64,000 bases of DNA, taken from Anaerococcus vaginalis ATCC 51170. Its GTDB lineage: Bacteria; Bacillota; Clostridia; Tissierellales; Peptoniphilaceae. The stretch spans positions 60,175 to 124,174 of the forward strand of contig NZ_GG700527.1 of assembly GCF_000163295.1 (NCBI RefSeq), written 5' to 3'. The position numbers were made by a program, and so were the translations under genes. The notes beneath the pieces were generated by a model. The model saw only the letters and a list, made by a program, of their open reading frames with translations. It had not been told where the DNA came from and did no database searches. Positions 1 to 64,000 of this stretch are shown here, piece by piece (the stretch's first letter is position 1; every line of letters starts with the position of its first letter).

Positions 1-70
1 GATTCATCACCTTTTTTATTAAGATTTTCTAAATTATTACTTTAAAATCTTTAAAATTTAATCATTCAAT

Positions 71-2014
71 TTATTTTCTTTTTTTAGAAACAAATAGTCC
101 GCCGCTTGCCATTCCCAATAGGGCAAGAAGACTTGAAATTGAACCTACGCCTGTTTTAACATTATTATTGTTATTTTTGTTAGATACAATTTTAGAAACT
201 ATAGGTTTCTTTTCATCTTTTTCTTTTTCTTTTTCTATTTTATATTCTTTTACTGTTATAGTTGATAAAGCTGTTGTTGTTAATCCGTCTTTATCAGTAA
301 GAGTGAATTTTATTTTGTACTCACCAGCTTTATTGTTATCAAAATTTCCCTTATCGATTACAACTTTGTCAATCATTTCTCCATCTTCAGGATCAAAAGC
401 CTTTAGTATTAATTTCTTTAAATCTAATTTTTCTCCAAGATCAATTTCTTTTGATGGTTTAACCTCAAGAATTGGAGCTTTATTTTTTTCGACTTTTTTT
501 GTTCCTCTTAGGATGATTTTATCTACTGGTTTTTTTTCTACTTTTTCTACTTTTTCATTAGTTAATTCTTTTATAATTTCTTTAGTTCCGTCTTCGTTTA
601 TAACGTAGTAATAAGGAGTAGAGGTAACACTTAGTCCGTTTACACCTTCTTGTTTTACTTTTGTTTTTCCTTCTTCTAGTGTAGGATCATCTTCATAGAC
701 AGTCTTATATTTTATTTCTGATTCCTCTCTTTTATCTTCCTTTAGGATTTTGGATTTAAGAGTTAGCTTCCAACCATCTAGGTCATTTCCTTGCATATCT
801 AAAGAATAAAGCTTTCTTAAACGTTCAGCATTGTCGCCTGTAAATTCTGCTTTTAGTATAAAATCTTTAAATTTTTCTGAAGAGTGACTATATAAATTAA
901 GTGAGTTTTGAATAAGAGCTCTTTTAAAGGACCTATCATTATATAATTTAAATTCACCTTCTTGGAATTTTCTGTTAGAAGAAATTAGTTTTCTTCTATT
1001 TGTAAGTTTTTCTGTTATTTGCCCATTATGAATTTGTGTTATTGTAAATTCAATATTTAGACTTTCTTTATCTTCATCTAAGATAATAGCATTGGGATCT
1101 TTTATTCCCACAAGAGAAGTGTTCATGTTTTGTGTAATATAACCACCTATTATGCCTTTATTAGGTTGATTTTGATTTGAAATTTGATATATATAATTTT
1201 CATCATCAGGTTTTATATCAATACTTTCAACATTAAAATCCTTAATAATTTGACCGTTATCATCTTTTATTTCATCTGTTTTGATATCAAATTCTAAAGG
1301 TGTTCCTATTTTACCATCAAAACGCTTCGTAACAGATGTATAATTTTTTTTGCCGTTCTCTCCGATATATTGAATTCTTATAGAGTAATTAAAGGATACA
1401 GGTTTACCCTCATCGGCTTGGTTGTAATATCCTTTACTATCACTATATTTCCAGCCTATTCTTACTTTCACATTCTCATGTTTTGCGAAAGCATTTACTC
1501 TACTATTTTCTGGCTTGTTTTCATTATTAATTTCTAATCCATCATTAGACTTATTGGTTTTGTCCTTATTTTCGTCATTTATTATATTTTGAGATGGTTG
1601 AATTTTTTTCTCAGGATTTTTATTTTCTTCAACTTTATTTTCTTTAGCTTTTTGTCCTATTTTTTCATTCACAAAATTTTCAACTTTAAAAGCTGGATTA
1701 CTTTTCAAAGATTCTCTAATTTGATTTTCAAATACTGAAATTTCTTCTAAAGAGTATCCTGCATTTTTTAGGCTATTTATATTATTTTCGCTAAAATTAA
1801 AGGCTTTTTGTTCATTTTGTACTTTTTGATTATTTACTTCTTCATTTTTTGTAGATATTTCTACTTTTGTAGATATTTCTACAATACTTTGGTTTTGACT
1901 TTCAGAAGCTTTTTCATTTTCTGCAAAAGCTGTTGCAGGCGCTTGAAGAATCATTGTTAATGATAGGGCTGCTGTAAAAATTGGAGTGCTTACCTTTCTT
2001 CTATCTTTTTTCAT
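71..2014 (-). CDS. Cell-wall surface protein with LPXTG-like sorting signal
   Basis: Predicted exported, wall-attached protein of 647 aa; no enzymatic domain is recognised. Residues 1-31 are a Sec signal peptide (basic start, hydrophobic core, AFA cleavage region). Residues 32-180 are a polar Asn/Lys/Glu-rich stalk that includes an in-frame VEISTK duplication from an 18-bp tandem repeat (1851-1882). The middle is unassigned beta-type sequence, and about 513-587 resembles a DUF5011-type Ig-like domain. The C terminus has NVKTG (618-622), a hydrophobic stretch and SKKRK, the architecture of a sortase signal, but the usual LP is replaced by NV. A good ribosome-binding site (AAGGAG) precedes the ATG. 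It is monocistronic and divergent from the ABC operon. Ligand and role are unknown. Confidence 0.8.
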   Translation of the reverse strand: MKKDRRKVSTPIFTAALSLTMILQAPATAFAENEKASESQNQSIVEISTKVEISTKNEEVNNQKVQNEQKAFNFSENNINSLKNAGYSLEEISVFENQIRESLKSNPAFKVENFVNEKIGQKAKENKVEENKNPEKKIQPSQNIINDENKDKTNKSNDGLEINNENKPENSRVNAFAKHENVKVRIGWKYSDSKGYYNQADEGKPVSFNYSIRIQYIGENGKKNYTSVTKRFDGKIGTPLEFDIKTDEIKDDNGQIIKDFNVESIDIKPDDENYIYQISNQNQPNKGIIGGYITQNMNTSLVGIKDPNAIILDEDKESLNIEFTITQIHNGQITEKLTNRRKLISSNRKFQEGEFKLYNDRSFKRALIQNSLNLYSHSSEKFKDFILKAEFTGDNAERLRKLYSLDMQGNDLDGWKLTLKSKILKEDKREESEIKYKTVYEDDPTLEEGKTKVKQEGVNGLSVTSTPYYYVINEDGTKEIIKELTNEKVEKVEKKPVDKIILRGTKKVEKNKAPILEVKPSKEIDLGEKLDLKKLILKAFDPEDGEMIDKVVIDKGNFDNNKAGEYKIKFTLTDKDGLTTTALSTITVKEYKIEKEKEKDEKKPIVSKIVSNKNNNNNVKTGVGSISSLLALLGMASGGLFVSKKRK

Positions 2015-2044
2015 GTGTTCTCCTTTTTAATGTTTTTTGACTTT

Positions 2045-2067
2045 TTTTGTTATTAGTAATAACAAAA
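2045..2067. promoter_or_regulatory. 23-bp perfect palindrome in the surface-protein leader
   Basis: TTTTGTTATTA and TAATAACAAAA are exact inverted arms around a single central G, about 31 nt upstream of the surface-protein ATG. On the gene's strand the 3' side is A-rich rather than T-rich, so it is not an intrinsic terminator for that gene. It may be an operator or a 5'-UTR hairpin; the cognate regulator is unknown. Confidence 0.5.
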
Positions 2068-2211
2068 TCTGTTTTCCATTTACATATAAACTATACTTGA
2101 ATAATTAAAAAAATCTAAAATTATTATAATTTAAAAAAATTAAATAATAATTAAATCAACTTATAAATTTATATAAATACTTATTTAATTTGAAAATTTT
2201 TAAATTAACTA

Positions 2212-2241
2212 TTGATTGTTTTTTTATAAAAATTATATAAT
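2212..2241 (+). promoter_or_regulatory. Sigma-A promoter of the ABC export operon
   Basis: TTGATT (2212-2217), an 18-nt spacer and TATAAT (2236-2241) lie about 48 nt upstream of the first ATG of the three-gene ABC operon. Confidence 0.6.
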
Positions 2242-2289
2242 AAGAAAAACAATTTATGGTTTTAGATACGCTTATTAAAAGGGAGTTTT

Positions 2290-3006
2290 ATGACTTTTAT
2301 TCAAATAAAAAATGTAAAAAAATACTATAAGCTTGGTTCAAATATTATAAAAGCTTTAGATGGAATTGATTTAACAATTGATAAGGGCGAATTTATTGCT
2401 TTGCTTGGGACTTCTGGCTCTGGTAAATCGACTTTGTTAAATATTCTTGCAGGTCTTGAAAGACCATCTTCGGGAGATATTTTATACAAAAATATTTCTT
2501 TAAATTCTTTGAGTGAGGAAGATATAACTAGATTTAGAAATTTAAATATTGGTTTTGTTTTTCAATCATATAATCTTATGCCTTATCTTACGGCTATAGA
2601 AAATGTGGCTTTGCCTTTAATTTTTAAAGGCGAAGGCAAAAAAGAAAGAGAAGAGAAAGCCTACCAAATTTTAAAAGACATGGGGCTTTCTAAAAGAGTT
2701 TATAATAAACCAAACGAGCTTTCTGGTGGACAACAACAAAGAGTTTCCATTGCGCGTGCTTTTGTGGGAAATCCAAATATTATTTTTGCTGATGAGCCTA
2801 CGGGAAATCTTGATACAAAAACTTCTTTTGAAATTATGGAATTGATAAAATCAATTGTTAGAAAAAATAATCAAACCCTTATTATGGTAACGCATGATGA
2901 GGAAATGACAGAATTTGCTGATAGAACCCTTTTTATGAGAGATGGACTTATAGAAAAAATACATGAAAAATTAAGTATAGATGAGGTATTAAAAAATGGA
3001 AAATAA
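2290..3006 (+). CDS. MacB/LolD-type ABC transporter ATP-binding protein
   Basis: ATPase subunit (238 aa) that would power the FtsX/MacB-fold permease encoded two genes downstream. Visible motifs are Walker [10 protein letters not shown] (40-48), a Q-loop with [13 protein letters not shown], the signature [14 protein letters not shown], Walker [13 protein letters not shown] and the switch histidine in MVTHD. The [12 protein letters not shown] segment and the length are typical of the LolD/MacB/FtsE class, which couples to mechanotransmission rather than to solute-import permeases. It is the first gene of a tightly overlapping operon; its last codons overlap the next ORF by 11 nt. Substrate unknown: export of a peptide, lipid or antimicrobial is the usual role. 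Confidence 0.92.
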
Positions 3007-3991
3007 TCAAGTTGAAAACACTACAAATTTTAATAAACAAGATGATTCTGCCAATGAGCAAGCTCAAATAAGAAATAAACCAAAATTAATTATTTCTTCA
3101 TATAAAATCCAACCAAAAATGGTTGAAGCTGGAAAAGATTTTGATATAATTTTAACTTTGTATAATACGAATGCACAAAATGCTATATTTAATTTGAAAG
3201 TTTCTCTTGACCAAGCATCTTCAACTGAGCAAGTTTCTGGAAATAATAAAGCAGGTTCGGAAACTGCTTATGGGAATGAGGGATCTGTTTTTACACCAGT
3301 TGAAAGGTCAAATACTTTTTATAGGTCTGCAATTTATCCTTGGAATTATTCAACAGAAACTATAAAAATGAATGTTTTGCCTAATACAAAAGCTGGCAAT
3401 TATCAAATGAGCGTTAATTTTGAATATGAAGATTATCTTGGCAATCAATATCAAACCACAGAAAGTATAGGAATACCTGTTGTAGCAACTGCAGCAATAA
3501 GTACAAGTGATATAAATATAGATGAACTATTTGTAGGAGAAGATACAAATGTTTCGATGAATATTTACAATACTGGCAAGGATAATTTGACAAATTTTAT
3601 GTGCAAAGTCGAAGGAGAAGGATTTGATGTAGATGAAAATAGTCATTTTATTGGAAATTTTGCACAAGGAGCGAGCGAATCTTTTTCTTTTAATATGAAT
3701 CCTAAAAAAGAAGGTCCTTTAAAGGGAAAAATAATTTTAACTTATGAAGATTCCAAGGGAGAGGTTCATAAGGAAGAAAAAACTTTTAAAAAACAAGTTC
3801 AAATGTCCCAAAATGAAAATGTGGATGAAAATGGCAATCCAATAGAATCTACCGAACAAGTAGAACAAGATTTTAATATGGCACCTGTTATAGGAATCGG
3901 CTCTATTTTTCTAATAGTTTTATTGATTTATTTTATAAGAAAAAGGAGCAAAAAGAAAAAAAATAAGGAATTAGATTTAGATGAAAATTAA
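2996..3991 (+). CDS. CARDB/S-layer-like membrane-anchored protein of the ABC operon
   Basis: 331-aa protein between the ATPase and permease genes, overlapping both by 11 nt, so almost certainly part of the same transporter. Residues about 30-270 look like two Ig/CARDB-like (COG1361-type) beta domains, with repeated LYNTNAQNAIFNL and IYNTGKDNLTNF segments. One transmembrane helix lies at about 297-315, followed by the basic tail RKRSKKKKNK. By analogy with MacA-type adaptors it may be the extracytoplasmic accessory subunit. Oddly, no N-terminal signal peptide is visible: the first 30 residues are polar. The basic tail suggests a cytoplasmic C terminus. Function is inferred only from context. 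Confidence 0.75.
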   Translation: MENNQVENTTNFNKQDDSANEQAQIRNKPKLIISSYKIQPKMVEAGKDFDIILTLYNTNAQNAIFNLKVSLDQASSTEQVSGNNKAGSETAYGNEGSVFTPVERSNTFYRSAIYPWNYSTETIKMNVLPNTKAGNYQMSVNFEYEDYLGNQYQTTESIGIPVVATAAISTSDINIDELFVGEDTNVSMNIYNTGKDNLTNFMCKVEGEGFDVDENSHFIGNFAQGASESFSFNMNPKKEGPLKGKIILTYEDSKGEVHKEEKTFKKQVQMSQNENVDENGNPIESTEQVEQDFNMAPVIGIGSIFLIVLLIYFIRKRSKKKKNKELDLDEN

Positions 3992-5309
3992 AGACAGGAT
4001 AGATATTGCCTTTAGAAATCTTTTGAGAAGAAAATCTAGAACTATTCTTACCATACTTTCAGTTTTGATTGGAACAGTGTCAATAATAATGATGATTTCC
4101 TTGAGTTTGGCGATGGCAAAACAACAAAGAGATATGGTTGAATCTTTTGGAGGATTGGAAAATATAGAAATAAGTTCTGACAAAGCACAAACTTCTATAA
4201 ATCAAAGTAGCATAGGCAAGTTTAAAAAAATAAAACATGTAAAATATGTAATTCCTCATAAGGATTTATATACAGAAATTTTTTTGAAAAAGAATAAAGA
4301 TACAAAACTTGAAGCAAATAATGGAATAAGTCTTATACCTGATAAGGTATTTGCTCAAATAAAATCTGACATGATAAAGTCAGGTTCAAATTTAAATCCA
4401 TCAGATGAAATGTCTATGATTTTGGGTTCAGACTATCACTTATATAAGATGAAAAAACAAGGTGAATCCTTTGAACAAGAAGACGTTCAAGGCCTAAATA
4501 TTTTAAAAGAAAAATTTATTTTAAGATTAGGCTATGAAGATATGGAAAATAATCCCACAGACGAAGAAGGAAATTCTAAGCCGACTTTCGCAGATCTTGA
4601 AATAAAAGTTAAGGGGATAATGAATGAATCAAGTTTTTTAGAAAAAAGCAGAATGTATATAAATGAAAAAACTTACAAAACTTTGCAAAAAGAAGATAAA
4701 AAATTGCAAAGCCCAAGCCTTGATGACATGAGCGAAAATGGAGGGAAAAAATCAAATTATTTGTACGAAAATATTACCCTTGTATGTGATAAATATGAAA
4801 ATGTAAAAGCAGTAGAAGATGAAGTAAAGTCGATGGGTTATCAAACATCATCATCAATAGATATGATAGAAGAGATAAATAAATCCACAAAAACGATAAT
4901 GCTCATACTTGCAGGAATAGGTTCAATCGCCTTTATTGTAGCAGCGATAGGAATAATAAATACAATGCTTATGAGCATATACGAAAGGCAAAAAGAAATT
5001 GGTCTTATGAAAGTAATTGGCGCAAGCGTTTCAGATATAAAGACTATGTTTTTATTAGAATCAGGATTTATAGGATTTTTTGGAGGACTTGTAGGCTTAC
5101 TTATTTCTTATTTGTTAGGATTTATAGCAAATAAATTTTTGCTAGCAGGATTCGCCCAAGCCATGGATACAGCTTTGGAATTTAATATCCCAATTTGGCT
5201 AGGAGTTATGGCAGTGATTTTTTCATCATTTATAGGAATTCTAGCAGGCTACCTACCAGCAATAAGAGCAACAAAATTATCAGCAATAGAAACATTAAGA
5301 AGCAATTAA
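3981..5309 (+). CDS. FtsX/MacB-family ABC transporter permease
   Basis: 442-aa membrane subunit of the ABC system. It has the family's four-helix topology: one helix near residues 19-45, a large extracytoplasmic domain (about 46-300), then three C-terminal helices (about 305-331, 355-380, 400-425). The motif around YERQKEIGLMKVIGAS and the ending ATKLSAIETLR are characteristic of MacB-like permeases. It overlaps the preceding gene by 11 nt and ends in a terminator shared with the convergent glycerol gene. No histidine kinase or response regulator is adjacent, so it is not obviously a bacitracin-sensing module. Confidence 0.9.
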   Translation: MKIKDRIDIAFRNLLRRKSRTILTILSVLIGTVSIIMMISLSLAMAKQQRDMVESFGGLENIEISSDKAQTSINQSSIGKFKKIKHVKYVIPHKDLYTEIFLKKNKDTKLEANNGISLIPDKVFAQIKSDMIKSGSNLNPSDEMSMILGSDYHLYKMKKQGESFEQEDVQGLNILKEKFILRLGYEDMENNPTDEEGNSKPTFADLEIKVKGIMNESSFLEKSRMYINEKTYKTLQKEDKKLQSPSLDDMSENGGKKSNYLYENITLVCDKYENVKAVEDEVKSMGYQTSSSIDMIEEINKSTKTIMLILAGIGSIAFIVAAIGIINTMLMSIYERQKEIGLMKVIGASVSDIKTMFLLESGFIGFFGGLVGLLISYLLGFIANKFLLAGFAQAMDTALEFNIPIWLGVMAVIFSSFIGILAGYLPAIRATKLSAIETLRSN

Positions 5310-5344
5310 AAAAACCACAGGCATGTAGCCTATGGTTTTTTTAT
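5308..5344. terminator. Bidirectional intrinsic terminator
   Basis: AAAACCACAGGC (5311-5322) pairs with GCCTATGGTTTT (5328-5339) with one mismatch, with A- and T-runs on either side. It sits between the 3' ends of the ABC operon and the convergent oxidoreductase gene and can serve both. Confidence 0.8.
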
Positions 5345-6831
5345 TATTCTTCTAAATTTTTTTCTTCTAATTCTTTTATGAAATTATTAATATCTTTTTT
5401 ATTTATTCTAGAAATTCCAGAATGTTCGCTGTCGAATTTTCTGTTTAAAATTTTTTCTCCTGTTTCGTCTTCCATAACTTCTAGAACTCTTTGCCTACAG
5501 AAATTTCCTTGGCAAAATCCCATTCCACTTCTTGTACGTCTTTTTATTGAGTCAAATGTCAGACAAGGGATACCCCTGTTCATTGCATCTCTTATTGTTT
5601 TTTCGCTAACTTGCTCACACCTACATACAAGTCTTTCAGGATTTCCAAGTGGCAAATCAATTTTATCTTTTACCTTATTAAAATCTTCAAGGTCTTTGTA
5701 TTCTATAATAGGTTTTCTATAAGGATTGTAGGAAGGATCATCTTCCAAATTTAAATTTAAATCTTTTAAAATATTTTCAACAATTTTGGCAACTTCTGGA
5801 GAAGAAGTTATACCTGGAGATTGGATTCCTACAACATTTATAAAACCAGAAGTTTTGGTATTTTCTATTATAAAATCCCCAGTTGATGAAGCAGGTCTAA
5901 GTCCTGCAAAGGAACGGATGAATTTTTTTAAATCTATTACATCATCTTTTACAGATTTTAATCCAAGCTTGTAAATTTCTGCAAGCCTTTCAATGTGTGT
6001 TCCAAGATCAATTTCTTCTTCGTCGATTGCATCAGGGCCCAAAAGAAGGTTGTTGTGGTAGGTTCTTGTTACAAGAATTCCTTTTGATTTTGGAGATGGT
6101 GTTTGGAATAAAACTTGTTTTATTTTTTCGCCAGTTCCTTTTTGCATAAGTAAATATTCGCCACTTCTTGGATGGATTGTAAAATCAGTTTCTGTAATCA
6201 TGCTTGATATTTTTGCTCCATTTAATCCGGAAGCATTAATTACAAATTTTCCTTCATAAGTATTGTCATCAGAAGTTTTTACTTTAAAAATATCTTCTTC
6301 TTTTTTTATATCAACAACTTCACTTTGAAGTTTTAATTCGGCGCCATTTTCTATGGCATTTTCTACAAGGGCAATAACGTATTCGTATGGAGAACAAACA
6401 CCAGCTCCTTTGCAATAAAGAGCGGATATTGCATCATCGGATACATTAGGTTCTATTTGTCTAAGCTTTTCTTGATTAATTATTTCAATATCATCAAGAT
6501 TATTTTCAAGACCCATTTTGTAGAGTTTATTAAGTTCTTTTTCATCATCTTCATCAAAAGCTAAAACCAAAGATCCGTTTTCCAAAAATCCGAAGTTTAG
6601 CTCTTGGTTTAACTTATTAAATTCCACTCTTCCCTTGTAACAAATTCTTCCTCTTAGCTCATCATGGCTTTCAGCATAGCCACCATGAACTATGGCAGAA
6701 TTTGCCTTGCTAGCTCCCATGGACACATCAATTTCTTTTTCTAAAATTAAAATATTTAATTTATACCTAGAAAGTCTTCTTGCAATTGATGCACCAGTTA
6801 CACCAGCACCGATTACTATTACATCATACAT
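5344..6831 (-). CDS. GlpA-like FAD-dependent glycerol-3-phosphate dehydrogenase with BFD-type Fe-S domain
   Basis: 495-aa flavoprotein, probably oxidising sn-glycerol-3-phosphate to dihydroxyacetone phosphate. The N terminus carries a Rossmann FAD site (VIGAGVTGASIARRL, then a Glu ending strand 2) and a DAO-type fold through about residue 360. The C terminus (about 405-460) is a BFD-like [2Fe-2S] domain with CRC, then FCQGNFC. This is the architecture of anaerobic GlpA-like proteins. Position just downstream of glpF on the same strand (34-nt gap) supports a glycerol role. GlpB, GlpC and glycerol kinase are absent from the window. Related proteins act on other 2-hydroxyacids, so the substrate is inferred mainly from context. 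Confidence 0.8.
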   Translation of the reverse strand: MYDVIVIGAGVTGASIARRLSRYKLNILILEKEIDVSMGASKANSAIVHGGYAESHDELRGRICYKGRVEFNKLNQELNFGFLENGSLVLAFDEDDEKELNKLYKMGLENNLDDIEIINQEKLRQIEPNVSDDAISALYCKGAGVCSPYEYVIALVENAIENGAELKLQSEVVDIKKEEDIFKVKTSDDNTYEGKFVINASGLNGAKISSMITETDFTIHPRSGEYLLMQKGTGEKIKQVLFQTPSPKSKGILVTRTYHNNLLLGPDAIDEEEIDLGTHIERLAEIYKLGLKSVKDDVIDLKKFIRSFAGLRPASSTGDFIIENTKTSGFINVVGIQSPGITSSPEVAKIVENILKDLNLNLEDDPSYNPYRKPIIEYKDLEDFNKVKDKIDLPLGNPERLVCRCEQVSEKTIRDAMNRGIPCLTFDSIKRRTRSGMGFCQGNFCRQRVLEVMEDETGEKILNRKFDSEHSGISRINKKDINNFIKELEEKNLEE

Positions 6832-6865
6832 TTTATTCTTCTCTTTTCTTAAAATTTATAAATAA

Positions 6866-7582
6866 TTAAAATATAAAATTAAAAACTGGAACTGCTAAGA
6901 TACCACCAATTATTGGTCCAACAACAGGAATCCATGAATATCCCCAGTTTGGATCTACTTTGTTTTTGAAAGGTAATACTGCATAAGCAATTCTTGGTCC
7001 CAAATCTCTTGCAGGATTAATTGCATAACCTGTTAGTCCACCTAAACTCATACCGATTGAAACGATAAGACCAAATACATATAATTTGTCAACGCCGCCC
7101 ATTCCAGCGCCAGCAACATTACCAAATCCTAAAATAGCAAATACTAAAACAAAAGTTCCAATAATTTCTGATAATAGGTTTCTAAAAGTATTTGGTATAG
7201 TTGGAGCTGTGCAGAAAGTAGCTCTAACTGTTAATGGATCATCGCTTGTTGCGTCATAATGATCTTTAAATAAAATATAAACTAAAATAGCTCCGCAAAA
7301 AGCTCCAAGCATTTGTCCAATTATGTATGAAGGAACTGTATTCCATTCTATTCCACCATTAAATGCAAGAGCAATTGATAGGGCTGGATTAAAATGAGCA
7401 CCTGTTAATGCACCAAAAATACAAGCTGGAATCATAACTGCAAGACCCCAAGCAAATGTAATTTGAACAGGACCTGCACCTTTTTGTCCACTCTTATTCA
7501 ATAGAACGTTTGCAACAACTCCATCTCCTAATAAAATAAGTAACATTGTTCCAAAAAATTCACCTAGTATTATGTCTCTCAT
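6866..7582 (-). CDS. glpF: Glycerol uptake facilitator (MIP/aquaporin family)
   Basis: Channel protein for facilitated diffusion of glycerol across the membrane. The ATG at 7582 is chosen because AGGAGG lies just upstream and the protein then begins MRDIILGEFFGTMLLILLGD, as in GlpF; this gives 238 aa. An open frame 40 codons longer exists but has no comparable start. Six hydrophobic helices are visible. The two pore motifs read NPALSIALA (first NPA) and NPARDLGPR (second NPA); the Asp after the second NPA-R is typical of glyceroporins rather than water-specific aquaporins. It is the first gene of a two-gene operon with the GlpA-like oxidase and is preceded by a promoter overlapped by a cre-like site. 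Confidence 0.93.
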   Translation of the reverse strand: MRDIILGEFFGTMLLILLGDGVVANVLLNKSGQKGAGPVQITFAWGLAVMIPACIFGALTGAHFNPALSIALAFNGGIEWNTVPSYIIGQMLGAFCGAILVYILFKDHYDATSDDPLTVRATFCTAPTIPNTFRNLLSEIIGTFVLVFAILGFGNVAGAGMGGVDKLYVFGLIVSIGMSLGGLTGYAINPARDLGPRIAYAVLPFKNKVDPNWGYSWIPVVGPIIGGILAVPVFNFIF

Positions 7583-7671
7583 AATAACCTCCTGTTTTAT
7601 TACTAAATATAAAAAAAGCAACAAAAATAATGGGATAAATTTGTTGCAAAGTCTCTTTTTATATTCAGCTG

Positions 7672-7719
7672 TGAAAATGTTTACACCCATATTATAGCAC
7701 ATATATTTTTATAATACAA
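7672..7719 (-). promoter_or_regulatory. glpF promoter with overlapping cre-like (CcpA) site
   Basis: On the minus strand TTGTAT (7719-7714), a 17-nt spacer and TATAAT (7696-7691) form a good sigma-A promoter. Immediately downstream, over the expected start of transcription, is the near-palindrome TGAAAATGTTTACA (7672-7685), differing from the canonical TGAAAACGTTTACA form of cre at one base. Binding of CcpA here would block initiation, fitting carbon catabolite repression of glycerol uptake. CcpA itself is not in the window. Confidence 0.65.
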
Positions 7720-7796
7720 ATATTTATTTTATTTTTAAATTTACAAGGAAAAATTTTTAATTTATAATTAAATTATAAGAAAATAAAGGAGTAAAA

Positions 7797-8828
7797 ATGG
7801 ACAAAAATACAATAATAACTTATATAAAAGAATTATGCACAAGACCATCACCAACTGGTTTTACAAAAAAATGCGAAAAATATTTGATGGAAGAATTTAA
7901 AAATTTAGGATACAAGCCTTATCAAAACAACAAGGGAAATGTAATTGTTCCAATTTATGTAGATGAAAAAAATAAAGATGATGGACTTTTATTATCAGCT
8001 CATATCGACACGCTTGGTCTTATGGTAAGAAGTATAAAAGAAAATGGAGGAATTCAAGTTACAACTCTTGGTGGCTTTCCATTAAATTATGCAGAATTTG
8101 AAAATGTAAAAATTTTTACAAGAGATGGAAAAGAATTTGAAGGAGTTTTTAGATTAAATGAGCCTTCAGTTCATGGCTCAGATACACCAAAAATTTCAAA
8201 AAGAAATTTTGATGAAATGGAAGTTGTTATTGATGAGCTTGTTGAAAGCGATGAGGATGTAAAAAAACTTGGAATAAATCCTGGAGATTTTATTGCTCTT
8301 GATTCAAGATTTAGATATTCTAATGGTTTTGTAAAATCACGTCATCTTGATGATAAGGCGTCTAGCGGAGTTTTGCTTGCTCTTGCAAAAGAAATTAAAG
8401 AAGAAAATTTAAAATTTGATAGAAATATTTATATGATGTTTACAACTTATGAAGAAGTAGGACACGGAGCAAGTTCTGGCCATCCGGCTGGAATAAAAGA
8501 TATGATAGCAGTTGATATGGGAGTTGTTTTTGATGATTTAAAAACAAATGATAGATTGGTTTCAATTTGTGCAAAAGATTCATCAGGTCCTTACAATTTT
8601 GATTTAACAAATGATTTGATAAATACAGCCAAAAAAATTGGAATTGATTTTGCAATTGATATTTATCCATTTTATGGTTCAGATGCATCTGCTGCTATGA
8701 GCTCATTTTACGATTATAGGCACGCCCTTGTAGGCTGTGGAATTTCAGCATCTCATGGCTATGAAAGATGTCACGAAAATGCCTTGATGAATTTGTTTGA
8801 TTTATTAAAAACTTATATATTAAAATGA
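7797..8828 (+). CDS. M42 family metallopeptidase
   Basis: 343-aa cytoplasmic di-metal aminopeptidase of the M42 family (glutamyl aminopeptidase/tetrahedral aminopeptidase type), which trims residues from short peptides. The metal-binding landmarks are present in order: AHIDT (His69, Asp71), RHLDDKAS (bridging Asp), TTYEEVGHG (catalytic Glu and metal Glu), AVDMG (Asp) and SHGYERCH (final His). Length is normal for the family. It is preceded by a good ribosome-binding site (AAAGGAG) and appears monocistronic, divergent from glpF. The exact peptide preference cannot be read from sequence. Confidence 0.9.
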   Translation: MDKNTIITYIKELCTRPSPTGFTKKCEKYLMEEFKNLGYKPYQNNKGNVIVPIYVDEKNKDDGLLLSAHIDTLGLMVRSIKENGGIQVTTLGGFPLNYAEFENVKIFTRDGKEFEGVFRLNEPSVHGSDTPKISKRNFDEMEVVIDELVESDEDVKKLGINPGDFIALDSRFRYSNGFVKSRHLDDKASSGVLLALAKEIKEENLKFDRNIYMMFTTYEEVGHGASSGHPAGIKDMIAVDMGVVFDDLKTNDRLVSICAKDSSGPYNFDLTNDLINTAKKIGIDFAIDIYPFYGSDASAAMSSFYDYRHALVGCGISASHGYERCHENALMNLFDLLKTYILK

Positions 8829-8926
8829 AAAATAATTTTATTATTGTAAAATAGCTAGACAGAAAGATAAATTTCATATAAAATAGTATTACACAAAAAA
8901 ACAATTTCTTAATTTAAGGGGGAGAG

Positions 8927-10000
8927 ATGAAAATTAAAAAAATTATGGCTGGAGCTCTAACTCTAGCACTTTCACTAAGCATTACAGCTTGTGGATCAAA
9001 AAAAGATTCTGATAACGGTTCAATGGCTTCTACAGCTTCTAATGCAAATGGAGCAAAAGTATCAGCTACAATGGTAACTGACCAAGGCGGAATAAATGAT
9101 AAATCATTTAACCAATCTGCTTATGAAGGATTAAAAGCTTACGAAAAAGATGGAAAAATTAAATTTGATTATATTGAATCACACAAAGATTCTGATTATC
9201 AACCAAACCTTGAATCAGCACTTGATAGTGAATCAGATTTGATTTTTACAGTAGGATATGCTCTTTATGATGCAACAAGCAAGGCTGCAAAAGACAATCC
9301 AGATCAAAATTACGCAATAATCGACAACGCAAATCCTGATAAAATTGAAAATCTTTTAGGAATAACATTTGCAGATAATGAAAACTCATTTTTAGTTGGA
9401 TATATTGCAGGAATGAAAACAGAATCTAACAACGTTGGATTTGTAGGTGGAATGGAATCAGCAGTAATCGATAGATTTGAATATGGATTTAGAGCTGGTG
9501 TAAAACAAGCAGCAAAAGAAAAAGGAAAAGACATAGAAGTTCAAGTTCAATACGCAAACTCTTATGCTGACCAAGCAAAAGGAAAAAATATTGCTAACCA
9601 AATGTATCAAAAAGGCGCAGATGTAATCTTCCATGCAGCTGGTGGTACAGGAATTGGAGTATTTGAAGCAGCAAAAGAAAATAATAAATACGTAATCGGC
9701 GTTGACCGTGACCAAAAAGAAGAAGCTCCAGATAATATTTTAGCTTCAACAGTTAAAGGCGTAGGTAAAGCTGTTCAATTAACACTTGATGATTACAAAG
9801 ATGGAAAATTCAAAGGTGGAGAAACAAGAGCATTTTCACTTAAAGATGGAGAAGCTTTGGATATAGCTTATGGAGATAATGACCTAGTAGACCAAGAAGT
9901 TAAAGATAAGGTTGAAGATTTAAGAAATCAAATCGTTGATGGAAAAATTAAAGTTCCACAAAACGAAGAAGAATTTAAATCAATGGGTTATGACAAATAA
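8927..10000 (+). CDS. BMP-family nucleoside-binding lipoprotein of an ABC importer
   Basis: 357-aa substrate-binding lipoprotein of the BMP (BmpA/TmpC/NupN) family, capturing nucleosides outside the membrane. The signal peptide ends in lipobox ITAC with lipidated Cys22, followed by a Ser/Asn linker. The mature part contains family signatures such as TDQGGINDKSFNQSAYEG, LLGITFADNENSFLVGYIAG and IGVDRDQ. It starts with a strong ribosome-binding site (GGGGGAGAG). The downstream ATPase and permeases are NupOPQ-like, which makes purine/pyrimidine nucleosides the likely substrate. A hairpin with a T-run after the stop probably gives this subunit a molar excess over the membrane components. Confidence 0.93.
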   Translation: MKIKKIMAGALTLALSLSITACGSKKDSDNGSMASTASNANGAKVSATMVTDQGGINDKSFNQSAYEGLKAYEKDGKIKFDYIESHKDSDYQPNLESALDSESDLIFTVGYALYDATSKAAKDNPDQNYAIIDNANPDKIENLLGITFADNENSFLVGYIAGMKTESNNVGFVGGMESAVIDRFEYGFRAGVKQAAKEKGKDIEVQVQYANSYADQAKGKNIANQMYQKGADVIFHAAGGTGIGVFEAAKENNKYVIGVDRDQKEEAPDNILASTVKGVGKAVQLTLDDYKDGKFKGGETRAFSLKDGEALDIAYGDNDLVDQEVKDKVEDLRNQIVDGKIKVPQNEEEFKSMGYDK

Positions 10001-10031
10001 GTAAAAATCTGCTTAGAAAAAATAAGTAATT

Positions 10032-10064
10032 AAAAGAGTAGGAAGAAAAACTACTCTTTTTTTT
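10032..10064 (+). terminator. Partial terminator after the binding-protein gene
   Basis: AAAAGAGTAG (10032-10041) pairs with CTACTCTTTT (10051-10060) across a 9-nt loop, followed by more Ts. It lies between the binding-protein gene and its ATPase gene, a common arrangement for attenuating distal gene expression in ABC importer operons. Confidence 0.75.
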
Positions 10065-10105
10065 ACAAAAATATTTAGAAAATTCTAAATTAATAGTGAG
10101 GTATT

Positions 10106-11629
10106 ATGGATAAGTATTTAAATGAAAGCCCAGTTGTTTCATTAAAAAATATTCATAAAAGCTTTGGCGACAAGAAAGTTTTAAAAGGCGTAGATTTTGA
10201 CCTTCACAAATGTGAAGTACACGCTCTGCTTGGAGAAAATGGAGCTGGTAAAACTACTCTTATGAATATTTTATATGGGATGTTTCCTCAAACTGAAGGA
10301 AACATTTACATAAAAGGCGAAGAAATTATAAATAATTCGCCAAAAAAAGCAATTAGCATGGGCATAGGAATGGTTCACCAACATTTTATGCTGATAGAAC
10401 CCTTTACAGTTACAGAAAATATAATATTAGGTTATGAAGGAAAAAATTCTTTCATTGATAGAGATAAGGCAAAAAAAGAAGTTGTTAAATTAAGCCAAGA
10501 ATATGGACTTATTATAGATCCGGACAGCAAAGTTGCGGATATATCTGTTGGACAACAACAAAGAGTTGAAATTTTAAAAGCTTTATATCATGGAGCAGAT
10601 ATTTTGATTTTTGATGAGCCAACAGCAGTTTTAACTCCTCAAGAAATAAATGAATTTATAGAAATAGTTGAAAAATTAACTGAACTTGGAAAATCAGTTA
10701 TAATAATTACCCACAAATTAAAAGAAATTAAAGCTATGGCAGATACTTGTACCATAATTAGAAGGGGAGAATACATCGACAAAGTTAATGTAAAAGACGT
10801 AAGTGAGGCTGATCTTGCAGAAAAAATGGTAGGCCGTGATGTAAGCTTTAATGTAAAAAAAGAAAAAATTGACCTTGGCGAAGAAATATTTAAGATAGAA
10901 GATCTTTGGGTTAAGGACAACAGAAAAGTTGACAAGGTAAAAGGCTTAAATCTTTCGATAAGAAAAGGAGAAATTCTAGGAATTGCAGGAGTTGATGGAA
11001 ACGGTCAAACAGAATTAATAGATGCCATTTCTGGAATGAGAAAAGCTCAAAAAGGCAAAGTTATTTTAAAAGGAGAAGATATTACTAATAAAGCTCCTAG
11101 AAATATAATTGACCTTGGCATGAACCAAATTCCAGAAGATAGACAAAAAAGAGGTCTGGTTTTAGAATATCCAATTAAAGATAATTTGATTTTGGAGAAT
11201 ATAGATAAAGACTTTTCAAAAAATGGAATTTTGGATTTCAAAAAAATAGAAGAAAACGCAAACAATTTGATTGATAAATTTGATATAAGACCAAATGATA
11301 TAAACGAAAAAGCAGGAAGTCTTTCAGGCGGAAACCAACAAAAAGTAATTATCGCAAGAGAGATTACAAATGATCCAGATTTATTAATAGCTGCTCAACC
11401 AACAAGAGGACTTGACGTTGGAGCAATAGAATTTATCCACCAATATTTGGTAGAGCTTAGAAATCAAGGTAAGGCAGTTTTATTAATAAGTTTTCAATTA
11501 GATGAAGTAATGGATTTATCTGATAGAATTTGCGTAATTTATGATGGACAAATTGTAGGAGAGCTTGATCCAAAAGAAACTGATGAATACGAAGTAGGAA
11601 GATTAATGGCAGGAGGAGATCATGAATAA
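10106..11629 (+). CDS. Nucleoside ABC importer ATPase (NupO/YufO-like, two nucleotide-binding domains)
   Basis: 507-aa fused double ATPase. The N-terminal domain has Walker A GENGAGKTT, signature VGQQQRVEILKAL and Walker B ILIFDEPTAVLTP. The C-terminal domain has a degenerate Walker A GVDGNGQTE, signature LSGGNQQKVIIARE and a Walker B region reading LLIAAQPTRGLDVG, where the usual D-E is A-Q. Degeneracy of the second domain is normal for sugar/nucleoside importers of this class. It energises the permeases encoded by the next two genes, overlaps the first of them by 8 nt, and has a ribosome-binding site GTGAGG before the ATG. Confidence 0.93.
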   Translation: MDKYLNESPVVSLKNIHKSFGDKKVLKGVDFDLHKCEVHALLGENGAGKTTLMNILYGMFPQTEGNIYIKGEEIINNSPKKAISMGIGMVHQHFMLIEPFTVTENIILGYEGKNSFIDRDKAKKEVVKLSQEYGLIIDPDSKVADISVGQQQRVEILKALYHGADILIFDEPTAVLTPQEINEFIEIVEKLTELGKSVIIITHKLKEIKAMADTCTIIRRGEYIDKVNVKDVSEADLAEKMVGRDVSFNVKKEKIDLGEEIFKIEDLWVKDNRKVDKVKGLNLSIRKGEILGIAGVDGNGQTELIDAISGMRKAQKGKVILKGEDITNKAPRNIIDLGMNQIPEDRQKRGLVLEYPIKDNLILENIDKDFSKNGILDFKKIEENANNLIDKFDIRPNDINEKAGSLSGGNQQKVIIAREITNDPDLLIAAQPTRGLDVGAIEFIHQYLVELRNQGKAVLLISFQLDEVMDLSDRICVIYDGQIVGELDPKETDEYEVGRLMAGGDHE

Positions 11630-12740
11630 GAAAGCAAAAACAAAAAGAAAAAATTCTTTTTCAAATTCAAAATTATTATTTACTCTTGTATCAATAATCT
11701 TGGGACTTTTGGTAGGAGCTATAGTTCTTTCTCTTACAGGTTATAATCCAATAGAAGCTTATGGAAAATTAGTAGAAGGAATTTTTAAATCCCCAAGAAA
11801 TATCGGTTGGGCTCTTGTAAATTCAACACCAATTATTCTTACAGGTCTTGGTGTATGTTTTGCTTTTCAAACAGGACTATTTAATATGGGAGCAGAAGGA
11901 CAATTTATAATTGGTTCAACTGTAGGATTTTTGATGGGCTACTTACTAAAACTTCCACCAGTAATCCATGTTATTGTTACAATAATTGTTGCACTTTTGG
12001 CAGGATTTATTTATGGAGGTCTTGCTGGATTTATAAAAGCAAAATTTGGAATTCACGAAGTAATTTCAACTATAATGCTTAACTGGGTAGCATTTTATTT
12101 TCAAAATTTTATAGTTTATCGCTATCAAAAACCAAATTCTATGGGAACATTTGATATAAATGATTCAGCAAAAGTTACTCTAGTTACAAATGCTAGCCAA
12201 AAATTTGATGGATTTTTTGGAAAATTTTTTAGAGCACCAATTCATTTAGGAATAATTCTTGCTATTGTTAGCGTAATTATTATTTGGTTTATTCTTGAAA
12301 AAACAAGTCTTGGTTATAAATTAAAAGCCGTAGGATTAAACAGAGAAGCAAGTGAGTACGGTGGAATTGATGCAAATAAAAAGATAATCCAATCAATGGC
12401 AATTTCTGGATGCTTGTGTTCGCTTGCAGGCGTAACTCAAGTAATGGGTTACACTTATTCACTTCCTTTATTATCAGCTATGGAAAATTTTGGATTTGAT
12501 GGACTTGCAGTTTCACTTTTAGCATCTAACAATCCAATAGGATGTATTTTCTCAGGCTTATTTTTGGGATCATTAAAATATGCAGGAAGTAATTTACAAA
12601 GAACAATGGGAGTTCCTAGTGAATTAATTTCTATAATTATAGGAACAATAATTTTATTTACTGCTATTCCTTTGATATTTAGAATTATAAAAGCAAAAGT
12701 AAACAAAAAGAAAAATAGAAAGGCGGGAAATAATGCTTAA
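11622..12740 (+). CDS. Nucleoside ABC importer permease (NupP/YufP-like)
   Basis: 372-aa integral membrane permease of the BPD-transp-2 (branched-chain/ribose/nucleoside) superfamily. It has about ten hydrophobic segments and the family sequence TGLGVCFAFQTGLFNMGAEG, plus HEVISTIMLNWVAFY and a cytoplasmic coupling region KAVGLNREASEYGGID. It overlaps both neighbours (8 nt each), so translation is coupled within the operon. It forms a heterodimeric pore with the next gene product. Confidence 0.92.
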   Translation: MNKKAKTKRKNSFSNSKLLFTLVSIILGLLVGAIVLSLTGYNPIEAYGKLVEGIFKSPRNIGWALVNSTPIILTGLGVCFAFQTGLFNMGAEGQFIIGSTVGFLMGYLLKLPPVIHVIVTIIVALLAGFIYGGLAGFIKAKFGIHEVISTIMLNWVAFYFQNFIVYRYQKPNSMGTFDINDSAKVTLVTNASQKFDGFFGKFFRAPIHLGIILAIVSVIIIWFILEKTSLGYKLKAVGLNREASEYGGIDANKKIIQSMAISGCLCSLAGVTQVMGYTYSLPLLSAMENFGFDGLAVSLLASNNPIGCIFSGLFLGSLKYAGSNLQRTMGVPSELISIIIGTIILFTAIPLIFRIIKAKVNKKKNRKAGNNA

Positions 12741-13668
12741 TTTGACAGTTTTAGGATTAATAATTGGAAATACACTTTCAAATGCTACACCAGTATTATT
12801 GACTGGCCTTGGTGGAATGATTTCAGAAAAATCTGGAGTAGTAAATATTGGACTTGAAGGAATGATGACAATAGGTGCTTTAGTAGCAGCAACAGTAGGA
12901 TATTATGTAGGAAATCCATGGCTTGGATTTTTGGCAGGAGGTCTTGCTGGAATGTTTTTTGGACTAATCCATGCACTTGTTTCAGTTACATTTGCAGGAG
13001 ATCAAACAATTTCTGGTATTGCTATAAATACATTAGCACCAGGTTTGGCTTTGTTTTTAGCAAGATTATTTTTTGATGGCGCAACTCAAACCCCATCAAT
13101 TGCTTTGGAAAATAAAATTCCTAGATTATTTGACGGTTTGATTACAAATCAAGCGCTAAAAAATATTTTTTCTCAATATGCGACAGTTTATATTGCTTTA
13201 ATATCTGTAATTTTGCTTTATGTATTTTTATATAAAACAAAATGGGGACTAAGGCTAATTGCAGTTGGAGAACATCCAAAAGCAGCTGAAACTTTAGATA
13301 TTTCTGTAGGAAAAATTAGGTATCTTGCGGTAATGTTTTCAGGATTTATGGGAGGACTTGGAGGAGCTTCTATGTCACTTGCAGTAGTAAGTGTATTTTC
13401 TCCAACCTTAATTGCAGGTCAAGGATACATTGCACTCGTTTGTGTAATATTTGGAAATTGGAGGCCACAAGGAGTTTTGATAGGTTCATTATTTTTTGGA
13501 CTAACCCAAGCTATAGCAACCTATTTAACAGGAACAACAATACAACTTCCAATGGAATTTATTTCAATGATTCCATACATTTCAATTTTGATTTTCTTAA
13601 TTTTATTTAATAAAAAATCAAATGCACCAAAAGCAAGTGGTAAGCCATATTTGACAGAAGATATTTAA
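12733..13668 (+). CDS. Nucleoside ABC importer permease (NupQ/YufQ-like)
   Basis: 311-aa second permease subunit. Family motifs visible include LTGLGGMISEKSGVVNIGLE near the N terminus, DQTISGIAINTLAPGLALFL, and the coupling loop RLIAVGEHPKAAETLDI. Length is usual for the smaller partner. Last gene of the importer operon; an unusually long hairpin with a T-run follows the stop codon. Confidence 0.92.
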   Translation: MLNLTVLGLIIGNTLSNATPVLLTGLGGMISEKSGVVNIGLEGMMTIGALVAATVGYYVGNPWLGFLAGGLAGMFFGLIHALVSVTFAGDQTISGIAINTLAPGLALFLARLFFDGATQTPSIALENKIPRLFDGLITNQALKNIFSQYATVYIALISVILLYVFLYKTKWGLRLIAVGEHPKAAETLDISVGKIRYLAVMFSGFMGGLGGASMSLAVVSVFSPTLIAGQGYIALVCVIFGNWRPQGVLIGSLFFGLTQAIATYLTGTTIQLPMEFISMIPYISILIFLILFNKKSNAPKASGKPYLTEDI

Positions 13669-13685
13669 AAATAACAGAATATAAA

Positions 13686-13778
13686 AATAACCCATCTCGA
13701 TCGCAAAATCAAAAGAGAACTCATAGATAGATTTAATAAATGAGATCTCTCCACAAGGTCAAGATGGGTTATTTTTTT
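13686..13778 (+). terminator. Long two-stem hairpin with T-run, AACCCATCTC element copy 1
   Basis: Outer stem AATAACCCATCT (13686-13697) with AGATGGGTTATT (13762-13773), then Ts to 13778. Inner stem AGAGAACTCAT (13714-13724) with ATGAGATCTCT (13740-13750), one mismatch. It probably terminates the nucleoside importer operon, but at about 90 bp it is far longer than needed. It shares sequence blocks with a second element at 13887-13945. Together with the tRNA terminators these account for the gene-free interval 13669-14071. Confidence 0.65.
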
Positions 13779-13886
13779 CATTAATAATTAATAAATAAAA
13801 AGTAGAATGTTTTTTAAATTTTATTTTTAAAATTTATATAAGCCAAAAAAGATAAAATAAAAAAATTAGCAATAAAATAAAGAGTT

Positions 13887-13945
13887 CCATAACCCATCTC
13901 TACCGATTATAAAGAGAGGAGAGATCTCTTTTATGGGTTAAATTT
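13887..13945. repeat. Related hairpin element, AACCCATCTC copy 2
   Basis: Outer arms TAACCCAT (13890-13897) and ATGGGTTA (13933-13940); inner arms AAAGAGA (13911-13917) and TCTCTTT (13925-13931), overlapping a self-complementary AGAGATCTCT. It shares AACCCATCTC, GAGATCTCT and GGGTTA blocks with the element at 13686-13778; read on the minus strand the order AGAGATCTCTCC ... GAGATGGGTTAT matches copy 1 more closely. Function unknown. Confidence 0.5.
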
Positions 13946-13987
13946 TTATTTTGCTTATTGCTAAAGAATTTTTTAAAAAAATAGGCA

Positions 13988-14009
13988 TAAAAAAAGCACC
14001 GCTCGGTGC
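13988..14009 (-). terminator. Second intrinsic terminator downstream of tRNA-Pro
   Basis: On the minus strand GCACCG-AG-CGGTGC is followed by TTTTTTT. It lies about 35 nt beyond a first terminator, so the tRNA transcript has tandem stops. Confidence 0.75.
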
Positions 14010-14042
14010 AATTTTAAAAGGGAAAATTTACGTATTACAACT

Positions 14043-14064
14043 AAAAAAGCAAGCTTTTGCTTGC
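14043..14064 (-). terminator. Intrinsic terminator of tRNA-Pro
   Basis: On the minus strand GCAAGC-AAAA-GCTTGC followed by TTTTTT, 8 nt beyond the encoded CCA end of tRNA-Pro. Confidence 0.8.
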
Positions 14065-14071
14065 AAAAAAA

Positions 14072-14148
14072 TGGTCGGGGTGAAAGGATTCGAACCTTCG
14101 GCCTCATGGTCCCAAACCACGCGCGCTACCAAGCTGCGCCACACCCCG
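14072..14148 (-). tRNA. tRNA-Pro (anticodon TGG), CCA encoded
   Basis: The minus-strand sequence folds as a canonical cloverleaf: acceptor CGGGGTG/CACCCCG, D arm GCGC/GCGC, anticodon stem CGTGG/CCATG with loop TTTGGGA (anticodon TGG at 14114-14112), five-base variable region AGGCC, T stem GAAGG/CCTTT with loop TTCGAAT, discriminator A, and a genomically encoded CCA. UGG reads CCN proline codons. A strong promoter lies upstream and two terminators downstream, so it is a single-gene transcript. Confidence 0.97.
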
Positions 14149-14168
14149 ATGTCCTAACGACAATATAT

Positions 14169-14197
14169 AATATACCAGCTTTAAAAATATTTGTCAA
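14169..14197 (-). promoter_or_regulatory. tRNA-Pro promoter
   Basis: Minus-strand TTGACA (14197-14192), exactly 17 nt, then TATATT (14174-14169), about 20 nt upstream of the mature tRNA 5' end. Perfect -35 box. Confidence 0.8.
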
Positions 14198-14224
14198 ATA
14201 TTTTTTTGAAAAAATTTTAAAAAT

Positions 14225-14683
14225 TTATGATTCGCTAATTTTAGCTTTTATATAAGAATAAAATTCTTCAATTTCTTTTTCGGTGAAAATAATTATATCA
14301 TTTTTCTTTAAAATTTGGCAAGTTATTCCATCACCTTTTACTAAATTTTTATTAAAATTTCCATCATAAATAAAATCTTTTCCGCAAGATGGTGATTTTG
14401 CTTTTAGGAGGGCGATTTTTATATTATTTTTCTTACAAATTTCTAGGGCAATTTCTCCACCTTTTTTGAAATTTTTTGTAAAATCTACTCCATCAACATT
14501 TATAACTTTAGAATTTTTTATCTCACATGGCTTTCTTGGCGTTTTCATTCCTGAATCTACTTCTGGACAAACGTCTATGAAATTTATTTGTGGAAATTTT
14601 TCTTTTAAATTTTTTATTTCGTTATTTTTTCCGTCATAGCGACAATTTATTCCCAAAAGACATCTTGATATTAATACATTCAT
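14225..14683 (-). CDS. DUF523 family protein
   Basis: 152-aa protein of the DUF523 family, recognised by the start MNVLISRCLLGINCRYDG, the internal CPEVDSGMKTPRKPCEI and KSPSCGKDFIYDG. These conserved cysteines are family hallmarks. Some DUF523 relatives have been linked to 2-thiouracil desulfidation, but the general function is unsettled. It is divergent from the barnase-like gene. A weak ribosome-binding site (AAAGGAT) precedes the ATG. Confidence 0.88.
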   Translation of the reverse strand: MNVLISRCLLGINCRYDGKNNEIKNLKEKFPQINFIDVCPEVDSGMKTPRKPCEIKNSKVINVDGVDFTKNFKKGGEIALEICKKNNIKIALLKAKSPSCGKDFIYDGNFNKNLVKGDGITCQILKKNDIIIFTEKEIEEFYSYIKAKISES

Positions 14684-14726
14684 ATTTTTATCCTTTCTGA
14701 TATAATTATAGCAAAGGAGTAATTAA

Positions 14727-15176
14727 ATGAAAATTAAAAACTTTTTTTATAAATTTATTTTAAGTTTTTTTCTTATTTTTGCTTTTGCTGGATGTGTAAA
14801 GCTTGATGATATTAATTCTAATGAAGCAGTTGAATGTACAAGTCTTCTTGAAGATAAGGCTTATTATAAAAAAGATGATGTAGTTGATTATATTAAGGCT
14901 TATAAAAAACTTCCTCCAAATTTTTTGACAAAAAAAGATGCGAAAAAACTTGGTTGGATTCCTAAGAAAGGAAATTTGTGGGAAGTTACTGATAAGGGTG
15001 TAATTGGCGGAGATTATTTTGGGAATTTTGAAAAAAATTTACCTGATGCAAATTACAAGGAATGTGATGTAAATTATTTTGGTGGAAGACGTGGTGGCGA
15101 AAGACTTATTTATGATGAGGATTTTAATATTTTTTACACCAAAGACCATTACAAAAGTTTTACCAAGGAGAATTAG
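14727..15176 (+). CDS. Barnase-family extracellular ribonuclease (probable lipoprotein)
   Basis: 149-aa guanyl-type RNase. Residues 1-22 are a signal sequence ending FAGC (Cys23), so the enzyme is probably lipid-anchored; the -3 Phe is unusual for a lipobox. Residues 50-147 align with Bacillus barnase: DVVDYIKAYKKLPPNFLTKK, LGWIPKKGNL, DVNY, and DHYKSFTK at the end. Barnase catalytic equivalents present are Lys27 (K69), Glu73 (E112), Arg83 (R122), Arg87 (R126) and His102 (H141). Arg59, which helps guanine recognition and inhibitor binding, is Phe101 here. An extended -10 (TGATATAAT, 14698-14706) and AAGGAG precede it. The barstar-like gene starts on the base after its stop codon. Confidence 0.9.
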   Translation: MKIKNFFYKFILSFFLIFAFAGCVKLDDINSNEAVECTSLLEDKAYYKKDDVVDYIKAYKKLPPNFLTKKDAKKLGWIPKKGNLWEVTDKGVIGGDYFGNFEKNLPDANYKECDVNYFGGRRGGERLIYDEDFNIFYTKDHYKSFTKEN

Positions 15177-15431
15177 ATGATTTGTTTGGATGGAAATAAA
15201 TTTAAGTCAAGGGATGAGGCTTTTTCTTATTTGAATGAAAAAATTGATTTTGAATATGAAGTAAATAATCTTGATGGGCTTTTTGATGAACTTTCTATGC
15301 TTGATGAGAAAATTATTATTAGAAATTATCCTCTTATTTATAAAAATTTGAATGATTATGGAGATAGGCTTTTGTCTTGTTTTATGAAGGCAAGTCTTTG
15401 TTTTGATTTGGAAATTGATTTTCTATCATAG
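15177..15431 (+). CDS. Barstar-like ribonuclease inhibitor
   Basis: 84-aa cytoplasmic inhibitor that would neutralise the upstream RNase before export. It follows the barstar pattern: CLDGNKFKSRDEAFSYL at the start, then NNLDGLFDEL, equivalent to the barnase-contact helix. The key acidic contacts Asp35 and Asp39 of barstar correspond to D33 and D37. Barstar Glu76, which normally pairs with barnase Arg59, aligns with Lys71 without gaps from the C terminus. The ATG directly follows the TAG of the RNase gene, so translation is coupled. Confidence 0.88.
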   Translation: MICLDGNKFKSRDEAFSYLNEKIDFEYEVNNLDGLFDELSMLDEKIIIRNYPLIYKNLNDYGDRLLSCFMKASLCFDLEIDFLS

Positions 15432-15459
15432 ATTAATATAGTAAAGAAAAGGAGCTAAT

Positions 15460-15810
15460 ATGGAAGATAGGTCAGTAAATAATGAAATTAGAAACTTTGT
15501 TGCCAAAAATATTATAAATAATTTTCTAAAAAATGGGGATAAGTTTTATGATAAGGAATTTCTTATTAATAAATTTAGGGTAAATCCTTCTTATGTGGAT
15601 AAAACTTACCAAAGACTTTTGGATGAGGATTTGATTGAGGCGAAAAGTGATTATTATTATATGAAAATTGATGAAAACAAAAGAAATGCCCTAATTGTGG
15701 AATTTGCAAATGGATATTTGAATGAATTTTTAAAAAATATGAATTCAATAGGAATTACAAATGAGGGAGTTTATGATTTTGTATCTTTGAGGATGAATGC
15801 TAATGGATAA
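15460..15810 (+). CDS. GntR/YtrA-like transcriptional regulator
   Basis: 116-aa short GntR-family (YtrA type) regulator. Residues about 10-75 form a winged helix (NFLKNGDKFYDKEFLINKFR, then a recognition helix NPSYVDKTYQRLLDEDLIE); the C-terminal 40 residues are a short helical dimerisation tail in place of a large effector domain. YtrA-type repressors usually control the ABC-2 exporter encoded next to them, and here the ATPase gene overlaps the 3' end by 14 nt. The DNA target is not identified. Confidence 0.8.
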   Translation: MEDRSVNNEIRNFVAKNIINNFLKNGDKFYDKEFLINKFRVNPSYVDKTYQRLLDEDLIEAKSDYYYMKIDENKRNALIVEFANGYLNEFLKNMNSIGITNEGVYDFVSLRMNANG

Positions 15811-16501
15811 TATATTAGAAATAAAAAATTTGAAAAAAACTTATGGCAAAAAAAATGTGCTTGATGGTATTGATTTAAAACTTGAAAGAGGGAAAATTTT
15901 GGGACTTATGGGTCCAAATGGTTCAGGAAAAACTACTCTTTTAAAATGTATAATGGGTTTAATTAAGCCTAATGATGGAGAAATTTTAATTGATGGGAAA
16001 AAAGTTGGAGTTGAAACAAAAAAAATCATCTCTTATTTGCCTGATGCCTACCATCTTTATGATAATTTGACAATTGAAGATACGGTAAATCTTTACAAGG
16101 ATTTTTATGATGATTTTAATATGAGAGTTTGCAAGGAACTTTTTGAATTTATGAAAATTCCAAAGGAAGGTTATTCTGATAAATTATCAAAGGGAATGAA
16201 GGAGAGGCTTCTTTTGGCACTGACTCTTTCTCGTGATACAAAATTATATATTTTGGATGAGCCAATAGAAGGAGTTGATCCTATTGCAAAGGATATGATT
16301 TTATCTGCAATTATAAAAACTGTAGATATTGGTAGGACAATTATTATTACAACTCATCAAATTGGAGATTTGGAAAATCTTTTTGATAGGGCAGCTTTTA
16401 TCCAAAGAGGACAAATTCTTTTGGAAGAAGACGCCGAAGATTTGAGAGATAAGTATAAAAAACAAATGGTAGATTTGTATAAGGAAATTTTTGTAATATG
16501 A
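15797..16501 (+). CDS. ABC-2 type transporter ATP-binding protein (YtrB-like)
   Basis: 234-aa ATPase with Walker A GPNGSGKTT, a short signature LSKGMKERLLLALT, Walker B LYILDEPIEGVDP and switch His in TTHQ. The signature has SKGM in place of SGGQ, seen often in YtrB/BcrA-like exporters. It follows a YtrA-like regulator and precedes two ABC-2 permease genes, the classic ytr layout. Two ATGs are possible (15797 and 15803); the first sits 4 nt from GAGG, the second 10 nt. The stop overlaps the next start as ATGA. Confidence 0.9.
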   Translation: MLMDNILEIKNLKKTYGKKNVLDGIDLKLERGKILGLMGPNGSGKTTLLKCIMGLIKPNDGEILIDGKKVGVETKKIISYLPDAYHLYDNLTIEDTVNLYKDFYDDFNMRVCKELFEFMKIPKEGYSDKLSKGMKERLLLALTLSRDTKLYILDEPIEGVDPIAKDMILSAIIKTVDIGRTIIITTHQIGDLENLFDRAAFIQRGQILLEEDAEDLRDKYKKQMVDLYKEIFVI

Positions 16502-17286
16502 TTAGATTTTTGAAATATGAATTAAAAAGGTCAAGGGGATTTTTTCTTTTGATGGCATTATTTGCCATACTTTCTCAAGGTCTTGTTGGGATATTTTATA
16601 AATTAAATAGCTTTGAGCTGGAAAATAAAAACACTTCATTTTTTATTCTCCTTATAGCTCTTGCCCTTATAATTTTGTCAGTTTGTTTGATATTTTTTAC
16701 CATTAGATACAAAAGAGATATTTTTGACAAGTCATCTTATATAACTTTTACCATAAATATTTCTGTAGCTAAGATTATTTTTGCAAAATTTTTGGCAAGT
16801 CTTGTGATAGGCTTTTTAAGCCTTGTAGTTTTTGTAGGCTCTTTAATTATATGCTCAAAGTTTTTGGGGATTTATGATGATTTAATAAATATATCCATGA
16901 AACTTCTTATGGTATATATTTTTGTTTTAGAAATCTACTATTCAATTGCCTATCTTCTTTTGGTTTTTGGAATAACCCTTTCAAAAGTACAAATTTTTAG
17001 AAGATATTATTCATTTGTGTCAGTGGTTTTGTCCATTGTTTTATTTACAATAATAGTTTGGCTTTTAAGAAATATTTACACAATAAGTCCTGTGATTTTA
17101 AGATTTAAAGACTTTGCCATCCAAAGGATAATAAATATAAATGGAGTAGATATTTCCATGCTTTACAATGGAGTTGACGGAAAAGTTTTGGGAATAAATA
17201 TTTGGATGCTGACATTTTCTATTTTGATAATAGCAGTTACATTTTTTTATAATGTATTTTTGATAGAAGAGAAGATTGATTTTTAG
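16498..17286 (+). CDS. ABC-2 type permease, first subunit
   Basis: 262-aa integral membrane protein with six hydrophobic segments (roughly 14-34, 48-70, 90-120, 135-160, 170-190, 230-255). It has no informative signature of its own; assignment as the permease rests on topology and position, ATGA-coupled to the ATPase and followed by a second protein of the same size and shape. Substrate unknown; relatives act in cell-envelope stress and antimicrobial export. Confidence 0.75.
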   Translation: MIRFLKYELKRSRGFFLLMALFAILSQGLVGIFYKLNSFELENKNTSFFILLIALALIILSVCLIFFTIRYKRDIFDKSSYITFTINISVAKIIFAKFLASLVIGFLSLVVFVGSLIICSKFLGIYDDLINISMKLLMVYIFVLEIYYSIAYLLLVFGITLSKVQIFRRYYSFVSVVLSIVLFTIIVWLLRNIYTISPVILRFKDFAIQRIININGVDISMLYNGVDGKVLGINIWMLTFSILIIAVTFFYNVFLIEEKIDF

Positions 17287-17295
17287 GAGATTATT

Positions 17296-18030
17296 ATGAG
17301 AAAATATTTAAAATATGATGCAAAATCGAATATGAAATTTTTCATCTCAACAATTGCAAGTTTTGTAATTCTTTTAATCTCAATGATGTCAATCAAAACA
17401 ATTGGAGCATTTTCAAGAACGCTAGAAATAAATTCAGCCATAAATTCAATAGAAATAATTGTAGTTGTAGTTTTTATCCTAACAATTTCTTATTTTATTA
17501 TAAATAGTTTTTACAAAGATCTTTACACAAACAGGTCAATACTTACATTTTCCTTGCCAATAAGTGCAAGAGAATTTATTTGGGCAAAACTAATAGTAAT
17601 AAATATTTTCTATTGGCTTTTAGTGTTTTTGTCAGTGTTTTTATTCTATATAGTAGGAACATATTTAAATACAAAAATACTTCTATCTTTGGTCTTTATA
17701 ATGATTTTGATAAATATAAGTGCTCTTTTAGTATTTTTATATGTGCAAATGGATAGGTATTTGTTTAAAAGAAAAATTTCAGTATTTTTAATTTTTATAA
17801 TAACAGCGGCCATATTTGCTCTTGCGTTTTTCATAAATAAAATTTTTTTGCTTTTAAGTAATAAGATTATTTTAAAAGATTATAATTATATGGCTTTTGT
17901 TTATTCTTATGTAAAATACAAGGGAGAATCATATATAAACCTAACAGGATTTATTTATTATATTTTGATATTTCTAGGATTATTTTGGATAAATGCAAAA
18001 ATATTAAAAAAAGATTTAGACTTATCGTGA
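17296..18030 (+). CDS. ABC-2 type permease, second subunit
   Basis: 244-aa membrane protein with six predicted helices. The sequence RSILTFSLPISAREFIWAKL after the second helix is the pattern of ABC-2 permeases (a conserved P-i-s loop before helix 3), and the first subunit has a comparable SYITFTINISVAKIIFAKF. It starts 9 nt after the preceding stop with a ribosome-binding site AGGAG. Confidence 0.78.
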   Translation: MRKYLKYDAKSNMKFFISTIASFVILLISMMSIKTIGAFSRTLEINSAINSIEIIVVVVFILTISYFIINSFYKDLYTNRSILTFSLPISAREFIWAKLIVINIFYWLLVFLSVFLFYIVGTYLNTKILLSLVFIMILINISALLVFLYVQMDRYLFKRKISVFLIFIITAAIFALAFFINKIFLLLSNKIILKDYNYMAFVYSYVKYKGESYINLTGFIYYILIFLGLFWINAKILKKDLDLS

Positions 18031-18037
18031 GGACTTT

Positions 18038-18202
18038 ATGAATAAAAATATGTATATAGGAATTGTAGGAGGAGTAATTATTTCAATAATTTTAAATAAT
18101 GCCTACAATTTTCCAAACAAAGAAATGGTTGCAGTAGTCTGTGCAGTAATAGGCGCATTTTTTGGAGCAAGCATTGATAATAAATTTAAAAAATCTAAGT
18201 AG
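18038..18202 (+). CDS. Small two-helix membrane protein (54 aa), unrecognised
   Basis: Short ORF beginning 8 nt after the second permease gene, with GTGAGG seven bases before its ATG. The product, MNKNMYIGIVGGVIISIIL onward, has two hydrophobic segments (about 5-20 and 29-46, each with small residues) and ends in a basic tail NKFKKSK. Size, spacing and ribosome-binding site argue that it is a real last gene of the ABC operon, perhaps an accessory subunit. No family is recognised. Confidence 0.65.
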   Translation: MNKNMYIGIVGGVIISIILNNAYNFPNKEMVAVVCAVIGAFFGASIDNKFKKSK

Positions 18203-18227
18203 GGTATAGTCATTGTAAGGAGATATT

Positions 18228-18965
18228 ATGGATAATAAAATTAATGAAGTTAAAAAAATCATAAAAGAATCAAATAATATTGTATTTTTTGGAGGAGCAG
18301 GAGTATCAACAGCATCTGGCGTTCCAGATTTTAGATCTGCAACTGGACTTTATAATAGAGAAAATAATTCATCATATTCGCCTGAATATATGCTAAGCCA
18401 TGAATTTTTTGTAAATCATCCTGATGAATTTATGGAATACGCAAAAGAAAATTTGATGATTGAAGGAATAAAACCAAATGATTGTCATCTTGCTTTAACA
18501 AAACTTGAAAAAAAAGGAAAACTAAAGGGAATTATTACTCAAAATATAGATTCTCTCCACCAAGAAGCAAAAAGTAAAAATGTAATTGAGCTTCACGGGA
18601 ATTTGAGAGATTATTATTGTACATCTTGTGGCAAAAATTTTGACCTAGCTTATGTTAAAAAATTTAAAAATGTAGTTAAGTGTGATGAGTGTGGCGCAGT
18701 TGTTAGACCTGATATTGTTTTGTATGGAGAAAGTTTGAACAATGATAACATTAGCTATGCGGTAAAATTAATTAGCGAAGCAGATGTGTTAATTGTCGGT
18801 GGAACAAGTTTGGTTGTTTATCCTGCGGCAGGTTTGATAGATTTTTATAGGGGAAACAAACTTATAGTAATTAATCAAGATCCTACCCCAAAAGATAATA
18901 AAGCAGATTATCTTTTGAAAGGAGATATATCAAAAATAATGAAAGAATTAGTAGAAGGTGTTTAA
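18228..18965 (+). CDS. cobB: NAD-dependent protein deacylase (sirtuin, class U/CobB-like)
   Basis: 245-aa Sir2 enzyme removing acyl groups from lysines with NAD+. Motifs in order: FFGGAGVSTASGVPDFRSATG (NAD site), TQNIDSLHQEA (QNID), catalytic His in LHGNL, a zinc ribbon CTSCG ... CDECG, RPDIVLYGE, and GGTSLVVYPAAGL. All catalytic and zinc residues are present and length is normal. Ribosome-binding site AAGGAG precedes the ATG. The small zinc-ribbon membrane gene follows after 2 nt. Confidence 0.95.
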   Translation: MDNKINEVKKIIKESNNIVFFGGAGVSTASGVPDFRSATGLYNRENNSSYSPEYMLSHEFFVNHPDEFMEYAKENLMIEGIKPNDCHLALTKLEKKGKLKGIITQNIDSLHQEAKSKNVIELHGNLRDYYCTSCGKNFDLAYVKKFKNVVKCDECGAVVRPDIVLYGESLNNDNISYAVKLISEADVLIVGGTSLVVYPAAGLIDFYRGNKLIVINQDPTPKDNKADYLLKGDISKIMKELVEGV

Positions 18966-18967
18966 TT

Positions 18968-19342
18968 TTGAAAAAAAGACATGGAATTGACGAGCTATCT
19001 ATAGGACTTGTATGGTTTGCAATTGGCTTAATGCTTATAAATTATTTTTTAAAAATTAATTTTTTACAAGCAATGCCACTTGTGATAGTTTTTTATGCTA
19101 TATTTAGGACTATATCAACAAACGAAATAAAAAGAAACAGCGAAAATTATATTTTCAAATTAAAATTTTTAAATCCTATTCAAAAAAAATATAGGAGTAT
19201 TAAAAGGAAAATATTTGGAGATAAAAAATATAAGTATATTAAATGTAAATCATGTGGACAAGAATTACGTATTCCTAAAGGCAAAGGAAAAATAATCGTA
19301 AAATGCCCAAAATGCAAGACCAAACAAAAAGTAAAATCGTAA
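18968..19342 (+). CDS. Membrane protein with C-terminal zinc ribbon
   Basis: 124-aa protein starting with TTG (18968), with GAAGG upstream inside the end of the sirtuin gene. Two adjacent hydrophobic segments (about 10-26 and 30-45) form a membrane hairpin. A basic linker leads to a rubredoxin-like knuckle pair CKSCGQ ... CPKCKT (about 96-117), which probably binds one Zn2+. Similar two-helix plus zinc-ribbon proteins are common in Firmicutes but uncharacterised. Probable operon partner of the sirtuin. Confidence 0.75.
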   Translation: MKKRHGIDELSIGLVWFAIGLMLINYFLKINFLQAMPLVIVFYAIFRTISTNEIKRNSENYIFKLKFLNPIQKKYRSIKRKIFGDKKYKYIKCKSCGQELRIPKGKGKIIVKCPKCKTKQKVKS

Positions 19343-19410
19343 AAAAAAAATAAAATTTTAACTTTATTTTTTAAAAAAATTAATGTATAATACGTGAGGA
19401 AGGAGCATGT

Positions 19411-20592
19411 ATGGATAGATTAATAGGAACAGTATCAATGGGTGTTAGGACACCTATTATTGAGACAGGAGATAACTTAGTAGATATTGTATTTGATAGT
19501 GTAAACAAGGCTGTTGAATCAAAAAATATCGAAATAAATGATAAGGATGTAGTTTGCATTACAGAATCCCTTGTAGCAAGAGCTCAAGGAAACTACGCAA
19601 GTTGTGAACAAATTGCTAAAGATATAAATGATAAATTTAAATCTGACGAAATAGCAATATTGTTTCCAATTTTAAGTAGAAATAGATTTTCAATAATGCT
19701 AAAAGCTTTTGCTTTGAGTGGAAAAAAACTTCACATTTGCTTATCTTATCCACAAGATGAGGTAGGAAACTACATTATGGACAGAATGGATTTATTTGAA
19801 AGTGATGTAAATCCTTATTCAGATATTTTGTCAGAAGAAGAATTTAGAAAACTTGCAGGAGATTATAAACATCAATTTACTGGAGTTGATTACATTTCTC
19901 TTTACAAAGAAATGGCAAAAAATAGCGAAGTACATTTTTTCAACAATCCAAAAGATGTACTTAAATTTACAAAAAGTGTTTTAGTTTGCCAAATCCACAC
20001 AAGAGATTTAACTAAAAAACTTCTAGAAAAATCTGGAGCTGAAGAAATTTATGGTCTAGATGAAATAATGACAAAATCAGTTGATGGCTCAGGCTATAAT
20101 GAAGATTACGGTTTACTTGGTTCAAATCTTTCAACAGAAGATGTTGTAAAATTATTCCCAAGAGATGGTCAAAGTTTTGTAGATGAACTTCAAGAAAAAT
20201 TTATTGAAAAATATAATAAACAAGTTGAAGTTATGATTTACGGTGATGGAGCATTTAAAGATCCAGTAGGAAAAATTTGGGAGCTTGCAGATCCAGTTGT
20301 ATCTCCAGCTTATACAAAAGGACTTTCTGGCACACCAAATGAATTGAAAATAAAATATATAGCTGATACAGAATTAAAGGACTTATCAATAGATGAAAGA
20401 ACTGCAAAAATGAGAGAAAGAATTTCACAAAAAGCAGCTGATTTAAAAGGAACAAATGAAACCTTAGGAACAACTCCTAGACAAATCACAGATCTTTTAG
20501 GCTCACTTTGCGATTTGACATCAGGCTCAGGCGATAAGGGAACTCCTGTTGTTCTTATACAAGGATATTTTGATAATTATTCGAATGACTAA
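19411..20592 (+). CDS. Coenzyme F420-0:L-glutamate ligase-like (CofE family) protein
   Basis: 393-aa member of the F420-ligase (CofE) superfamily. The start MDRLIGTVSMGVRTPIIETG, DKDVVCITESLVARAQGN and the late MIYGDGAFKDPVGKIWELAD block are typical of the long clostridial branch. In F420 makers the enzyme adds glutamate to F420-0, but no F420 gene is present here and fermentative Firmicutes generally lack F420, so the branch may ligate amino acids to another acceptor. TATAAT at 19386-19391 and AGGAAGGAG precede it; a terminator follows. True substrate unknown. Confidence 0.8.
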   Translation: MDRLIGTVSMGVRTPIIETGDNLVDIVFDSVNKAVESKNIEINDKDVVCITESLVARAQGNYASCEQIAKDINDKFKSDEIAILFPILSRNRFSIMLKAFALSGKKLHICLSYPQDEVGNYIMDRMDLFESDVNPYSDILSEEEFRKLAGDYKHQFTGVDYISLYKEMAKNSEVHFFNNPKDVLKFTKSVLVCQIHTRDLTKKLLEKSGAEEIYGLDEIMTKSVDGSGYNEDYGLLGSNLSTEDVVKLFPRDGQSFVDELQEKFIEKYNKQVEVMIYGDGAFKDPVGKIWELADPVVSPAYTKGLSGTPNELKIKYIADTELKDLSIDERTAKMRERISQKAADLKGTNETLGTTPRQITDLLGSLCDLTSGSGDKGTPVVLIQGYFDNYSND

Positions 20593-20617
20593 AAAAAAGC
20601 CGTTAGGCTTTTTTTTT
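20591..20617 (+). terminator. Intrinsic terminator after the CofE-like gene
   Basis: AAAAAAAAGCC-GTTA-GGCTTTTTTTT directly overlapping the stop codon. Confidence 0.8.
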
Positions 20618-20648
20618 ATAAAGTTGGAGGATTAAAAAATAAGAAAAA

Positions 20649-21623
20649 ATGAATGAAAATATAGATCCTAATAATTATTCCGACAAGGAAAAAATTAAAC
20701 ATATTCTTGATAGAAATGCTGCAATAAAAATACTTAGAAAAGATAGAAAAAAAGATAAATTTGCCCACAAGCCCTTGAGTGAAAAAAAGAAATTTTTACT
20801 TATGAGCTTTGCCGCCATACTTATGGCAAATGGAACACATTTTTTTAAATATCCAAATCATTTTGTAATTGGAGGAGTAGAGGGGGCATCCATACTGCTT
20901 TCAAATAGTCTTGCCTTATCCCCTGCCTTTATAACTTTGATTTTAAATGTGACTTTGTTGGTTTTGGCGTATTTTATTTTGGGTAGGAAATTTGTTTTAA
21001 AAACCGGATATGTATCCATATTAAATTCCTTAACGGCCCTTGCTCTAAGCAAAGTCTTACCTCACACAACTCCATTTACAGATAATAAATTATTAGAATT
21101 ATTTTGTGCAGTTTTAATACCAGCTCTTGGCTCATCAATTTTATTTAATTTATCAGCATCAAGTGGCGGGACAGATATAATCGCTATGATTATAAATAAA
21201 TACACAAATTTAAATATTGGAAAATCACTTTTGATGGGAGATTCTATTCTAACAATTTTATCAATCAAAATATTTGGAGTAGAAATTGGACTTTTATCTT
21301 GCCTAGGTCTTTTGATGAAAGGCGTTGTAGTAAATCAATTTATATCATCATTTAATACAGCAAAACTATTTTTGATTATTACATCCAAGCAAGAAGAAAT
21401 AAGTGTATTTATTAGAGATAAATTAAATAGGTCGGCTACAGTTTTGGATGGAACAGGACTTTATTATAAAAAAGACCAATCAGTATTTTTGTGTGTAACA
21501 AATGATTACGAGGCCGTTTTATTTAGAAAATATATAAAAGAAATTGACCCACGCTGTTTTATAACAGTCTTAGATACATCATCAATAATAGGCAAGGGTT
21601 TTTATACGACAGACCTTCAATAG
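20649..21623 (+). CDS. YitT family membrane protein
   Basis: 324-aa protein with a polar N terminus, five to six transmembrane segments (about 47-230) and a C-terminal cytoplasmic DUF2179 domain (about 235-320), the YitT layout. Diagnostic stretches are GGVEGASILLSNSLALSPAF and LSASSGGTDIIAMIINKY in the membrane part, and ITSKQEEISVFIRDKLNRSATVLDGTGLY in the soluble part. Function of the family is unknown. A GGAGG lies 18 nt before the ATG, too far for normal spacing; an in-frame stop at 20640 excludes a longer start. Confidence 0.88.
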   Translation: MNENIDPNNYSDKEKIKHILDRNAAIKILRKDRKKDKFAHKPLSEKKKFLLMSFAAILMANGTHFFKYPNHFVIGGVEGASILLSNSLALSPAFITLILNVTLLVLAYFILGRKFVLKTGYVSILNSLTALALSKVLPHTTPFTDNKLLELFCAVLIPALGSSILFNLSASSGGTDIIAMIINKYTNLNIGKSLLMGDSILTILSIKIFGVEIGLLSCLGLLMKGVVVNQFISSFNTAKLFLIITSKQEEISVFIRDKLNRSATVLDGTGLYYKKDQSVFLCVTNDYEAVLFRKYIKEIDPRCFITVLDTSSIIGKGFYTTDLQ

Positions 21624-21635
21624 AAAGGGAAAACT

Positions 21636-22466
21636 ATGAATATATTGGTTTCATGTGATGAAAATTATTTAAATCCTCTAAAAACTATGCTATATTCATT
21701 ATTTGAAAGTAATGATACAAATTTTGAAATTTATTTGATTCACAAAGATATTAGAGATGAAAAAATAAAAGAAATTGAAAAATTTGTAATAAAAGCAAGC
21801 TCAAAAAGGGCAAAATTAAATGCGATAAAAGTTAAAAATCTTTTTTCTAATGCAAAAATAACTTTTTATTATACAGAAGAAATGTATTATAGGCTTTTGG
21901 CTTATAAATATTTGCCAGAAAATTTGGATAGGATTTTATATTTAGATCCTGACGTTTTAGTTTTAAATTCTTGCGAAAAACTTTACAATATGGATTTAGG
22001 GGATAATTATTTTGCAGCAGCAACTCATACTATTCCAACTGTACAATCTGCAAATGTAGCAAGGCTATCTATTTCATCAGGACATAAGGATATAGAAAAT
22101 TATTTTAATTCAGGAATTTTGATGATAAATTTAAAACTTTCAAGAGATAGTCAAACTTATGAAAAAGAAGTTTTAAATTATGTAAAAAATACCAAATCAT
22201 TAGGGCTTATAATGCCAGATCAAGATCTTTTGAATGTGGTTTTTAGAAATAAAATAATAAAAATTGACGAAATAAAATATAATTATGATGCAAGAAGATA
22301 TTTAACTTACAAATTGAAGGATAAAAAATATAATTTATCCTACATAATTTCAAATACATGCTTTTTGCATTTTTGTGGAAAAAGAAAACCCTGGTTAGAA
22401 GAAAATAATCTAGGCGTATTTACATCACTTTATTTATATTTTTGGAAAAAAGCAATGAATATATAA
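21636..22466 (+). CDS. Glycosyltransferase family 8 protein
   Basis: 276-aa GT-A-fold retaining glycosyltransferase, usually galactosyl- or glucosyltransferases using UDP-sugars. Landmarks are the start MNILVSCDENYLNPLKTML, the metal-binding DPD in ILYLDPDVLVLNS, NSGILMINL, PDQDLLNVVF, and the C-terminal HFCGKRKPW with the conserved His and Lys. Shorter than LgtC-like enzymes at the C terminus but complete in motifs. It lies 12 nt after the YitT gene; acceptor unknown (cell-wall glycan or lipid). Confidence 0.88.
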   Translation: MNILVSCDENYLNPLKTMLYSLFESNDTNFEIYLIHKDIRDEKIKEIEKFVIKASSKRAKLNAIKVKNLFSNAKITFYYTEEMYYRLLAYKYLPENLDRILYLDPDVLVLNSCEKLYNMDLGDNYFAAATHTIPTVQSANVARLSISSGHKDIENYFNSGILMINLKLSRDSQTYEKEVLNYVKNTKSLGLIMPDQDLLNVVFRNKIIKIDEIKYNYDARRYLTYKLKDKKYNLSYIISNTCFLHFCGKRKPWLEENNLGVFTSLYLYFWKKAMNI

Positions 22467-22503
22467 AAAAAACTCCTAATTTTTGAAAATTAGGAGTTTT
22501 TTT
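22465..22503. terminator. Bidirectional intrinsic terminator
   Basis: ACTCCTAATTTT (22472-22483) pairs perfectly with AAAATTAGGAGT (22486-22497), flanked by A- and T-runs, between the convergent GT8 and TVP38 genes. Confidence 0.85.
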
Positions 22504-23097
22504 ATGCTAAAAATAATTTCAAATGATACATTAAATATGCTATAATCACAATTTCTATAAATTTAGCCACAAACATTATTTTTAAATAATCTTCAAATTT
22601 TAATTTTTTAAATCCTGCAACCATTGATAAGGCGTTGTCAGGAGCAAAGGGCATAGCACTTGTTAGAAATAAAACTTTTTTAAATCTTTTTGTGCTTTGT
22701 CTTGTCGCACTTTCGTATTTTTTAAGGCTTTTTTTGGTAAAAAGAAATTTAAAAATCTTTTACCATAAATTCTAGTCAAAGTGTAATTTAAAACAGCAGT
22801 CATAAGACCTGTTATGTAATTTAAAAATAAACCAAATTTTTGACCGAACAAGGCAAAGCCTATTACTATAAAAATTGTCGTTGGAATAAAAGGAACAAAT
22901 CCAATCAAAACTTTAAGGATTATAAATATTAAAGGGGCAAGATAAGTAAAAGCTCCAATATAATCGTATAATTTATCCGAATTTGTGAGTATTCCCAATT
23001 TGTACAATCTATAAAGAAAGGTCAAAAATAAAATAGAAAGTCCAAGGCTTATAAATATTTTAATTTCTTTGCTATGTTTTTTTAAAAAATATTTCAT
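22502..23097 (-). pseudogene. TVP38/TMEM64 family membrane protein, frameshifted
   Basis: Integral membrane protein of the TVP38/TMEM64 (SNARE-associated, DedA-related) family. The first frame (ATG at 23097) encodes helices and FVPFIPTTIFIVIGFALFG then stops early at 22663. The missing C-terminal part continues in another frame: LFLTSAMPFAPDNALSMVAG, followed by a last helix and a stop at 22502-22504. The frames meet at a run of seven As on the coding strand (22729-22735): one extra A restores KKSLKKYESATRQSTKRFKK and a continuous product of about 198 aa. It may be a sequencing error in a homopolymer, slippage-based variation, or a young pseudogene. Confidence 0.78.
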
Positions 23098-23122
23098 AAA
23101 AAAAATATGAATACGAATTTAT

Positions 23123-23150
23123 AAAAAAGAGAGGCGAGTGCCTCCCTTTT
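23123..23150 (-). terminator. Rubredoxin terminator
   Basis: Minus-strand GGGAGGC-ACTC-GCCTCTC (one G-U pair) followed by TTTTTT, 9 nt after the rubredoxin stop. Confidence 0.8.
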
Positions 23151-23158
23151 AAAAAATC

Positions 23159-23317
23159 TTATTCTTGTTCTTCGAACATATCCTTGCCAACTCCACAAAC
23201 TGGGCATACCCAATCTTCTGGAAGGTCTTTGAATTCTGTTCCTGCATCGATTCCGTTATCTGGATCTCCATTAGCAGGATCATAGATATATCCACAAGCT
23301 GTACATACGTATTTCAT
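23159..23317 (-). CDS. Rubredoxin
   Basis: 52-aa mononuclear iron electron carrier of anaerobes. Cys5/Cys8 (CTAC) and Cys38/Cys41 (CPVC) provide the Fe(SCys)4 site, with the canonical [29 protein letters not shown] and GKDMFE blocks. Ribosome-binding site AAAGGAG precedes the ATG. Single-gene transcript with its own terminator. Likely donates electrons to oxygen- or peroxide-detoxifying enzymes not in the window. Confidence 0.96.
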
Positions 23318-23452
23318 AATATTCTCCTTTCATTTGTTATACATACATTATACTACAAAAACAAAAAAAGCAATAATTTTAACTTTTTAGACAAAAATTA
23401 ACAAAAAATTTTTATTTGGGTATAAATTTATTAATAAGAGATGAGGGGTAAG

Positions 23453-23851
23453 ATGGAACTTATTAGAAACACAATGCCTACTGACCTAAAAATGATAAAA
23501 AAATTTAGGGATGGGCTTGTTTTAAATTTAAAAAATAAAAATATAGATGAAAATTTAATTTTTAAAATAAGATTGATTTTGGACGAGCTTATAATAAATT
23601 CCTACGAGCATGGAAATAGGTGTGAGTATGACAAAATTATTGACACAACTTTTATCATGGATGATACTTGCTGTTTAATAAAAGTAAAAGATGAGGGAGA
23701 AGGAATAGATTATCTTTTTGAAAATGATGGACTCCATGATCACGGCAGGGGAATTAAACTTGTTTATAGCTTAGCAGATGAGCTTATTATTAAAGATAAT
23801 ATTATAATCGCTTTTGTAAAAAGAGATTCCAAGAGAAAATTATATATATAA
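23453..23851 (+). CDS. RsbW/SpoIIAB-like ATP-binding (anti-sigma kinase-fold) protein
   Basis: 132-aa HATPase domain of the GHKL/anti-sigma type. The N-box is in LDELIINSYEHGNR and the G1 box in VKDEGEGIDYLFEND, with a weak lid HGRGIKLVYSLAD. The start at 23453 is preferred for the nearby GAGGGG; an ATG at 23441 is possible. No sigma factor, anti-anti-sigma factor or phosphatase is adjacent, which is unusual for RsbW proteins, and the partner is unknown. Flanked by a terminator downstream. Confidence 0.8.
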   Translation: MELIRNTMPTDLKMIKKFRDGLVLNLKNKNIDENLIFKIRLILDELIINSYEHGNRCEYDKIIDTTFIMDDTCCLIKVKDEGEGIDYLFENDGLHDHGRGIKLVYSLADELIIKDNIIIAFVKRDSKRKLYI

Positions 23852-23886
23852 TACTTGGTAAGTTTTTTTTATCAAGTATTTTTTTT
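23850..23886 (+). terminator. Intrinsic terminator
   Basis: AATACTTG and CAAGTATT around a 15-nt loop, followed by TTTTTTT, immediately after the RsbW-like gene. Confidence 0.75.
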
Positions 23887-23894
23887 GTTATTTA

Positions 23895-23922
23895 TTGATA
23901 ATCTTATCACATATGATATAAT
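23895..23922 (+). promoter_or_regulatory. typA promoter
   Basis: TTGATA (23895-23900), 16-nt spacer, TATAAT (23917-23922) with an upstream TG one base away (extended -10), 48 nt before the typA ATG. Confidence 0.7.
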
Positions 23923-23969
23923 AAATTGATGAATAAATAGTTTATATTAGTTAAGAAAGAAGTGATTTA

Positions 23970-25796
23970 ATGAAACGTGAAGATATAAGAAATGTGGCGA
24001 TAATCGCCCATGTTGATCATGGTAAGACAACTCTTGTTGATGGTCTTTTAAAAACCAGCGGAATTTTTAGAGAAAATCAACAAGTTGATGAAAGAGTTAT
24101 GGATTCAAATTCTATTGAAAGAGAAAGAGGAATTACAATTCTTTCAAAAAATACTGCGATCAATTATAAGGGAATAAAAATAAATATAATTGACACTCCA
24201 GGACACGCCGATTTTGGTGGAGAGGTTGAAAGAGTTTTAAATATGGCTGAAGCTGTAGTTTTGGTTGTAGATAGTCGTGAAGGTCCAATGCCTCAAACAA
24301 AATTTGTTTTGAGAAAGGCAATCGAATTAAATCTTCCAGCAATTATTTGTATAAATAAAGTTGATAGACCTGACCAAAGAGTTGAAGAAGTAATGGATGA
24401 AGTTTTGGATTTATTTATTTCCCTTGAAGCTGATGAATCATATCTTGATTCTCCATTTGTTTTTGCATCAGCCAAAGAAGGTTGGGCAAGTTTAGAATTT
24501 GGTGAAGTAAAAAATGATATGACAGATCTTTTGGATACAATAATTGATTACACACCAGCTTTTGAAGCTAAAGAAAATGCTCCATTTAAAGTTTTGGTTT
24601 CAACAACAGACTATGACAATTATCTTGGAAGAATTGCAATTGGAAAAGTTGAAAGTGGACAAATAAATAAAAATGATTCTTGCATAATTGTAAATTACAA
24701 TGATAAGGATAGAAAAGTAAAATCAAAAATTGTTACAATTTATGAATTTGAAGGACTACAAAGAAGTGAAGTTGAAAAAGCAGATTTTGGTTCAATTGTT
24801 GCCTTATCAGGAATGGAAGATATAAATATAGGAGATACAATTTGTACAGAAAATGATATGGAGCCAATAGAATTTACAAAAATTTCTGAGCCAACACTTT
24901 CAATGACGTTTTCTGTAAATAATTCACCATTTGCAGGACGTGATGGAGATTATGTAACAAGTAGACATTTAAGAGATAGATTATTTAAAGAAAAAGAAAC
25001 AGATGTATCACTTAGAGTTGAAACAACAGATTCAACAGAAGCATTTAAGGTTTCTGGAAGAGGGGAACTTCATCTTTCAGTTTTGATAGAAAATTTAAGA
25101 AGAGAAGGATATGAATTCCAAGTTTCAAAACCTGAAGTTATGTTTAAAAAAGATGAAAATGGAAAAACACTTGAACCAATGGAGCTTGCAACAATTGATG
25201 TTGACCAAGAATACACAGGTTCAATAATAGAAAAATTAGGTCTTCGTAAAGGAGAGCTAATGGATATGGCTCCAAATTCATCAGGATACACAAGAATGGT
25301 ATTTAAAATTCCTGCAAGAGGACTTATAGGTTATAGGCAAGAATTTTTAACAGATACAAAAGGAACTGGAATTTTAAATACAGAATTTGATTCTTACGAA
25401 AGATATAAGGGAGATATTGCAAAAAGACAAGCAGGTTCACTTATTTCTTTTGAAACAGGAGTAGCAACTACTTATGGACTTCACGCAGCTCAATCAAGAG
25501 GACAACTTTTTGTAAAGCCTCAAGATGAAGTTTATGAGGGAGAAGTCATAGGTTCAAATGCAAAAGGAATTGACATCGACGTAAATGTCTGCAAGAAGAA
25601 AAAACAAACCAATGTCAGAGCATCAGCAGCTGATGAAGCCCTTGTTTTATCTCCTGCAAAAATTATGAGCGTTGAAGAGATGATGGAATTTGTGGAAGAA
25701 GATGAATTAATAGAAATCACTCCACACAATTTAAGAATTAGAAAAAAAATCTTAGATAATAATTTAAGATATAAATCAAAAAAATATAGTAAGTAA
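23970..25796 (+). CDS. typA: Ribosome-associated GTPase TypA/BipA
   Basis: 608-aa translational GTPase of the EF-G/LepA group, which binds the 70S ribosome and helps assembly or stress adaptation. G motifs: [15 protein letters not shown] (G1), RGITI (G2), [15 protein letters not shown] (G3), NKVDRPDQR (G4). BipA-specific signatures follow: [32 protein letters not shown] and the C-terminal domain with RRKKHTN replaced here by [11 protein letters not shown]. Length is normal. Preceded by a good promoter and followed after 10 nt by a membrane protein gene. Confidence 0.96.
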
Positions 25797-25806
25797 GGAG
25801 CTAAAG

Positions 25807-26247
25807 ATGAAAAAGAGATTTGAAAGATTTCTTTCAAGTACTCTGCTTTTATCAGTATTAGTGGTTTTAGTATCAAATTTAATCCTAATTCTTACAAAAA
25901 TTAACCCACAAGTAGTAAATAATGTTTGGAGTATCTCCTTCATTATTTCTTGGGTTATAATGCTTATTTATCCTCTTTATATATTAATGGAAAAAGAAAC
26001 AAGAGGCTATTCAATTTTTGTAGCAATAATAAGCATTATAGTTTTTGCAATCCTAAGCTACCACGCCCTACTTGTGGTAAGTAACTATACACCATTATTA
26101 CCAAAATACATAGCAGTAGATGAAAGAATATCAAGTTATTGGCAAGAGTTGTTTTATAGTGGACTAATAATTATTTATATAGTTCATCTTTTGAATGTAA
26201 TACTTTTAAACAGATTAAGGTCTAAAGAAATAAAAAATAATGATTAA
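25807..26247 (+). CDS. Four-helix membrane protein, unrecognised
   Basis: 146-aa hydrophobic protein with four predicted transmembrane helices (about 10-30, 40-60, 70-92, 112-135), a basic N terminus and a polar KEIKNND tail. No family motif is recognised. It lies between typA (10 nt) and rex (11 nt) with a ribosome-binding site AAGGAG, so it is probably cotranscribed with both. Function unknown. Confidence 0.7.
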   Translation: MKKRFERFLSSTLLLSVLVVLVSNLILILTKINPQVVNNVWSISFIISWVIMLIYPLYILMEKETRGYSIFVAIISIIVFAILSYHALLVVSNYTPLLPKYIAVDERISSYWQELFYSGLIIIYIVHLLNVILLNRLRSKEIKNND

Positions 26248-26258
26248 CGGAGGTTGTT

Positions 26259-26897
26259 ATGAAAAAAGGGTCAAACGTTTCTTTATCAGTAATAAAAAGG
26301 TTACCAAAATATTATAGGTATTTAGAAGCAATTAATGAAAAAGGTATTGTAAGAGTTTCATCTAAAGAACTTTCACAAATTACAGGCTTAACAGCAAGCC
26401 AAATTAGACAAGACTTAAATCACTATGGCTGCTTTGGTCAACAAGGTTATGGTTATAATGTAAAAGAATTAATGCAAGAGCTTGCAAAAATTATTGGAGT
26501 AAACAAAGAATATTCTATGATAATAATCGGTTTTGGAAATATTGGCCATGCTCTTTTCCAATACTCAGGTTTTAAAACTTTAGACTACAATGTAAAAGCA
26601 GTATTTGACAAAAACAATGAAGAAGTTTCAACAGGAAAATTAAAAGTTTTGTCAACAGATGATTTAAAAGAATATTTAGAAAAAAATGAAATAGATATAG
26701 GAATTATCACAACGCCAAAAGAAGGTGCCCAAGAAGTTTGTGATATTCTTTGTGAAGGAGGAATAAAAGGAATTTGGAACTTCGCACCGGTTGATTTAAA
26801 AACAAAAAATAATGTGGTAATAGAAAATGTTCATCTAGATGAATCATTATTTACCCTAACATATTTTATCAACACACCAGAAGATTTCATTTTCTAA
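26259..26897 (+). CDS. rex: Redox-sensing transcriptional repressor Rex
   Basis: 212-aa repressor that senses the NADH/NAD+ ratio and controls fermentation genes. The N-terminal winged helix contains YYRYLEAINEKGIVRVSSKE and TASQIRQDLNHYGCFGQQG, the conserved Rex recognition region. The Rossmann domain starts IIGFGNIGHAL (GxGxxG) and the C-terminal swapped helix includes NVHLDESLFTLTYF. All parts are intact and length is normal. Strong ribosome-binding site CGGAGG. No Rex operator was identified in the window. Confidence 0.96.
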   Translation: MKKGSNVSLSVIKRLPKYYRYLEAINEKGIVRVSSKELSQITGLTASQIRQDLNHYGCFGQQGYGYNVKELMQELAKIIGVNKEYSMIIIGFGNIGHALFQYSGFKTLDYNVKAVFDKNNEEVSTGKLKVLSTDDLKEYLEKNEIDIGIITTPKEGAQEVCDILCEGGIKGIWNFAPVDLKTKNNVVIENVHLDESLFTLTYFINTPEDFIF

Positions 26898-26904
26898 AAA
26901 AATT

Positions 26905-28827
26905 ATGATTGTAGCGTCAGTATCAAATTTAGAAAAATCCTATCCAACCCAAGACGTATTTTCAAACGTATCATTTACAATAAATAAGGGAGATAAAATT
27001 GGCTTAATAGGAAATAATGGTTCTGGAAAGTCTACACTATTTAATATATTGACAGGAGAAATTTCCAAAGATTTAGGAAAAATTCATATACCAAATGATG
27101 TAAGCCTTGGTTATTTGAAACAACAATTAGGACTTATGTCAGATAAAAGTATATATGATTATTGCTTGGAAGTTTTTAAAGATCTTATAAAACTTGAAGA
27201 AAATATTAGAGATCTTGAAATAAAAATGAGCGAGGAAAAAAATCCAGATAAGCTCGATGAAATAATGATTGAATATGCAAAAAAAAGCGAAGAATTTGAA
27301 AAACAAAATGGCTATTCCTATAAGTCGGAAATAAGAGGAGTACTTATAGGAATGGGCTTTAGCGAAGAAGATTTTTCAAAAGAAATTTCACTTTTATCAG
27401 GAGGACAAAAGGCAAGGGTTGAACTTGCCTGTCTTTTATTGGAAAAACCTGATTTAATTTTGTTAGACGAACCGACTAATCACCTTGACATAAAGGCGAT
27501 TAATTTTTTGGAAAATTTTGTAAAAAATTTTAAGGGATCAGTTATAGTTATAAGCCACGATAGATATTTTTTGGATGCAACAGTTTCAAAAATATTTTTG
27601 ATGGAAAATGGTGGACTAAAAATTTATGATGGAGATTATACATCATTTATGGCTCAAAGAAAAAAAGATTTGAAAGTCCAAAACCATCTTTATAAAACTC
27701 AGCAAAAAGAAATCAAAAGGCAAGAAGAAATAATTGATAGGTTAAAAAATCTTGGCGGTTCAAAAAGAAAAAGAGGAATTTCTCAATCAAGATCAAGACA
27801 AAAACTTTTGGATAAAATGGAAAGGGTAGAAAAACCTGATAACTTAAATGAATCCATAAATATAAGATTTACTCCAAGAATAATTTCGGGAGTTGATGTA
27901 TTAAGTGTAGAAAAATTAAAAAAATCTTACGATAAGGATATTTTTGAAGATATTTCTTTTAATATTTATAGAAATGATAGGGTTGCAATAATTGGAGAAA
28001 ATGGAGTAGGAAAAACTACTTTATTTAAAATTATTTTAAACCAAGAAAGAAAAGACGATGGGGAAATAAAATTAGGCTCTAGCGTAAAAGTTGGATATTT
28101 TGACCAAGAACAAAAGTCCTTAAATACAGAAAACACTTTGTTTGAAGAAATAAGAGAAGCTTATCCTGATCTTACAAATTATGAAATTAGATCATATCTT
28201 GCAAAAATAATGTTTTACCAAGATGAAGTTGATAAGCCAATAAATGAATTATCCGGAGGCCAAAGGGCAAGAATTTCTCTTTTAAAACTTATGCTTTCAG
28301 ATTGTAATTTTATTTTGATGGATGAGCCTACAAACCATCTTGATATAGATTCAAAAGAAGCCTTGGAAGATGCACTTATCGCTTATGAAGGAACAGTTCT
28401 TGTAATAAGCCACGACAGGTATTTTTTAAATAAAATTGCCGTAAAAATTCTTGATATGCACAAGGATTATATAAAAGAGTATTTGGGTAATTACGATTAT
28501 TATGTAGAAAAATTAAAAGAAGAATCATTAGAAGATGAAAAAAAGCCAATAATGACACAAACCCAAATAAAAAAAGAAGAAAAAAAGAAAAAACTTAAAA
28601 GGCTTGAAGTAAAAAAAATAAAAGAAAAAATAGAAAAATTAGAAAAAGAATCCAATACAATTGATGCAAAAATTCATAAACTTACAGAAGAAAGCCTCAA
28701 AGAAGGTTTTTATGATGATGAAAAAAAAGTCATAGAAACTTTTGCTAAGATAAAAAACCTTGAAGAAAAGAAGCAAAGATACCAAGATAGGTGGTTAGAA
28801 TTATCTTTGGAATTAGAAGATGACTAA
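26905..28827 (+). CDS. ABC-F family ATP-binding protein (Uup/YdiF-like)
   Basis: 640-aa soluble protein with two ABC domains joined by a linker and no membrane partner. Domain 1: Walker A GNNGSGKST, signature LSGGQKARVELA, Walker B LILLDEPTNHLD; domain 2: GENGVGKTT, LSGGQRARISLL, FILMDEPTNHLD. The linker (about 245-290) has a basic KRKRGISQSRSRQKLLDKME segment, and the C terminus is a Lys/Glu-rich coiled coil. These are hallmarks of ABC-F translation factors acting at the ribosomal E site. Antibiotic resistance cannot be inferred. It starts 7 nt after rex without an obvious ribosome-binding site. Confidence 0.93.
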   Translation: MIVASVSNLEKSYPTQDVFSNVSFTINKGDKIGLIGNNGSGKSTLFNILTGEISKDLGKIHIPNDVSLGYLKQQLGLMSDKSIYDYCLEVFKDLIKLEENIRDLEIKMSEEKNPDKLDEIMIEYAKKSEEFEKQNGYSYKSEIRGVLIGMGFSEEDFSKEISLLSGGQKARVELACLLLEKPDLILLDEPTNHLDIKAINFLENFVKNFKGSVIVISHDRYFLDATVSKIFLMENGGLKIYDGDYTSFMAQRKKDLKVQNHLYKTQQKEIKRQEEIIDRLKNLGGSKRKRGISQSRSRQKLLDKMERVEKPDNLNESINIRFTPRIISGVDVLSVEKLKKSYDKDIFEDISFNIYRNDRVAIIGENGVGKTTLFKIILNQERKDDGEIKLGSSVKVGYFDQEQKSLNTENTLFEEIREAYPDLTNYEIRSYLAKIMFYQDEVDKPINELSGGQRARISLLKLMLSDCNFILMDEPTNHLDIDSKEALEDALIAYEGTVLVISHDRYFLNKIAVKILDMHKDYIKEYLGNYDYYVEKLKEESLEDEKKPIMTQTQIKKEEKKKKLKRLEVKKIKEKIEKLEKESNTIDAKIHKLTEESLKEGFYDDEKKVIETFAKIKNLEEKKQRYQDRWLELSLELEDD

Positions 28828-28881
28828 AAAAGTTTTGTTTCAAAAACTAAAGCATGGGTAACTTATAAGTAAGGAGGCTTT

Positions 28882-29421
28882 ATGGGAGGATTTAAAAAAT
28901 TTTTGTGGTCACTTATGACCATAGCTTTGATAATAATTTCCGCCATACTTGGAACACTCGCTCTCGCAGACGATGGAGTAAGGCATGATTTATTATCATA
29001 TTTAGAAATACAAAATTACAGATACGTACTTCTCGGAGTTGCTATAGCAATTTTGGTTTTTGCAATTATTCTTTTGATAGATATTATAGCAAATCAAAAT
29101 GATAAGCGTGAATATCTAGTAGAAGATAATACAGGCGATATTTTTATTACAAGAAATTCCTTGGATTCAGCAGTAAATTCTGCAGTAAATAAATTTATGG
29201 GAACAGAACTTACAGATTCGAAAGTTAAAATAATAAAAGGCGAAACTGTAGAAGCGAAAATTAAATGTGACGTTTTTGGAGATAGGGACTTTGAGGATTT
29301 AGGTAGAAAGATTCAAGCTGAAGTTGAAATGGGACTTAGAATGCTTACAGGACTTGAAAATGCAAATGCCCATGTTCAATTAAATAAAGCTCACAAAAGT
29401 CAAGAAAGAGAACTTAGGTAG
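28882..29421 (+). CDS. amaP: Alkaline shock response membrane anchor protein AmaP
   Basis: 179-aa membrane protein with two N-terminal helices (about 8-28 and 46-68) and a C-terminal cytoplasmic Asp23-like segment (about 85-170: GDIFITRNSLDSAVNSAVNK, ending in ENANAHVQLNKA). This is the AmaP layout, which tethers Asp23 to the membrane in staphylococci. First gene of amaP-DUF2273-asp23, with a ribosome-binding site AAGGAGG. Confidence 0.88.
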   Translation: MGGFKKFLWSLMTIALIIISAILGTLALADDGVRHDLLSYLEIQNYRYVLLGVAIAILVFAIILLIDIIANQNDKREYLVEDNTGDIFITRNSLDSAVNSAVNKFMGTELTDSKVKIIKGETVEAKIKCDVFGDRDFEDLGRKIQAEVEMGLRMLTGLENANAHVQLNKAHKSQERELR

Positions 29422-29429
29422 GTGGTATT

Positions 29430-29735
29430 ATGGAAAAAGAAAAAGCAAAATTAGATTTAGAAAAACAAGTAACCGCCTATGATGTAGAAATGAGAAAACT
29501 TGATATAAAAGAGAAAAAAGAAAAAGAATGCAAAGAATTTAAAGAAAAAAATAAGCACAAAATAATTTCTTTGATTTTGGGAATTGCAACAATAGCTTCT
29601 TTATTCGATTTTGGATTTTTTAGAACTGTTGGTATTTGGATTGTGCTAGGATTTTGTTATTGCTTGGGCGGATGGCTCGACAAAGATCCTAAAGTGATAG
29701 GATTTGTAATTAGCTTATTAAAAAAATTTCAATAA
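29430..29735 (+). CDS. DUF2273 small membrane protein
   Basis: 101-aa protein whose C-terminal half (about 42-95) is a DUF2273 domain of two helices (KIISLILGIATIASLFDFGFFRTVGIWIVLGFCYCLGGWLDKDP). Residues 1-41 form a highly charged Lys/Glu helical extension longer than in the usual ~60-aa family members. It sits between amaP and asp23, its normal place, 8 nt after amaP. Likely part of the membrane-anchored Asp23 complex. Confidence 0.85.
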   Translation: MEKEKAKLDLEKQVTAYDVEMRKLDIKEKKEKECKEFKEKNKHKIISLILGIATIASLFDFGFFRTVGIWIVLGFCYCLGGWLDKDPKVIGFVISLLKKFQ

Positions 29736-29754
29736 AAAAAGATAGGGGAAAATT

Positions 29755-30198
29755 ATGACAGAAAAAACATTTGACAAAGATTACGAAAAAGGAATCGAAG
29801 AGGATCAAGAAATCGAAAAAGAAGTTTCAAAATTGACAATTGCTGATAAGGTTGTAGCAAAAATTTCTAGAATTGCAGTAAATAAAGTTGATGGAATTTT
29901 GGATATGAAGGCAAGTTTTTTTGATTCAGTTTCATCAGTTTTCCAATCATCAAGTGAACAAGATACATCAGGAGTAGATGTTGAAGTTGGACAAAAAGAA
30001 GCAAAAGTAAATATGCAAATAATCTTAGAATATGGAAAATCTGCTCCACATATTTTTGAAAATATCAAAAAAGTTGTAAAAGAAAATGTAAAGCAAATGA
30101 CAGGACTTGATGTTGTAACAGTAAATGTTGATGTAGTTGATGTTATGACAAGAGAAGAATACAAATCTAAAAAATCAGATAACGACGATAGAAAATAA
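29755..30198 (+). CDS. Asp23/Gls24 family envelope stress protein
   Basis: 147-aa cytoplasmic protein. The Asp23 core (about 25-130) reads KLTIADKVVAKISRIAVNKVDG, VGQKEAKVNMQIILEYGKSAP, NVKQMTGLDVVTVNVDVVDV. The N- and C-termini are acidic/charged tails. Asp23 proteins are abundant, membrane-tethered through AmaP, and respond to cell-wall stress. Third gene of the set, ended by an intrinsic terminator. Confidence 0.93.
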   Translation: MTEKTFDKDYEKGIEEDQEIEKEVSKLTIADKVVAKISRIAVNKVDGILDMKASFFDSVSSVFQSSSEQDTSGVDVEVGQKEAKVNMQIILEYGKSAPHIFENIKKVVKENVKQMTGLDVVTVNVDVVDVMTREEYKSKKSDNDDRK

Positions 30199-30202
30199 AA
30201 AA

Positions 30203-30233
30203 ATAAAGGGGTTGAAAGGTCAACCTCTTTTTT
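30203..30233 (+). terminator. Terminator of the amaP-asp23 operon
   Basis: AGGGGTTGA pairs with TCAACCTCT (one G-U) followed by TTTTT. Confidence 0.8.
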
Positions 30234-30257
30234 AAAGATTAATTTAAGGAGAAAAAT

Positions 30258-30611
30258 ATGAAAGCATTATTAATAGGATATAAATCTTGCTCAACTTGCA
30301 AAAAAACTGAGAAATTTTTGGAAGAAAAGAAAATTGATTATAAATTTCAAGATGTGAAAGAAGAAAAGCCAGAAAAAGACCAAATAAAAGACTTGTATGA
30401 AAAAAGTGGTCTTGAAATAAAGAAATTTTTCAACACATCTGGACAAATTTATAGGAAGTTGAATTTAAAAGACAAATTAAAAGATATGACAGAAGATGAG
30501 AAATTAGATTTATTAGCATCAGATGGCATGTTATTAAAAAGACCAATTTTAGTTTACGGCGATGATGTTGTAGTTGGTAGATTAAATATAGAAAAATATT
30601 TTGAAAAATAA
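30258..30611 (+). CDS. ArsC/Spx family thioredoxin-fold protein
   Basis: 117-aa protein of the ArsC/Spx/YffB superfamily. It begins LIGYKSCSTCKKTEKFLEEK with a CSTC redox pair at Cys11/Cys14, followed by FFNTSGQIYRKLNLKDKL and LKRPILVYGDDVVVGRL (the family cis-Pro region). Spx carries a CxxC and binds RNA polymerase; many clostridial relatives are Spx-like or reductases of unknown substrate. I cannot choose between them from sequence alone. Monocistronic between two terminators. Confidence 0.85.
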   Translation: MKALLIGYKSCSTCKKTEKFLEEKKIDYKFQDVKEEKPEKDQIKDLYEKSGLEIKKFFNTSGQIYRKLNLKDKLKDMTEDEKLDLLASDGMLLKRPILVYGDDVVVGRLNIEKYFEK

Positions 30612-30635
30612 GGCAGGAAATCCTGCCTTATTTAT
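30606..30635. terminator. Bidirectional terminator
   Basis: AATAAGGCAGGA and TCCTGCCTTATT form a perfect 12-bp inverted repeat with an AA loop between the convergent ArsC-like and thiN genes; the tails are only moderately T-rich. Confidence 0.65.
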
Positions 30636-31251
30636 ATACATTTTTGTTTTCATAAATTACAAGAATCATTCCCTTATCAAATTCTATTTTAAATTCTTTT
30701 CCTATTGGCTCATTTGATACGCCTAGGTGCATGTCGTTTTTTAAGGTGAAATTTTTTAGTTCATATTTTAAATTTATTAAATTTAAATTTTCTATTTTTT
30801 CTGTAAGGGCAAAAATGGAAATGTAGGTGTTTTCTATTTGTTTTTTTTCTTCAAAATTTTTATCTATTACAAATAATTTTTGATTTTTATTTTTTAATTC
30901 TATATCAATTCCTTTTTTCTTAAATTCTTCCATTATTTTTATATTTGCAATAGTGTGGGAAATTCTTCCTCCTAGTCCTCCATAGACAATTATTTTTTTG
31001 TAGCCTTTTTTTATTGCAAAATTAATTGCAGCGTACAAATCGGTTTCGTCTTTTTCGGGTTTTAGCGTAATTTTATTTTCAAAATCTGGTTGTTGTGCTG
31101 AATCGAAATCTCCGATTATTGTATCTATTTTTATTCCGATTTTTTCTATATATGTATAGCCTTTATCTGCTCCTATTACGTAATCATCTTTTCCTATTTT
31201 ATCAAAAAATCCGTCGAAATCTCCGCCGGCAAATATATAACATTTTTTCAT
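30628..31251 (-). CDS. thiN: Thiamine pyrophosphokinase
   Basis: 207-aa enzyme transferring pyrophosphate from ATP to thiamine, giving TPP. The ATG at 31251 (after AGGTGG) is chosen; an upstream open frame of 43 codons lacks homology. Motifs: FAGGDFDGFF, VIGADKGYTYIEKIG, IIGDFDSA, KDETDLYAAINFAIKKG and YGGLGGRISHTIANI. The C-terminal half is the thiamin-binding beta domain. No TPP riboswitch precedes it. Confidence 0.92.
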   Translation of the reverse strand: MKKCYIFAGGDFDGFFDKIGKDDYVIGADKGYTYIEKIGIKIDTIIGDFDSAQQPDFENKITLKPEKDETDLYAAINFAIKKGYKKIIVYGGLGGRISHTIANIKIMEEFKKKGIDIELKNKNQKLFVIDKNFEEKKQIENTYISIFALTEKIENLNLINLKYELKNFTLKNDMHLGVSNEPIGKEFKIEFDKGMILVIYENKNVYK

Positions 31252-31352
31252 AATCCACCTCAAGCTTATTATATCATTATTATAAAATGGAAGATGAAAA
31301 ATTTCTATGGTAGAATATAGGTAAATGATTAATAGGGAGAAGGGAAACTTTA

Positions 31353-32549
31353 ATGAAAAAATTAGATGAAAAGAATTCACAATTACTAAAAGTTATTCTT
31401 ATATCTATTTTGGTATTTTTTGCATTTTGGTATATTGAAAATGTTAAGAATGGCTTGACGGTATTTATTGCTGTAATACAACCTTTTTTGATTGGATTTA
31501 TGCTGGCTTTTATTATTAATTTGCCTATGAATTTCTTTGAAAGAAAAGTGTATTCTAAAATTTTTAAAACAGAAAAGACAAAAAAGTTAGTTCCGGTTTT
31601 TTCACTTATATCTTCTTGGATTTTATTTATTTTGGGTATTGTAATATTTTTGAATGTATTAATTCCAAGAATATCTAAGGCGGTAACTGCTCTTATTGAA
31701 AGATTTCCGTTATTTTTAGATGATTTGATAGATTTATTAAATAAAAATAAATTAACAAAAAATTTTGCCGATGATGCTCAAAAATATATAAATAGTGTTG
31801 ATTGGAACAATGTCTTAGTTCAAGTTAAGGATTATTTTGTTGGAGAGGCGGGAAATATTTTTGATAAAACAACTTCAATTATAAATTCTGTATCATCAAC
31901 TATTATAACCATAGCTGCTGCTACAATATTTTCGGTATTTGTATTGATTAATAAAAAAGATTTGAAAATTTTAGCTAATAGAATTATTTATTCCTTATTT
32001 AAAAGGAGTACTGCTGATGAAATTAACAAGGTGGCAAGTCTTTCTTATTCTTCATTTGCATCTTATATTAATTCCAAAGCTCTTTCTAGTTTGATACTTG
32101 GAATTTTGGTTTTTGTTGGTATGTTAATTTTAAAAATTCCTTTTGCGGCTATGGCTGCAATATTGGTTGCAATAGCAGATTTTATTCCTTATGTTGGACC
32201 GCTTATTGCAACTGTTATAATGATGATTTTAATTTTTATAGAATCACCATTTAAGTCTTTGGTATTTTTAATATTTTTATTAATAGCCCAACAAGTTCAA
32301 GGCTCAATAATTTATCCGGCTTTGGCTGGAAAAACAATTGGTTTGCCATCAATTTGGGTAATTGTATCAATAGCTATTGGTGGAAGTTTGTTTGGAATTG
32401 TTGGTATGCTTGTATCAATTCCAATTGCATCAATATTGTACACTTTGATGAATGAAAAAATGGATAAGACTTTGGCAAAAAAAGAAATTTCAGAAAATGA
32501 AATTAAAGAATTATCAGAAAAAGTTCACTACAAAAAGGAAGAAAAATAG
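31353..32549 (+). CDS. AI-2E family transporter
   Basis: 398-aa polytopic membrane protein with about eight helices, of the AI-2E (formerly PerM/UPF0118) family. Typical parts are the N-terminal FLIGFMLAFIINLPMNFFERK, the central long amphipathic region, IADFIPYVGPLIATVIMM (family P-Y-x-G motif) and GKTIGLPSIWVIVSIAIGG near the end. Some members export autoinducer-2 or act as Na+/H+ antiporters; substrate here unknown. AGGGAGAAGG precedes the start. The next gene starts on the base after the stop. Confidence 0.9.
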   Translation: MKKLDEKNSQLLKVILISILVFFAFWYIENVKNGLTVFIAVIQPFLIGFMLAFIINLPMNFFERKVYSKIFKTEKTKKLVPVFSLISSWILFILGIVIFLNVLIPRISKAVTALIERFPLFLDDLIDLLNKNKLTKNFADDAQKYINSVDWNNVLVQVKDYFVGEAGNIFDKTTSIINSVSSTIITIAAATIFSVFVLINKKDLKILANRIIYSLFKRSTADEINKVASLSYSSFASYINSKALSSLILGILVFVGMLILKIPFAAMAAILVAIADFIPYVGPLIATVIMMILIFIESPFKSLVFLIFLLIAQQVQGSIIYPALAGKTIGLPSIWVIVSIAIGGSLFGIVGMLVSIPIASILYTLMNEKMDKTLAKKEISENEIKELSEKVHYKKEEK

Positions 32550-33164
32550 ATGAAATTAAAAAGATCTAAAAAAGGCGAATTTGTTCCAGTAATTAAAAAT
32601 AATAAAATTTACTATGGTGGCTACCAAAATGACTTAAAAGAAGTAGGAGTGAGTAAATTTTATAGGGATAGGTCTTGTGTAGTTACGGCATTTACAAACA
32701 CTTACCTATATCTTTACAGAAAAGATGAAAAATTTAGCCTAGATCAATTTAATGATTACCAATATTGGTTTTTTCAAATTATAAAACCAAGAGTTTATGG
32801 AGTGCCAACGGCAAGGCTTTTGGATTTTAAATTAAATAAATTTAGAAAATCCTACCATTTGAAATTAAAATCACACATTTTAGAAGATAATCCAATAAAA
32901 AGAAAATCAATGGAAGAGATTGCAAATTTTATTTTCCAAGCCATAGAAAAAGATCTGCCAGTTATATTTTTTAATTGGGTCAGTAGGTCGATTAGGGTGA
33001 TGAAACATCATGGAGTTACAATTACAGAAATAGAAAAATTTGAGGATGATTATAAACTTACGATCTCATCTTGGGGAGAAGTTTACAAAATTTCATTAAA
33101 AGAATTTTTGACACAACATAGAACTTATACTGGTTTTATTTATTTTGAAAAAGATAATATATAA
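32550..33164 (+). CDS. Putative C39-like papain-fold protein, uncharacterised
   Basis: 204-aa soluble protein with no confidently recognised family. A nucleophile-like Cys opens a helix in YRDRSCVVTAFTNTYLYL (about residue 44). About 110 residues later RVMKHHGVTITEIEKFEDDY supplies a His at a strand start, followed by LTISSWGEVYKISLKEFL, which resembles the C39-like pattern (C ... H ... W-G/K-sfkeF). The order Cys-His-polar is compatible with a papain-like peptidase. There is no signal peptide, so it is cytoplasmic. The ATG abuts the stop of the AI-2E gene, implying cotranslation. Peptidase activity is a hypothesis. Confidence 0.5.
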   Translation: MKLKRSKKGEFVPVIKNNKIYYGGYQNDLKEVGVSKFYRDRSCVVTAFTNTYLYLYRKDEKFSLDQFNDYQYWFFQIIKPRVYGVPTARLLDFKLNKFRKSYHLKLKSHILEDNPIKRKSMEEIANFIFQAIEKDLPVIFFNWVSRSIRVMKHHGVTITEIEKFEDDYKLTISSWGEVYKISLKEFLTQHRTYTGFIYFEKDNI

Positions 33165-33192
33165 AAAAATTAAAAAATATAGGAGAGAAAAA

Positions 33193-35556
33193 ATGAACAA
33201 AAACAAATTTATGGAAAGTTATATCGAAAATTTACAGAGAATTACACTAAAAAATTTTGCAGAAACTTCAGATAAGGACAGATATTTTGCTCTTTGCGAT
33301 ACAATAATGGAGCTTATCAATCAAGAATGGAGAAATTGCAAAAATAGGACAAGAAGATCAAGAAAAGCCTATTATTTTTCTGCGGAATTTTTGGTAGGAA
33401 GATCCCTTGGAAATAATTTAATAAATCTTGGAATTTATGATGAAGTAAAAGAAATTTTAAGTGAGATTGACATTGATTTTGAATCAATAGAAAATTTTGA
33501 AGATGATGCTGCTCTTGGAAATGGTGGACTTGGTAGACTTGCAGCTTGTTTTATGGATTCAGCGGCAACCCAAAAGCTTGATATGTATGGATACGGAGTA
33601 AGATACAGAGAAGGACTTTTCAAACAAAAAATAGAAAATGGCTTTCAAGTTGAAGGTGGCGATCATTGGATAAAAGATGGCGATGGCTGGTCAATAAGAG
33701 TTGAATCTGATTCAAAAATTGTAAAGTTTAGAGACCAAACTGTAAAAGCAGTTCCTTACGATATGCCAATGCTAGGTTTTGAAAATGAACAAGTAAATAC
33801 ATTAAGACTTTGGCAAGCAGAACCATTTGAAGAATTTGATTTTTCATATTTTAATAATTTTCAATATGATAAGGCAGTTGAAGAAAAAAATAGGGCTGAA
33901 GATATAACCAGAGTTTTATATCCAAATGATATGCAAAGAGAAGGAAGAGTTTTAAGATTAAAACAACAATATTTCTTCTGCTCAGCATCAATTCAAGATA
34001 TGGTTTCAAAATACAAAAGATATTTTGATCACGATTTACAATTTGAAGATTTTTCAAAATATCACATAATCCAATTAAATGACACCCATCCAATTATTGC
34101 CATACCAGAGCTTATAAGAGTTTTAGTTGATGAAAATGGAATTGAATTTAAAAGGGCTGTAGAAATAACAAAAAATACATTTGCATTTACAAACCATACA
34201 GTTTTACAAGAGGCTCTAGAATCTTGGCCAAAAGATATAATGCTTGAAGTATGTCCAAGATGTTTTGAAATAATTAAAAAATTAAACGAAAATCTAGTAA
34301 AAGAATTTAAAGAAAAAGGCTTATCAGAAGAAGCAATTGATCCTTATAGAATTATAAGATTTGACCAAGTGAGAATGGCAAATCTTGCAATTGTGATGAG
34401 TAAATCAGTAAATGGAGTTGCAAAACTTCACACACAAATTCTAAAAGATGATACCTTTAAAAATTGGTATAAATTAATGCCAGAAAAATTCAACAATAAA
34501 ACAAATGGAATAACACCAAGAAGATGGCTAGTATATTCAAATATAAAATTATCAAATTTCATTACAGAAAAATTAGGAAGCGATGATTGGAAATACGATT
34601 TAACAAAATTAAAAGGCCTAGAAAAATACCTAGACGATGAAAAAACTCTAGAAGAAATTAATCAAATTAAATTTGAAAATAAAAAAGACTTGGCAAAATA
34701 TATTTTGGAAAATGAAGGAATAAGTATAAATCCAAATTCGATTTTTGATATACAAGTAAAAAGAATTCACGAATACAAAAGACAACATTTAAACCTTCTT
34801 CACATTATAAATTTATATCACAAATTAAAGAAAAATCCTGATATGGATTTCTACCCAACAACATTTATACTTGGAGGAAAAGCAGCACCAGGATATTTTA
34901 GAGCAAAAGCAATAATAAAACTTGCAAACGAAATTGCAAGAGTTATAAATAACGATGAAGAAGTAAATGACAAAATAAAAGTAGTATTTGTAAATAATTA
35001 TAGAGTAAGCTACGGCGAAAAACTTTTCCCAGCAGCAGATATTTCAGAGCAAATCTCAACAGCAGGAAAAGAAGCTTCAGGAACAGGCAATATGAAATTT
35101 ATGTTAAATGGAGCCTTGACCCTTGGAACTTATGATGGAGCAAATATAGAAATTTTTGAAAATGCAGGAGTTGAAAATAATTATTTATTCGGAGCAAAAG
35201 TTGAAGAATTAAATGAAATTTATGATTCTTATAATCCAAAAGAATTTTATTACAAAAATGAAGACATCAAAGATGCAGTAGATACACTTTTATCAGGAGA
35301 GCTAAACGATAATGACTCATATATGTTCCTAGATATTTACAATTGTCTAATAAATCCACAAGGTGGAGAAAAAGCTGACACATATTTTGTCTTAAAAGAT
35401 TTTGAAGATTACAAAAAAACACACGAAAAAATAAATAAAGAATATTCCGATAGATTAACATGGGCAAGAAAGAGCTTGAAGAATATTGCTAACGCAGGAT
35501 ATTTTTCATCAGACAGAACAATTCTTGAATATGCAAAAGATATTTGGAAATTATAA
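33193..35556 (+). CDS. glgP: Glycogen/alpha-glucan phosphorylase
   Basis: 787-aa GT35 enzyme releasing glucose-1-phosphate from alpha-1,4-glucans. ATG 33193 after AGGAG is preferred to the longer frame at 33145. Signatures: AYYFSAEFLVGRSLGNNLINLG, ALGNGGLGRLAACFMDS, YGVRYREGLFKQ, NDTHPIIAIPELIRV, the RIHEYKRQHLN region, and the PLP-lysine block EASGTGNMKFMLNGALTLGT. The catalytic set looks complete. No glycogen synthase, branching or debranching enzyme is nearby. Confidence 0.95.
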   Translation: MNKNKFMESYIENLQRITLKNFAETSDKDRYFALCDTIMELINQEWRNCKNRTRRSRKAYYFSAEFLVGRSLGNNLINLGIYDEVKEILSEIDIDFESIENFEDDAALGNGGLGRLAACFMDSAATQKLDMYGYGVRYREGLFKQKIENGFQVEGGDHWIKDGDGWSIRVESDSKIVKFRDQTVKAVPYDMPMLGFENEQVNTLRLWQAEPFEEFDFSYFNNFQYDKAVEEKNRAEDITRVLYPNDMQREGRVLRLKQQYFFCSASIQDMVSKYKRYFDHDLQFEDFSKYHIIQLNDTHPIIAIPELIRVLVDENGIEFKRAVEITKNTFAFTNHTVLQEALESWPKDIMLEVCPRCFEIIKKLNENLVKEFKEKGLSEEAIDPYRIIRFDQVRMANLAIVMSKSVNGVAKLHTQILKDDTFKNWYKLMPEKFNNKTNGITPRRWLVYSNIKLSNFITEKLGSDDWKYDLTKLKGLEKYLDDEKTLEEINQIKFENKKDLAKYILENEGISINPNSIFDIQVKRIHEYKRQHLNLLHIINLYHKLKKNPDMDFYPTTFILGGKAAPGYFRAKAIIKLANEIARVINNDEEVNDKIKVVFVNNYRVSYGEKLFPAADISEQISTAGKEASGTGNMKFMLNGALTLGTYDGANIEIFENAGVENNYLFGAKVEELNEIYDSYNPKEFYYKNEDIKDAVDTLLSGELNDNDSYMFLDIYNCLINPQGGEKADTYFVLKDFEDYKKTHEKINKEYSDRLTWARKSLKNIANAGYFSSDRTILEYAKDIWKL

Positions 35557-35575
35557 AAAATAGAAAGAGAGAAAA

Positions 35576-36370
35576 ATGAGCAAAGATTTAGTAATAGGAT
35601 TACTAATTCCATTTATAGGCACAAGTCTTGGATCGGCTATGGTCTATTTAATGAAAAACGAATTATCAGGTAAAATTCAAAAATCCCTATCAGGCTTTGC
35701 TGCAGGCGTAATGGTTGCAGCAAGTATTTGGTCGCTTTTAATACCAGCGATGGATATGGTAGATCAAAAGTTAGGGAAAATGGCGTGGATTCCTGCTGTG
35801 GTAGGATTTGCCGTTGGAATTATATTTTTATTATTTTTAGATAATGTAGTCCCCCATCAACACGTTGATAGCGATGTGGCAGAAGGACCAAAAAATGATT
35901 CGTTAAGAAAAACAACAATGATGGTACTTGCAGTTGTAATTCACAATATACCAGAAGGAATGGCGGTAGGAGTAGCATTTGCAGGAGTTTTGTCAGGAAA
36001 TACAGATTTAACAATGGCAGGAGCAATGGTGCTTTCACTTGGAATAGCAATTCAAAATTTTCCAGAAGGCGCAATAATTTCTATGCCATTAAAAAGTCAA
36101 GGAATAGGAAAAAATAAATCATTTATAATGGGAGTTTTATCAGGAGCAGTAGAGCCGGTAGCAGCAGTTCTTACAATATTATTATCCCAAATAATGATTC
36201 CAATTTTGCCATATCTTTTAAGCTTTGCAGCAGGTGCAATGTTTTATGTAGTAGTAGAAGAATTAATACCAGAAGCAACAGGTGAAGGCGAAGACCACTC
36301 AAACCTAGGAGTAATTTGGTTTTCAGTAGGCTTTTCAGTAATGATGATTCTGGATGTGGCATTAGGCTAG
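35576..36370 (+). CDS. ZIP family divalent metal transporter
   Basis: 264-aa ZIP transporter (Zn2+/Mn2+/Fe2+ uptake) with eight helices. The metal-site helices are present: HNIPEGMAVGVAFAG (helix 4) and QNFPEGAIISMPL (helix 5), plus EELIPEATGEGEDH in the late loop. The cytoplasmic His-containing loop (PHQHVDSD) between helices 3 and 4 is typical. The stop codon TAG overlaps the first base pairs of a 127-bp tandem repeat, so the repeat may have supplied the C terminus. Confidence 0.92.
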   Translation: MSKDLVIGLLIPFIGTSLGSAMVYLMKNELSGKIQKSLSGFAAGVMVAASIWSLLIPAMDMVDQKLGKMAWIPAVVGFAVGIIFLLFLDNVVPHQHVDSDVAEGPKNDSLRKTTMMVLAVVIHNIPEGMAVGVAFAGVLSGNTDLTMAGAMVLSLGIAIQNFPEGAIISMPLKSQGIGKNKSFIMGVLSGAVEPVAAVLTILLSQIMIPILPYLLSFAAGAMFYVVVEELIPEATGEGEDHSNLGVIWFSVGFSVMMILDVALG

Positions 36371-36705
36371 AAATTGTGCCGGTGGCACAATTTCTACTAA
36401 TGCCCCGCGGAGTAAAATCGAAGAATTAAAAAATAGTTTTAATTTGGAAACTAAGAAAATTAAGTTTAACGCAATCAAAGAGCGTATGTTGGGCTAAAAA
36501 TTGTGCCAGTGGTACAATTTCTACCAACATCCCGCGAAGTAAAATCGAAGAATTAAAAATCAGTTTTAAAATAATAAAAAACCAAATTAAGTAAAACGCA
36601 ACCAAAGAGCGTGCTTGGCTTAGAAATTGTGCCGGTGGCACAATTTCTACTAATGCCCCGCGAAATAGGTACAAAGAAATAAAAAACAATTTAAATTAAA
36701 AAATA
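36369..36705. repeat. Three tandem ~127-bp hairpin repeats
   Basis: Units start near 36369, 36496 and 36622 (spacing 127 and 126). Each opens with an inverted repeat: AGAAATTGTGCC, a 3-nt loop, GGCACAATTTCT (copies 1 and 3 perfect; copy 2 has G-U-compatible changes). Then comes ACTAATGCCCCGCG-type sequence and, in copies 1 and 2, AACGCAAYCAAAGAGCGT before the next unit. Copy 3 loses its distal half. With the terminator (36718-36747) and the cdaA upstream region this fills the 506-bp gap 36371-36876. An 87-codon minus-strand frame across it is a by-product of the repeats. Function unknown. Confidence 0.85.
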
Positions 36706-36717
36706 AAAATCAAAAAA

Positions 36718-36747
36718 ATACCAAGTCAAAAACTTGGTATTTTTTTG
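36718..36747 (+). terminator. Intrinsic terminator after the repeat array
   Basis: ATACCAAGT-CAAAA-ACTTGGTAT followed by TTTTTTT; probably ends transcription from the ZIP gene and the repeats before cdaA. Confidence 0.85.
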
Positions 36748-36876
36748 TAAAAAATTTCTACGAAAAATTTTAAATATAAAAATTTCAAAAAATTTAAATT
36801 TTATTTCATTTAAGCCTTTCCTTTCTACAAAATTTTATAATAAAGTATATAATATAAATAGACTTAGGAGGTAGAC

Positions 36877-37692
36877 ATGTCTTACATAGATAATTTTGTA
36901 GCGTATTTATCGCTAATTAGGATTACAGATATAATTGATATAACGCTTATTGCTTTTATTGCATATAAATTGTTAAAGCTTCTCAAAAATACTAGAGCTG
37001 AACAAGTTATGAAGGGATTTATTTTTGTTTTAATTTTTGCATCTATTGCTGATATTTTTAAATTAAATACTGTTTCATGGCTTATGAATCAATTTTTTAC
37101 TGTTTCTTTGGTATTTATAATTGTAGTTTTTCAGCCAGAATTAAGGTCTGCTTTGGAAAGAATTGGTAGGGGACGAAGCTTTTTTGTTAGTGATTCTTAC
37201 AATAAGAATGAAAGATCTATTGATGAAATTGTTTCTGCTATGAGCTCCTTGTCTAGGCAAAAAATTGGTGCTTTAGTTGTAATTGAAAGAGAAGTTGGAC
37301 TTAATGATATTATTGAAAGTGGAACTAATCTTTCCGCTGAAATTTCCAGCGAACTTTTGATAAATATTTTTATTCCAAACACACCTCTTCATGATGGGGC
37401 GGTTATAATTCGTGATGATTTGATTGAAGCGGCAGCTTGTTATTTGCCATTAACTACAAATAATACTTTGTCAAAAGAACTTGGCACTCGCCATAGAGCA
37501 GCTATTGGAATTAGCGAAAAAAGTGATTGCCTAGTCGTTGTTGTTAGCGAGGAAACTGGAACAATTTCTATAGTAAGCAATGGTGTTATAAATAGATATT
37601 TTGATGATGAGTCTTTAAAAGATAGGCTTATGAAAGAGCTAAGAGATGATGAAAATAAATTGAATTTTAAAAGGAGGATTGAAAATGAATAA
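36877..37692 (+). CDS. cdaA: Diadenylate cyclase CdaA
   Basis: 271-aa membrane enzyme making cyclic di-AMP from two ATP. Three N-terminal helices (about 20-90) precede the DAC domain, which has the catalytic PLHDGAVIIRDD (DGA) and GTRHRAAIGISE (RHR) motifs. C-di-AMP controls potassium and wall homeostasis. It overlaps cdaR, its regulator gene, the conserved cdaA-cdaR order. AGGAGG precedes the ATG. Confidence 0.96.
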   Translation: MSYIDNFVAYLSLIRITDIIDITLIAFIAYKLLKLLKNTRAEQVMKGFIFVLIFASIADIFKLNTVSWLMNQFFTVSLVFIIVVFQPELRSALERIGRGRSFFVSDSYNKNERSIDEIVSAMSSLSRQKIGALVVIEREVGLNDIIESGTNLSAEISSELLINIFIPNTPLHDGAVIIRDDLIEAAACYLPLTTNNTLSKELGTRHRAAIGISEKSDCLVVVVSEETGTISIVSNGVINRYFDDESLKDRLMKELRDDENKLNFKRRIENE

Positions 37693-38617
37693 TAAAAATG
37701 ACAGAAAATTGATTGTTTTATCAATTCTTGTCGCTGTCATTATGTGGGCTTTTGTAATGACTTCAACAAATCCTTCTTTATCAAAAACTATAAGAAATGT
37801 TCCTTTAACAATTAAAAATCAAGAAGTAATGCAAAAAGATGGCTATGCCTTGGTTGGTAAAGATGAGGTGGCAAGTGTAAATGTAAAAGTTGAAGGTTCA
37901 AGATCAGATCTTGCATCATTATCAGCAGAAGATTTGGTTGCAAGCATAGATTTGGGCGTGCCAACAGAAGGAATAAAAACTTTAAATGTAAATGTTGATG
38001 TTCCGTCAGGAATTAGGATTGAAAGTGTAAGTCCGTCAAATATTAATTTAAAAATGGAAAAAATTGTAAAAAAGGATTTGACTGTAGATATAAAAATTTC
38101 TGATAGGCTAAAAGAATCAAAAATTATTAATGTAAGCGAGCAATCTACCAAAAAAATCACCGTATCTGGCCTTAGAAATTATGTTGATAAGGTTGATAAA
38201 ATTGTATTAAATATAAATGAAGAAGAATATCTTGATGGGAAAATTCATGATATTGGAGTAAAACCCGTAGATAAAAAAGGAAAAACTGTAGAAAATGTTG
38301 ATTTGTCACAAAATGATGTGTCAATTTCTTTTGATGTTCTCCAAAGTAAGGAAGTAGGCGTAGAATTAAATTACGATAATCTTCCAAAAAATATGCAAAT
38401 TACAGAAAGTAAAATTTCTCCAAACAAGGTTATAGTAAAAGGAGAAAAAAATATAATTGATAAAATAAGTGCAATAAAAACTAGAGAAATCGACCTATCA
38501 AATTTAAAAAACGATGAATTTGAGCAAAGAGTTGAACTTGAAATCCCACAAGCTGTCGAGCTAAATGAGGGAGATTATTTTGTAAATGTCTATGTGAAAT
38601 TAGGAAAGAAAAATTAA
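37685..38617 (+). CDS. cdaR: CdaA regulator CdaR (YbbR domain protein)
   Basis: 310-aa protein with one N-terminal transmembrane helix (about 10-28) and extracytoplasmic YbbR-type repeats (roughly 40-120, 125-205, 210-300; recurrent VKVEGSRSDLASL, ITVSGLRNYVDKVDKI, VIVKGEKNIIDKISAI). It interacts with CdaA in other Firmicutes. ATG 37685 is preferred to a TTG two codons upstream because GGAGG at 37673-37677 is 7 nt away. glmM, often third in this operon, is absent here. Confidence 0.9.
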   Translation: MNNKNDRKLIVLSILVAVIMWAFVMTSTNPSLSKTIRNVPLTIKNQEVMQKDGYALVGKDEVASVNVKVEGSRSDLASLSAEDLVASIDLGVPTEGIKTLNVNVDVPSGIRIESVSPSNINLKMEKIVKKDLTVDIKISDRLKESKIINVSEQSTKKITVSGLRNYVDKVDKIVLNINEEEYLDGKIHDIGVKPVDKKGKTVENVDLSQNDVSISFDVLQSKEVGVELNYDNLPKNMQITESKISPNKVIVKGEKNIIDKISAIKTREIDLSNLKNDEFEQRVELEIPQAVELNEGDYFVNVYVKLGKKN

Positions 38618-39297
38618 TGTCCTATAAATATCTAGTAAAAAGACTTGAAGATTCTGGTTTTGAAACTTATCTTGTAGGCGGAGCGCTAAGGGATAAGCTT
38701 TTGGGAGAGAAAATCCACGATATTGATTTGACGACAAGAGCAAGACCAGAACAAATAATGAAAATTTTTTCTGATATGAAATTAATAGATATAGGGAAAA
38801 AATTTGGAACAATAAAGGTTATTTATAAATCTGAAGAATTTGAAATTACAAGTTTTAGGGCTGAATCTTTTTACAAAGACAAAAGACATCCTGATAAAAT
38901 TTCCTTTTCAAATACAATTGAAGAAGATTTAAAAAGAAGAGATTTTACCATAAATGCCATGGCAGAAAGAAATGGCAAGATAATAGATTTATTTGATGGG
39001 AAAAAAGATTTAAAAAATAAGATAATAAGAGCTGTTGGCAATCCTTACGAAAGAATTGAAGAAGATTATCTAAGAGCTTTAAGAGCGGTAAGATTTGCTA
39101 CAGTTTTGGATTTTGAAATTGAAAAAAATTTAAAAAATGCAATAAAAAATAAGAAAAATAATATAGAAGAAATTTCAAAAGAAAGAATTAGGGATGAAAT
39201 TGACAAAATTTTATTATCCAAAAATCCATCAAGAGGAATTAGATTATTAGAAAATCTAGACCTTTTGGAATATATATTTCCAGAAGTTAAAAAATGA
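38617..39297 (+). CDS. cca: CCA-adding enzyme/poly(A) polymerase, N-terminal catalytic part
   Basis: 226-aa nucleotidyltransferase half of a class II CCA-adding enzyme, which finishes tRNA 3' ends. Catalytic motif YLVGGALRDKLLGEKIHDIDLTT (GG ... DxD), then EDLKRRDFTINAM, ERIEEDYLRALRAVRFA and the neck ERIRDEI. The frame ends at EVKK-stop, exactly where full-length enzymes continue into an HD domain, and the next ORF encodes that domain one frame over. The run of six As at the junction becomes open across both ORFs if one A is added. The start overlaps the last base of cdaR. Confidence 0.88.
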   Translation: MSYKYLVKRLEDSGFETYLVGGALRDKLLGEKIHDIDLTTRARPEQIMKIFSDMKLIDIGKKFGTIKVIYKSEEFEITSFRAESFYKDKRHPDKISFSNTIEEDLKRRDFTINAMAERNGKIIDLFDGKKDLKNKIIRAVGNPYERIEEDYLRALRAVRFATVLDFEIEKNLKNAIKNKKNNIEEISKERIRDEIDKILLSKNPSRGIRLLENLDLLEYIFPEVKK

Positions 39298-39944
39298 TAG
39301 GCTTTAATCAACATTCCTCCCACCATAAATTTGATTTATTTGAACATTCTATGAAAGTATTGGATATGACGCCAGCAAATTTAAAAACAAGAATGGCAGG
39401 ACTTTTTCACGATACAGGAAAAATTGATACATTTTTTCTAGATGAAAATGGCGAAGGGAGATTTTTTGGACACCAAGAAATATCAAAAGAAATAATTAAA
39501 AATAGATTAAAGGAATTAAAATATCCCAAAAAATTTATTGAAAACACCTTGCTATTGGTAGAAAGGCACATGGATAATACCAATACATACACAAAAAAAT
39601 CTGTAAGAAAACTTTTGAGAAAAGTCGGAGATGAAAATATTTACGATTTGTTTGATTTGCAAAAAGCAGATGTTCTTTCGACAGTTCACGATAATACAGA
39701 AAATATTTTAAATGCAAAAAAACTTTTAGAAGAAATTTTAAATTCAAATACTCCAAGGAAAAAAGATCAAATTGATTTTTCTGGCAATGATTTAATAGAA
39801 ATTGGATTTAAAGAGGGAAAAGAGCTTGGAGAGATTTTAAATGAAGTTTATAATTTGGTAATGGATGAAAAATTAGAAAATAAAAAAAGTGAAATTGTTA
39901 AATATATAAAAAATAAATACAATAATCTTGATAGAAATTATTAG
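39294..39944 (+). CDS. HD-domain part of the CCA-adding enzyme (split ORF)
   Basis: 216-aa C-terminal part: HSSHHKFDLFEHSMKVLD and LFHDTGKIDTF carry the HD metal ligands, followed by HMDNTNTYTKKSVRKLLRKVG and a helical tail, matching the C terminus of HD-type CCA-adding enzymes. It starts at an ATG overlapping the stop of the upstream half (AAAATGA). Together the halves would be about 442 aa, the normal size. Either a real split gene with coupled translation, an indel in the poly-A run, or a sequencing error. Confidence 0.85.
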   Translation: MIGFNQHSSHHKFDLFEHSMKVLDMTPANLKTRMAGLFHDTGKIDTFFLDENGEGRFFGHQEISKEIIKNRLKELKYPKKFIENTLLLVERHMDNTNTYTKKSVRKLLRKVGDENIYDLFDLQKADVLSTVHDNTENILNAKKLLEEILNSNTPRKKDQIDFSGNDLIEIGFKEGKELGEILNEVYNLVMDEKLENKKSEIVKYIKNKYNNLDRNY

Positions 39945-39993
39945 AAGTAGTATATTAAACTAATGAGTATGTAGTGTTTTAGGAGGCAAAACT

Positions 39994-41331
39994 ATGACAG
40001 AATTAAAATCACATGAAAATAATATAGCAAAATTTGACTTAGTAGTAGCTGCTGAAGATTTTGAAAAAGCAGTTAATAATGTTTATAAAAAAAATAAGTC
40101 TAGATATAGGGTAGATGGATTTAGAAAAGGAAAAGTTCCAAAAAGAATAATCGAAAAAATGTATGGAGTAGAAGTATTCTACGATGAAGCAATTCAAGAA
40201 GTTTTCCCAGAACCTTATAACAAGGCAATTGATGAATTAAATCTTGAAGTAATAGATCAACCATCAGTTGATTTTGACGATATAGAAAAAGGAAAAGACG
40301 TTGTATTTAAAGTAGAAGTTGAAACAAAACCTCATCCAACACTTGGAGATTATTCTGAGCTTGAAGTTACAGAAATCCCAACAGAAGTTACAGATGAAGA
40401 TGTAGAACACGAACTTAAACACCAACAAGAAGAAAATGCAAGAATTATTCCAATAGAAGACGGCGAAGCTCAAGATGGAGATACAGTAAATATCGATTTT
40501 GATGGTTTTCTTGATGGAGAAAGATTTGAAGGCGGAAAAGCTGAAAATCACGATTTAGTTCTTGGCTCAAAATCATTTGTAGGCGATTTTGAAAAACAAG
40601 TTGAAGGTCACAAAGTTGGAGATAAATTTGACGTCAATGTAACTTTCCCTGAAGATTATCAAGCAAAAGAATTCCAAGGAAAAGACGCAAGATTTGAAGT
40701 AGAAATCAATTCGATTTCAAGAAAAGAACTTCCAGAAATTGACGATGAATTCGCAAAAGATATTTCTGAATTTGAAACATTAGAAGAATTAAAAGAAGAT
40801 ACAAAGAAAAATCTTAAAGAAGATAAAGAAAAATTTGTAAAGAATCAAATTCAAAATGAAGCAATCAAAGCTTTGGTAGAAAAATCTGAAGTAAGCGCTC
40901 CAGATCCATTAGTAAACCAAGAAATTGATCTTGAAATGCAAAATCTTGACCAAAGATTACGTCAAATGGGAATTTCTTTACAACAATATATTGAAATGAC
41001 AAAAATGGATATGTCTGCAATTAGAGATCAATATAGAGCTGTTGCAGAAGATAAAGTAAAAGCAAATCTTGTAATGGATGAAGTTGCTTTGAAAGAAAAT
41101 ATTGAAGTAAGTGATGAAGAAATAGAAAATGAAATAAAAGATGCCGCTAAACAATATGGAGTAGACGATTACGAAAAATTCAAAGAAATCTTCGAAAAGA
41201 ATGTTTCTAGAGATACAGTTATAGAAAATGTTAAAAGAAGAAAAGCTGTAGAACTTCTAGAAAAAAATGTAAAATTAGTTCCAGCTGAAAACAAGTCAGA
41301 AGAAAATAAAGAAGACGAAAAAGAAGATTAG
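39994..41331 (+). CDS. tig: Trigger factor
   Basis: 445-aa ribosome-bound chaperone and peptidyl-prolyl isomerase. Ribosome-binding tail with FRKGKVPKRIIEKMYG (signature GFRKGKxP), PPIase domain about 160-245 (DGDTVNIDFDGFLDGERFEGG), then the helical chaperone arms and an acidic Glu/Lys C terminus. Ribosome-binding site TAGGAGG. First gene of the tig-clpP-clpX-lon-yihA cluster. Confidence 0.96.
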   Translation: MTELKSHENNIAKFDLVVAAEDFEKAVNNVYKKNKSRYRVDGFRKGKVPKRIIEKMYGVEVFYDEAIQEVFPEPYNKAIDELNLEVIDQPSVDFDDIEKGKDVVFKVEVETKPHPTLGDYSELEVTEIPTEVTDEDVEHELKHQQEENARIIPIEDGEAQDGDTVNIDFDGFLDGERFEGGKAENHDLVLGSKSFVGDFEKQVEGHKVGDKFDVNVTFPEDYQAKEFQGKDARFEVEINSISRKELPEIDDEFAKDISEFETLEELKEDTKKNLKEDKEKFVKNQIQNEAIKALVEKSEVSAPDPLVNQEIDLEMQNLDQRLRQMGISLQQYIEMTKMDMSAIRDQYRAVAEDKVKANLVMDEVALKENIEVSDEEIENEIKDAAKQYGVDDYEKFKEIFEKNVSRDTVIENVKRRKAVELLEKNVKLVPAENKSEENKEDEKED

Positions 41332-41364
41332 TAATCATAAACTCCAAAAAGATAAGGAGATTTT

Positions 41365-41952
41365 ATGAACGCAAAAAACTTTTTAGTTCCTACAGTTATA
41401 GAGCAAACAAATAGGGGCGAGCGTGCTTATGATATTTACTCAAGATTATTAAAAGATAGGATTATTTTTCTAACAGGTCCTGTTGAAGATGGAGTAAGTG
41501 ATATAATTATTGCTCAACTCTTATTTTTAGAAAGCCAAGATCCAAATAAGGATATTCAATTTTATATAAATTCGCCAGGTGGAGTAGTTACAGCAGGACT
41601 TGCAATCTATGACACAATGAATTATATAAAACCAGATGTATCTACAATTTGTATAGGTCAAGCTGCATCAATGGGAGCAGTTTTACTTTCATCTGGAGCA
41701 AAGGGAAAGAGATTTTCTCTTCCAAATTCAAACATCCTAATCCATCAACCATCAGGTGGAGCTCAAGGTCAAGCAAGTGATATTCAAATCCAAGCTGAAC
41801 AAATTTTAAAAATGAAAAAAAGACTAAACAAAATTTTGGCAGATAATACTGGTCAAAGTATTGAAAAAATTCAAAAAGATACAGACAGAGATTTTGCTAT
41901 GGATGCTTATGAAGCAAAAGAATATGGCTTAATAGACAAGGTAATAGAATAA
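41365..41952 (+). CDS. clpP: ATP-dependent Clp protease proteolytic subunit
   Basis: 195-aa serine peptidase forming the double-heptamer chamber. Catalytic triad: Ser in [19 protein letters not shown], His in [14 protein letters not shown], Asp in [19 protein letters not shown]. Starts [20 protein letters not shown] after a short propeptide-like MNAKNFL. Followed 2 nt later by clpX, its unfoldase. Confidence 0.97.
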
Positions 41953-41954
41953 GT

Positions 41955-43163
41955 ATGGGTAAAATGGAATTTGAAGAAAACAGATGTTCCTTTTGTGGGA
42001 AAAGTGCTGATGAGGTTGATAGATTAATTGCAGGCCCAGATGCTTTTATTTGTAATGAATGCATTGAGCTTTGCTCATCAATCATCCAAAGAGAAGAATT
42101 AGTTGAACATAGCCACATGGACATTGATCTTGCTACACCAAGTGAGATAAAAGATTATTTAGATCAATATGTAATCCAACAAGAGATGGCAAAAAAAACA
42201 CTATCAGTTTCAGTATATAATCATTACAAAAGAATAAATTCAAATTATGATAGCAAAGATGATGTTGAGCTACAAAAATCAAATATTTTGATGCTTGGAC
42301 CAACTGGCTCTGGAAAAACTCTTCTTGCTCAAACTCTTGCCAAGAAATTAAATGTTCCATTTGCAATTGCAGATGCAACAAGTTTAACTGAAGCAGGATA
42401 TGTTGGAGAAGATGTAGAAAATATAATTTTGAAATTAGTTCAAGCTGCTGATTATGATATTGAGCTTGCCCAAACAGGAATAATCTACATTGATGAAATA
42501 GATAAAATAACTAGAAAAAGTGAAAATCCTTCAATAACTCGTGATGTTAGTGGAGAAGGAGTTCAACAAGCACTTTTAAAATTAATTGAAGGAACTGTTG
42601 CAAATGTTCCTCCTCAAGGCGGAAGAAAACATCCAAGCCAAGAATATATCCAAGTTGATACAACAAATATTTTGTTTATTGTTGGTGGAGCCTTTGATGG
42701 AATTAAAGATATAATAAAACAAAGAACCAACAAAAAATCAATTGGTTTTGGCTCAGAAGATAGTGAAAACAAAGAAGTTTCTTTGGCAGACGTTACAACT
42801 GAAGATCTTTTGAAATTTGGATTAATTCCAGAATTTATTGGAAGAGTTCCTATAGTTGTTTCGCTGGAAGATTTAGATGTAAATAGTCTTGTAAAAATTT
42901 TACAAGAGCCAAAAAATTCTCTATTAAAACAATATCAAAAATTATTTGAGCTTGATGGAGTAAAATTAACTTTTGAAGATGAAGCAGTCAAAGAAATTGC
43001 CGAAAAAGCCTTCAAGCAAGAAACGGGTGCGAGAGGACTTAGGACAATTTTGGAAGATTTGCTTTTGGATGTAATGTTTGAAATTCCTTCAAAAGACCAT
43101 ATAAAAGAAGTTATTGTATCAAAAGGTGCTATAAAAGATAAGAAAAAATTAATATACAAATAA
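41955..43163 (+). CDS. clpX: ATP-dependent Clp protease ATPase subunit ClpX
   Basis: 402-aa AAA+ unfoldase. N-terminal zinc-binding domain with [11 protein letters not shown] ... CNECIELC, Walker [16 protein letters not shown], Walker [11 protein letters not shown], pore loop GYVGEDVE, and the ClpP-binding IGFGSE loop. The ATG at 41955 has little ribosome-binding sequence; an in-frame ATG at 41964 is an alternative. A terminator separates it from lon. Confidence 0.97.
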
Positions 43164-43190
43164 AAAAGGGAGACATTGGGCTCCCTTTTT
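43162..43190 (+). terminator. Terminator between clpX and lon
   Basis: AAAAAGGGAG, 8-nt loop, CTCCCTTTTT directly after the clpX stop. Confidence 0.8.
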
Positions 43191-43206
43191 ACTACAAGGA
43201 GATAAA

Positions 43207-45537
43207 ATGAGCTTTATCTATAAAATAGATACAAAAGAATATCCGATGGTTCCTGTTAGGGGCTTGTGGGCTTTTCCTGATACAGTAGTCCACTTTGATT
43301 GCCAAAGAGCGGTTTCAAAAAAAGCTGTAGAAGATGCTTTATTAAATGAATCTGAAATTTTTTTGGTAAATCAAAAAGATATTCTAGAAGATAATCCAAA
43401 AAAAGAAGATATTTATGATTATGGAACAATTGCAAGCATAAAACAAACTTTTAATTTGCAAAATGGAGAGCTTAGGGTTTTGATTGAAGCAAAATCTGTT
43501 GGCGAAGTTTTGAATGTAAAAATTGAAGATGGATTTTTTAAGGCAGAGGTTAAAGAATATATTTTCGATGAAGAAAATTTTGAAAGTAACGAAAATATAG
43601 AAGCCTTGAAAAAAATGTTGGTTGAAGATTTTAGATCTTATGTTTCAATGGATAATACTATTCCACCAGAAATTGCTTTTTCTTTGGTAGAAATTGAAAA
43701 TATTGATAAACTTGCAAATTTGATAACATATTATCTTCCTCTAAGTCCAAAAGAAAATTATTCCCTTTTAAAAGAGCTTGATATTGAAGAAAAACTTATT
43801 AATCTTCATAGGCTAATTCAAAAAGAAATTGAGCTAAAAGATTTGTCAAAAAAAATAGATTCTAAGGTTCAAGAAAATATTAATAAGGGACAAAAAGAAT
43901 ATTATCTTAGAGAAAAACTTGATGTTGTTAAAAATGAATTAAATGATTTAACAGGAAAAGATTTAAATGAGGCAGATGCCTTTAGGAAAAAAATTAAAAA
44001 ATTAAAAATCGACAAGGAAGACAAGGAAACTTTATTAAAAAGTATTGATAGACTTGAAATGATTCCTGAAATGAGCCCTGATTATGGAGTTATAACTTCT
44101 TATCTTGATTTTGTAATCTCTCTTCCTTGGTCAAAAAAATCAAAAGATAATTTGGATATAATTCATGCAAAAAAAGTTTTGGATGAAGACCATTATGGAC
44201 TTATGGAAGTCAAGGAAAGAATTCTTGAATCAATCGCTGTTAGGAAGAAAAAAGGAAACAATCAAGCGGCAATAATTTGTCTTGCTGGCCCTCCAGGAGT
44301 TGGTAAAACTTCAATTGCAAAATCAATCGCAAGAGCTTTAAATCGCAAATTTATTTCTATGCGTCTTGGTGGAGTAACTGATGAATCAGAAATTAGAGGT
44401 CACAGAAGAACTTACGTTGGGGCTATGGCTGGAAGAATTTTATCAAATATATCAAGAATAAAAGTAAAAAACCCAGTATTTTTGCTAGATGAAATTGATA
44501 AGTTAGGTTCAGATTTTAGGGGAGATCCATCATCAGCCCTTCTTGAAGTTTTAGATCCTGAACAAAACGATAAATTTATTGACCGCTATCTTGATATTGG
44601 TTTTGATTTATCAGAAGTATTTTTTATAACAACAGCAAATGATATTTCAAATATACCACCAGCACTTTTTGATAGGCTTGAAATTATAGAAATTTCTGGC
44701 TACACTCAAAGGGAAAAGGAAGAAATTGCCAAAAGATATTTGATAAAAAAAGAAATGGAAAACAACGGTCTTGAAAAAAATGATTTGAATATTTCAGATC
44801 CAGTTATAGAAAAAATTATCAAATCCTACACAAGAGAAGCTGGAGTAAGATCTCTTGAAAGAAATATTGCAAAAATATGTAGGCGTGCTGTAAAAGAAAT
44901 TCTTGAAGGCAAAGACAAGGTCAATGTTTCTATGAGAAATTATGAAAAATATCTTGGCAAGGAAAGATTTTTTGAAGACCAAAGACTCAAAGAAGATAAA
45001 ATCGGAATTGCAAATGGACTTGCTTGGACTCAAGTTGGTGGAACAATTTTAACAATCGAAGTAAATGCCATGGACGGCAAAGGGGCAAATTTATTTACTG
45101 GAAGTTTGGGAGATGTTATGAAAGAATCTGCTCAAGCGGCAATTTCATATTTGAGAAAAAATTCTAAAGAATTAGAAATCGATCCAGATTTTTATAAAAA
45201 TAAAGATATTCACGTCCACGTTCCAGAAGGAGCAACTCCAAAAGATGGCCCATCAGCAGGAATTACAATGACAACTGCAATCGCATCAGCTCTTACAGGA
45301 AAAAAAGTAAGATCTGACCTTGCAATGACAGGAGAAGTTACAATCACAGGAGAAGTTTTGCCAATTGGAGGACTTAAAGAAAAGGCTCTTGCAGCTTACG
45401 CTTACGACATAAAAAATGTAATTATTCCAAAAGAAAATGAAAAAGATATTGAAGATATTGACAAGGAAGTTAGGGAAAAAATAAACTTTATAAAAGTATC
45501 AAAAGTTTCAGAAGTTTTAGAGGAAGCTTTGCTATGA
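43207..45537 (+). CDS. lon: Endopeptidase La (Lon protease)
   Basis: 776-aa ATP-dependent serine protease that degrades misfolded and regulatory proteins. N-terminal substrate domain (1-200), coiled coil (200-290), AAA+ domain with Walker [16 protein letters not shown] and Walker [11 protein letters not shown], and a C-terminal protease domain with catalytic Ser in [14 protein letters not shown] and Lys about 43 residues later in [11 protein letters not shown]. Length is in range for LonA. The stop overlaps yihA as ATGA. AAGGAG upstream. Confidence 0.96.
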
Positions 45538-46121
45538 AAATAAAATCAGTAAATTTAGATCAAGTTGCAGGATTTGCCTCCCAATTTCCAAATGATGATT
45601 TTGAAGAAATAGCCTTTGCAGGAAGAAGTAATGTGGGAAAATCTTCTTTTATAAATTCATTTTTGGATAAAAAAAATCTTGCCAAAACTTCATCAAAACC
45701 GGGCAAGACCAAAACCATAAATTTTTATAAAATAAATGATAAATTTAGGCTAGTCGATCTTCCAGGCTACGGCTACGCCAAAGTTTCAAAAACAGAAAAA
45801 GAAAAATGGAATAATTTAATCCACAAATATTTATATGAAAGAGAAAATTTAAAAGAAGTTTTTCTTTTGGTAGATATAAGACACGCTCCAACAAAACAAG
45901 ATAAAGAAATGTATGATTGGATAATAGATTCTGGCTTTACAGGATTTGTTATAGCAACAAAATACGATAAAATTCCTAAAACACATTTAAAAAAACACAT
46001 AAAAGAAATAATGAAAACTTTAAATATTGATGATGAAGGATTGATTTTTGCCTATTCATCAATAACTTCTCACAATAAAAATGTTTTATTAGAACAAGTT
46101 GAAGTAATAGTAAATTCATAA
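45534..46121 (+). CDS. yihA: Ribosome biogenesis GTPase YihA/YsxC (EngB)
   Basis: 195-aa GTPase needed for 50S ribosomal subunit maturation. Motifs AFAGRSNVGKSSFINSF (G1), KPGKTKTINFYKIN (G2), LVDLPGYGYAKVSK (G3), ATKYDKIPK (G4). ATGA overlap with lon, an order seen in many Firmicutes (lon-ysxC). A terminator follows. Confidence 0.95.
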   Translation: MKIKSVNLDQVAGFASQFPNDDFEEIAFAGRSNVGKSSFINSFLDKKNLAKTSSKPGKTKTINFYKINDKFRLVDLPGYGYAKVSKTEKEKWNNLIHKYLYERENLKEVFLLVDIRHAPTKQDKEMYDWIIDSGFTGFVIATKYDKIPKTHLKKHIKEIMKTLNIDDEGLIFAYSSITSHNKNVLLEQVEVIVNS

Positions 46122-46135
46122 ATTTAAATTTTAAA

Positions 46136-46158
46136 ATCTCACGCAAGTGGGATTTTTT
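46136..46158 (+). terminator. Terminator of the lon-yihA operon
   Basis: ATCTCAC-GCAA-GTGGGAT (one G-U) followed by TTTTT. Confidence 0.78.
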
Positions 46159-46171
46159 ATTTTGAAAATTT

Positions 46172-46201
46172 TAAAATAAAAAAGATGGCAAAAGCCATCT
46201 T
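46172..46201 (-). terminator. Terminator of xpt
   Basis: Minus-strand AAGATGGC-TTTT-GCCATCTT followed by TTTTATTTT, directly after the xpt stop. Confidence 0.8.
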
Positions 46202-46204
46202 AGA

Positions 46205-46786
46205 TTAATCTATAAATTCTATTTCTTTTCCGTTCATGTGAGAAATTCTTGCAAGAGAGTAAACATCTATGCCCATATCATCAAGAAGTTTTCTTCCGTC
46301 TTGGTAGGATTTTTCTATAACTATTCCAACGCCAGCCACATTTGCACCTGCTTGTTTACAAATTGCAACCATAGCTTTTGCAGCTTGACCATTTGCCAAA
46401 AAATCATCTATCAACAAAACATTATCATTTTCGTGTAAGTAATCCTTGCTTACAATAAGTCTTTTCATTTCTTCTTTTGTATAAGAATAGCAAGTTGAAG
46501 AAAATGTATTATCATCGGTTGTAAGAGATTTTTGTTTTCTTGCAAAAACTACATCGCAATCAAGGACAAGACCTGTGATAACTGCTGGGGCAATTCCTGA
46601 TGATTCAACTGTCAAAATTTTATTTATATTTTTGTCTTTAAAATGTTCAGCAAATTCTTCTCCCATTTCTTTTATCAATTTTGGTTTTATTTGATGGTTT
46701 AGAAAAGAATCAACTTTTAAAATATCTTTGCCAAGAACCTTGCCGTGGCTTAATATTACTTCTTCTAATTTTTTCATTATAAACAT
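46205..46786 (-). CDS. xpt: Xanthine phosphoribosyltransferase
   Basis: 193-aa (190 aa from the inner ATG) purine-salvage enzyme converting xanthine and PRPP to XMP. Type I PRTase motif VLLIDDFLANGQAAKAM and the Xpt block TVESSGIAPAVITGL, plus FARKQKSLT. Two ATGs are possible: 46786 is 3 nt from GGAGG and 46777 is 12 nt away; the family usually begins MKKLEE, i.e. the second. A sigma-A promoter is upstream. The purine riboswitch that often controls xpt is not seen. Confidence 0.93.
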   Translation of the reverse strand: MFIMKKLEEVILSHGKVLGKDILKVDSFLNHQIKPKLIKEMGEEFAEHFKDKNINKILTVESSGIAPAVITGLVLDCDVVFARKQKSLTTDDNTFSSTCYSYTKEEMKRLIVSKDYLHENDNVLLIDDFLANGQAAKAMVAICKQAGANVAGVGIVIEKSYQDGRKLLDDMGIDVYSLARISHMNGKEIEFID

Positions 46787-46808
46787 TTACCTCCGTACTC
46801 TTTTTATT

Positions 46809-46838
46809 ATTATAAAGCAAAGTTTAACAAAAAGTCAA
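46809..46838 (-). promoter_or_regulatory. xpt promoter
   Basis: Minus-strand TTGACT (46838-46833), 18-nt spacer, TATAAT (46814-46809). Confidence 0.7.
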
Positions 46839-46880
46839 AATTCACTTTTATAAAGCTATCTATAGGGTAATATATATTAT

Positions 46881-48167
46881 ATGAATAGAAATGAAATAAT
46901 CAATGACTTAATAGAATTTATTGACCAAAGTCCAATAAATTATTTTGCTGTCAAAAATTCTATTGATCGTTTAGAAAAAAATGGTTTTAAAAAACTAAAT
47001 GAAAATGAAAAATGGAAACTAGAAAAGGGCGGAAAATATTTTGTAAGTCGTGACGATACGGCTCTTATTGCTTTTAGTGTGGGAGATGATCCAAGAAAGG
47101 GGTTTGACATAATTGGATCTCACACAGATTCACCAACTTTCAAAATAAAATCAAAGCCTGAAATGACTTCAAATGGATTTTTGAAATTTAATGTTGAAGG
47201 CTATGGGGGAATGATTGTATCTTCTTGGTTTGACAGGGATTTGTCTTTGGCAGGAAAAGTTGTTTTTGAAGAAAATGGAGAATTTAAATCAAAACTTGTA
47301 AAAATTGACAAAGATCTTTTGACAATTGCAAACTGTGCAATCCATATTAATAGGGAATTAAATTCAGGTTACAAATATAATATGCAAGATGAGCTTTCTC
47401 CAATTATAAAAACAATCGAAGATGATTTTAAAAAAGATGGATTTTTGCAAAAATTATTGGCAAAAGAGATTGGAGTAGATGAAGAAAAAATAATAGATTT
47501 TGATTTGGCACTTTATGATAGGCAAAAAGGATCTATTATGGGAAGTGATGATGAATTTATTCACATTGGAAGACTTGATAATCTTGCAAGTGTTCACCAA
47601 TCATTAACAGCTTTGATTAATAGTGAAAATAAAAAATTCAATATGTGCGTATTAAATGACAATGAAGAAATTGGATCAGGCACAAGGACAGGAGCATCTT
47701 CACCATTTTTGGATGAAATTATGGAAAGAATTGTAATGAATTTGTGTTATGATAGGGAAGATTATTTTATTTCTCTTTCTAATTCATATTTAATTTCAGC
47801 AGACCTTTCTCACTCAATTCATCCAAATTATAGTAATTTATTTGATTCTACTAATAATACAAGAATAAATATTGGTATAGGAATAAAGGTAGCTTCTAAT
47901 GGTGCTTATACAACAAATGTAGAAACTAGGGCGAGATTTTTAAAACATGCAAAAAATGTTGGAGCAAAAGTACAAACTTTTCATAACAGATCTGACAAGG
48001 TCGGTGGCTCTACAATTGGTCCAATTGTTTCTGCAAAATCTGGAATAAAATCAATAGATGTCGGCACACCAATTCTTGCCATGCACTCAATAAGAGAGCT
48101 TGGTGGGGTAGATGATCACATAGAAGCTATAAAAATATTTGAAGATTTTTACAATAAAAAATATTAG
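46881..48167 (+). CDS. M18 family aminopeptidase (ApeB-like)
   Basis: 428-aa zinc aminopeptidase. Metal/catalytic residues: His in IIGSHTDSPTFKIK, Asp in GRLDNLASVHQS, Glu pair in NDNEEIGSGTRTG, Asp in SADLSHSIHPNY, and the final His in AMHSIRELGG. Dodecameric cytosolic enzyme preferring acidic or hydrophobic N termini. A second M18 gene lies at 61.3 kb, so the window carries two divergent paralogues. Confidence 0.93.
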   Translation: MNRNEIINDLIEFIDQSPINYFAVKNSIDRLEKNGFKKLNENEKWKLEKGGKYFVSRDDTALIAFSVGDDPRKGFDIIGSHTDSPTFKIKSKPEMTSNGFLKFNVEGYGGMIVSSWFDRDLSLAGKVVFEENGEFKSKLVKIDKDLLTIANCAIHINRELNSGYKYNMQDELSPIIKTIEDDFKKDGFLQKLLAKEIGVDEEKIIDFDLALYDRQKGSIMGSDDEFIHIGRLDNLASVHQSLTALINSENKKFNMCVLNDNEEIGSGTRTGASSPFLDEIMERIVMNLCYDREDYFISLSNSYLISADLSHSIHPNYSNLFDSTNNTRINIGIGIKVASNGAYTTNVETRARFLKHAKNVGAKVQTFHNRSDKVGGSTIGPIVSAKSGIKSIDVGTPILAMHSIRELGGVDDHIEAIKIFEDFYNKKY

Positions 48168-48175
48168 GAGGATAT

Positions 48176-48475
48176 ATGGCAGTTATAGAATTAACAGTAG
48201 TACCAATAGGAACAAAAGAAACTTCTGTTTCAAAATATGTAGCAGGTTGCGAAAAAGTTTTGAAAGAATACGAAGATTTGGAAGTAAGATTAAATCCAAT
48301 GGGAACAGTAATTCACGGAGATATAGACAGGGCCTTTGAAGCAATCAGAGCTTGTCAAGAATCAGTTTTTAAAAACGGAGCAGATAGAGTTTACTCAGTA
48401 ATAAAAATAGACGACAGACGCGACAAAAAAGCAAGTCTTGACCAAAAAATAAAATCAGTTGAAGATAAGATGTAA
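48176..48475 (+). CDS. MTH1187 family thiamine-binding protein
   Basis: 99-aa ferredoxin-like protein of the MTH1187/YkoF-type family. Recognised by VIELTVVPIGTKETSVSKYV, LNPMGTVIHGDIDRAFEAI and ADRVYSVIKIDDRRD. Some members bind thiamine or its precursor; role unclear. Starts 8 nt after the peptidase gene with AGGAGG. Confidence 0.85.
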   Translation: MAVIELTVVPIGTKETSVSKYVAGCEKVLKEYEDLEVRLNPMGTVIHGDIDRAFEAIRACQESVFKNGADRVYSVIKIDDRRDKKASLDQKIKSVEDKM

Positions 48476-48493
48476 AATATTTTATCTTAATTT

Positions 48494-48528
48494 AAAAATT
48501 CCCCAAAATTAATGGGGAATTTTTGTTT
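48494..48528. terminator. Bidirectional terminator
   Basis: AAAAATTCCCC and GGGGAATTTTT around a 9-nt loop between two convergent genes. Confidence 0.85.
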
Positions 48529-48534
48529 GCTTAT

Positions 48535-49860
48535 TTACGAAAATAATGGAAGTAAATATCTTAGTAAAAATACTAAGGCAAGCACATAAACTAATGGGGA
48601 AACTTCTTTTCCTTTTCCTGTTAATAATTTTACGCTTGCGTATGAAATCATTCCAAAGGCGATTCCTTCTGCTATTGAATAAGCAAAAGGCATCATTATT
48701 ATTGTCATAAAGGCTGGGAATGATTCTGTAAAATCTCCAAAATTTATATCAACAATTGAATCTATCATAAATAATCCTACCATTACAAGAGCAGCTGCTG
48801 TTGCTTGAGCTGGAATTATTGTGATTAATGGATAGAAAAATATTGATAGGAAAAAACAAAATCCTGTTGACAAGGCAGTTAGTCCTGTTCTTCCACCTTC
48901 TGCAACTCCTGTTGCACTTTCTACAAATGTTGTTACAGTTGATGTTCCCAAAAGTGCTCCAAGAGTTGTACCAATACTATCTGCAAAAAGTGCACGTCCA
49001 GCATTAGGCAACTGTCCATTTTCATCTAACATTTTTGCTTTTGTTGCAACTCCTGTAAGTGTTCCTATTGTATCAAATAAATCTACAAATAAAAATGCGA
49101 ATACAACAGAAAACATTTCAAGTGAAAACATTGATGAAAAATCTAATTTGAAAGCAATTGGACTAAGTGATGGTGGCAATTGAATAATTCCGCCTTCTGG
49201 GAGCTTGCTTACTCCTGTAAATAGGGCAATAATTGTAGAAATTACGATTCCTATTAACAAGGCTCCTTTTGTTTTTCTTGCTGTTAAAACTGCCATAATC
49301 AAAAGTCCTATAAAAAATATAAAACTTTCTTTGCTAACTAAATTTCCAAGTCCAAGTCCAACATCATTTTTTACAATTACAGTAGAATTTAATAAACCAA
49401 TTAGAGCAATAAATAATCCGATTCCTACTGATACTGCAGTTTTTAAACTTCTTGGTATGGCATTAAAAATTGCTTCACGTACATTAAAAAATGTTAAAAA
49501 TACAAAAATAATTCCTTCGATAAAAACAGCTGCTAATGCAAATTCCCAACTTTTTCCCATAGTCATTACAACTGTGTAGGTAAAAAATGCGTTTAATCCC
49601 ATTCCAGGTGCAAGGGCAAATGGAAGGTTTGCGTAAAGAGCCATAATTAAAATTGCAATTATTGATGCAATTATTGTTGCAGTAAATACTGCTCCCTTAT
49701 CCATTCCGGCATCTCCCAAAATTTGTGGATTTACTGCCAAAATATATGACATAGTCATAAATGTTGTAATTCCTGCCATAATTTCAGTTTTTACATTTGT
49801 TTTTTTCTCTTTTAATCTGAAAATTTTTTCGGCAAGTGATTCGTTCGAATTTTTTTCCAT
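48535..49860 (-). CDS. NCS2 family purine permease (PbuG/PbuO-like)
   Basis: 441-aa transporter of the AzgA-type NCS2 branch (hypoxanthine/guanine or adenine, proton-coupled). Typical start KTNVKTEIMAGITTFMTMSYILAVNPQIL, then ALAPGMGLNAFFTYTVV, VFAFLFVDLFDTIGTL, and GGRTGLTALSTGFCFFLSIF. About 12-14 hydrophobic segments. Fits with xpt for purine salvage although the genes are separate. The 5' region is short and has no purine riboswitch fold. Confidence 0.92.
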   Translation of the reverse strand: MEKNSNESLAEKIFRLKEKKTNVKTEIMAGITTFMTMSYILAVNPQILGDAGMDKGAVFTATIIASIIAILIMALYANLPFALAPGMGLNAFFTYTVVMTMGKSWEFALAAVFIEGIIFVFLTFFNVREAIFNAIPRSLKTAVSVGIGLFIALIGLLNSTVIVKNDVGLGLGNLVSKESFIFFIGLLIMAVLTARKTKGALLIGIVISTIIALFTGVSKLPEGGIIQLPPSLSPIAFKLDFSSMFSLEMFSVVFAFLFVDLFDTIGTLTGVATKAKMLDENGQLPNAGRALFADSIGTTLGALLGTSTVTTFVESATGVAEGGRTGLTALSTGFCFFLSIFFYPLITIIPAQATAAALVMVGLFMIDSIVDINFGDFTESFPAFMTIIMMPFAYSIAEGIAFGMISYASVKLLTGKGKEVSPLVYVLALVFLLRYLLPLFS

Positions 49861-49959
49861 AATTCCTCCTTTTTTTCGAGCATATTATATCATAATTACT
49901 TTAATTAATCACTTTATTTTTTTATAAATTTCTCATATAATGTATTCAAGGAGGAAGTT

Positions 49960-51213
49960 TTGACGACAAAAAATATAATTGAGTTATTTGTAATGATTTT
50001 GGGGATTTTGCTTTCTGCATTTTTTTCATCTTCAGAAACTGCTATTACTTCTGTAAACAAATTTAAATTAAGGCAACTTGAAGAAAAAAATGTAAAAAAC
50101 GCAACATTACTTAGAAAACTCGTTGATGATAGCCAAAACACAATTACAACAATTCTTGTTGGAAATAATATTGTTAATATTGTTACTACTACCATAGCTG
50201 CATTATTTTTTACTGATATTTTTGGAGCTGCTGGTGCTTTTATTTCTACAGTTGTTGTAACTATAACAGTTTTAATTTTTGGAGAAATTACTCCAAAGCT
50301 TGCAGCTCAAATTAATAGCGAAAAAATGGCTCTTAGATTTTCAAAAGCTATTTATATTGTTTCTATAATTTTAAAGCCTACGGTATTTTTATTGGGATTA
50401 TTTACAAAATATCTTACAAAAAAATTATCTGATGGGGCTGATAATTCTGATAAGGTTACAGAAGAAGATTTGAAAACTATTGTAGATGTTGGGGAAGAGC
50501 AAGGCGTTATTAACAATGAAGAAAGTGAAATTATAAATAATGTTTTTGATTTTGCTGGCTCTTTTGCATCTGATATTATGACTCCAAGAACTAATATGGA
50601 GGCAATAGCTATTGATTCGACTAAGGAAGAATTGGATAAATTTTTAATTGAATCAAAGCATTCAAGAATTCCTGTTTATGGCGAAAGTATTGATAATATT
50701 GTGGGCGTTTTGCACATGAAAGATATTGTTACTTTTGTTGCTGAGGGTAGAGAGCCAAGGCTTAAAGATATGCTAAGGCAAACTTACTATGCTTATGAAA
50801 ATATGAATATAATTGATCTTTTTAAATCAATGAAAAAAATGAATGTGTCCCTTGCCATTGTTGTTGATGAATACGGCGGAACGGAAGGGCTTGTTTCGAT
50901 TGAAGATATAATTGAGGAGCTTGTTGGAGATATTTACGATGAATATGATCCTGATGATGAAAAAGTCTACAAGGTTTCTGATAATGAATTTATAGTTGAT
51001 GCAAGTATGCACATAAATGATTTTAATGATTATTTTAATAGAGATATTAAAGAAGTTAAAAATGATTCGGTTGGAGGTTTGGTAATTGATTATCTTAACC
51101 GTCTTCCTAAAACTGGAGATATTGTAAAGGTTGATGATGTTACTTTGATTTGTGAGAAGGTTGAACGTTACAAGATAAATTTACTTAGAGTTAAATTTGA
51201 TAGCGAAAGTTAG
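49960..51213 (+). CDS. Hemolysin/CorC family CNNM-CBS protein
   Basis: 417-aa membrane protein with an N-terminal DUF21/CNNM domain (helices about 5-28, 60-85, 90-115, 125-150), two CBS domains (about 205-325: MTPRTNMEAIAIDST ... VGVLHMKDIVTFV; LAIVVDEYGGTEGLVSIEDIIEE) and a C-terminal CorC domain (IVDASMHINDFNDYF). Relatives are implicated in Mg2+ or Na+ efflux; true haemolytic activity is not implied. TTG start after AAGGAGGAAG. Stop is 7 nt before the pyrophosphatase ATG. Confidence 0.9.
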   Translation: MTTKNIIELFVMILGILLSAFFSSSETAITSVNKFKLRQLEEKNVKNATLLRKLVDDSQNTITTILVGNNIVNIVTTTIAALFFTDIFGAAGAFISTVVVTITVLIFGEITPKLAAQINSEKMALRFSKAIYIVSIILKPTVFLLGLFTKYLTKKLSDGADNSDKVTEEDLKTIVDVGEEQGVINNEESEIINNVFDFAGSFASDIMTPRTNMEAIAIDSTKEELDKFLIESKHSRIPVYGESIDNIVGVLHMKDIVTFVAEGREPRLKDMLRQTYYAYENMNIIDLFKSMKKMNVSLAIVVDEYGGTEGLVSIEDIIEELVGDIYDEYDPDDEKVYKVSDNEFIVDASMHINDFNDYFNRDIKEVKNDSVGGLVIDYLNRLPKTGDIVKVDDVTLICEKVERYKINLLRVKFDSES

Positions 51214-51220
51214 AGGTATT

Positions 51221-52876
51221 ATGAAACAAACAGTTTATATTACAGGTCACAAAAATCCAGATACTGATTCTATTTGCTCAGCCCTTGCTTATGCAAATCT
51301 AAAAAATAGGCTGGGAGATAGCGAGGCGATTCCGATTAGACTTGGTCATGTAAATCAAGAAACTCAATTTGTTCTTGATTATTTTGGAGTTAAGGCTCCT
51401 CTTCACAAGGATTCTATGAAACTTCAAATAAAAGATATTGACTATGACAATTCTTATAATGTTGATGAATCTCTTCCAATTAGAAATGCTTGGTCAATAA
51501 TTCAAGAAAATAAATTGAACTCTCTTTTTGTAGTAGATGATAAGGAAAGATTAATTGGAGTTGCATCTTTGTCAAACTTAACCCATTCTTATATGGAAGT
51601 TTGGGATGATAGAATTATTGGAAGAACTCACACGCCAATTGAAAATATAGTGGATATTTTATCTGCAAAGCTTATGGTAAATCCAAAAAAGCCTAGAGAT
51701 TTTACAGGCAAAATGATGGTTTATGCCATGAATGAAAAAGATTCTCCAGAAACTTCATTGGTTGGAGATGGAGATTTGGTTATAACAGGAAATAGGCTTG
51801 AAGCTCAAGAGTATTTGATAAGTAAAAATATTTCTTTAATTATTTTAACCAACGGCTCTGATATTAAAGAGGAGCTAAAAAAAGAGGCCGAAAAAAATAA
51901 TATTACAATTATTTCGACAGAATATGATACCTTTATGACAGCAAGACTTTTGCCAATGGCAGTTCCAATTGCAAATGTAATGAGCACAGAAAATTTGGTT
52001 TATTTTTCTCCAGAAGATACAGTTGATACAGTTCGTGAAGTTATGGGAAAAACTAGGTTTAGATCTTATCCAATTGTTGATGCAAGGGGAAGAGTTCTTG
52101 GGGCAATTTCAAGATACCATTTGATTTCTGATGAGAAGAAAAAATTAATTTTGGTTGACCACAACGAAAGAAACCAATCAGTTGATGATATTGATTATGC
52201 AGAAATAATTGAAATAATTGACCACCACAGAGTAGCTAATGTTGTAACAAACCAACCTTTATTTTTTAGGGCAGAGCCTGTCGGTTCAACTGCAACCATA
52301 GTTGCAAAAATGTTTTTTGAATCAGGAATAAGACCTACAAAAGAAATTGCAGGAATTCTTTCAGCAGCAATAATTTCCGATACTCTTTTATTTAGATCTC
52401 CAACAACAACAGAAACTGATAAAAGAGTTTTAAATAGACTTACAAAAATTGCAGATATTAATCCAGAAGATTTTGCTATGAAGATGTTTAAGGCTGGAAC
52501 AAGTCTTAAAAATAAATCGCCAGAAGATTTAATTGATGGAGATGTAAAAGCATTTACAATTGGAGATGACAAAATCAGAGTTGGACAAGTTATGACGATG
52601 AATCCAGAAGAGTTAAATCCTATAAAAGATAAATTAATTGCTCTTATGAAAGATAGATTAAATGCTAAGGGAGAAAATACCTTTGTTCTTGTCCTTACAG
52701 ATATTTTCAATAAAAAATCTGAATTATTAGTAGTGGGAAACTATCTTGATGATATAGAAAAAGTTTTTGGAAATAAGGTAAACAATGGAACAATTTCAGC
52801 TCCTGGTGTTTTATCCAGAAAAAAACAAGTTATACCAAAAATAACTGAAGCTATTATGAATTCCCACAATAATTAA
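51221..52876 (+). CDS. ppaC: Mn-dependent inorganic pyrophosphatase with CBS-DRTGG insert
   Basis: 551-aa family II pyrophosphatase. DHH motifs: ITGHKNPDTDSICSALAY, then DHNERNQS and IIDHHRVANV; C-terminal DHHA2 with the SRKKQVIP substrate motif. Between them (about 65-300) are two CBS domains split by a DRTGG domain; in other species these bind AMP/ADP and diadenosine polyphosphates and regulate activity. ATG 51221 is chosen for AGAGG and homology rather than an upstream TTG. Confidence 0.95.
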   Translation: MKQTVYITGHKNPDTDSICSALAYANLKNRLGDSEAIPIRLGHVNQETQFVLDYFGVKAPLHKDSMKLQIKDIDYDNSYNVDESLPIRNAWSIIQENKLNSLFVVDDKERLIGVASLSNLTHSYMEVWDDRIIGRTHTPIENIVDILSAKLMVNPKKPRDFTGKMMVYAMNEKDSPETSLVGDGDLVITGNRLEAQEYLISKNISLIILTNGSDIKEELKKEAEKNNITIISTEYDTFMTARLLPMAVPIANVMSTENLVYFSPEDTVDTVREVMGKTRFRSYPIVDARGRVLGAISRYHLISDEKKKLILVDHNERNQSVDDIDYAEIIEIIDHHRVANVVTNQPLFFRAEPVGSTATIVAKMFFESGIRPTKEIAGILSAAIISDTLLFRSPTTTETDKRVLNRLTKIADINPEDFAMKMFKAGTSLKNKSPEDLIDGDVKAFTIGDDKIRVGQVMTMNPEELNPIKDKLIALMKDRLNAKGENTFVLVLTDIFNKKSELLVVGNYLDDIEKVFGNKVNNGTISAPGVLSRKKQVIPKITEAIMNSHNN

Positions 52877-52878
52877 AC

Positions 52879-52907
52879 TTTACTGAAAAAAATTTCTATG
52901 CTATAAT
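52879..52907 (+). promoter_or_regulatory. Promoter of the aromatic amino-acid operon leader
   Basis: TTTACT (52879-52884), 17-nt spacer, TATAAT (52902-52907) with TG at 52899-52900, an extended -10. Predicted start near 52914, giving a leader RNA of about 275 nt before aroF. The region begins right after the pyrophosphatase stop. Confidence 0.72.
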
Positions 52908-52936
52908 ATAGAAAATTTAGAAAACAGGAGAAAATA

Positions 52937-53038
52937 ATGAAAAACTTAAATTTTGCACAAACTAGCTTTTACTTTTTTAACTTTACTTTTGACAAAAGTA
53001 AGGCTATTTATCATGTGCAAAATTTTAAAACATTTTAA
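52937..53038 (+). CDS. Phe-rich leader peptide (33 aa) of the aro/phe operon
   Basis: Short ORF with AGGAG six bases before its ATG. Residues 11-18 read FYFFNFTF: five Phe and one Tyr in eight codons; eight Phe in total. The Phe codons fall inside the 5' arm of an RNA hairpin and the stop is 15 nt before the terminator stem. Composition, position and structure match a ribosome-sensing leader such as enterobacterial pheL, but the sequence is unrelated. The peptide itself probably has no function. Confidence 0.82.
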   Translation: MKNLNFAQTSFYFFNFTFDKSKAIYHVQNFKTF

Positions 53039-53084
53039 GTTTTTTTGAATTTTAGCTTCTTGGTAATAGCCAGGAAGCTTTTTT
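52948..53084 (+). promoter_or_regulatory. Transcription attenuator (Phe-responsive, inferred)
   Basis: Protector fold: AAATTTTGCACA (52948-52959) with TGTGCAAAATTT (53014-53025), plus TAGC..TTACTTTT (52963-52976, over the Phe codons) with AAAAGTAA.GCTA (52994-53006). Terminator: AGCTTCTTGG (53054-53063) with CCAGGAAGCT (53070-53079), T-run to 53084. Antiterminator: GGCTATT (53002-53008) with AATAGCC (53065-53071), enclosing GCAAAATT (53017-53024) with AATTTT.GC (53048-53056), which takes bases from both arms of the terminator. A ribosome stalled at Phe codons would open the protector and allow the antiterminator; free translation favours termination. The direction of regulation is inferred by analogy. 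Confidence 0.75.
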
Positions 53085-53188
53085 ATTTTGAAATAATAAA
53101 TTAGCTTAGAAAATTACATAAAAAATTTTTAAAATTTTTCTTATATGGAAATTTTAAAAGAAAAAAGAGATTTTATTAGGAGAAGAAA

Positions 53189-54199
53189 ATGATTATTAAA
53201 TTAAAAAATGGTGCAAATGAAAAAGAAGTACAAGATCTTATAAAAGAAATTGAAGATATGGGGCTTAAAGTAAGTAAAGCAGTTGGTTTTAAAACGACTA
53301 TCTTGGGGCTTTTGGGAGATACATCCAAGGTTTCAAAAGATGATATGAAATCAAAAAGTGTTGTTGATGATGTTATAAGAATCCAAGAGCCTTATAAAAA
53401 AGCAAACAGAAAATTTCACCCAGAAGATACAATAATTACTTTGGAAAATGGATCAAAAATCGGTGGAGGATCTTTTGTTTATATGGCAGGACCATGTTCA
53501 GTCGAAAGCGAAGAGCAAATTGTATCAATTGCAAAAAAAATCAAAAAATCTGGCGCAACGATTTTAAGAGGAGGAGCTTTTAAACCAAGAACAAGCCCAT
53601 ATTCCTTCCAAGGTTACGGAAAAAAAGCTATTGATTATCTGATAAAAGCAAAAGAAGAAACAGGCCTTGCCCTTGTTTCAGAAATTATGGAAATAAATCA
53701 ATTAAAATATTTTGATAATGTAGATATTCTTCAAGTTGGAGCAAGAAATATGCAAAATTTTGATTTATTAAAAGCGCTTGGAGAAGTTGATAAACCAATT
53801 TTATTAAAAAGAGGTTTAGCAGCAACTTATGAAGAATTATTGATGGCAGCAGAATATATTATGAGCAGGGGAAATACAAAAGTTATTCTTTGTGAAAGAG
53901 GTATTAGGACTTTTGAAACAGCAACAAGAAATACTTTGGACGTCACAGCTGTTCCATTTTTGCACGAAAAAACTCATCTTCCAATAATAATCGATCCATC
54001 TCATGCAGCGGGGATTTCAAGATATGTAAAAGATTTATCTCTTAGTGCAACGGCAGTTGGGGCAGATGGACTTATGATAGAAGTTCACGAAAATCCTGCA
54101 AAAGCATTTTCTGATGGAGCTCAATGCGTAGTTCCAGATGATTTTGACAAAATAGTAAAGGCTACAAAAAAAATCCATGATTTAAGAAAGGAAATTTAA
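53189..54199 (+). CDS. aroF: 3-deoxy-7-phosphoheptulonate (DAHP) synthase
   Basis: 336-aa enzyme condensing phosphoenolpyruvate and erythrose-4-phosphate, the first step to chorismate. Residues 1-70 are the ferredoxin-like regulatory domain found in AroF/AroG-beta types (which confers Tyr/Phe feedback in Thermotoga). The TIM barrel holds MAGPCSVESEEQIV, GGAFKPRTSPYSFQG, QVGARNMQNFDLL, KRGLAATYEELLMAAEYI, CERGIRTFE and IDPSHAAG. AGGAG precedes the ATG. First structural gene behind the Phe attenuator. Confidence 0.96.
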   Translation: MIIKLKNGANEKEVQDLIKEIEDMGLKVSKAVGFKTTILGLLGDTSKVSKDDMKSKSVVDDVIRIQEPYKKANRKFHPEDTIITLENGSKIGGGSFVYMAGPCSVESEEQIVSIAKKIKKSGATILRGGAFKPRTSPYSFQGYGKKAIDYLIKAKEETGLALVSEIMEINQLKYFDNVDILQVGARNMQNFDLLKALGEVDKPILLKRGLAATYEELLMAAEYIMSRGNTKVILCERGIRTFETATRNTLDVTAVPFLHEKTHLPIIIDPSHAAGISRYVKDLSLSATAVGADGLMIEVHENPAKAFSDGAQCVVPDDFDKIVKATKKIHDLRKEI

Positions 54200-54200
54200 A

Positions 54201-55277
54201 ATGAGTCAAAGCTTTGGAAAAAATTTAAAAATAACCATATTTGGCTCAAGCCACCAAGAATATATGGGCGTAGTTATGGATAATATGGAAATTGGTTTTG
54301 AAATTGACATGGAAAAACTAGATCAATTTATGCAAAGAAGAGCTTCAGGAAAATCAAAATTTACAACAAAAAGAAAAGAAAGTGACAAGATAGATTTTAT
54401 TTATGGGGTAAGGGATAATAAAATAATTTCAAAAACCATAACAGCAATAATAAAAAATGAGAATTACAAATCCAAAGATTATGAAAATTTAAATGATATT
54501 CCAAGGCCATCTCATGCTGATTATACAAGTTTTATAAAATATGGAAATGATATGGATATGAATGGGGGAGGACCTTTTTCTGGAAGATTAACTGCGCCAT
54601 TTTGTCTTGCAGGAGGAATTGCCAAGCAAATTTTAGAAGAAAAAAATATAAAAATTTCATCAAGGATTAAAAATATTGGAGGAATTGAAGATAAAAATAT
54701 TGATTTGGCAAATCCTCCTATGGATGAATTGGAAAAAATTTCTCAAAAAGAAATCCCTGTTTTGGACGAAAAAAAAGAAAAAGAAATTAGAAATCTTTTA
54801 GAAGAAGTAAAAAAAGATGGAGATTCTATTGGAGGAATTTGCCAAGTTTTTGGGGAAAATATTCCAAAAGGACTTGGAGATCCTCTCTTTGATTCTTTTG
54901 AGGCAAAAATTTCCTATCTTTCTTATGGGATTCCTGCTGTTAGGGCGGTTTCTTTTGGTTTGGGACTTGATGCAATGAAAATGAAAGGTTCTCAGCACAA
55001 CGACCAATTTGAAATTAAAAATGGACAGGTAAAAACTATAACAAATAATGCTGGTGGAGTTGTTGGAGGAATTACAAATGGTATGCCTGTAGTTTTTGAT
55101 TTAATTTTCAAACCGACCCCGTCAATTTCTATTTGCCAAAAATCATTTTCTATAAAAGAAAAAAAAGAAAAAATATTGCAAATTAAGGGACGACACGACC
55201 CATGCCTTGCCCTTAGAACGCCTCCTATTGGAGAATCTATTTTGGCTTTAACCTTATTGGACTTGTTAAATGAATGA
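54201..55277 (+). CDS. aroC: Chorismate synthase
   Basis: 358-aa FMN-dependent enzyme converting EPSP to chorismate. It begins FGKNLKITIFGSSHQEYMGV (usual GxSHG region is GSSHQ here), with RRASGKSKFTTKRKE, RPSHADYT, GGGPFSGRLTA, GSQHNDQFE, NNAGGVVGGITNGMPV and RHDPCLALRTPPIGES. Slightly divergent but complete. One base separates it from aroF, and it overlaps pheA by 8 nt. Confidence 0.94.
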   Translation: MSQSFGKNLKITIFGSSHQEYMGVVMDNMEIGFEIDMEKLDQFMQRRASGKSKFTTKRKESDKIDFIYGVRDNKIISKTITAIIKNENYKSKDYENLNDIPRPSHADYTSFIKYGNDMDMNGGGPFSGRLTAPFCLAGGIAKQILEEKNIKISSRIKNIGGIEDKNIDLANPPMDELEKISQKEIPVLDEKKEKEIRNLLEEVKKDGDSIGGICQVFGENIPKGLGDPLFDSFEAKISYLSYGIPAVRAVSFGLGLDAMKMKGSQHNDQFEIKNGQVKTITNNAGGVVGGITNGMPVVFDLIFKPTPSISICQKSFSIKEKKEKILQIKGRHDPCLALRTPPIGESILALTLLDLLNE

Positions 55278-56310
55278 AAATATTAAAAAAATTATTAAAA
55301 ATTTAGAAAAAGAAAATTATAAAAAAGAAGATTTGGAAAATCTTGATAAATTTGTAAAAGAAAAATATAAAGATTATATGATGAGCCTTTGTGATGGAAA
55401 ATTTTCTAAATATTTACAAGATAAATTTATAAGAGAAATTTTTCCTAAAGAAGGAAAAATTGGTGTAGGAGGGGCAAAAGGCTCTTATGCCGATCAAGTT
55501 TCCCATATTATTTTTCCTAAAGGTAAAATAAATTATTACAAAAAATTTGACCAAATTCTTGATGCAATAGATGAAAATATATGTGATTTTGGAATTTTGC
55601 CTTTAGAAAATTCATCTTTTGGTTCGGTCAAAGAAGTTTATAATCTAATGCTTGAAAGAAATTTTTTTATAATTGGAAATTATAAGCTAGATATAAATCA
55701 TTATTTGTTGGGAAATTTAGATGCAAAACTTTCTGATATAAAAACAGTTTATTCTCATCCGCAAGCTCTTGGTCAATGTGGAAAATATATAAATAAACAC
55801 GGTTTTATTCAAAAAGAATATTATAATACGGCACTTGCGAGTAAATATATAAAAGAGAAAAATAATAAAAAACTTGGAGCTATTGGCTCAAAATTTTGTG
55901 CTAAGGTTTATAAACTAAAAATAATTGACGAAAATATTCAAAATGAATCAAATAATTATACAAGATTTATTATAGTGTCCAAAAATTTAAAAATTTATGA
56001 AAAGGCAAACAAAATTTCTGTAAGGTTAAAAGCTTTTGATAAGCCGGGCTCTCTTATTAATATCGTAGAAAAATTTAAAATTTTGGGTGTAAATATGACT
56101 AAGCTTGAATCTTCTCCAATTCCTGGTTCTGATTTTGAATTTGTATTTTATTTTGACTTTGAAGGCTCTATTAAAGAGAAAAGAATTAGGAGTCTTTTGG
56201 ATTTTTTATATGAAAATACTAGGGATTTTGAATTTATGGGAGCTTATATTGACTTTAACAAAGCATTTGACAAAAATATAAATTCAATATATAATCAAAA
56301 TAACTTATAA
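55270..56310 (+). CDS. pheA: Prephenate dehydratase with ACT domain
   Basis: 346-aa enzyme converting prephenate to phenylpyruvate. Catalytic domain about 63-240: GVGGAKGSYADQVS, FGILPLENSSFGSV, YSHPQALGQCGKYI, and the essential TRF in NNYTRFIIVSK. ACT domain about 250-335 (RLKAFDKPGSLINIVEKF, ESSPIPGSDFEFVFYFDFEG) for Phe feedback. The first 60 residues occupy the place of a chorismate mutase domain but lack its pattern of R/K/E residues, so mutase activity is not supported. Last gene of the attenuated operon. Confidence 0.93.
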   Translation: MNENIKKIIKNLEKENYKKEDLENLDKFVKEKYKDYMMSLCDGKFSKYLQDKFIREIFPKEGKIGVGGAKGSYADQVSHIIFPKGKINYYKKFDQILDAIDENICDFGILPLENSSFGSVKEVYNLMLERNFFIIGNYKLDINHYLLGNLDAKLSDIKTVYSHPQALGQCGKYINKHGFIQKEYYNTALASKYIKEKNNKKLGAIGSKFCAKVYKLKIIDENIQNESNNYTRFIIVSKNLKIYEKANKISVRLKAFDKPGSLINIVEKFKILGVNMTKLESSPIPGSDFEFVFYFDFEGSIKEKRIRSLLDFLYENTRDFEFMGAYIDFNKAFDKNINSIYNQNNL

Positions 56311-56329
56311 GTTAAAATAATAAAACTTT

Positions 56330-56605
56330 GATCAGAAGTAAGTAAGTTTTATAAATCTTTTATAGAGAGCTTGTGTGTGGTGGAAACAAGCAAAGAAGTA
56401 AAACCGAATGGATCTGAGAGTGCTAAGGTGAAAAAAGTACCCGAGGCCGTCTTCCCACGTTATAGGGATATGATATGAAATTATTTTAAATTAGTATCAG
56501 AATAAAGATATGTAGGATTTATTAATTTATTGAAATTTATTTTACATAAAAAGGATGGCACCGCGAATTCAACCATTTGCTCCTTTGGAGTAAGTGGTTT
56601 TTTTA
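56330..56605 (+). promoter_or_regulatory. T-box riboswitch, tryptophan specifier (TGG)
   Basis: Stem I region (about 56360-56425) contains AGAGAGC, GGTGGAAAC and a specifier-loop TGG followed by A (56409-56412). A hairpin TCCC..GGGA (56452-56467) follows. The T-box core AAGGATGGCACCGCG (56551-56565) precedes a terminator AACCATTTGCTCC/GGAGTAAGTGGTT (56571-56596) with a T-run. The core reads TGGC, so the variable base C would pair with discriminator G, as in tRNA-Trp. Uncharged tRNA-Trp should stabilise the antiterminator. Together with flanks this explains the 329-bp gap 56311-56639. No separate promoter is clear. Confidence 0.9.
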
Positions 56606-56639
56606 TTGGAAAATTTTAAAAAATTTAAAGGAGAAAATT

Positions 56640-57167
56640 ATGAAAACAAAAACTATAACTCAAGCGTCAATTTTACTTGCAATAGGAACAATACTTCATT
56701 TGATACCAGGTTTTGTGGGAATGGTAAAACCTGATTTTATGTTGGTGTGTGTTTTTACAATTATTATTTTAAATAAGGATTTTAAAATGTCACTTGCAGT
56801 AGGTCTTGCTGGTGGAATTTTGGCAGGCATTACAACGAGTGCGCCAGGCGGTTTTGTGCCAAATATTATAGATAAAATCATTTCATCCTTATTTGTATAT
56901 TTTTCTGTAAAATTTTTAGAAAAAATAAAAATAGAAAATATTTTTTCGATTGGGAGCCTATATTTTCTTGGAACAGCAATATCTGGGCTTGTATTTTTAT
57001 TTTTGATGAATATAACAGGAGCTTTACCAGAAGGATTTGGTATAAAATTAATGTTTGTAAGCCTAGTTCTTCCAACTGCTGGCATAAATATTCTTGTAGG
57101 CTTATTTTTTGATAAAGTTATGAGTATGTATAATAAAAATTTTGCAAGAAGCCTAGCTCAGATTTGA
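56640..57167 (+). CDS. trpP: Tryptophan transporter TrpP (YhaG-like)
   Basis: 175-aa ECF-S-like membrane protein of the TrpP family with five to six helices. Conserved start TKTITQASILLAIGTILHLIPGF, VKPDFMLVCVFTII, and TSAPGGFVPNIIDKI. ATG 56640 after AAAGGAG is chosen over an upstream frame that runs through the T-box terminator. The TGG-specific T-box immediately upstream supports tryptophan as substrate. Confidence 0.92.
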   Translation: MKTKTITQASILLAIGTILHLIPGFVGMVKPDFMLVCVFTIIILNKDFKMSLAVGLAGGILAGITTSAPGGFVPNIIDKIISSLFVYFSVKFLEKIKIENIFSIGSLYFLGTAISGLVFLFLMNITGALPEGFGIKLMFVSLVLPTAGINILVGLFFDKVMSMYNKNFARSLAQI

Positions 57168-57326
57168 TTTAGAGCGTAGACAATTTAAATTAAGGAAAAA
57201 TTTTTGATTTTTTATAGGATAAAAATTTTTTTAATGGAAAAAATATAAATTATTATTTTATTTTTTTAAAAAACCTTTATAATAATAAGAATAAACTTAT
57301 ATTAATTAGAAAGAGGTTAGTCCGTT

Positions 57327-58736
57327 TTGGAAATTATAAAATTAAATGCTAAGTTGGGCGATTTTTTGTGGGGTTATCCTATGATTATCGTCTTGATTTT
57401 TGGAGGAATAGTTTTAAATTATAGGTCAGATTTTTGGGTTTTTAAAAATTTTTCTTATATTTTTAAAAATACTTTTGGAAGACTTGTTAAGGATTCAAAA
57501 TCTGATGAAAATTCTATTTCTCCTTTTGAGGCGGTTTCGACAGCTCTTGCTGGAACAATTGGAGCTGGAAATATTGTAGGAGTTGCAACGGCAATTGGCT
57601 TTGGTGGTGCTGGGGCGATTTTTTGGATGTGGATTGCAAGTTTTATTTGTATGACAACAAAAATGGTTGAAGTTACTATGGCTGTTGCTACAAGAATTTC
57701 AGATGATGATGGAAAATATATTGGCGGACCAATGTATTATATCGAAAAGGGAACTGGGTCAAAATTTTTGGCGAAAATTTTTTCGTTTTTTGCTTTTATT
57801 GCAATTATTGGAACAGGAGCTTTGGTTCAATCAAATTCTATTTCTGAATCTTTAAATGCTATGACTGGTTTAAATTTGCATCTTGGTGGAATTTTAATCG
57901 TTATTTTTATGCTTTTGGTTCTTGTTGGTGGGATAAAAAGAATTGGAGCTTTTGCATCGAAAATTGTGCCTATAATGTCAGTTTTTTATATTGTAGCTTG
58001 TATTTTGATTCTTATTTTGCAAATTGAAAATTTAATTCCAGCTTTTAAAGAAATTATTATTGGAGCTTTTAATCCAAAAGCTTTTGCAGGAGGAGCAACA
58101 GGCTCTGGGATTTTAATTTCTATTAGGTGGGGGCTTGCTAGAGGGATTTTTTCAAACGAAGCAGGTCTTGGTACAGCGCCTATGGCTCATGCAACAAGTC
58201 ATACCGACCATCCAATTAGACAAGGAATGTGGGGAGCGATTGAAGTTTTTATTTCTTCAATGATAATTTGTACCATGACAGCTCTTGTAATTATTACAAG
58301 TGGAATTTATAAAACACAAGGCCTTGAAGGTGCTGCTCTTACGGCTGAATCATTTTCAAAATCAATTTTTTGGGGAAAATATTTGGTTTCTTTGGCTTTG
58401 GTGTTATTTGCTTTTACAACGGCAGTTTCTTGGTGCTATTATGGGCAAAGATGTGTAAAATATTTGACGGGTTCAAGTAAACTTTCTGATTTATTCAAAT
58501 ATATTTATATTATTTTTTGCTATCTAGGCTCAATTGGCGGTTTGAAATTTGCTTGGTCGGTTGCTGATACAGCAAATGCTTTAATGGTTGTTCCAAATAT
58601 TTTGGCACTGATTATAATGAGCAAAACTTATAGGAAAATTTTAAATGATTTTGATAAGTACAAAGATTCAGAAAAAAAAGGAAATTATTTTTGGACTTAT
58701 GATAATAAGTGGGAAAAATATTTTGAAAAAAATTAA
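57327..58736 (+). CDS. Alanine/glycine:cation symporter (AGCS family)
   Basis: 469-aa sodium- or proton-coupled amino-acid symporter with about eleven helices. Diagnostic blocks: SPFEAVSTALAGTIGAGNIVGVATAI, GPMYYIEKGTG, GLARGIFSNEAGLGTAPMAHA and FAFTTAVSWCYYGQRC. It starts with TTG after AAAGAGG. TATAAT lies in 57289-57294 with no clear -35. Monocistronic with its own strong terminator. The 159 bp before it contain only AT-rich promoter sequence. Confidence 0.93.
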   Translation: MEIIKLNAKLGDFLWGYPMIIVLIFGGIVLNYRSDFWVFKNFSYIFKNTFGRLVKDSKSDENSISPFEAVSTALAGTIGAGNIVGVATAIGFGGAGAIFWMWIASFICMTTKMVEVTMAVATRISDDDGKYIGGPMYYIEKGTGSKFLAKIFSFFAFIAIIGTGALVQSNSISESLNAMTGLNLHLGGILIVIFMLLVLVGGIKRIGAFASKIVPIMSVFYIVACILILILQIENLIPAFKEIIIGAFNPKAFAGGATGSGILISIRWGLARGIFSNEAGLGTAPMAHATSHTDHPIRQGMWGAIEVFISSMIICTMTALVIITSGIYKTQGLEGAALTAESFSKSIFWGKYLVSLALVLFAFTTAVSWCYYGQRCVKYLTGSSKLSDLFKYIYIIFCYLGSIGGLKFAWSVADTANALMVVPNILALIIMSKTYRKILNDFDKYKDSEKKGNYFWTYDNKWEKYFEKN

Positions 58737-58741
58737 AAAAC

Positions 58742-58782
58742 AAAAAAGACTTTTGCAAAAAAATACGCAAAAGTCTTTTTTT
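58742..58782. terminator. Bidirectional terminator
   Basis: AAAAAGACTTTTGC and GCAAAAGTCTTTTT form a 14-bp stem between convergent genes. Confidence 0.85.
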
Positions 58783-58784
58783 GT

Positions 58785-59000
58785 TTATTTATTTAATTTT
58801 TCAAGCAAGAAATCTGGATCAATTCCGTGAACCATACAAGCTTCATCTAAGGTTTCGTACAAAGATGAAGGACAAGCAATACAACCCATTCCTATTGATA
58901 GGAAAGTGTTAATTGATTCTGGCTTTGCTTGGATTATATCACCGATTAACATATCGTGTGTGATTTCCACCTTCTCTTTTTTTCTATCTTCTAAAGCCAT
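58785..59000 (-). CDS. DUF1858 domain protein
   Basis: 71-aa protein; residues 12-68 match the DUF1858 pattern (ITHDMLIGDIIQAKPESINTFLSIGMGCIACPSS ... GIDPDFLLEKL) with a Cys pair CIAC. Such domains occur alone or next to hybrid-cluster or nitroreductase proteins in anaerobes and are thought to bind a metal or thiol; no partner is adjacent. AGGAGG lies upstream of the ATG. Confidence 0.85.
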   Translation of the reverse strand: MALEDRKKEKVEITHDMLIGDIIQAKPESINTFLSIGMGCIACPSSLYETLDEACMVHGIDPDFLLEKLNK

Positions 59001-59099
59001 AAAAACCCTCCTTTATGTCTAAAATTTATTTTACTATAAGAGAAATTAAAAATCAAAGTAAAATACTAGGAATTGGGGTACAATTATTTTGGTGATATT

Positions 59100-59432
59100 A
59101 TGAATGAGAAAAATTTAAAAAATATTATGGAATTAAGGAAAAAACTCCAAGATCTAGATGAAAATTTGGAAAAAATAAAAAAGAAAAATTCATTTTTTTC
59201 ATTTTTTCTTAAATCTTTAATTTTTTCTTTGATTTTTTTATTAATTATATCTTTGGCTAAGACAAAAACGCCTACAAAAATTATAGTTTTTGTTGGAGCT
59301 TTTATTATTTCAAATTTTGTTCAGTCGATTTTAATTTCAAAAAAACAAAATGAGGAAATTAAAAAAATAAAAAGGGAAAAAATTAAAATTCAAGCTGAAA
59401 TATTCAGCCTTGCCAAAGATTTAGAAAATTGA
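59100..59432 (+). CDS. Membrane protein flanked by coiled coils, unrecognised
   Basis: 110-aa protein: an N-terminal charged heptad-rich helix (ELRKKLQDLDENLEKIKKK), two hydrophobic segments (about 32-50 and 57-73), and a second Lys/Glu helix at the C terminus. No family recognised. ATG 59100 is preferred (GGTG upstream) to a TTG at 59073. It precedes the htpG promoter; role unknown. Confidence 0.6.
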   Translation: MNEKNLKNIMELRKKLQDLDENLEKIKKKNSFFSFFLKSLIFSLIFLLIISLAKTKTPTKIIVFVGAFIISNFVQSILISKKQNEEIKKIKREKIKIQAEIFSLAKDLEN

Positions 59433-59485
59433 AAAAAATTTTAGAGTAAGTATAATATTAGCAGTCAGCAACTTAAAGTGCTAAG
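59430..59485 (+). promoter_or_regulatory. htpG promoter with CIRCE operator (HrcA)
   Basis: TTGAAA (59430-59435), 16-nt spacer, TATAAT (59452-59457), followed by TTAGCAGTC-N9-AAGTGCTAA (59459-59485). The consensus CIRCE is TTAGCACTC-N9-GAGTGCTAA; each arm has one change and the 9-nt spacing is exact. It overlaps the expected start of transcription and ends just before the ribosome-binding site, as at groE and dnaK operons. Confidence 0.8.
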
Positions 59486-59493
59486 GAGGATTT

Positions 59494-61338
59494 ATGAAAA
59501 AAGAATTTAAAGCAGAAGCCAAAAAAGTTATGGATTTGATGATAAATTCAATCTATACAAATAAGGATATTTTTCTTAGGGAATTAATATCAAACGGCTC
59601 AGATGCTATTGATAAATTATATTATAAAGATTTAAAATCAGATAAAAATGTAGACAAAAAAGATTATTATATTGAAATTATTCCAAACAAGGACGAAAGA
59701 TCTTTAACCATAAGAGATACTGGAATTGGAATGGATGAAAAAGATTTGGAAGAAAATCTTGGAACAATTGCAAAATCTGGTACAGAAATTTTCAAAAAAG
59801 AAATTGAAAGCGAAGATTTAAATAATTTAATTGGACAATTTGGAGTTGGATTTTATTCAGCCTTTATGGTAAGCAAAAAAATTATTGTAAATACCAAAAA
59901 AGATGACCAAGCCTATAAATGGATAAGTGAAAATGCCGAAAGCTATGAAATTGAAAAATCCGACAAAAAAGAAAATGGAACAGATATTACCTTATTTTTA
60001 AAAGAAAATACAGAAGACGAAAACTATGATATTTATCTTGACCAATATAAAATCAAAGAACTTGTAAGAAAATATTCAAACTACATTAGATATCCAATCA
60101 AAATGGAAGTTACAAAGTCAAGAAAAACAGATGATTCAACTGATGAAAATCCAGAATATAAAGATTACAAGGAAGTAGAAGTTTTAAATTCTGAAATTCC
60201 AATTTGGAAAAAATCCAAAAATGATTTGACTGATGAAGATTATATAAATTTCTACAAGGACCAAGGCTTTGGTTTTGATGATCCCTTATCATGGATTCAT
60301 TTAAATATTGAAGGAACTGTTGAATTTAGGGCGATAATTTATATTCCAAGAAAAGCACCTTTTGATTTTTATTCAAAAGATTATCAAAAAGGCCTTCAAC
60401 TTTATTCATCAGGAGTAAAAATTAAAGATAGGCACGAAGACTTGCTTGAAGATGAATTTTCTTTTGCAAAGGGAGTTGTTGAAAGTGACGATATTTCTCT
60501 AAACATTTCAAGAGAAACCCTTCAAGAAACAAGAGAATTAAGATTTATTGCCAAACAAATAAATAATAAAATCAGATCTCACTTAATGGATTTGATGAAA
60601 AATGATAGGGAAAAATACCAAATATTTTTCAAAGAATTTGGCAATAATTTGAAAGTTGCAATTTATGAATCTTTTGGAGGAAAAAAAGATAGGTTAGAAG
60701 ATTTATTATTGTTTAATTCCTACAGAAAAGATAAGATGATTTCATTAAATGAATACAAGGAAGATTTGAAATCAACAGATGAAAATATCCTCTATACAGT
60801 TGGAGAAAATTTAGAAAAAATCAAAAATTCCCCAGCCTTAAAATCAGTAGAAAAAGACAAAGATGTTCTTTTACTTGATGAAAAATTGGATGAATTTTTG
60901 ATAAAAATGCTAAATGCTTACAAGGAAATTCCATTTAAATCAATAAATCAAGTTGATGAAGATGAAGATGAAAACGAAGAAAACAAAGACTTGGTTGAAA
61001 AAATCAAGGAAATTTTACCGGAAGAAGTAGTAGATGTAAAAATTTCAGATAATTTATCAGAAGATGTAATTTCAATGATAAAACAAAGGGGAGATGTTTC
61101 AATTGAGATGGAAAAAACTTTAAAATCTCAAGTAAATGCCCCAGATATAAAGGCGGAGAAAGTTTTAGAAATAAACAAAAATTCTAAGGCCTATAAACTA
61201 TTAGAAAAAGATTTTAAAGAAAATTCTGATGAATTTAAAATGATAGTAAATATTTTATTTGACCAAGCAAAACTTATAGAGGGACTTGAAATTGATAATC
61301 CTCTTGAGTATGCAAAAAATATATGGAAATTAATTTAG
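59494..61338 (+). CDS. htpG: Molecular chaperone HtpG (Hsp90)
   Basis: 614-aa ATP-dependent chaperone. GHKL ATPase N domain: NKDIFLRELISNGSDAIDKLYY, IRDTGIGMDEKDLEENLGTIAKSGT, GQFGVGFYSAFMV. Middle domain carries the catalytic-loop NISRETLQETR. C-terminal dimerisation domain present. The charged linker typical of eukaryotic Hsp90 is short. AGGAGG upstream. An aminopeptidase gene follows after 9 nt. Confidence 0.96.
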   Translation: MKKEFKAEAKKVMDLMINSIYTNKDIFLRELISNGSDAIDKLYYKDLKSDKNVDKKDYYIEIIPNKDERSLTIRDTGIGMDEKDLEENLGTIAKSGTEIFKKEIESEDLNNLIGQFGVGFYSAFMVSKKIIVNTKKDDQAYKWISENAESYEIEKSDKKENGTDITLFLKENTEDENYDIYLDQYKIKELVRKYSNYIRYPIKMEVTKSRKTDDSTDENPEYKDYKEVEVLNSEIPIWKKSKNDLTDEDYINFYKDQGFGFDDPLSWIHLNIEGTVEFRAIIYIPRKAPFDFYSKDYQKGLQLYSSGVKIKDRHEDLLEDEFSFAKGVVESDDISLNISRETLQETRELRFIAKQINNKIRSHLMDLMKNDREKYQIFFKEFGNNLKVAIYESFGGKKDRLEDLLLFNSYRKDKMISLNEYKEDLKSTDENILYTVGENLEKIKNSPALKSVEKDKDVLLLDEKLDEFLIKMLNAYKEIPFKSINQVDEDEDENEENKDLVEKIKEILPEEVVDVKISDNLSEDVISMIKQRGDVSIEMEKTLKSQVNAPDIKAEKVLEINKNSKAYKLLEKDFKENSDEFKMIVNILFDQAKLIEGLEIDNPLEYAKNIWKLI

Positions 61339-61347
61339 GAGAAAAAA

Positions 61348-62733
61348 ATGACAGAGTACAAAAGAAAAAATGTTTGGGAGAATTTATCCTTAGAACAAGA
61401 AAAAGAATTAGAAAGTCTCTCAAAAGATTATATGGATTTTTTGGACAAAGGAAAAACTGAAAGACTTGCTGCAAAAGAAATTATAAATTTAGCAAAAAAA
61501 GCAGGTTATGTTGACCTTGAAGAAAAAATAAAGGCTGGAAAAATAAAGACTGGCGATAAAATCTATGCAGTAAATAAAAATAAAGCTGTAGCTATGTTTC
61601 ATATAGGAAGCGAAGATTTATCAGATGGACTTGCTATAGTTGGAGGTCATATCGATTCTCCAAGGCTTGATTTAAAACCTGTTCCACTTACAGAAGAAAA
61701 TGGACTTGCTTATTTAAAAACTCACTATTATGGGGGAGTAAAAAAATATAATTGGACAAATATGCCCCTTGCCCTTCACGGAGTAGTTTTTACAAAAAAT
61801 GGAGAAAAAGTAGATATTTCAATCGGAGATAAGGATGATGAGCCAGTATTTTTCATCTCAGAACTTTTAATTCATTTATCAAGACAATTGATGGAAAAAT
61901 CTGCAAAAGAAGTTATAACAGGTGAGCAATTATCAATTATAGTTGGCAATAGACCACTATTAGATGAAAAAGAAAATCCGGTTAAGAAAAATATTTTAAA
62001 AATTTTAAATGAAAAATACGGAATTGAAGAAGAAGATTTTATTACAGCAGAACTTGAAGTAGTTCCTGCAGGAAAAGCAAGAGAAGTTGGTTTTGATAAA
62101 TCAATGATAGCTTCCCACGGTCACGATGACAGAGTTTGTTCATACGCAGCTTTGAGAGCTTTGCTTGATATAAAAGAAACAAAGAAAACTTTGCTAGGAC
62201 TTTTTGTTGACAAGGAAGAGATTGGTTCAGTTGGAGCAACAGGAATGACTTCACAATTTTTTGAAAATACTCTTTTAGAAATTATGAATTTAAAAGAAGA
62301 GTTTGATTTGATTAAATTCAAAAGAGCTTTGAGAAATTCAAAAGTTTTATCAGCTGACGTAACCTTGGCAGAAGATCCAAACTTTAAAGATGCAACAGAA
62401 AGTCAAAATGCAGCACAAATTTCTCATGGAGTTGCCTTAACAAAATACACAGGCTCAGGCGGAAAAGGCGGATCAAATGATGCTGATGCAGAATATTTAT
62501 CACAAGTTAGACTTGCTTTTAATAAAGATGAAGTAATTTTCCAAACAGGAGAGCTTGGTAAAGTTGATCAAGGTGGTGGAGGAACAATTGCCTATATTCT
62601 TGCAGAATATGGAATGGATGTAGTTGATTGTGGAACACCAGTAATATCTATGCACGCACCAATAGAATTAATTTCAAAAGCAGATTTCTACTCAACCTTT
62701 ACAGCTTACAGAGCCTTTTATAAAAATATTTGA
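61348..62733 (+). CDS. M18 family zinc aminopeptidase
   Basis: 461-aa cytosolic aminopeptidase of the bacterial aminopeptidase-I branch of M18. Metal and catalytic residues: VGGHIDSPRLDLKP, HGHDDRVCSYAALRA, VDKEEIGSVGATG, SADVTLAED, and the closing VISMHAPIELISKAD. Distinct branch from the paralogue at 46.9 kb. Cotranscribed with htpG by position. Its stop codon (62731-62733) lies inside the -35 box of the first veg promoter. Confidence 0.93.
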   Translation: MTEYKRKNVWENLSLEQEKELESLSKDYMDFLDKGKTERLAAKEIINLAKKAGYVDLEEKIKAGKIKTGDKIYAVNKNKAVAMFHIGSEDLSDGLAIVGGHIDSPRLDLKPVPLTEENGLAYLKTHYYGGVKKYNWTNMPLALHGVVFTKNGEKVDISIGDKDDEPVFFISELLIHLSRQLMEKSAKEVITGEQLSIIVGNRPLLDEKENPVKKNILKILNEKYGIEEEDFITAELEVVPAGKAREVGFDKSMIASHGHDDRVCSYAALRALLDIKETKKTLLGLFVDKEEIGSVGATGMTSQFFENTLLEIMNLKEEFDLIKFKRALRNSKVLSADVTLAEDPNFKDATESQNAAQISHGVALTKYTGSGGKGGSNDADAEYLSQVRLAFNKDEVIFQTGELGKVDQGGGGTIAYILAEYGMDVVDCGTPVISMHAPIELISKADFYSTFTAYRAFYKNI

Positions 62734-62798
62734 CAAGAATTTTAATCTAGCGTATAATATTACGCTAATTTGACTTATCCACAATTTTGTTGTATAAT
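62730..62798 (+). promoter_or_regulatory. Tandem consensus promoters of veg with a palindrome over the first -10
   Basis: P1: TTGACA (62730-62735), 17 nt, TATAAT (62753-62758), a perfect consensus. P2: TTGACT (62770-62775), 17 nt, TATAAT (62793-62798). The arms TAGCGTA and TACGCTA (62748-62767) form a palindrome centred on the P1 -10 box. Bacillus veg is likewise driven by very strong promoters. Confidence 0.8.
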
Positions 62799-62825
62799 AT
62801 ATACAAATGCATGGAAGGTGGATAT

Positions 62826-63065
62826 ATGGAATTTAAATCAGTTAGTGAAATAAGGTCAGAAGTTAAAAAAAACGTAGGAAAAGAAGTTACTTTAAAAGCT
62901 GATAAGGGTAGAAAAAGAATTGTTACCAAAAGCGGTATAATTTTAGACGCTTTCCCAAGTGTATTTACAATAAAAGTAAATAATGATTTTGATGCAGAAA
63001 GAACTGTATCATACAGCTACTCAGATGTTTTAACATCTACAGTTAGATTACAAATAAACAATTAA
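62826..63065 (+). CDS. veg: Veg protein
   Basis: 79-aa small, highly conserved Firmicute protein with a beta-rich fold. It begins MEFKSVSEIRSEVKKNVGKE, followed by ADKGRKRIVTKSGIILDAFPSVF and the late VSYSYSDVLT typical of Veg. In Bacillus it is very abundant and has been tied to biofilm matrix gene expression; molecular role unclear. ATG 62826 after AAGGTGG is chosen over an upstream frame that begins in the P2 region. Confidence 0.92.
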   Translation: MEFKSVSEIRSEVKKNVGKEVTLKADKGRKRIVTKSGIILDAFPSVFTIKVNNDFDAERTVSYSYSDVLTSTVRLQINN

Positions 63066-63080
63066 TTATAGATTAATTCA

Positions 63081-63115
63081 AAAAATCATCCTAATATTTT
63101 GAGGATGATTTTTTT
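63081..63115 (+). terminator. Terminator of veg
   Basis: AAATCATCCT and AGGATGATTT around a 9-nt loop followed by Ts. Confidence 0.85.
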
Positions 63116-63177
63116 GATTTTGAATTTATTAAAAAAATAATTTAAATTTTTTAATTTTAATTTTTAAAAAATTTTAA

Positions 63178-63212
63178 ACAAAAAAGAGCAAGAATTTCTT
63201 GCTCTTTTTTTG
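63178..63212 (-). terminator. Terminator of the small lipoprotein gene
   Basis: On the minus strand GAGCAAGA-AAT-TCTTGCTC followed by TTTTT; the A-run on the other side makes it potentially bidirectional. Confidence 0.8.
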
Positions 63213-63224
63213 TTTAAAATTTAA

Positions 63225-63446
63225 TTATTTATTTGATCCAGCGTCTGAAGCAGGTGTACTAGCATCGTTTGATGATGGTGTGCTTGCTGCGTTTGAATCC
63301 ATTGTACTAGCGTTAGAATCAGCTTTTTCTGTAGTTGTTGTTGAAGCTGGTGTGCTTGAAGCGTTTGATGTTGTGTCAGCTTTTTTTCCACATCCTACTA
63401 AAGCAACTGTTAATGCTAATACTGGTAATACTTTTTTAATTTTCAT
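63225..63446 (-). CDS. Small low-complexity lipoprotein
   Basis: 73-aa lipoprotein: signal peptide VLPVLALTVALVGC with lipidated Cys19, then a Ser/Thr/Ala/Asn/Asp low-complexity tail with recurrent NASSTPAS, NAASTPSS and DASTPAS blocks. No folded domain is evident; it may be a flexible surface spacer. GGGGGA precedes the ATG. A long inverted repeat lies just upstream. Confidence 0.82.
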   Translation of the reverse strand: MKIKKVLPVLALTVALVGCGKKADTTSNASSTPASTTTTEKADSNASTMDSNAASTPSSNDASTPASDAGSNK

Positions 63447-63471
63447 TGTTTAATCCCCCTGTTTAAAAAAA

Positions 63472-63503
63472 TATACTTACTATCTTTACCGATAGTAAGT
63501 ATA
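63472..63503 (-). promoter_or_regulatory. 13-bp inverted repeat at the lipoprotein gene 5' end
   Basis: TATACTTACTATC (63472-63484) and GATAGTAAGTATA (63491-63503) are perfect arms around six bases. On the gene's strand it lies at or just after a TTGAAT-16-TATATT promoter and is followed by TTTTTTT, so it could be an operator, an attenuating terminator, or a 5' stabilising hairpin. Confidence 0.6.
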
Positions 63504-63585
63504 ATATACCAGATTTGAAGAAAAATTCAAATATTTATGTGAAAAATATTTTTATTTTATAATATATAATTAAAATCTCATTTAA

Positions 63586-64000
63586 TTAAATTTCTATATT
63601 TACCCAATCGCCTTTTCTAAATCTTGTCCATAATCCAATAAATCTTGAAACTTGATCTGCTAGAACTCCTATCCAAATTCCTTGAAGTCCCAAATGAATA
63701 ATATTTACAAAAAATATTGTTGCAGCTGATCTTATAAAGGTAATTGAAATCAAACTTACGGCAAGTGTATATTTAACATCGCCTGCTGCTCTCAAAGCCC
63801 CTCCAAAAATTATTGCGGAAATTTGGAAAATAACTATGAATATAAGATAAAAAGTTATCACAGACCCCATAGCTATTATTTTGTCATCATCAAAAAATAA
63901 TCTAAAAATATTTTTTCTAAATAATACCAAAATAACAGATATTATTATTGAAATTGTTAAGCCAATTTCTTGGCAAGTTTTTCCATATTTTACGGCTTCT
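63586..64000 (-). CDS. MATE family efflux transporter, C-terminal part (cut by window edge)
   Basis: The reading frame is open from position 64000 to the stop at 63586 and continues beyond the window. The visible ~137 residues form three to four helices with FGGALRAAGDVKYTL and GIWIGVLADQVSRFIGLW, hallmarks of the C-terminal half of NorM/DinF-type MATE transporters (Na+ or H+ drug antiporters). A TTG at 63930 is not the real start. Substrate unknown. Confidence 0.85.
   Translation of the reverse strand, partial: EAVKYGKTCQEIGLTISIIISVILVLFRKNIFRLFFDDDKIIAMGSVITFYLIFIVIFQISAIIFGGALRAAGDVKYTLAVSLISITFIRSAATIFFVNIIHLGLQGIWIGVLADQVSRFIGLWTRFRKGDWVNIEI

Follow-up and report, generated by a model that had tools for sequence, protein, structure and literature searches.

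A barnase-barstar gene pair in Anaerococcus vaginalis

The window, a stretch of 64,000 nucleotides from Anaerococcus vaginalis ATCC 51170 (genome of 1.89 Mb in 6 contigs), carries on its forward strand two abutting open reading frames that share the same frame and have a TAG codon as their sole separator. The first encodes a barnase-family RNase of 149 aa (positions 14727-15176, + strand) and the second a barstar-family inhibitor of 84 aa (15177-15431, + strand), whose start codon follows immediately after the RNase stop. Each gene is preceded by an AAGGAG ribosome-binding site, as read from the sequence: 14714-14719 (+) for the RNase gene and 15165-15170 (+), within the RNase gene, for the barstar gene, the region from the latter site through the barstar start codon spanning 15165-15179. 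Upstream of the RNase gene lies, on the opposite strand, a gene of the 2-thiouracil desulfurase type (PF04463), and the barstar gene is followed by an ORF that has no hit in Pfam and by an ABC transporter ATPase. The pair is patchily distributed in Anaerococcus: the RNase is present in 16 genomes, including that of the window, and absent from at least 15 of those listed.

The RNase matches PF00545 at 57.8 bits and barnase with an E-value of about 1e-25. Its predicted domain superposes on barnase (1brn) over 105 residues at 0.9 Å with a Z-score of 19.1, which corresponds to the barnase fold over the whole domain. According to phmmer, residue 50 onward aligns with barnase residue 8 onward, gaplessly to at least residue 107 (barnase 65), so that Phe101 (15027-15029) takes the place of barnase Arg59; after this stretch, behind the guanine loop, the RNase has a 3-residue deletion relative to barnase. 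The phmmer and pair alignments together also identify Lys69 (14931-14933) as Lys27, Glu102 (15030-15032) as Glu60 of the guanine-binding loop, Glu112 (15060-15062) as Glu73, Arg122 (15090-15092) as Arg83, Arg126 (15102-15104) as Arg87 and His141 (15147-15149) as His102, all on the + strand. Glu112 and His141 are presumably the catalytic base and the catalytic acid, respectively.

At its N-terminus the RNase has a signal peptide (14727-14795, + strand) with a lipobox-like F-A-G-C motif, in which Cys23 is the predicted site of a lipid anchor. The Phe at -3 lies outside the strict lipobox rule; a congener (L052) has L-T-G-C, and Cys23 is retained in at least 90% of 35 aligned rows. A liberal rule recognises such signals in 159 of the 218 pairs surveyed below, 78 of which also obey the strict rule, and 25 of the 59 pairs outside the liberal rule were inspected, some having a Cys that the rule had missed and others a hydrophobic stretch without Cys. 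The lipid anchoring proposed in the first-pass annotation is plausible from these features, and since lipobox-like signals are so widespread, an anchored RNase looks common in the group and not a novelty of this pair.

The inhibitor scores 25.1 bits against PF01337 (cut-off 23.4 bits), and no signal peptide was seen in its sequence. Its predicted model (pLDDT 97) superposes on barstar (1x1y) over 83 residues at 1.8 Å with a Z-score of 12.5. As a direct query against PDB sequences it gave a best E-value of 0.46, and the match to PDB barstar was reached via a bridging barstar of a relative. In a scan of its genome with the barstar profile A3 (E-value up to 0.1) it is the only match, with 104 bits. 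A search of the same genome with PF01337 returned nothing, which must be a miss because the protein exceeds the Pfam cut-off and is matched so well by profile A3.

Alignment of relatives to PDB barstar identifies Asp33 (15273-15275, + strand) as barstar Asp35 and Asp37 (15285-15287, + strand) as Asp39, whereas Glu76 is replaced by Lys71 (15387-15389, + strand), as placed by a gapless join through relatives to PDB barstar. The ranges of the structural superposition have a one-residue uncertainty toward the C-terminal end of barstar; residues 69-73 read F-M-K-A-S, and hence there is no acid at 76 even if the alignment is shifted by two. The alignments and predicted folds thereby confirm what the first-pass annotation had claimed about the residues, namely that Arg59 and Glu76 are replaced while Lys27, Glu73, Arg83, Arg87, His102, Asp35 and Asp39 are kept. 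That annotation left out Trp38, the other barstar partner of Arg59, which by pair alignment corresponds to Phe36 (15282-15284, + strand) in this inhibitor.

The pair thus resembles barnase and barstar of Bacillus amyloliquefaciens in both folds, in Lys27, in the set Glu73/Arg83/Arg87/His102 and in Asp35 and Asp39, but differs from them in having Phe for Arg59, Phe for Trp38 and Lys for Glu76, as well as in the deletion after the guanine loop, the lipobox-like signal and a shorter barstar loop after position 40. In addition, the two genes are adjacent here, whereas those of B. amyloliquefaciens lie apart. A model of RNase and barstar as one fused chain, read through the TAG, gave two confident domains with no confident arrangement between them (pTM 0.59), and on account of this pTM it was dropped as evidence on the interface. 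With the toxin gene first and the immunity gene next, in stand-alone form, the arrangement is also like that of the Tox-Barnase/Imm-Barstar pairs of PMC3482391; the excerpts of that survey used here make no mention of residue coupling.

Residues 59, 38 and 76 in natural pairs

Neighbouring RNase-barstar pairs were taken from the order to which the window belongs (PF00545 occurs in 64 of its 249 genomes, and all 64 were included), from 80 named loci, being the best 80 of 591, and from five further sets consisting of the loci of best matches; the sample is not random. The 258 records gave 218 distinct pairs after removal of 20 with no recognised barstar, 2 with a barstar that was not adjacent, 2 with no RNase ORF and 16 duplicates. 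Two doubtful rows were retained, L063 (counted as Arg59, with a poorly aligned loop) and L166 (counted as Glu59, probably a deletion). The two genes are spaced by at most 60 bases in 200 of the 218 pairs, and by a distance of 0 or less, as measured by the script, in 79.

Residue 59 is Arg in 119 pairs, Tyr in 73, Phe in 19 and some other residue in 7. Arg59, absent from the RNase in the window, is thus missing from 99 of the 218 pairs and is not defining for the family; by the same count, the changed contact is no peculiarity of this pair. Similarly, Glu76 is not defining for the barstar family, as 38 of the 218 pairs, that of the window among them, have no acid at 76. An acid (Asp or Glu) at this position accompanies Arg59 in 119/119 pairs, so the comparison of both positions across homologous pairs, which the first-pass annotation had proposed, bore out the link between them. 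The corresponding count for all non-Arg pairs is 61/99 (Tyr59, 51/73; Phe59, 4/19; others, 6/7). The acid is Glu in 61 and Asp in 58 of the Arg59 pairs, and Asp in 48 and Glu in 3 of the Tyr59 pairs. Outside Anaerococcus, an acid at 76 occurs with Phe59 in 0/5 and with Tyr59 in 49/71 pairs (Fisher p 0.004, kinship ignored). Across the family, loss of Arg59 permits loss of the acid at 76 but does not require it. Trp38 is present in 85/119 Arg59 pairs, 3/73 Tyr59 pairs and 0/19 Phe59 pairs.

The surrounding residues hardly vary. Among the 211 pairs with Arg, Tyr or Phe at 59, barstar has Asp35 in 210, with Asp (206 pairs) or Glu (5 pairs) at position 39; on the RNase side, Asn58 is found in 211, Glu60 in 210 and Trp35 in 209, with one gap. 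The congeneric RNase L052:2958-3398 has Arg at this otherwise almost invariant Trp35.

A held-out set was obtained from 63 matches that had initially been left out. These gave 59 records with 62 RNase hits, 16 of which had no recognised neighbouring barstar, and 45 new distinct pairs, which were placed on the existing alignment without altering it; their scores are lower, and several have an uncertain assignment at column 59. The acid at 76 was found in 30/30 of the held-out Arg59 pairs and in 7/15 of the non-Arg pairs. Trp38 was kept in 6/15 of the latter, indicating that the coupling of 38 is looser than that of 76.

Two further observations concern the distribution of the pairs. At six loci (L219, L220, L221, L223, L166 and L063) the RNase domain lies in polymorphic-toxin-like ORFs of 439-586 aa with barstar adjacent; four of these have Tyr59, and all four keep Asp76. 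Moreover, two Campylobacter concisus contigs (L110:2396-3171 and L114) carry a Clostridia-like R59/F38/D76 pair, a probable transfer from Firmicutes into the chromosome. The L110 pair is flanked by what we take to be housekeeping-like genes, namely a phosphoribosyltransferase-like and a menaquinone-type ORF.

When mutual information was corrected for background, 59-38 ranked first and 59-76 second among 9,243 inter-protein column pairs. The raw measure put 59-76 only at rank 1,138 of 9,243, and its top rank therefore depends on the correction. Both kept the first two places when sequences were weighted at 60, 70 or 80% identity and when the genus was removed, and with the window's family removed 59-38 took rank 2 and 59-76 rank 1 of 9,009. 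Weighting at 50% identity (effective number 21) lowered 59-76 to fifth place and 59-38 to rank 77, and in 20 half-samples 59-76 ranged from rank 1 to 33 (median 3) and 59-38 from 1 to 5. We also considered whether Lys71 is paired with a new acidic residue of the RNase; the next-best columns for 76 (72, 55, 45 and 70) score far lower, and none suggests such a partner.

Intermediate combinations are found within Anaerococcus itself. In a midpoint-rooted tree comprising 42 pairs from the family of the window, the earliest branch of the genus has Y59/Y38/D76 (L046), followed in the series by Y59/F38/D76 (L048), F59/F38/D76 (L041, L042, L049 and L051), F59/F38/S76 (L043 and L045) and F59/F38/K76, the last in a supported clade of 8 pairs made up of that of the window, L052 and L054-L059. 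The tree requires a minimum of 4 changes at 59 and 3 at 76. Arg59 is missing from all 16 genus pairs and the acid at 76 is still present in 6 of them, so the contact was not rebuilt on both sides in a single step here. Just outside the genus, on a long branch, is a pair with R59/F38/D76 (L030:1217-1944), from which it seems that residue 38 may have changed before 59 in this lineage. A Peptoniphilaceae MAG beside the genus, whose placement is not settled (L103), already has F59/F38/S76, and this calls for either a separate change or another order of events.

Contacts of residue 59 and interpretation of the coupling

Barnase and barstar are a standard model system for protein-protein binding, and Arg59-Glu76 is one of their double-mutant pairs. 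In the excerpts of the literature used here, the side chain of Arg59 is described as contacting Trp38 by a cation-pi interaction and Glu76 by an ionic one (PMC11408511); these two partners are the same two barstar positions that covary with 59. Asp35 holds residue 59 by the backbone nitrogen (PMC4207830), which would explain why this Asp stays whatever the side chain at 59. Likewise in excerpts, the costs of substitution by alanine are given as 5.2 kcal/mol for R59A, 4.5 for D35A and 1.3 for E76A (PMC1913526), the connection between 59 and 76 is described as relatively weak (PMC7830974), and Lys27, Arg59, Arg83 and Arg87 are said to be conserved in Bacillus RNases (PMC8837141).

The reading that we favour, and consider very probable, is that of a low-GC Gram-positive barnase-barstar pair whose unusual contact is part of a triad, 59/38/76, that is evolving throughout the family. 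The RNase would be exported and is probably lipid-anchored; the inhibitor, in the cytoplasm, would plug the active site of the RNase and thereby protect the producer. Its core grip, with residue 39 on Arg83, Arg87 and His102 and Asp35 on the backbone of 59-60, is nearly invariant, leaving the side chain at 59 free to vary between Arg and an aromatic residue. Loss of Arg59 would leave both Trp38 and the acid at 76 without a partner, so that they may drift; Tyr may hold Asp76 through its hydroxyl, which Phe presumably cannot do.

More tentatively, the triad may be a naturally evolving specificity module, in which a hot spot worth about 5 kcal/mol (R59A, in the excerpt of PMC1913526) has often been swapped for an aromatic lid with the inhibitor following stepwise, Tyr keeping Asp76 by its hydroxyl and Phe releasing it, and in which Arg59 and aromatic-59 pairs would inhibit poorly across kinds. 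That the rebuilt patch insulates aromatic-59 from Arg59 pairs, each barstar mainly inhibiting RNases of its own kind, we regard as possible at somewhat less than even chances. The two links of 59 are the most strongly covarying between the proteins, the clade of the window carries the opposite charge at 76, and such an RNase occurs in 51 of the 148 genomes of one family, some with two, all of which would suit insulation. However, Asp76 persists in 48 of the 73 Tyr59 pairs and should still fit Arg59, and with core contacts so nearly invariant cross-inhibition may persist.

The first-pass annotation had also suggested that loss of Arg59, which sits in the guanine-binding loop, may alter the base preference of the RNase. 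This appears unlikely given the constancy of Asn58 and Glu60 noted above. The RNase T1 and RNase Sa families belong to the same Pfam family as barnase and share the guanine loop N-x-E; RNase T1, which is fungal and to our knowledge without a barstar, presumably has an aromatic residue at the place of 59, and RNase Sa presumably Arg40 (placed by profile coordinates, with no gap assumed). We take Tyr45 of RNase T1 as the putative counterpart of barnase Arg59, in the role of an aromatic lid; RNase T1 matches profile A1 only at E 0.23. In the excerpt of PMC9266746, guanine in the guanine-specific RNase T1 is surrounded and held by Asn43, Asn44, Tyr45 and Glu46, among others. An aromatic residue flanked by Asn58 and Glu60, as in RNase T1, argues for a retained guanine preference, and by this analogy residue 59 probably forms an aromatic lid that would still cover the bound guanine.

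It is less likely still that the association of 59 with 76 reflects shared ancestry only, through ancient clades differing by chance at the two sites. The best tree, built without the three columns 59, 38 and 76, implies 25 changes at 59, 27 at 76 and 15 at 38. Letting change at 76 depend on 59 improves the fit over independence by 21.8 log units (likelihood-ratio p 3e-10), and none of 12,482 null simulations gave zero non-acid residues among the Arg59 tips (mean 20.2); the corresponding dependence test for 38 gave p 9e-5. The ranks also hold without the window's family, and the held-out Arg59 pairs follow the rule without exception. What speaks for ancestry is that the proteins are short and the deep branches weak, that ranks fall under heavy down-weighting, and that supported independent pairs are too few for significance: in the strict test, with only 7 pairs on supported branches, 76 changed along with 59 in 2.7 on average and contrary to it in 0.0 (median p 0.25), and 38 changed along with it in 1.1 (median p 1). 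The argument for more than shared ancestry is consequently carried by the likelihood test and the simulations, based on a single best tree of short proteins. The coupling of 59 and 76 is real and family-wide, yet one-way and stepwise. The original interpretation of the contact is thus partly supported: its two sides are coupled beyond chance and, by these tests, beyond ancestry, but in this lineage they did not change simultaneously, the six genus pairs with an acid at 76 all being without Arg59.

Decay of the pair, with an inactive RNase or a non-binding inhibitor and Lys76 as drift, is very improbable. In its favour, this Lys faces Phe with nothing evident to bond to, the inhibitor only just exceeds its Pfam cut-off, and the comparison with the nearest relative gives a dN/dS that is not low (0.53 for the RNase and 0.66 for barstar, on few changes; 0.21 and 0.35 for the other of the 2 nearest). 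Against it, the catalytic residues are all kept, dN/dS is low for the 5 of 7 relatives that are more distant (RNase 0.13-0.24, barstar 0.25-0.29), Phe59 and Lys76 are retained in 8/8 clade pairs, and profile A3 found no other barstar in the genome up to an E-value of 0.1.

Returning to the favoured reading of a triad evolving throughout the family, the coupling that ties 59 to 38 and 76 is a more valuable result than the single pair. Titles and the opening parts of abstracts of the papers listed by searches of the open-licence literature yielded no report of such coupling in natural pairs. Nature here offers a series, R59/F38/D76, Y59/Y38/D76, Y59/F38/D76, F59/F38/D76, F59/F38/S76 and F59/F38/K76, of which only the first lies outside a single genus, and it raises the direct question of how a tight toxin-inhibitor complex swaps a hot-spot residue without losing protection. 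The data suggest stepwise co-evolution of these positions, such that nature seems to have repeated a classic mutation experiment many times.
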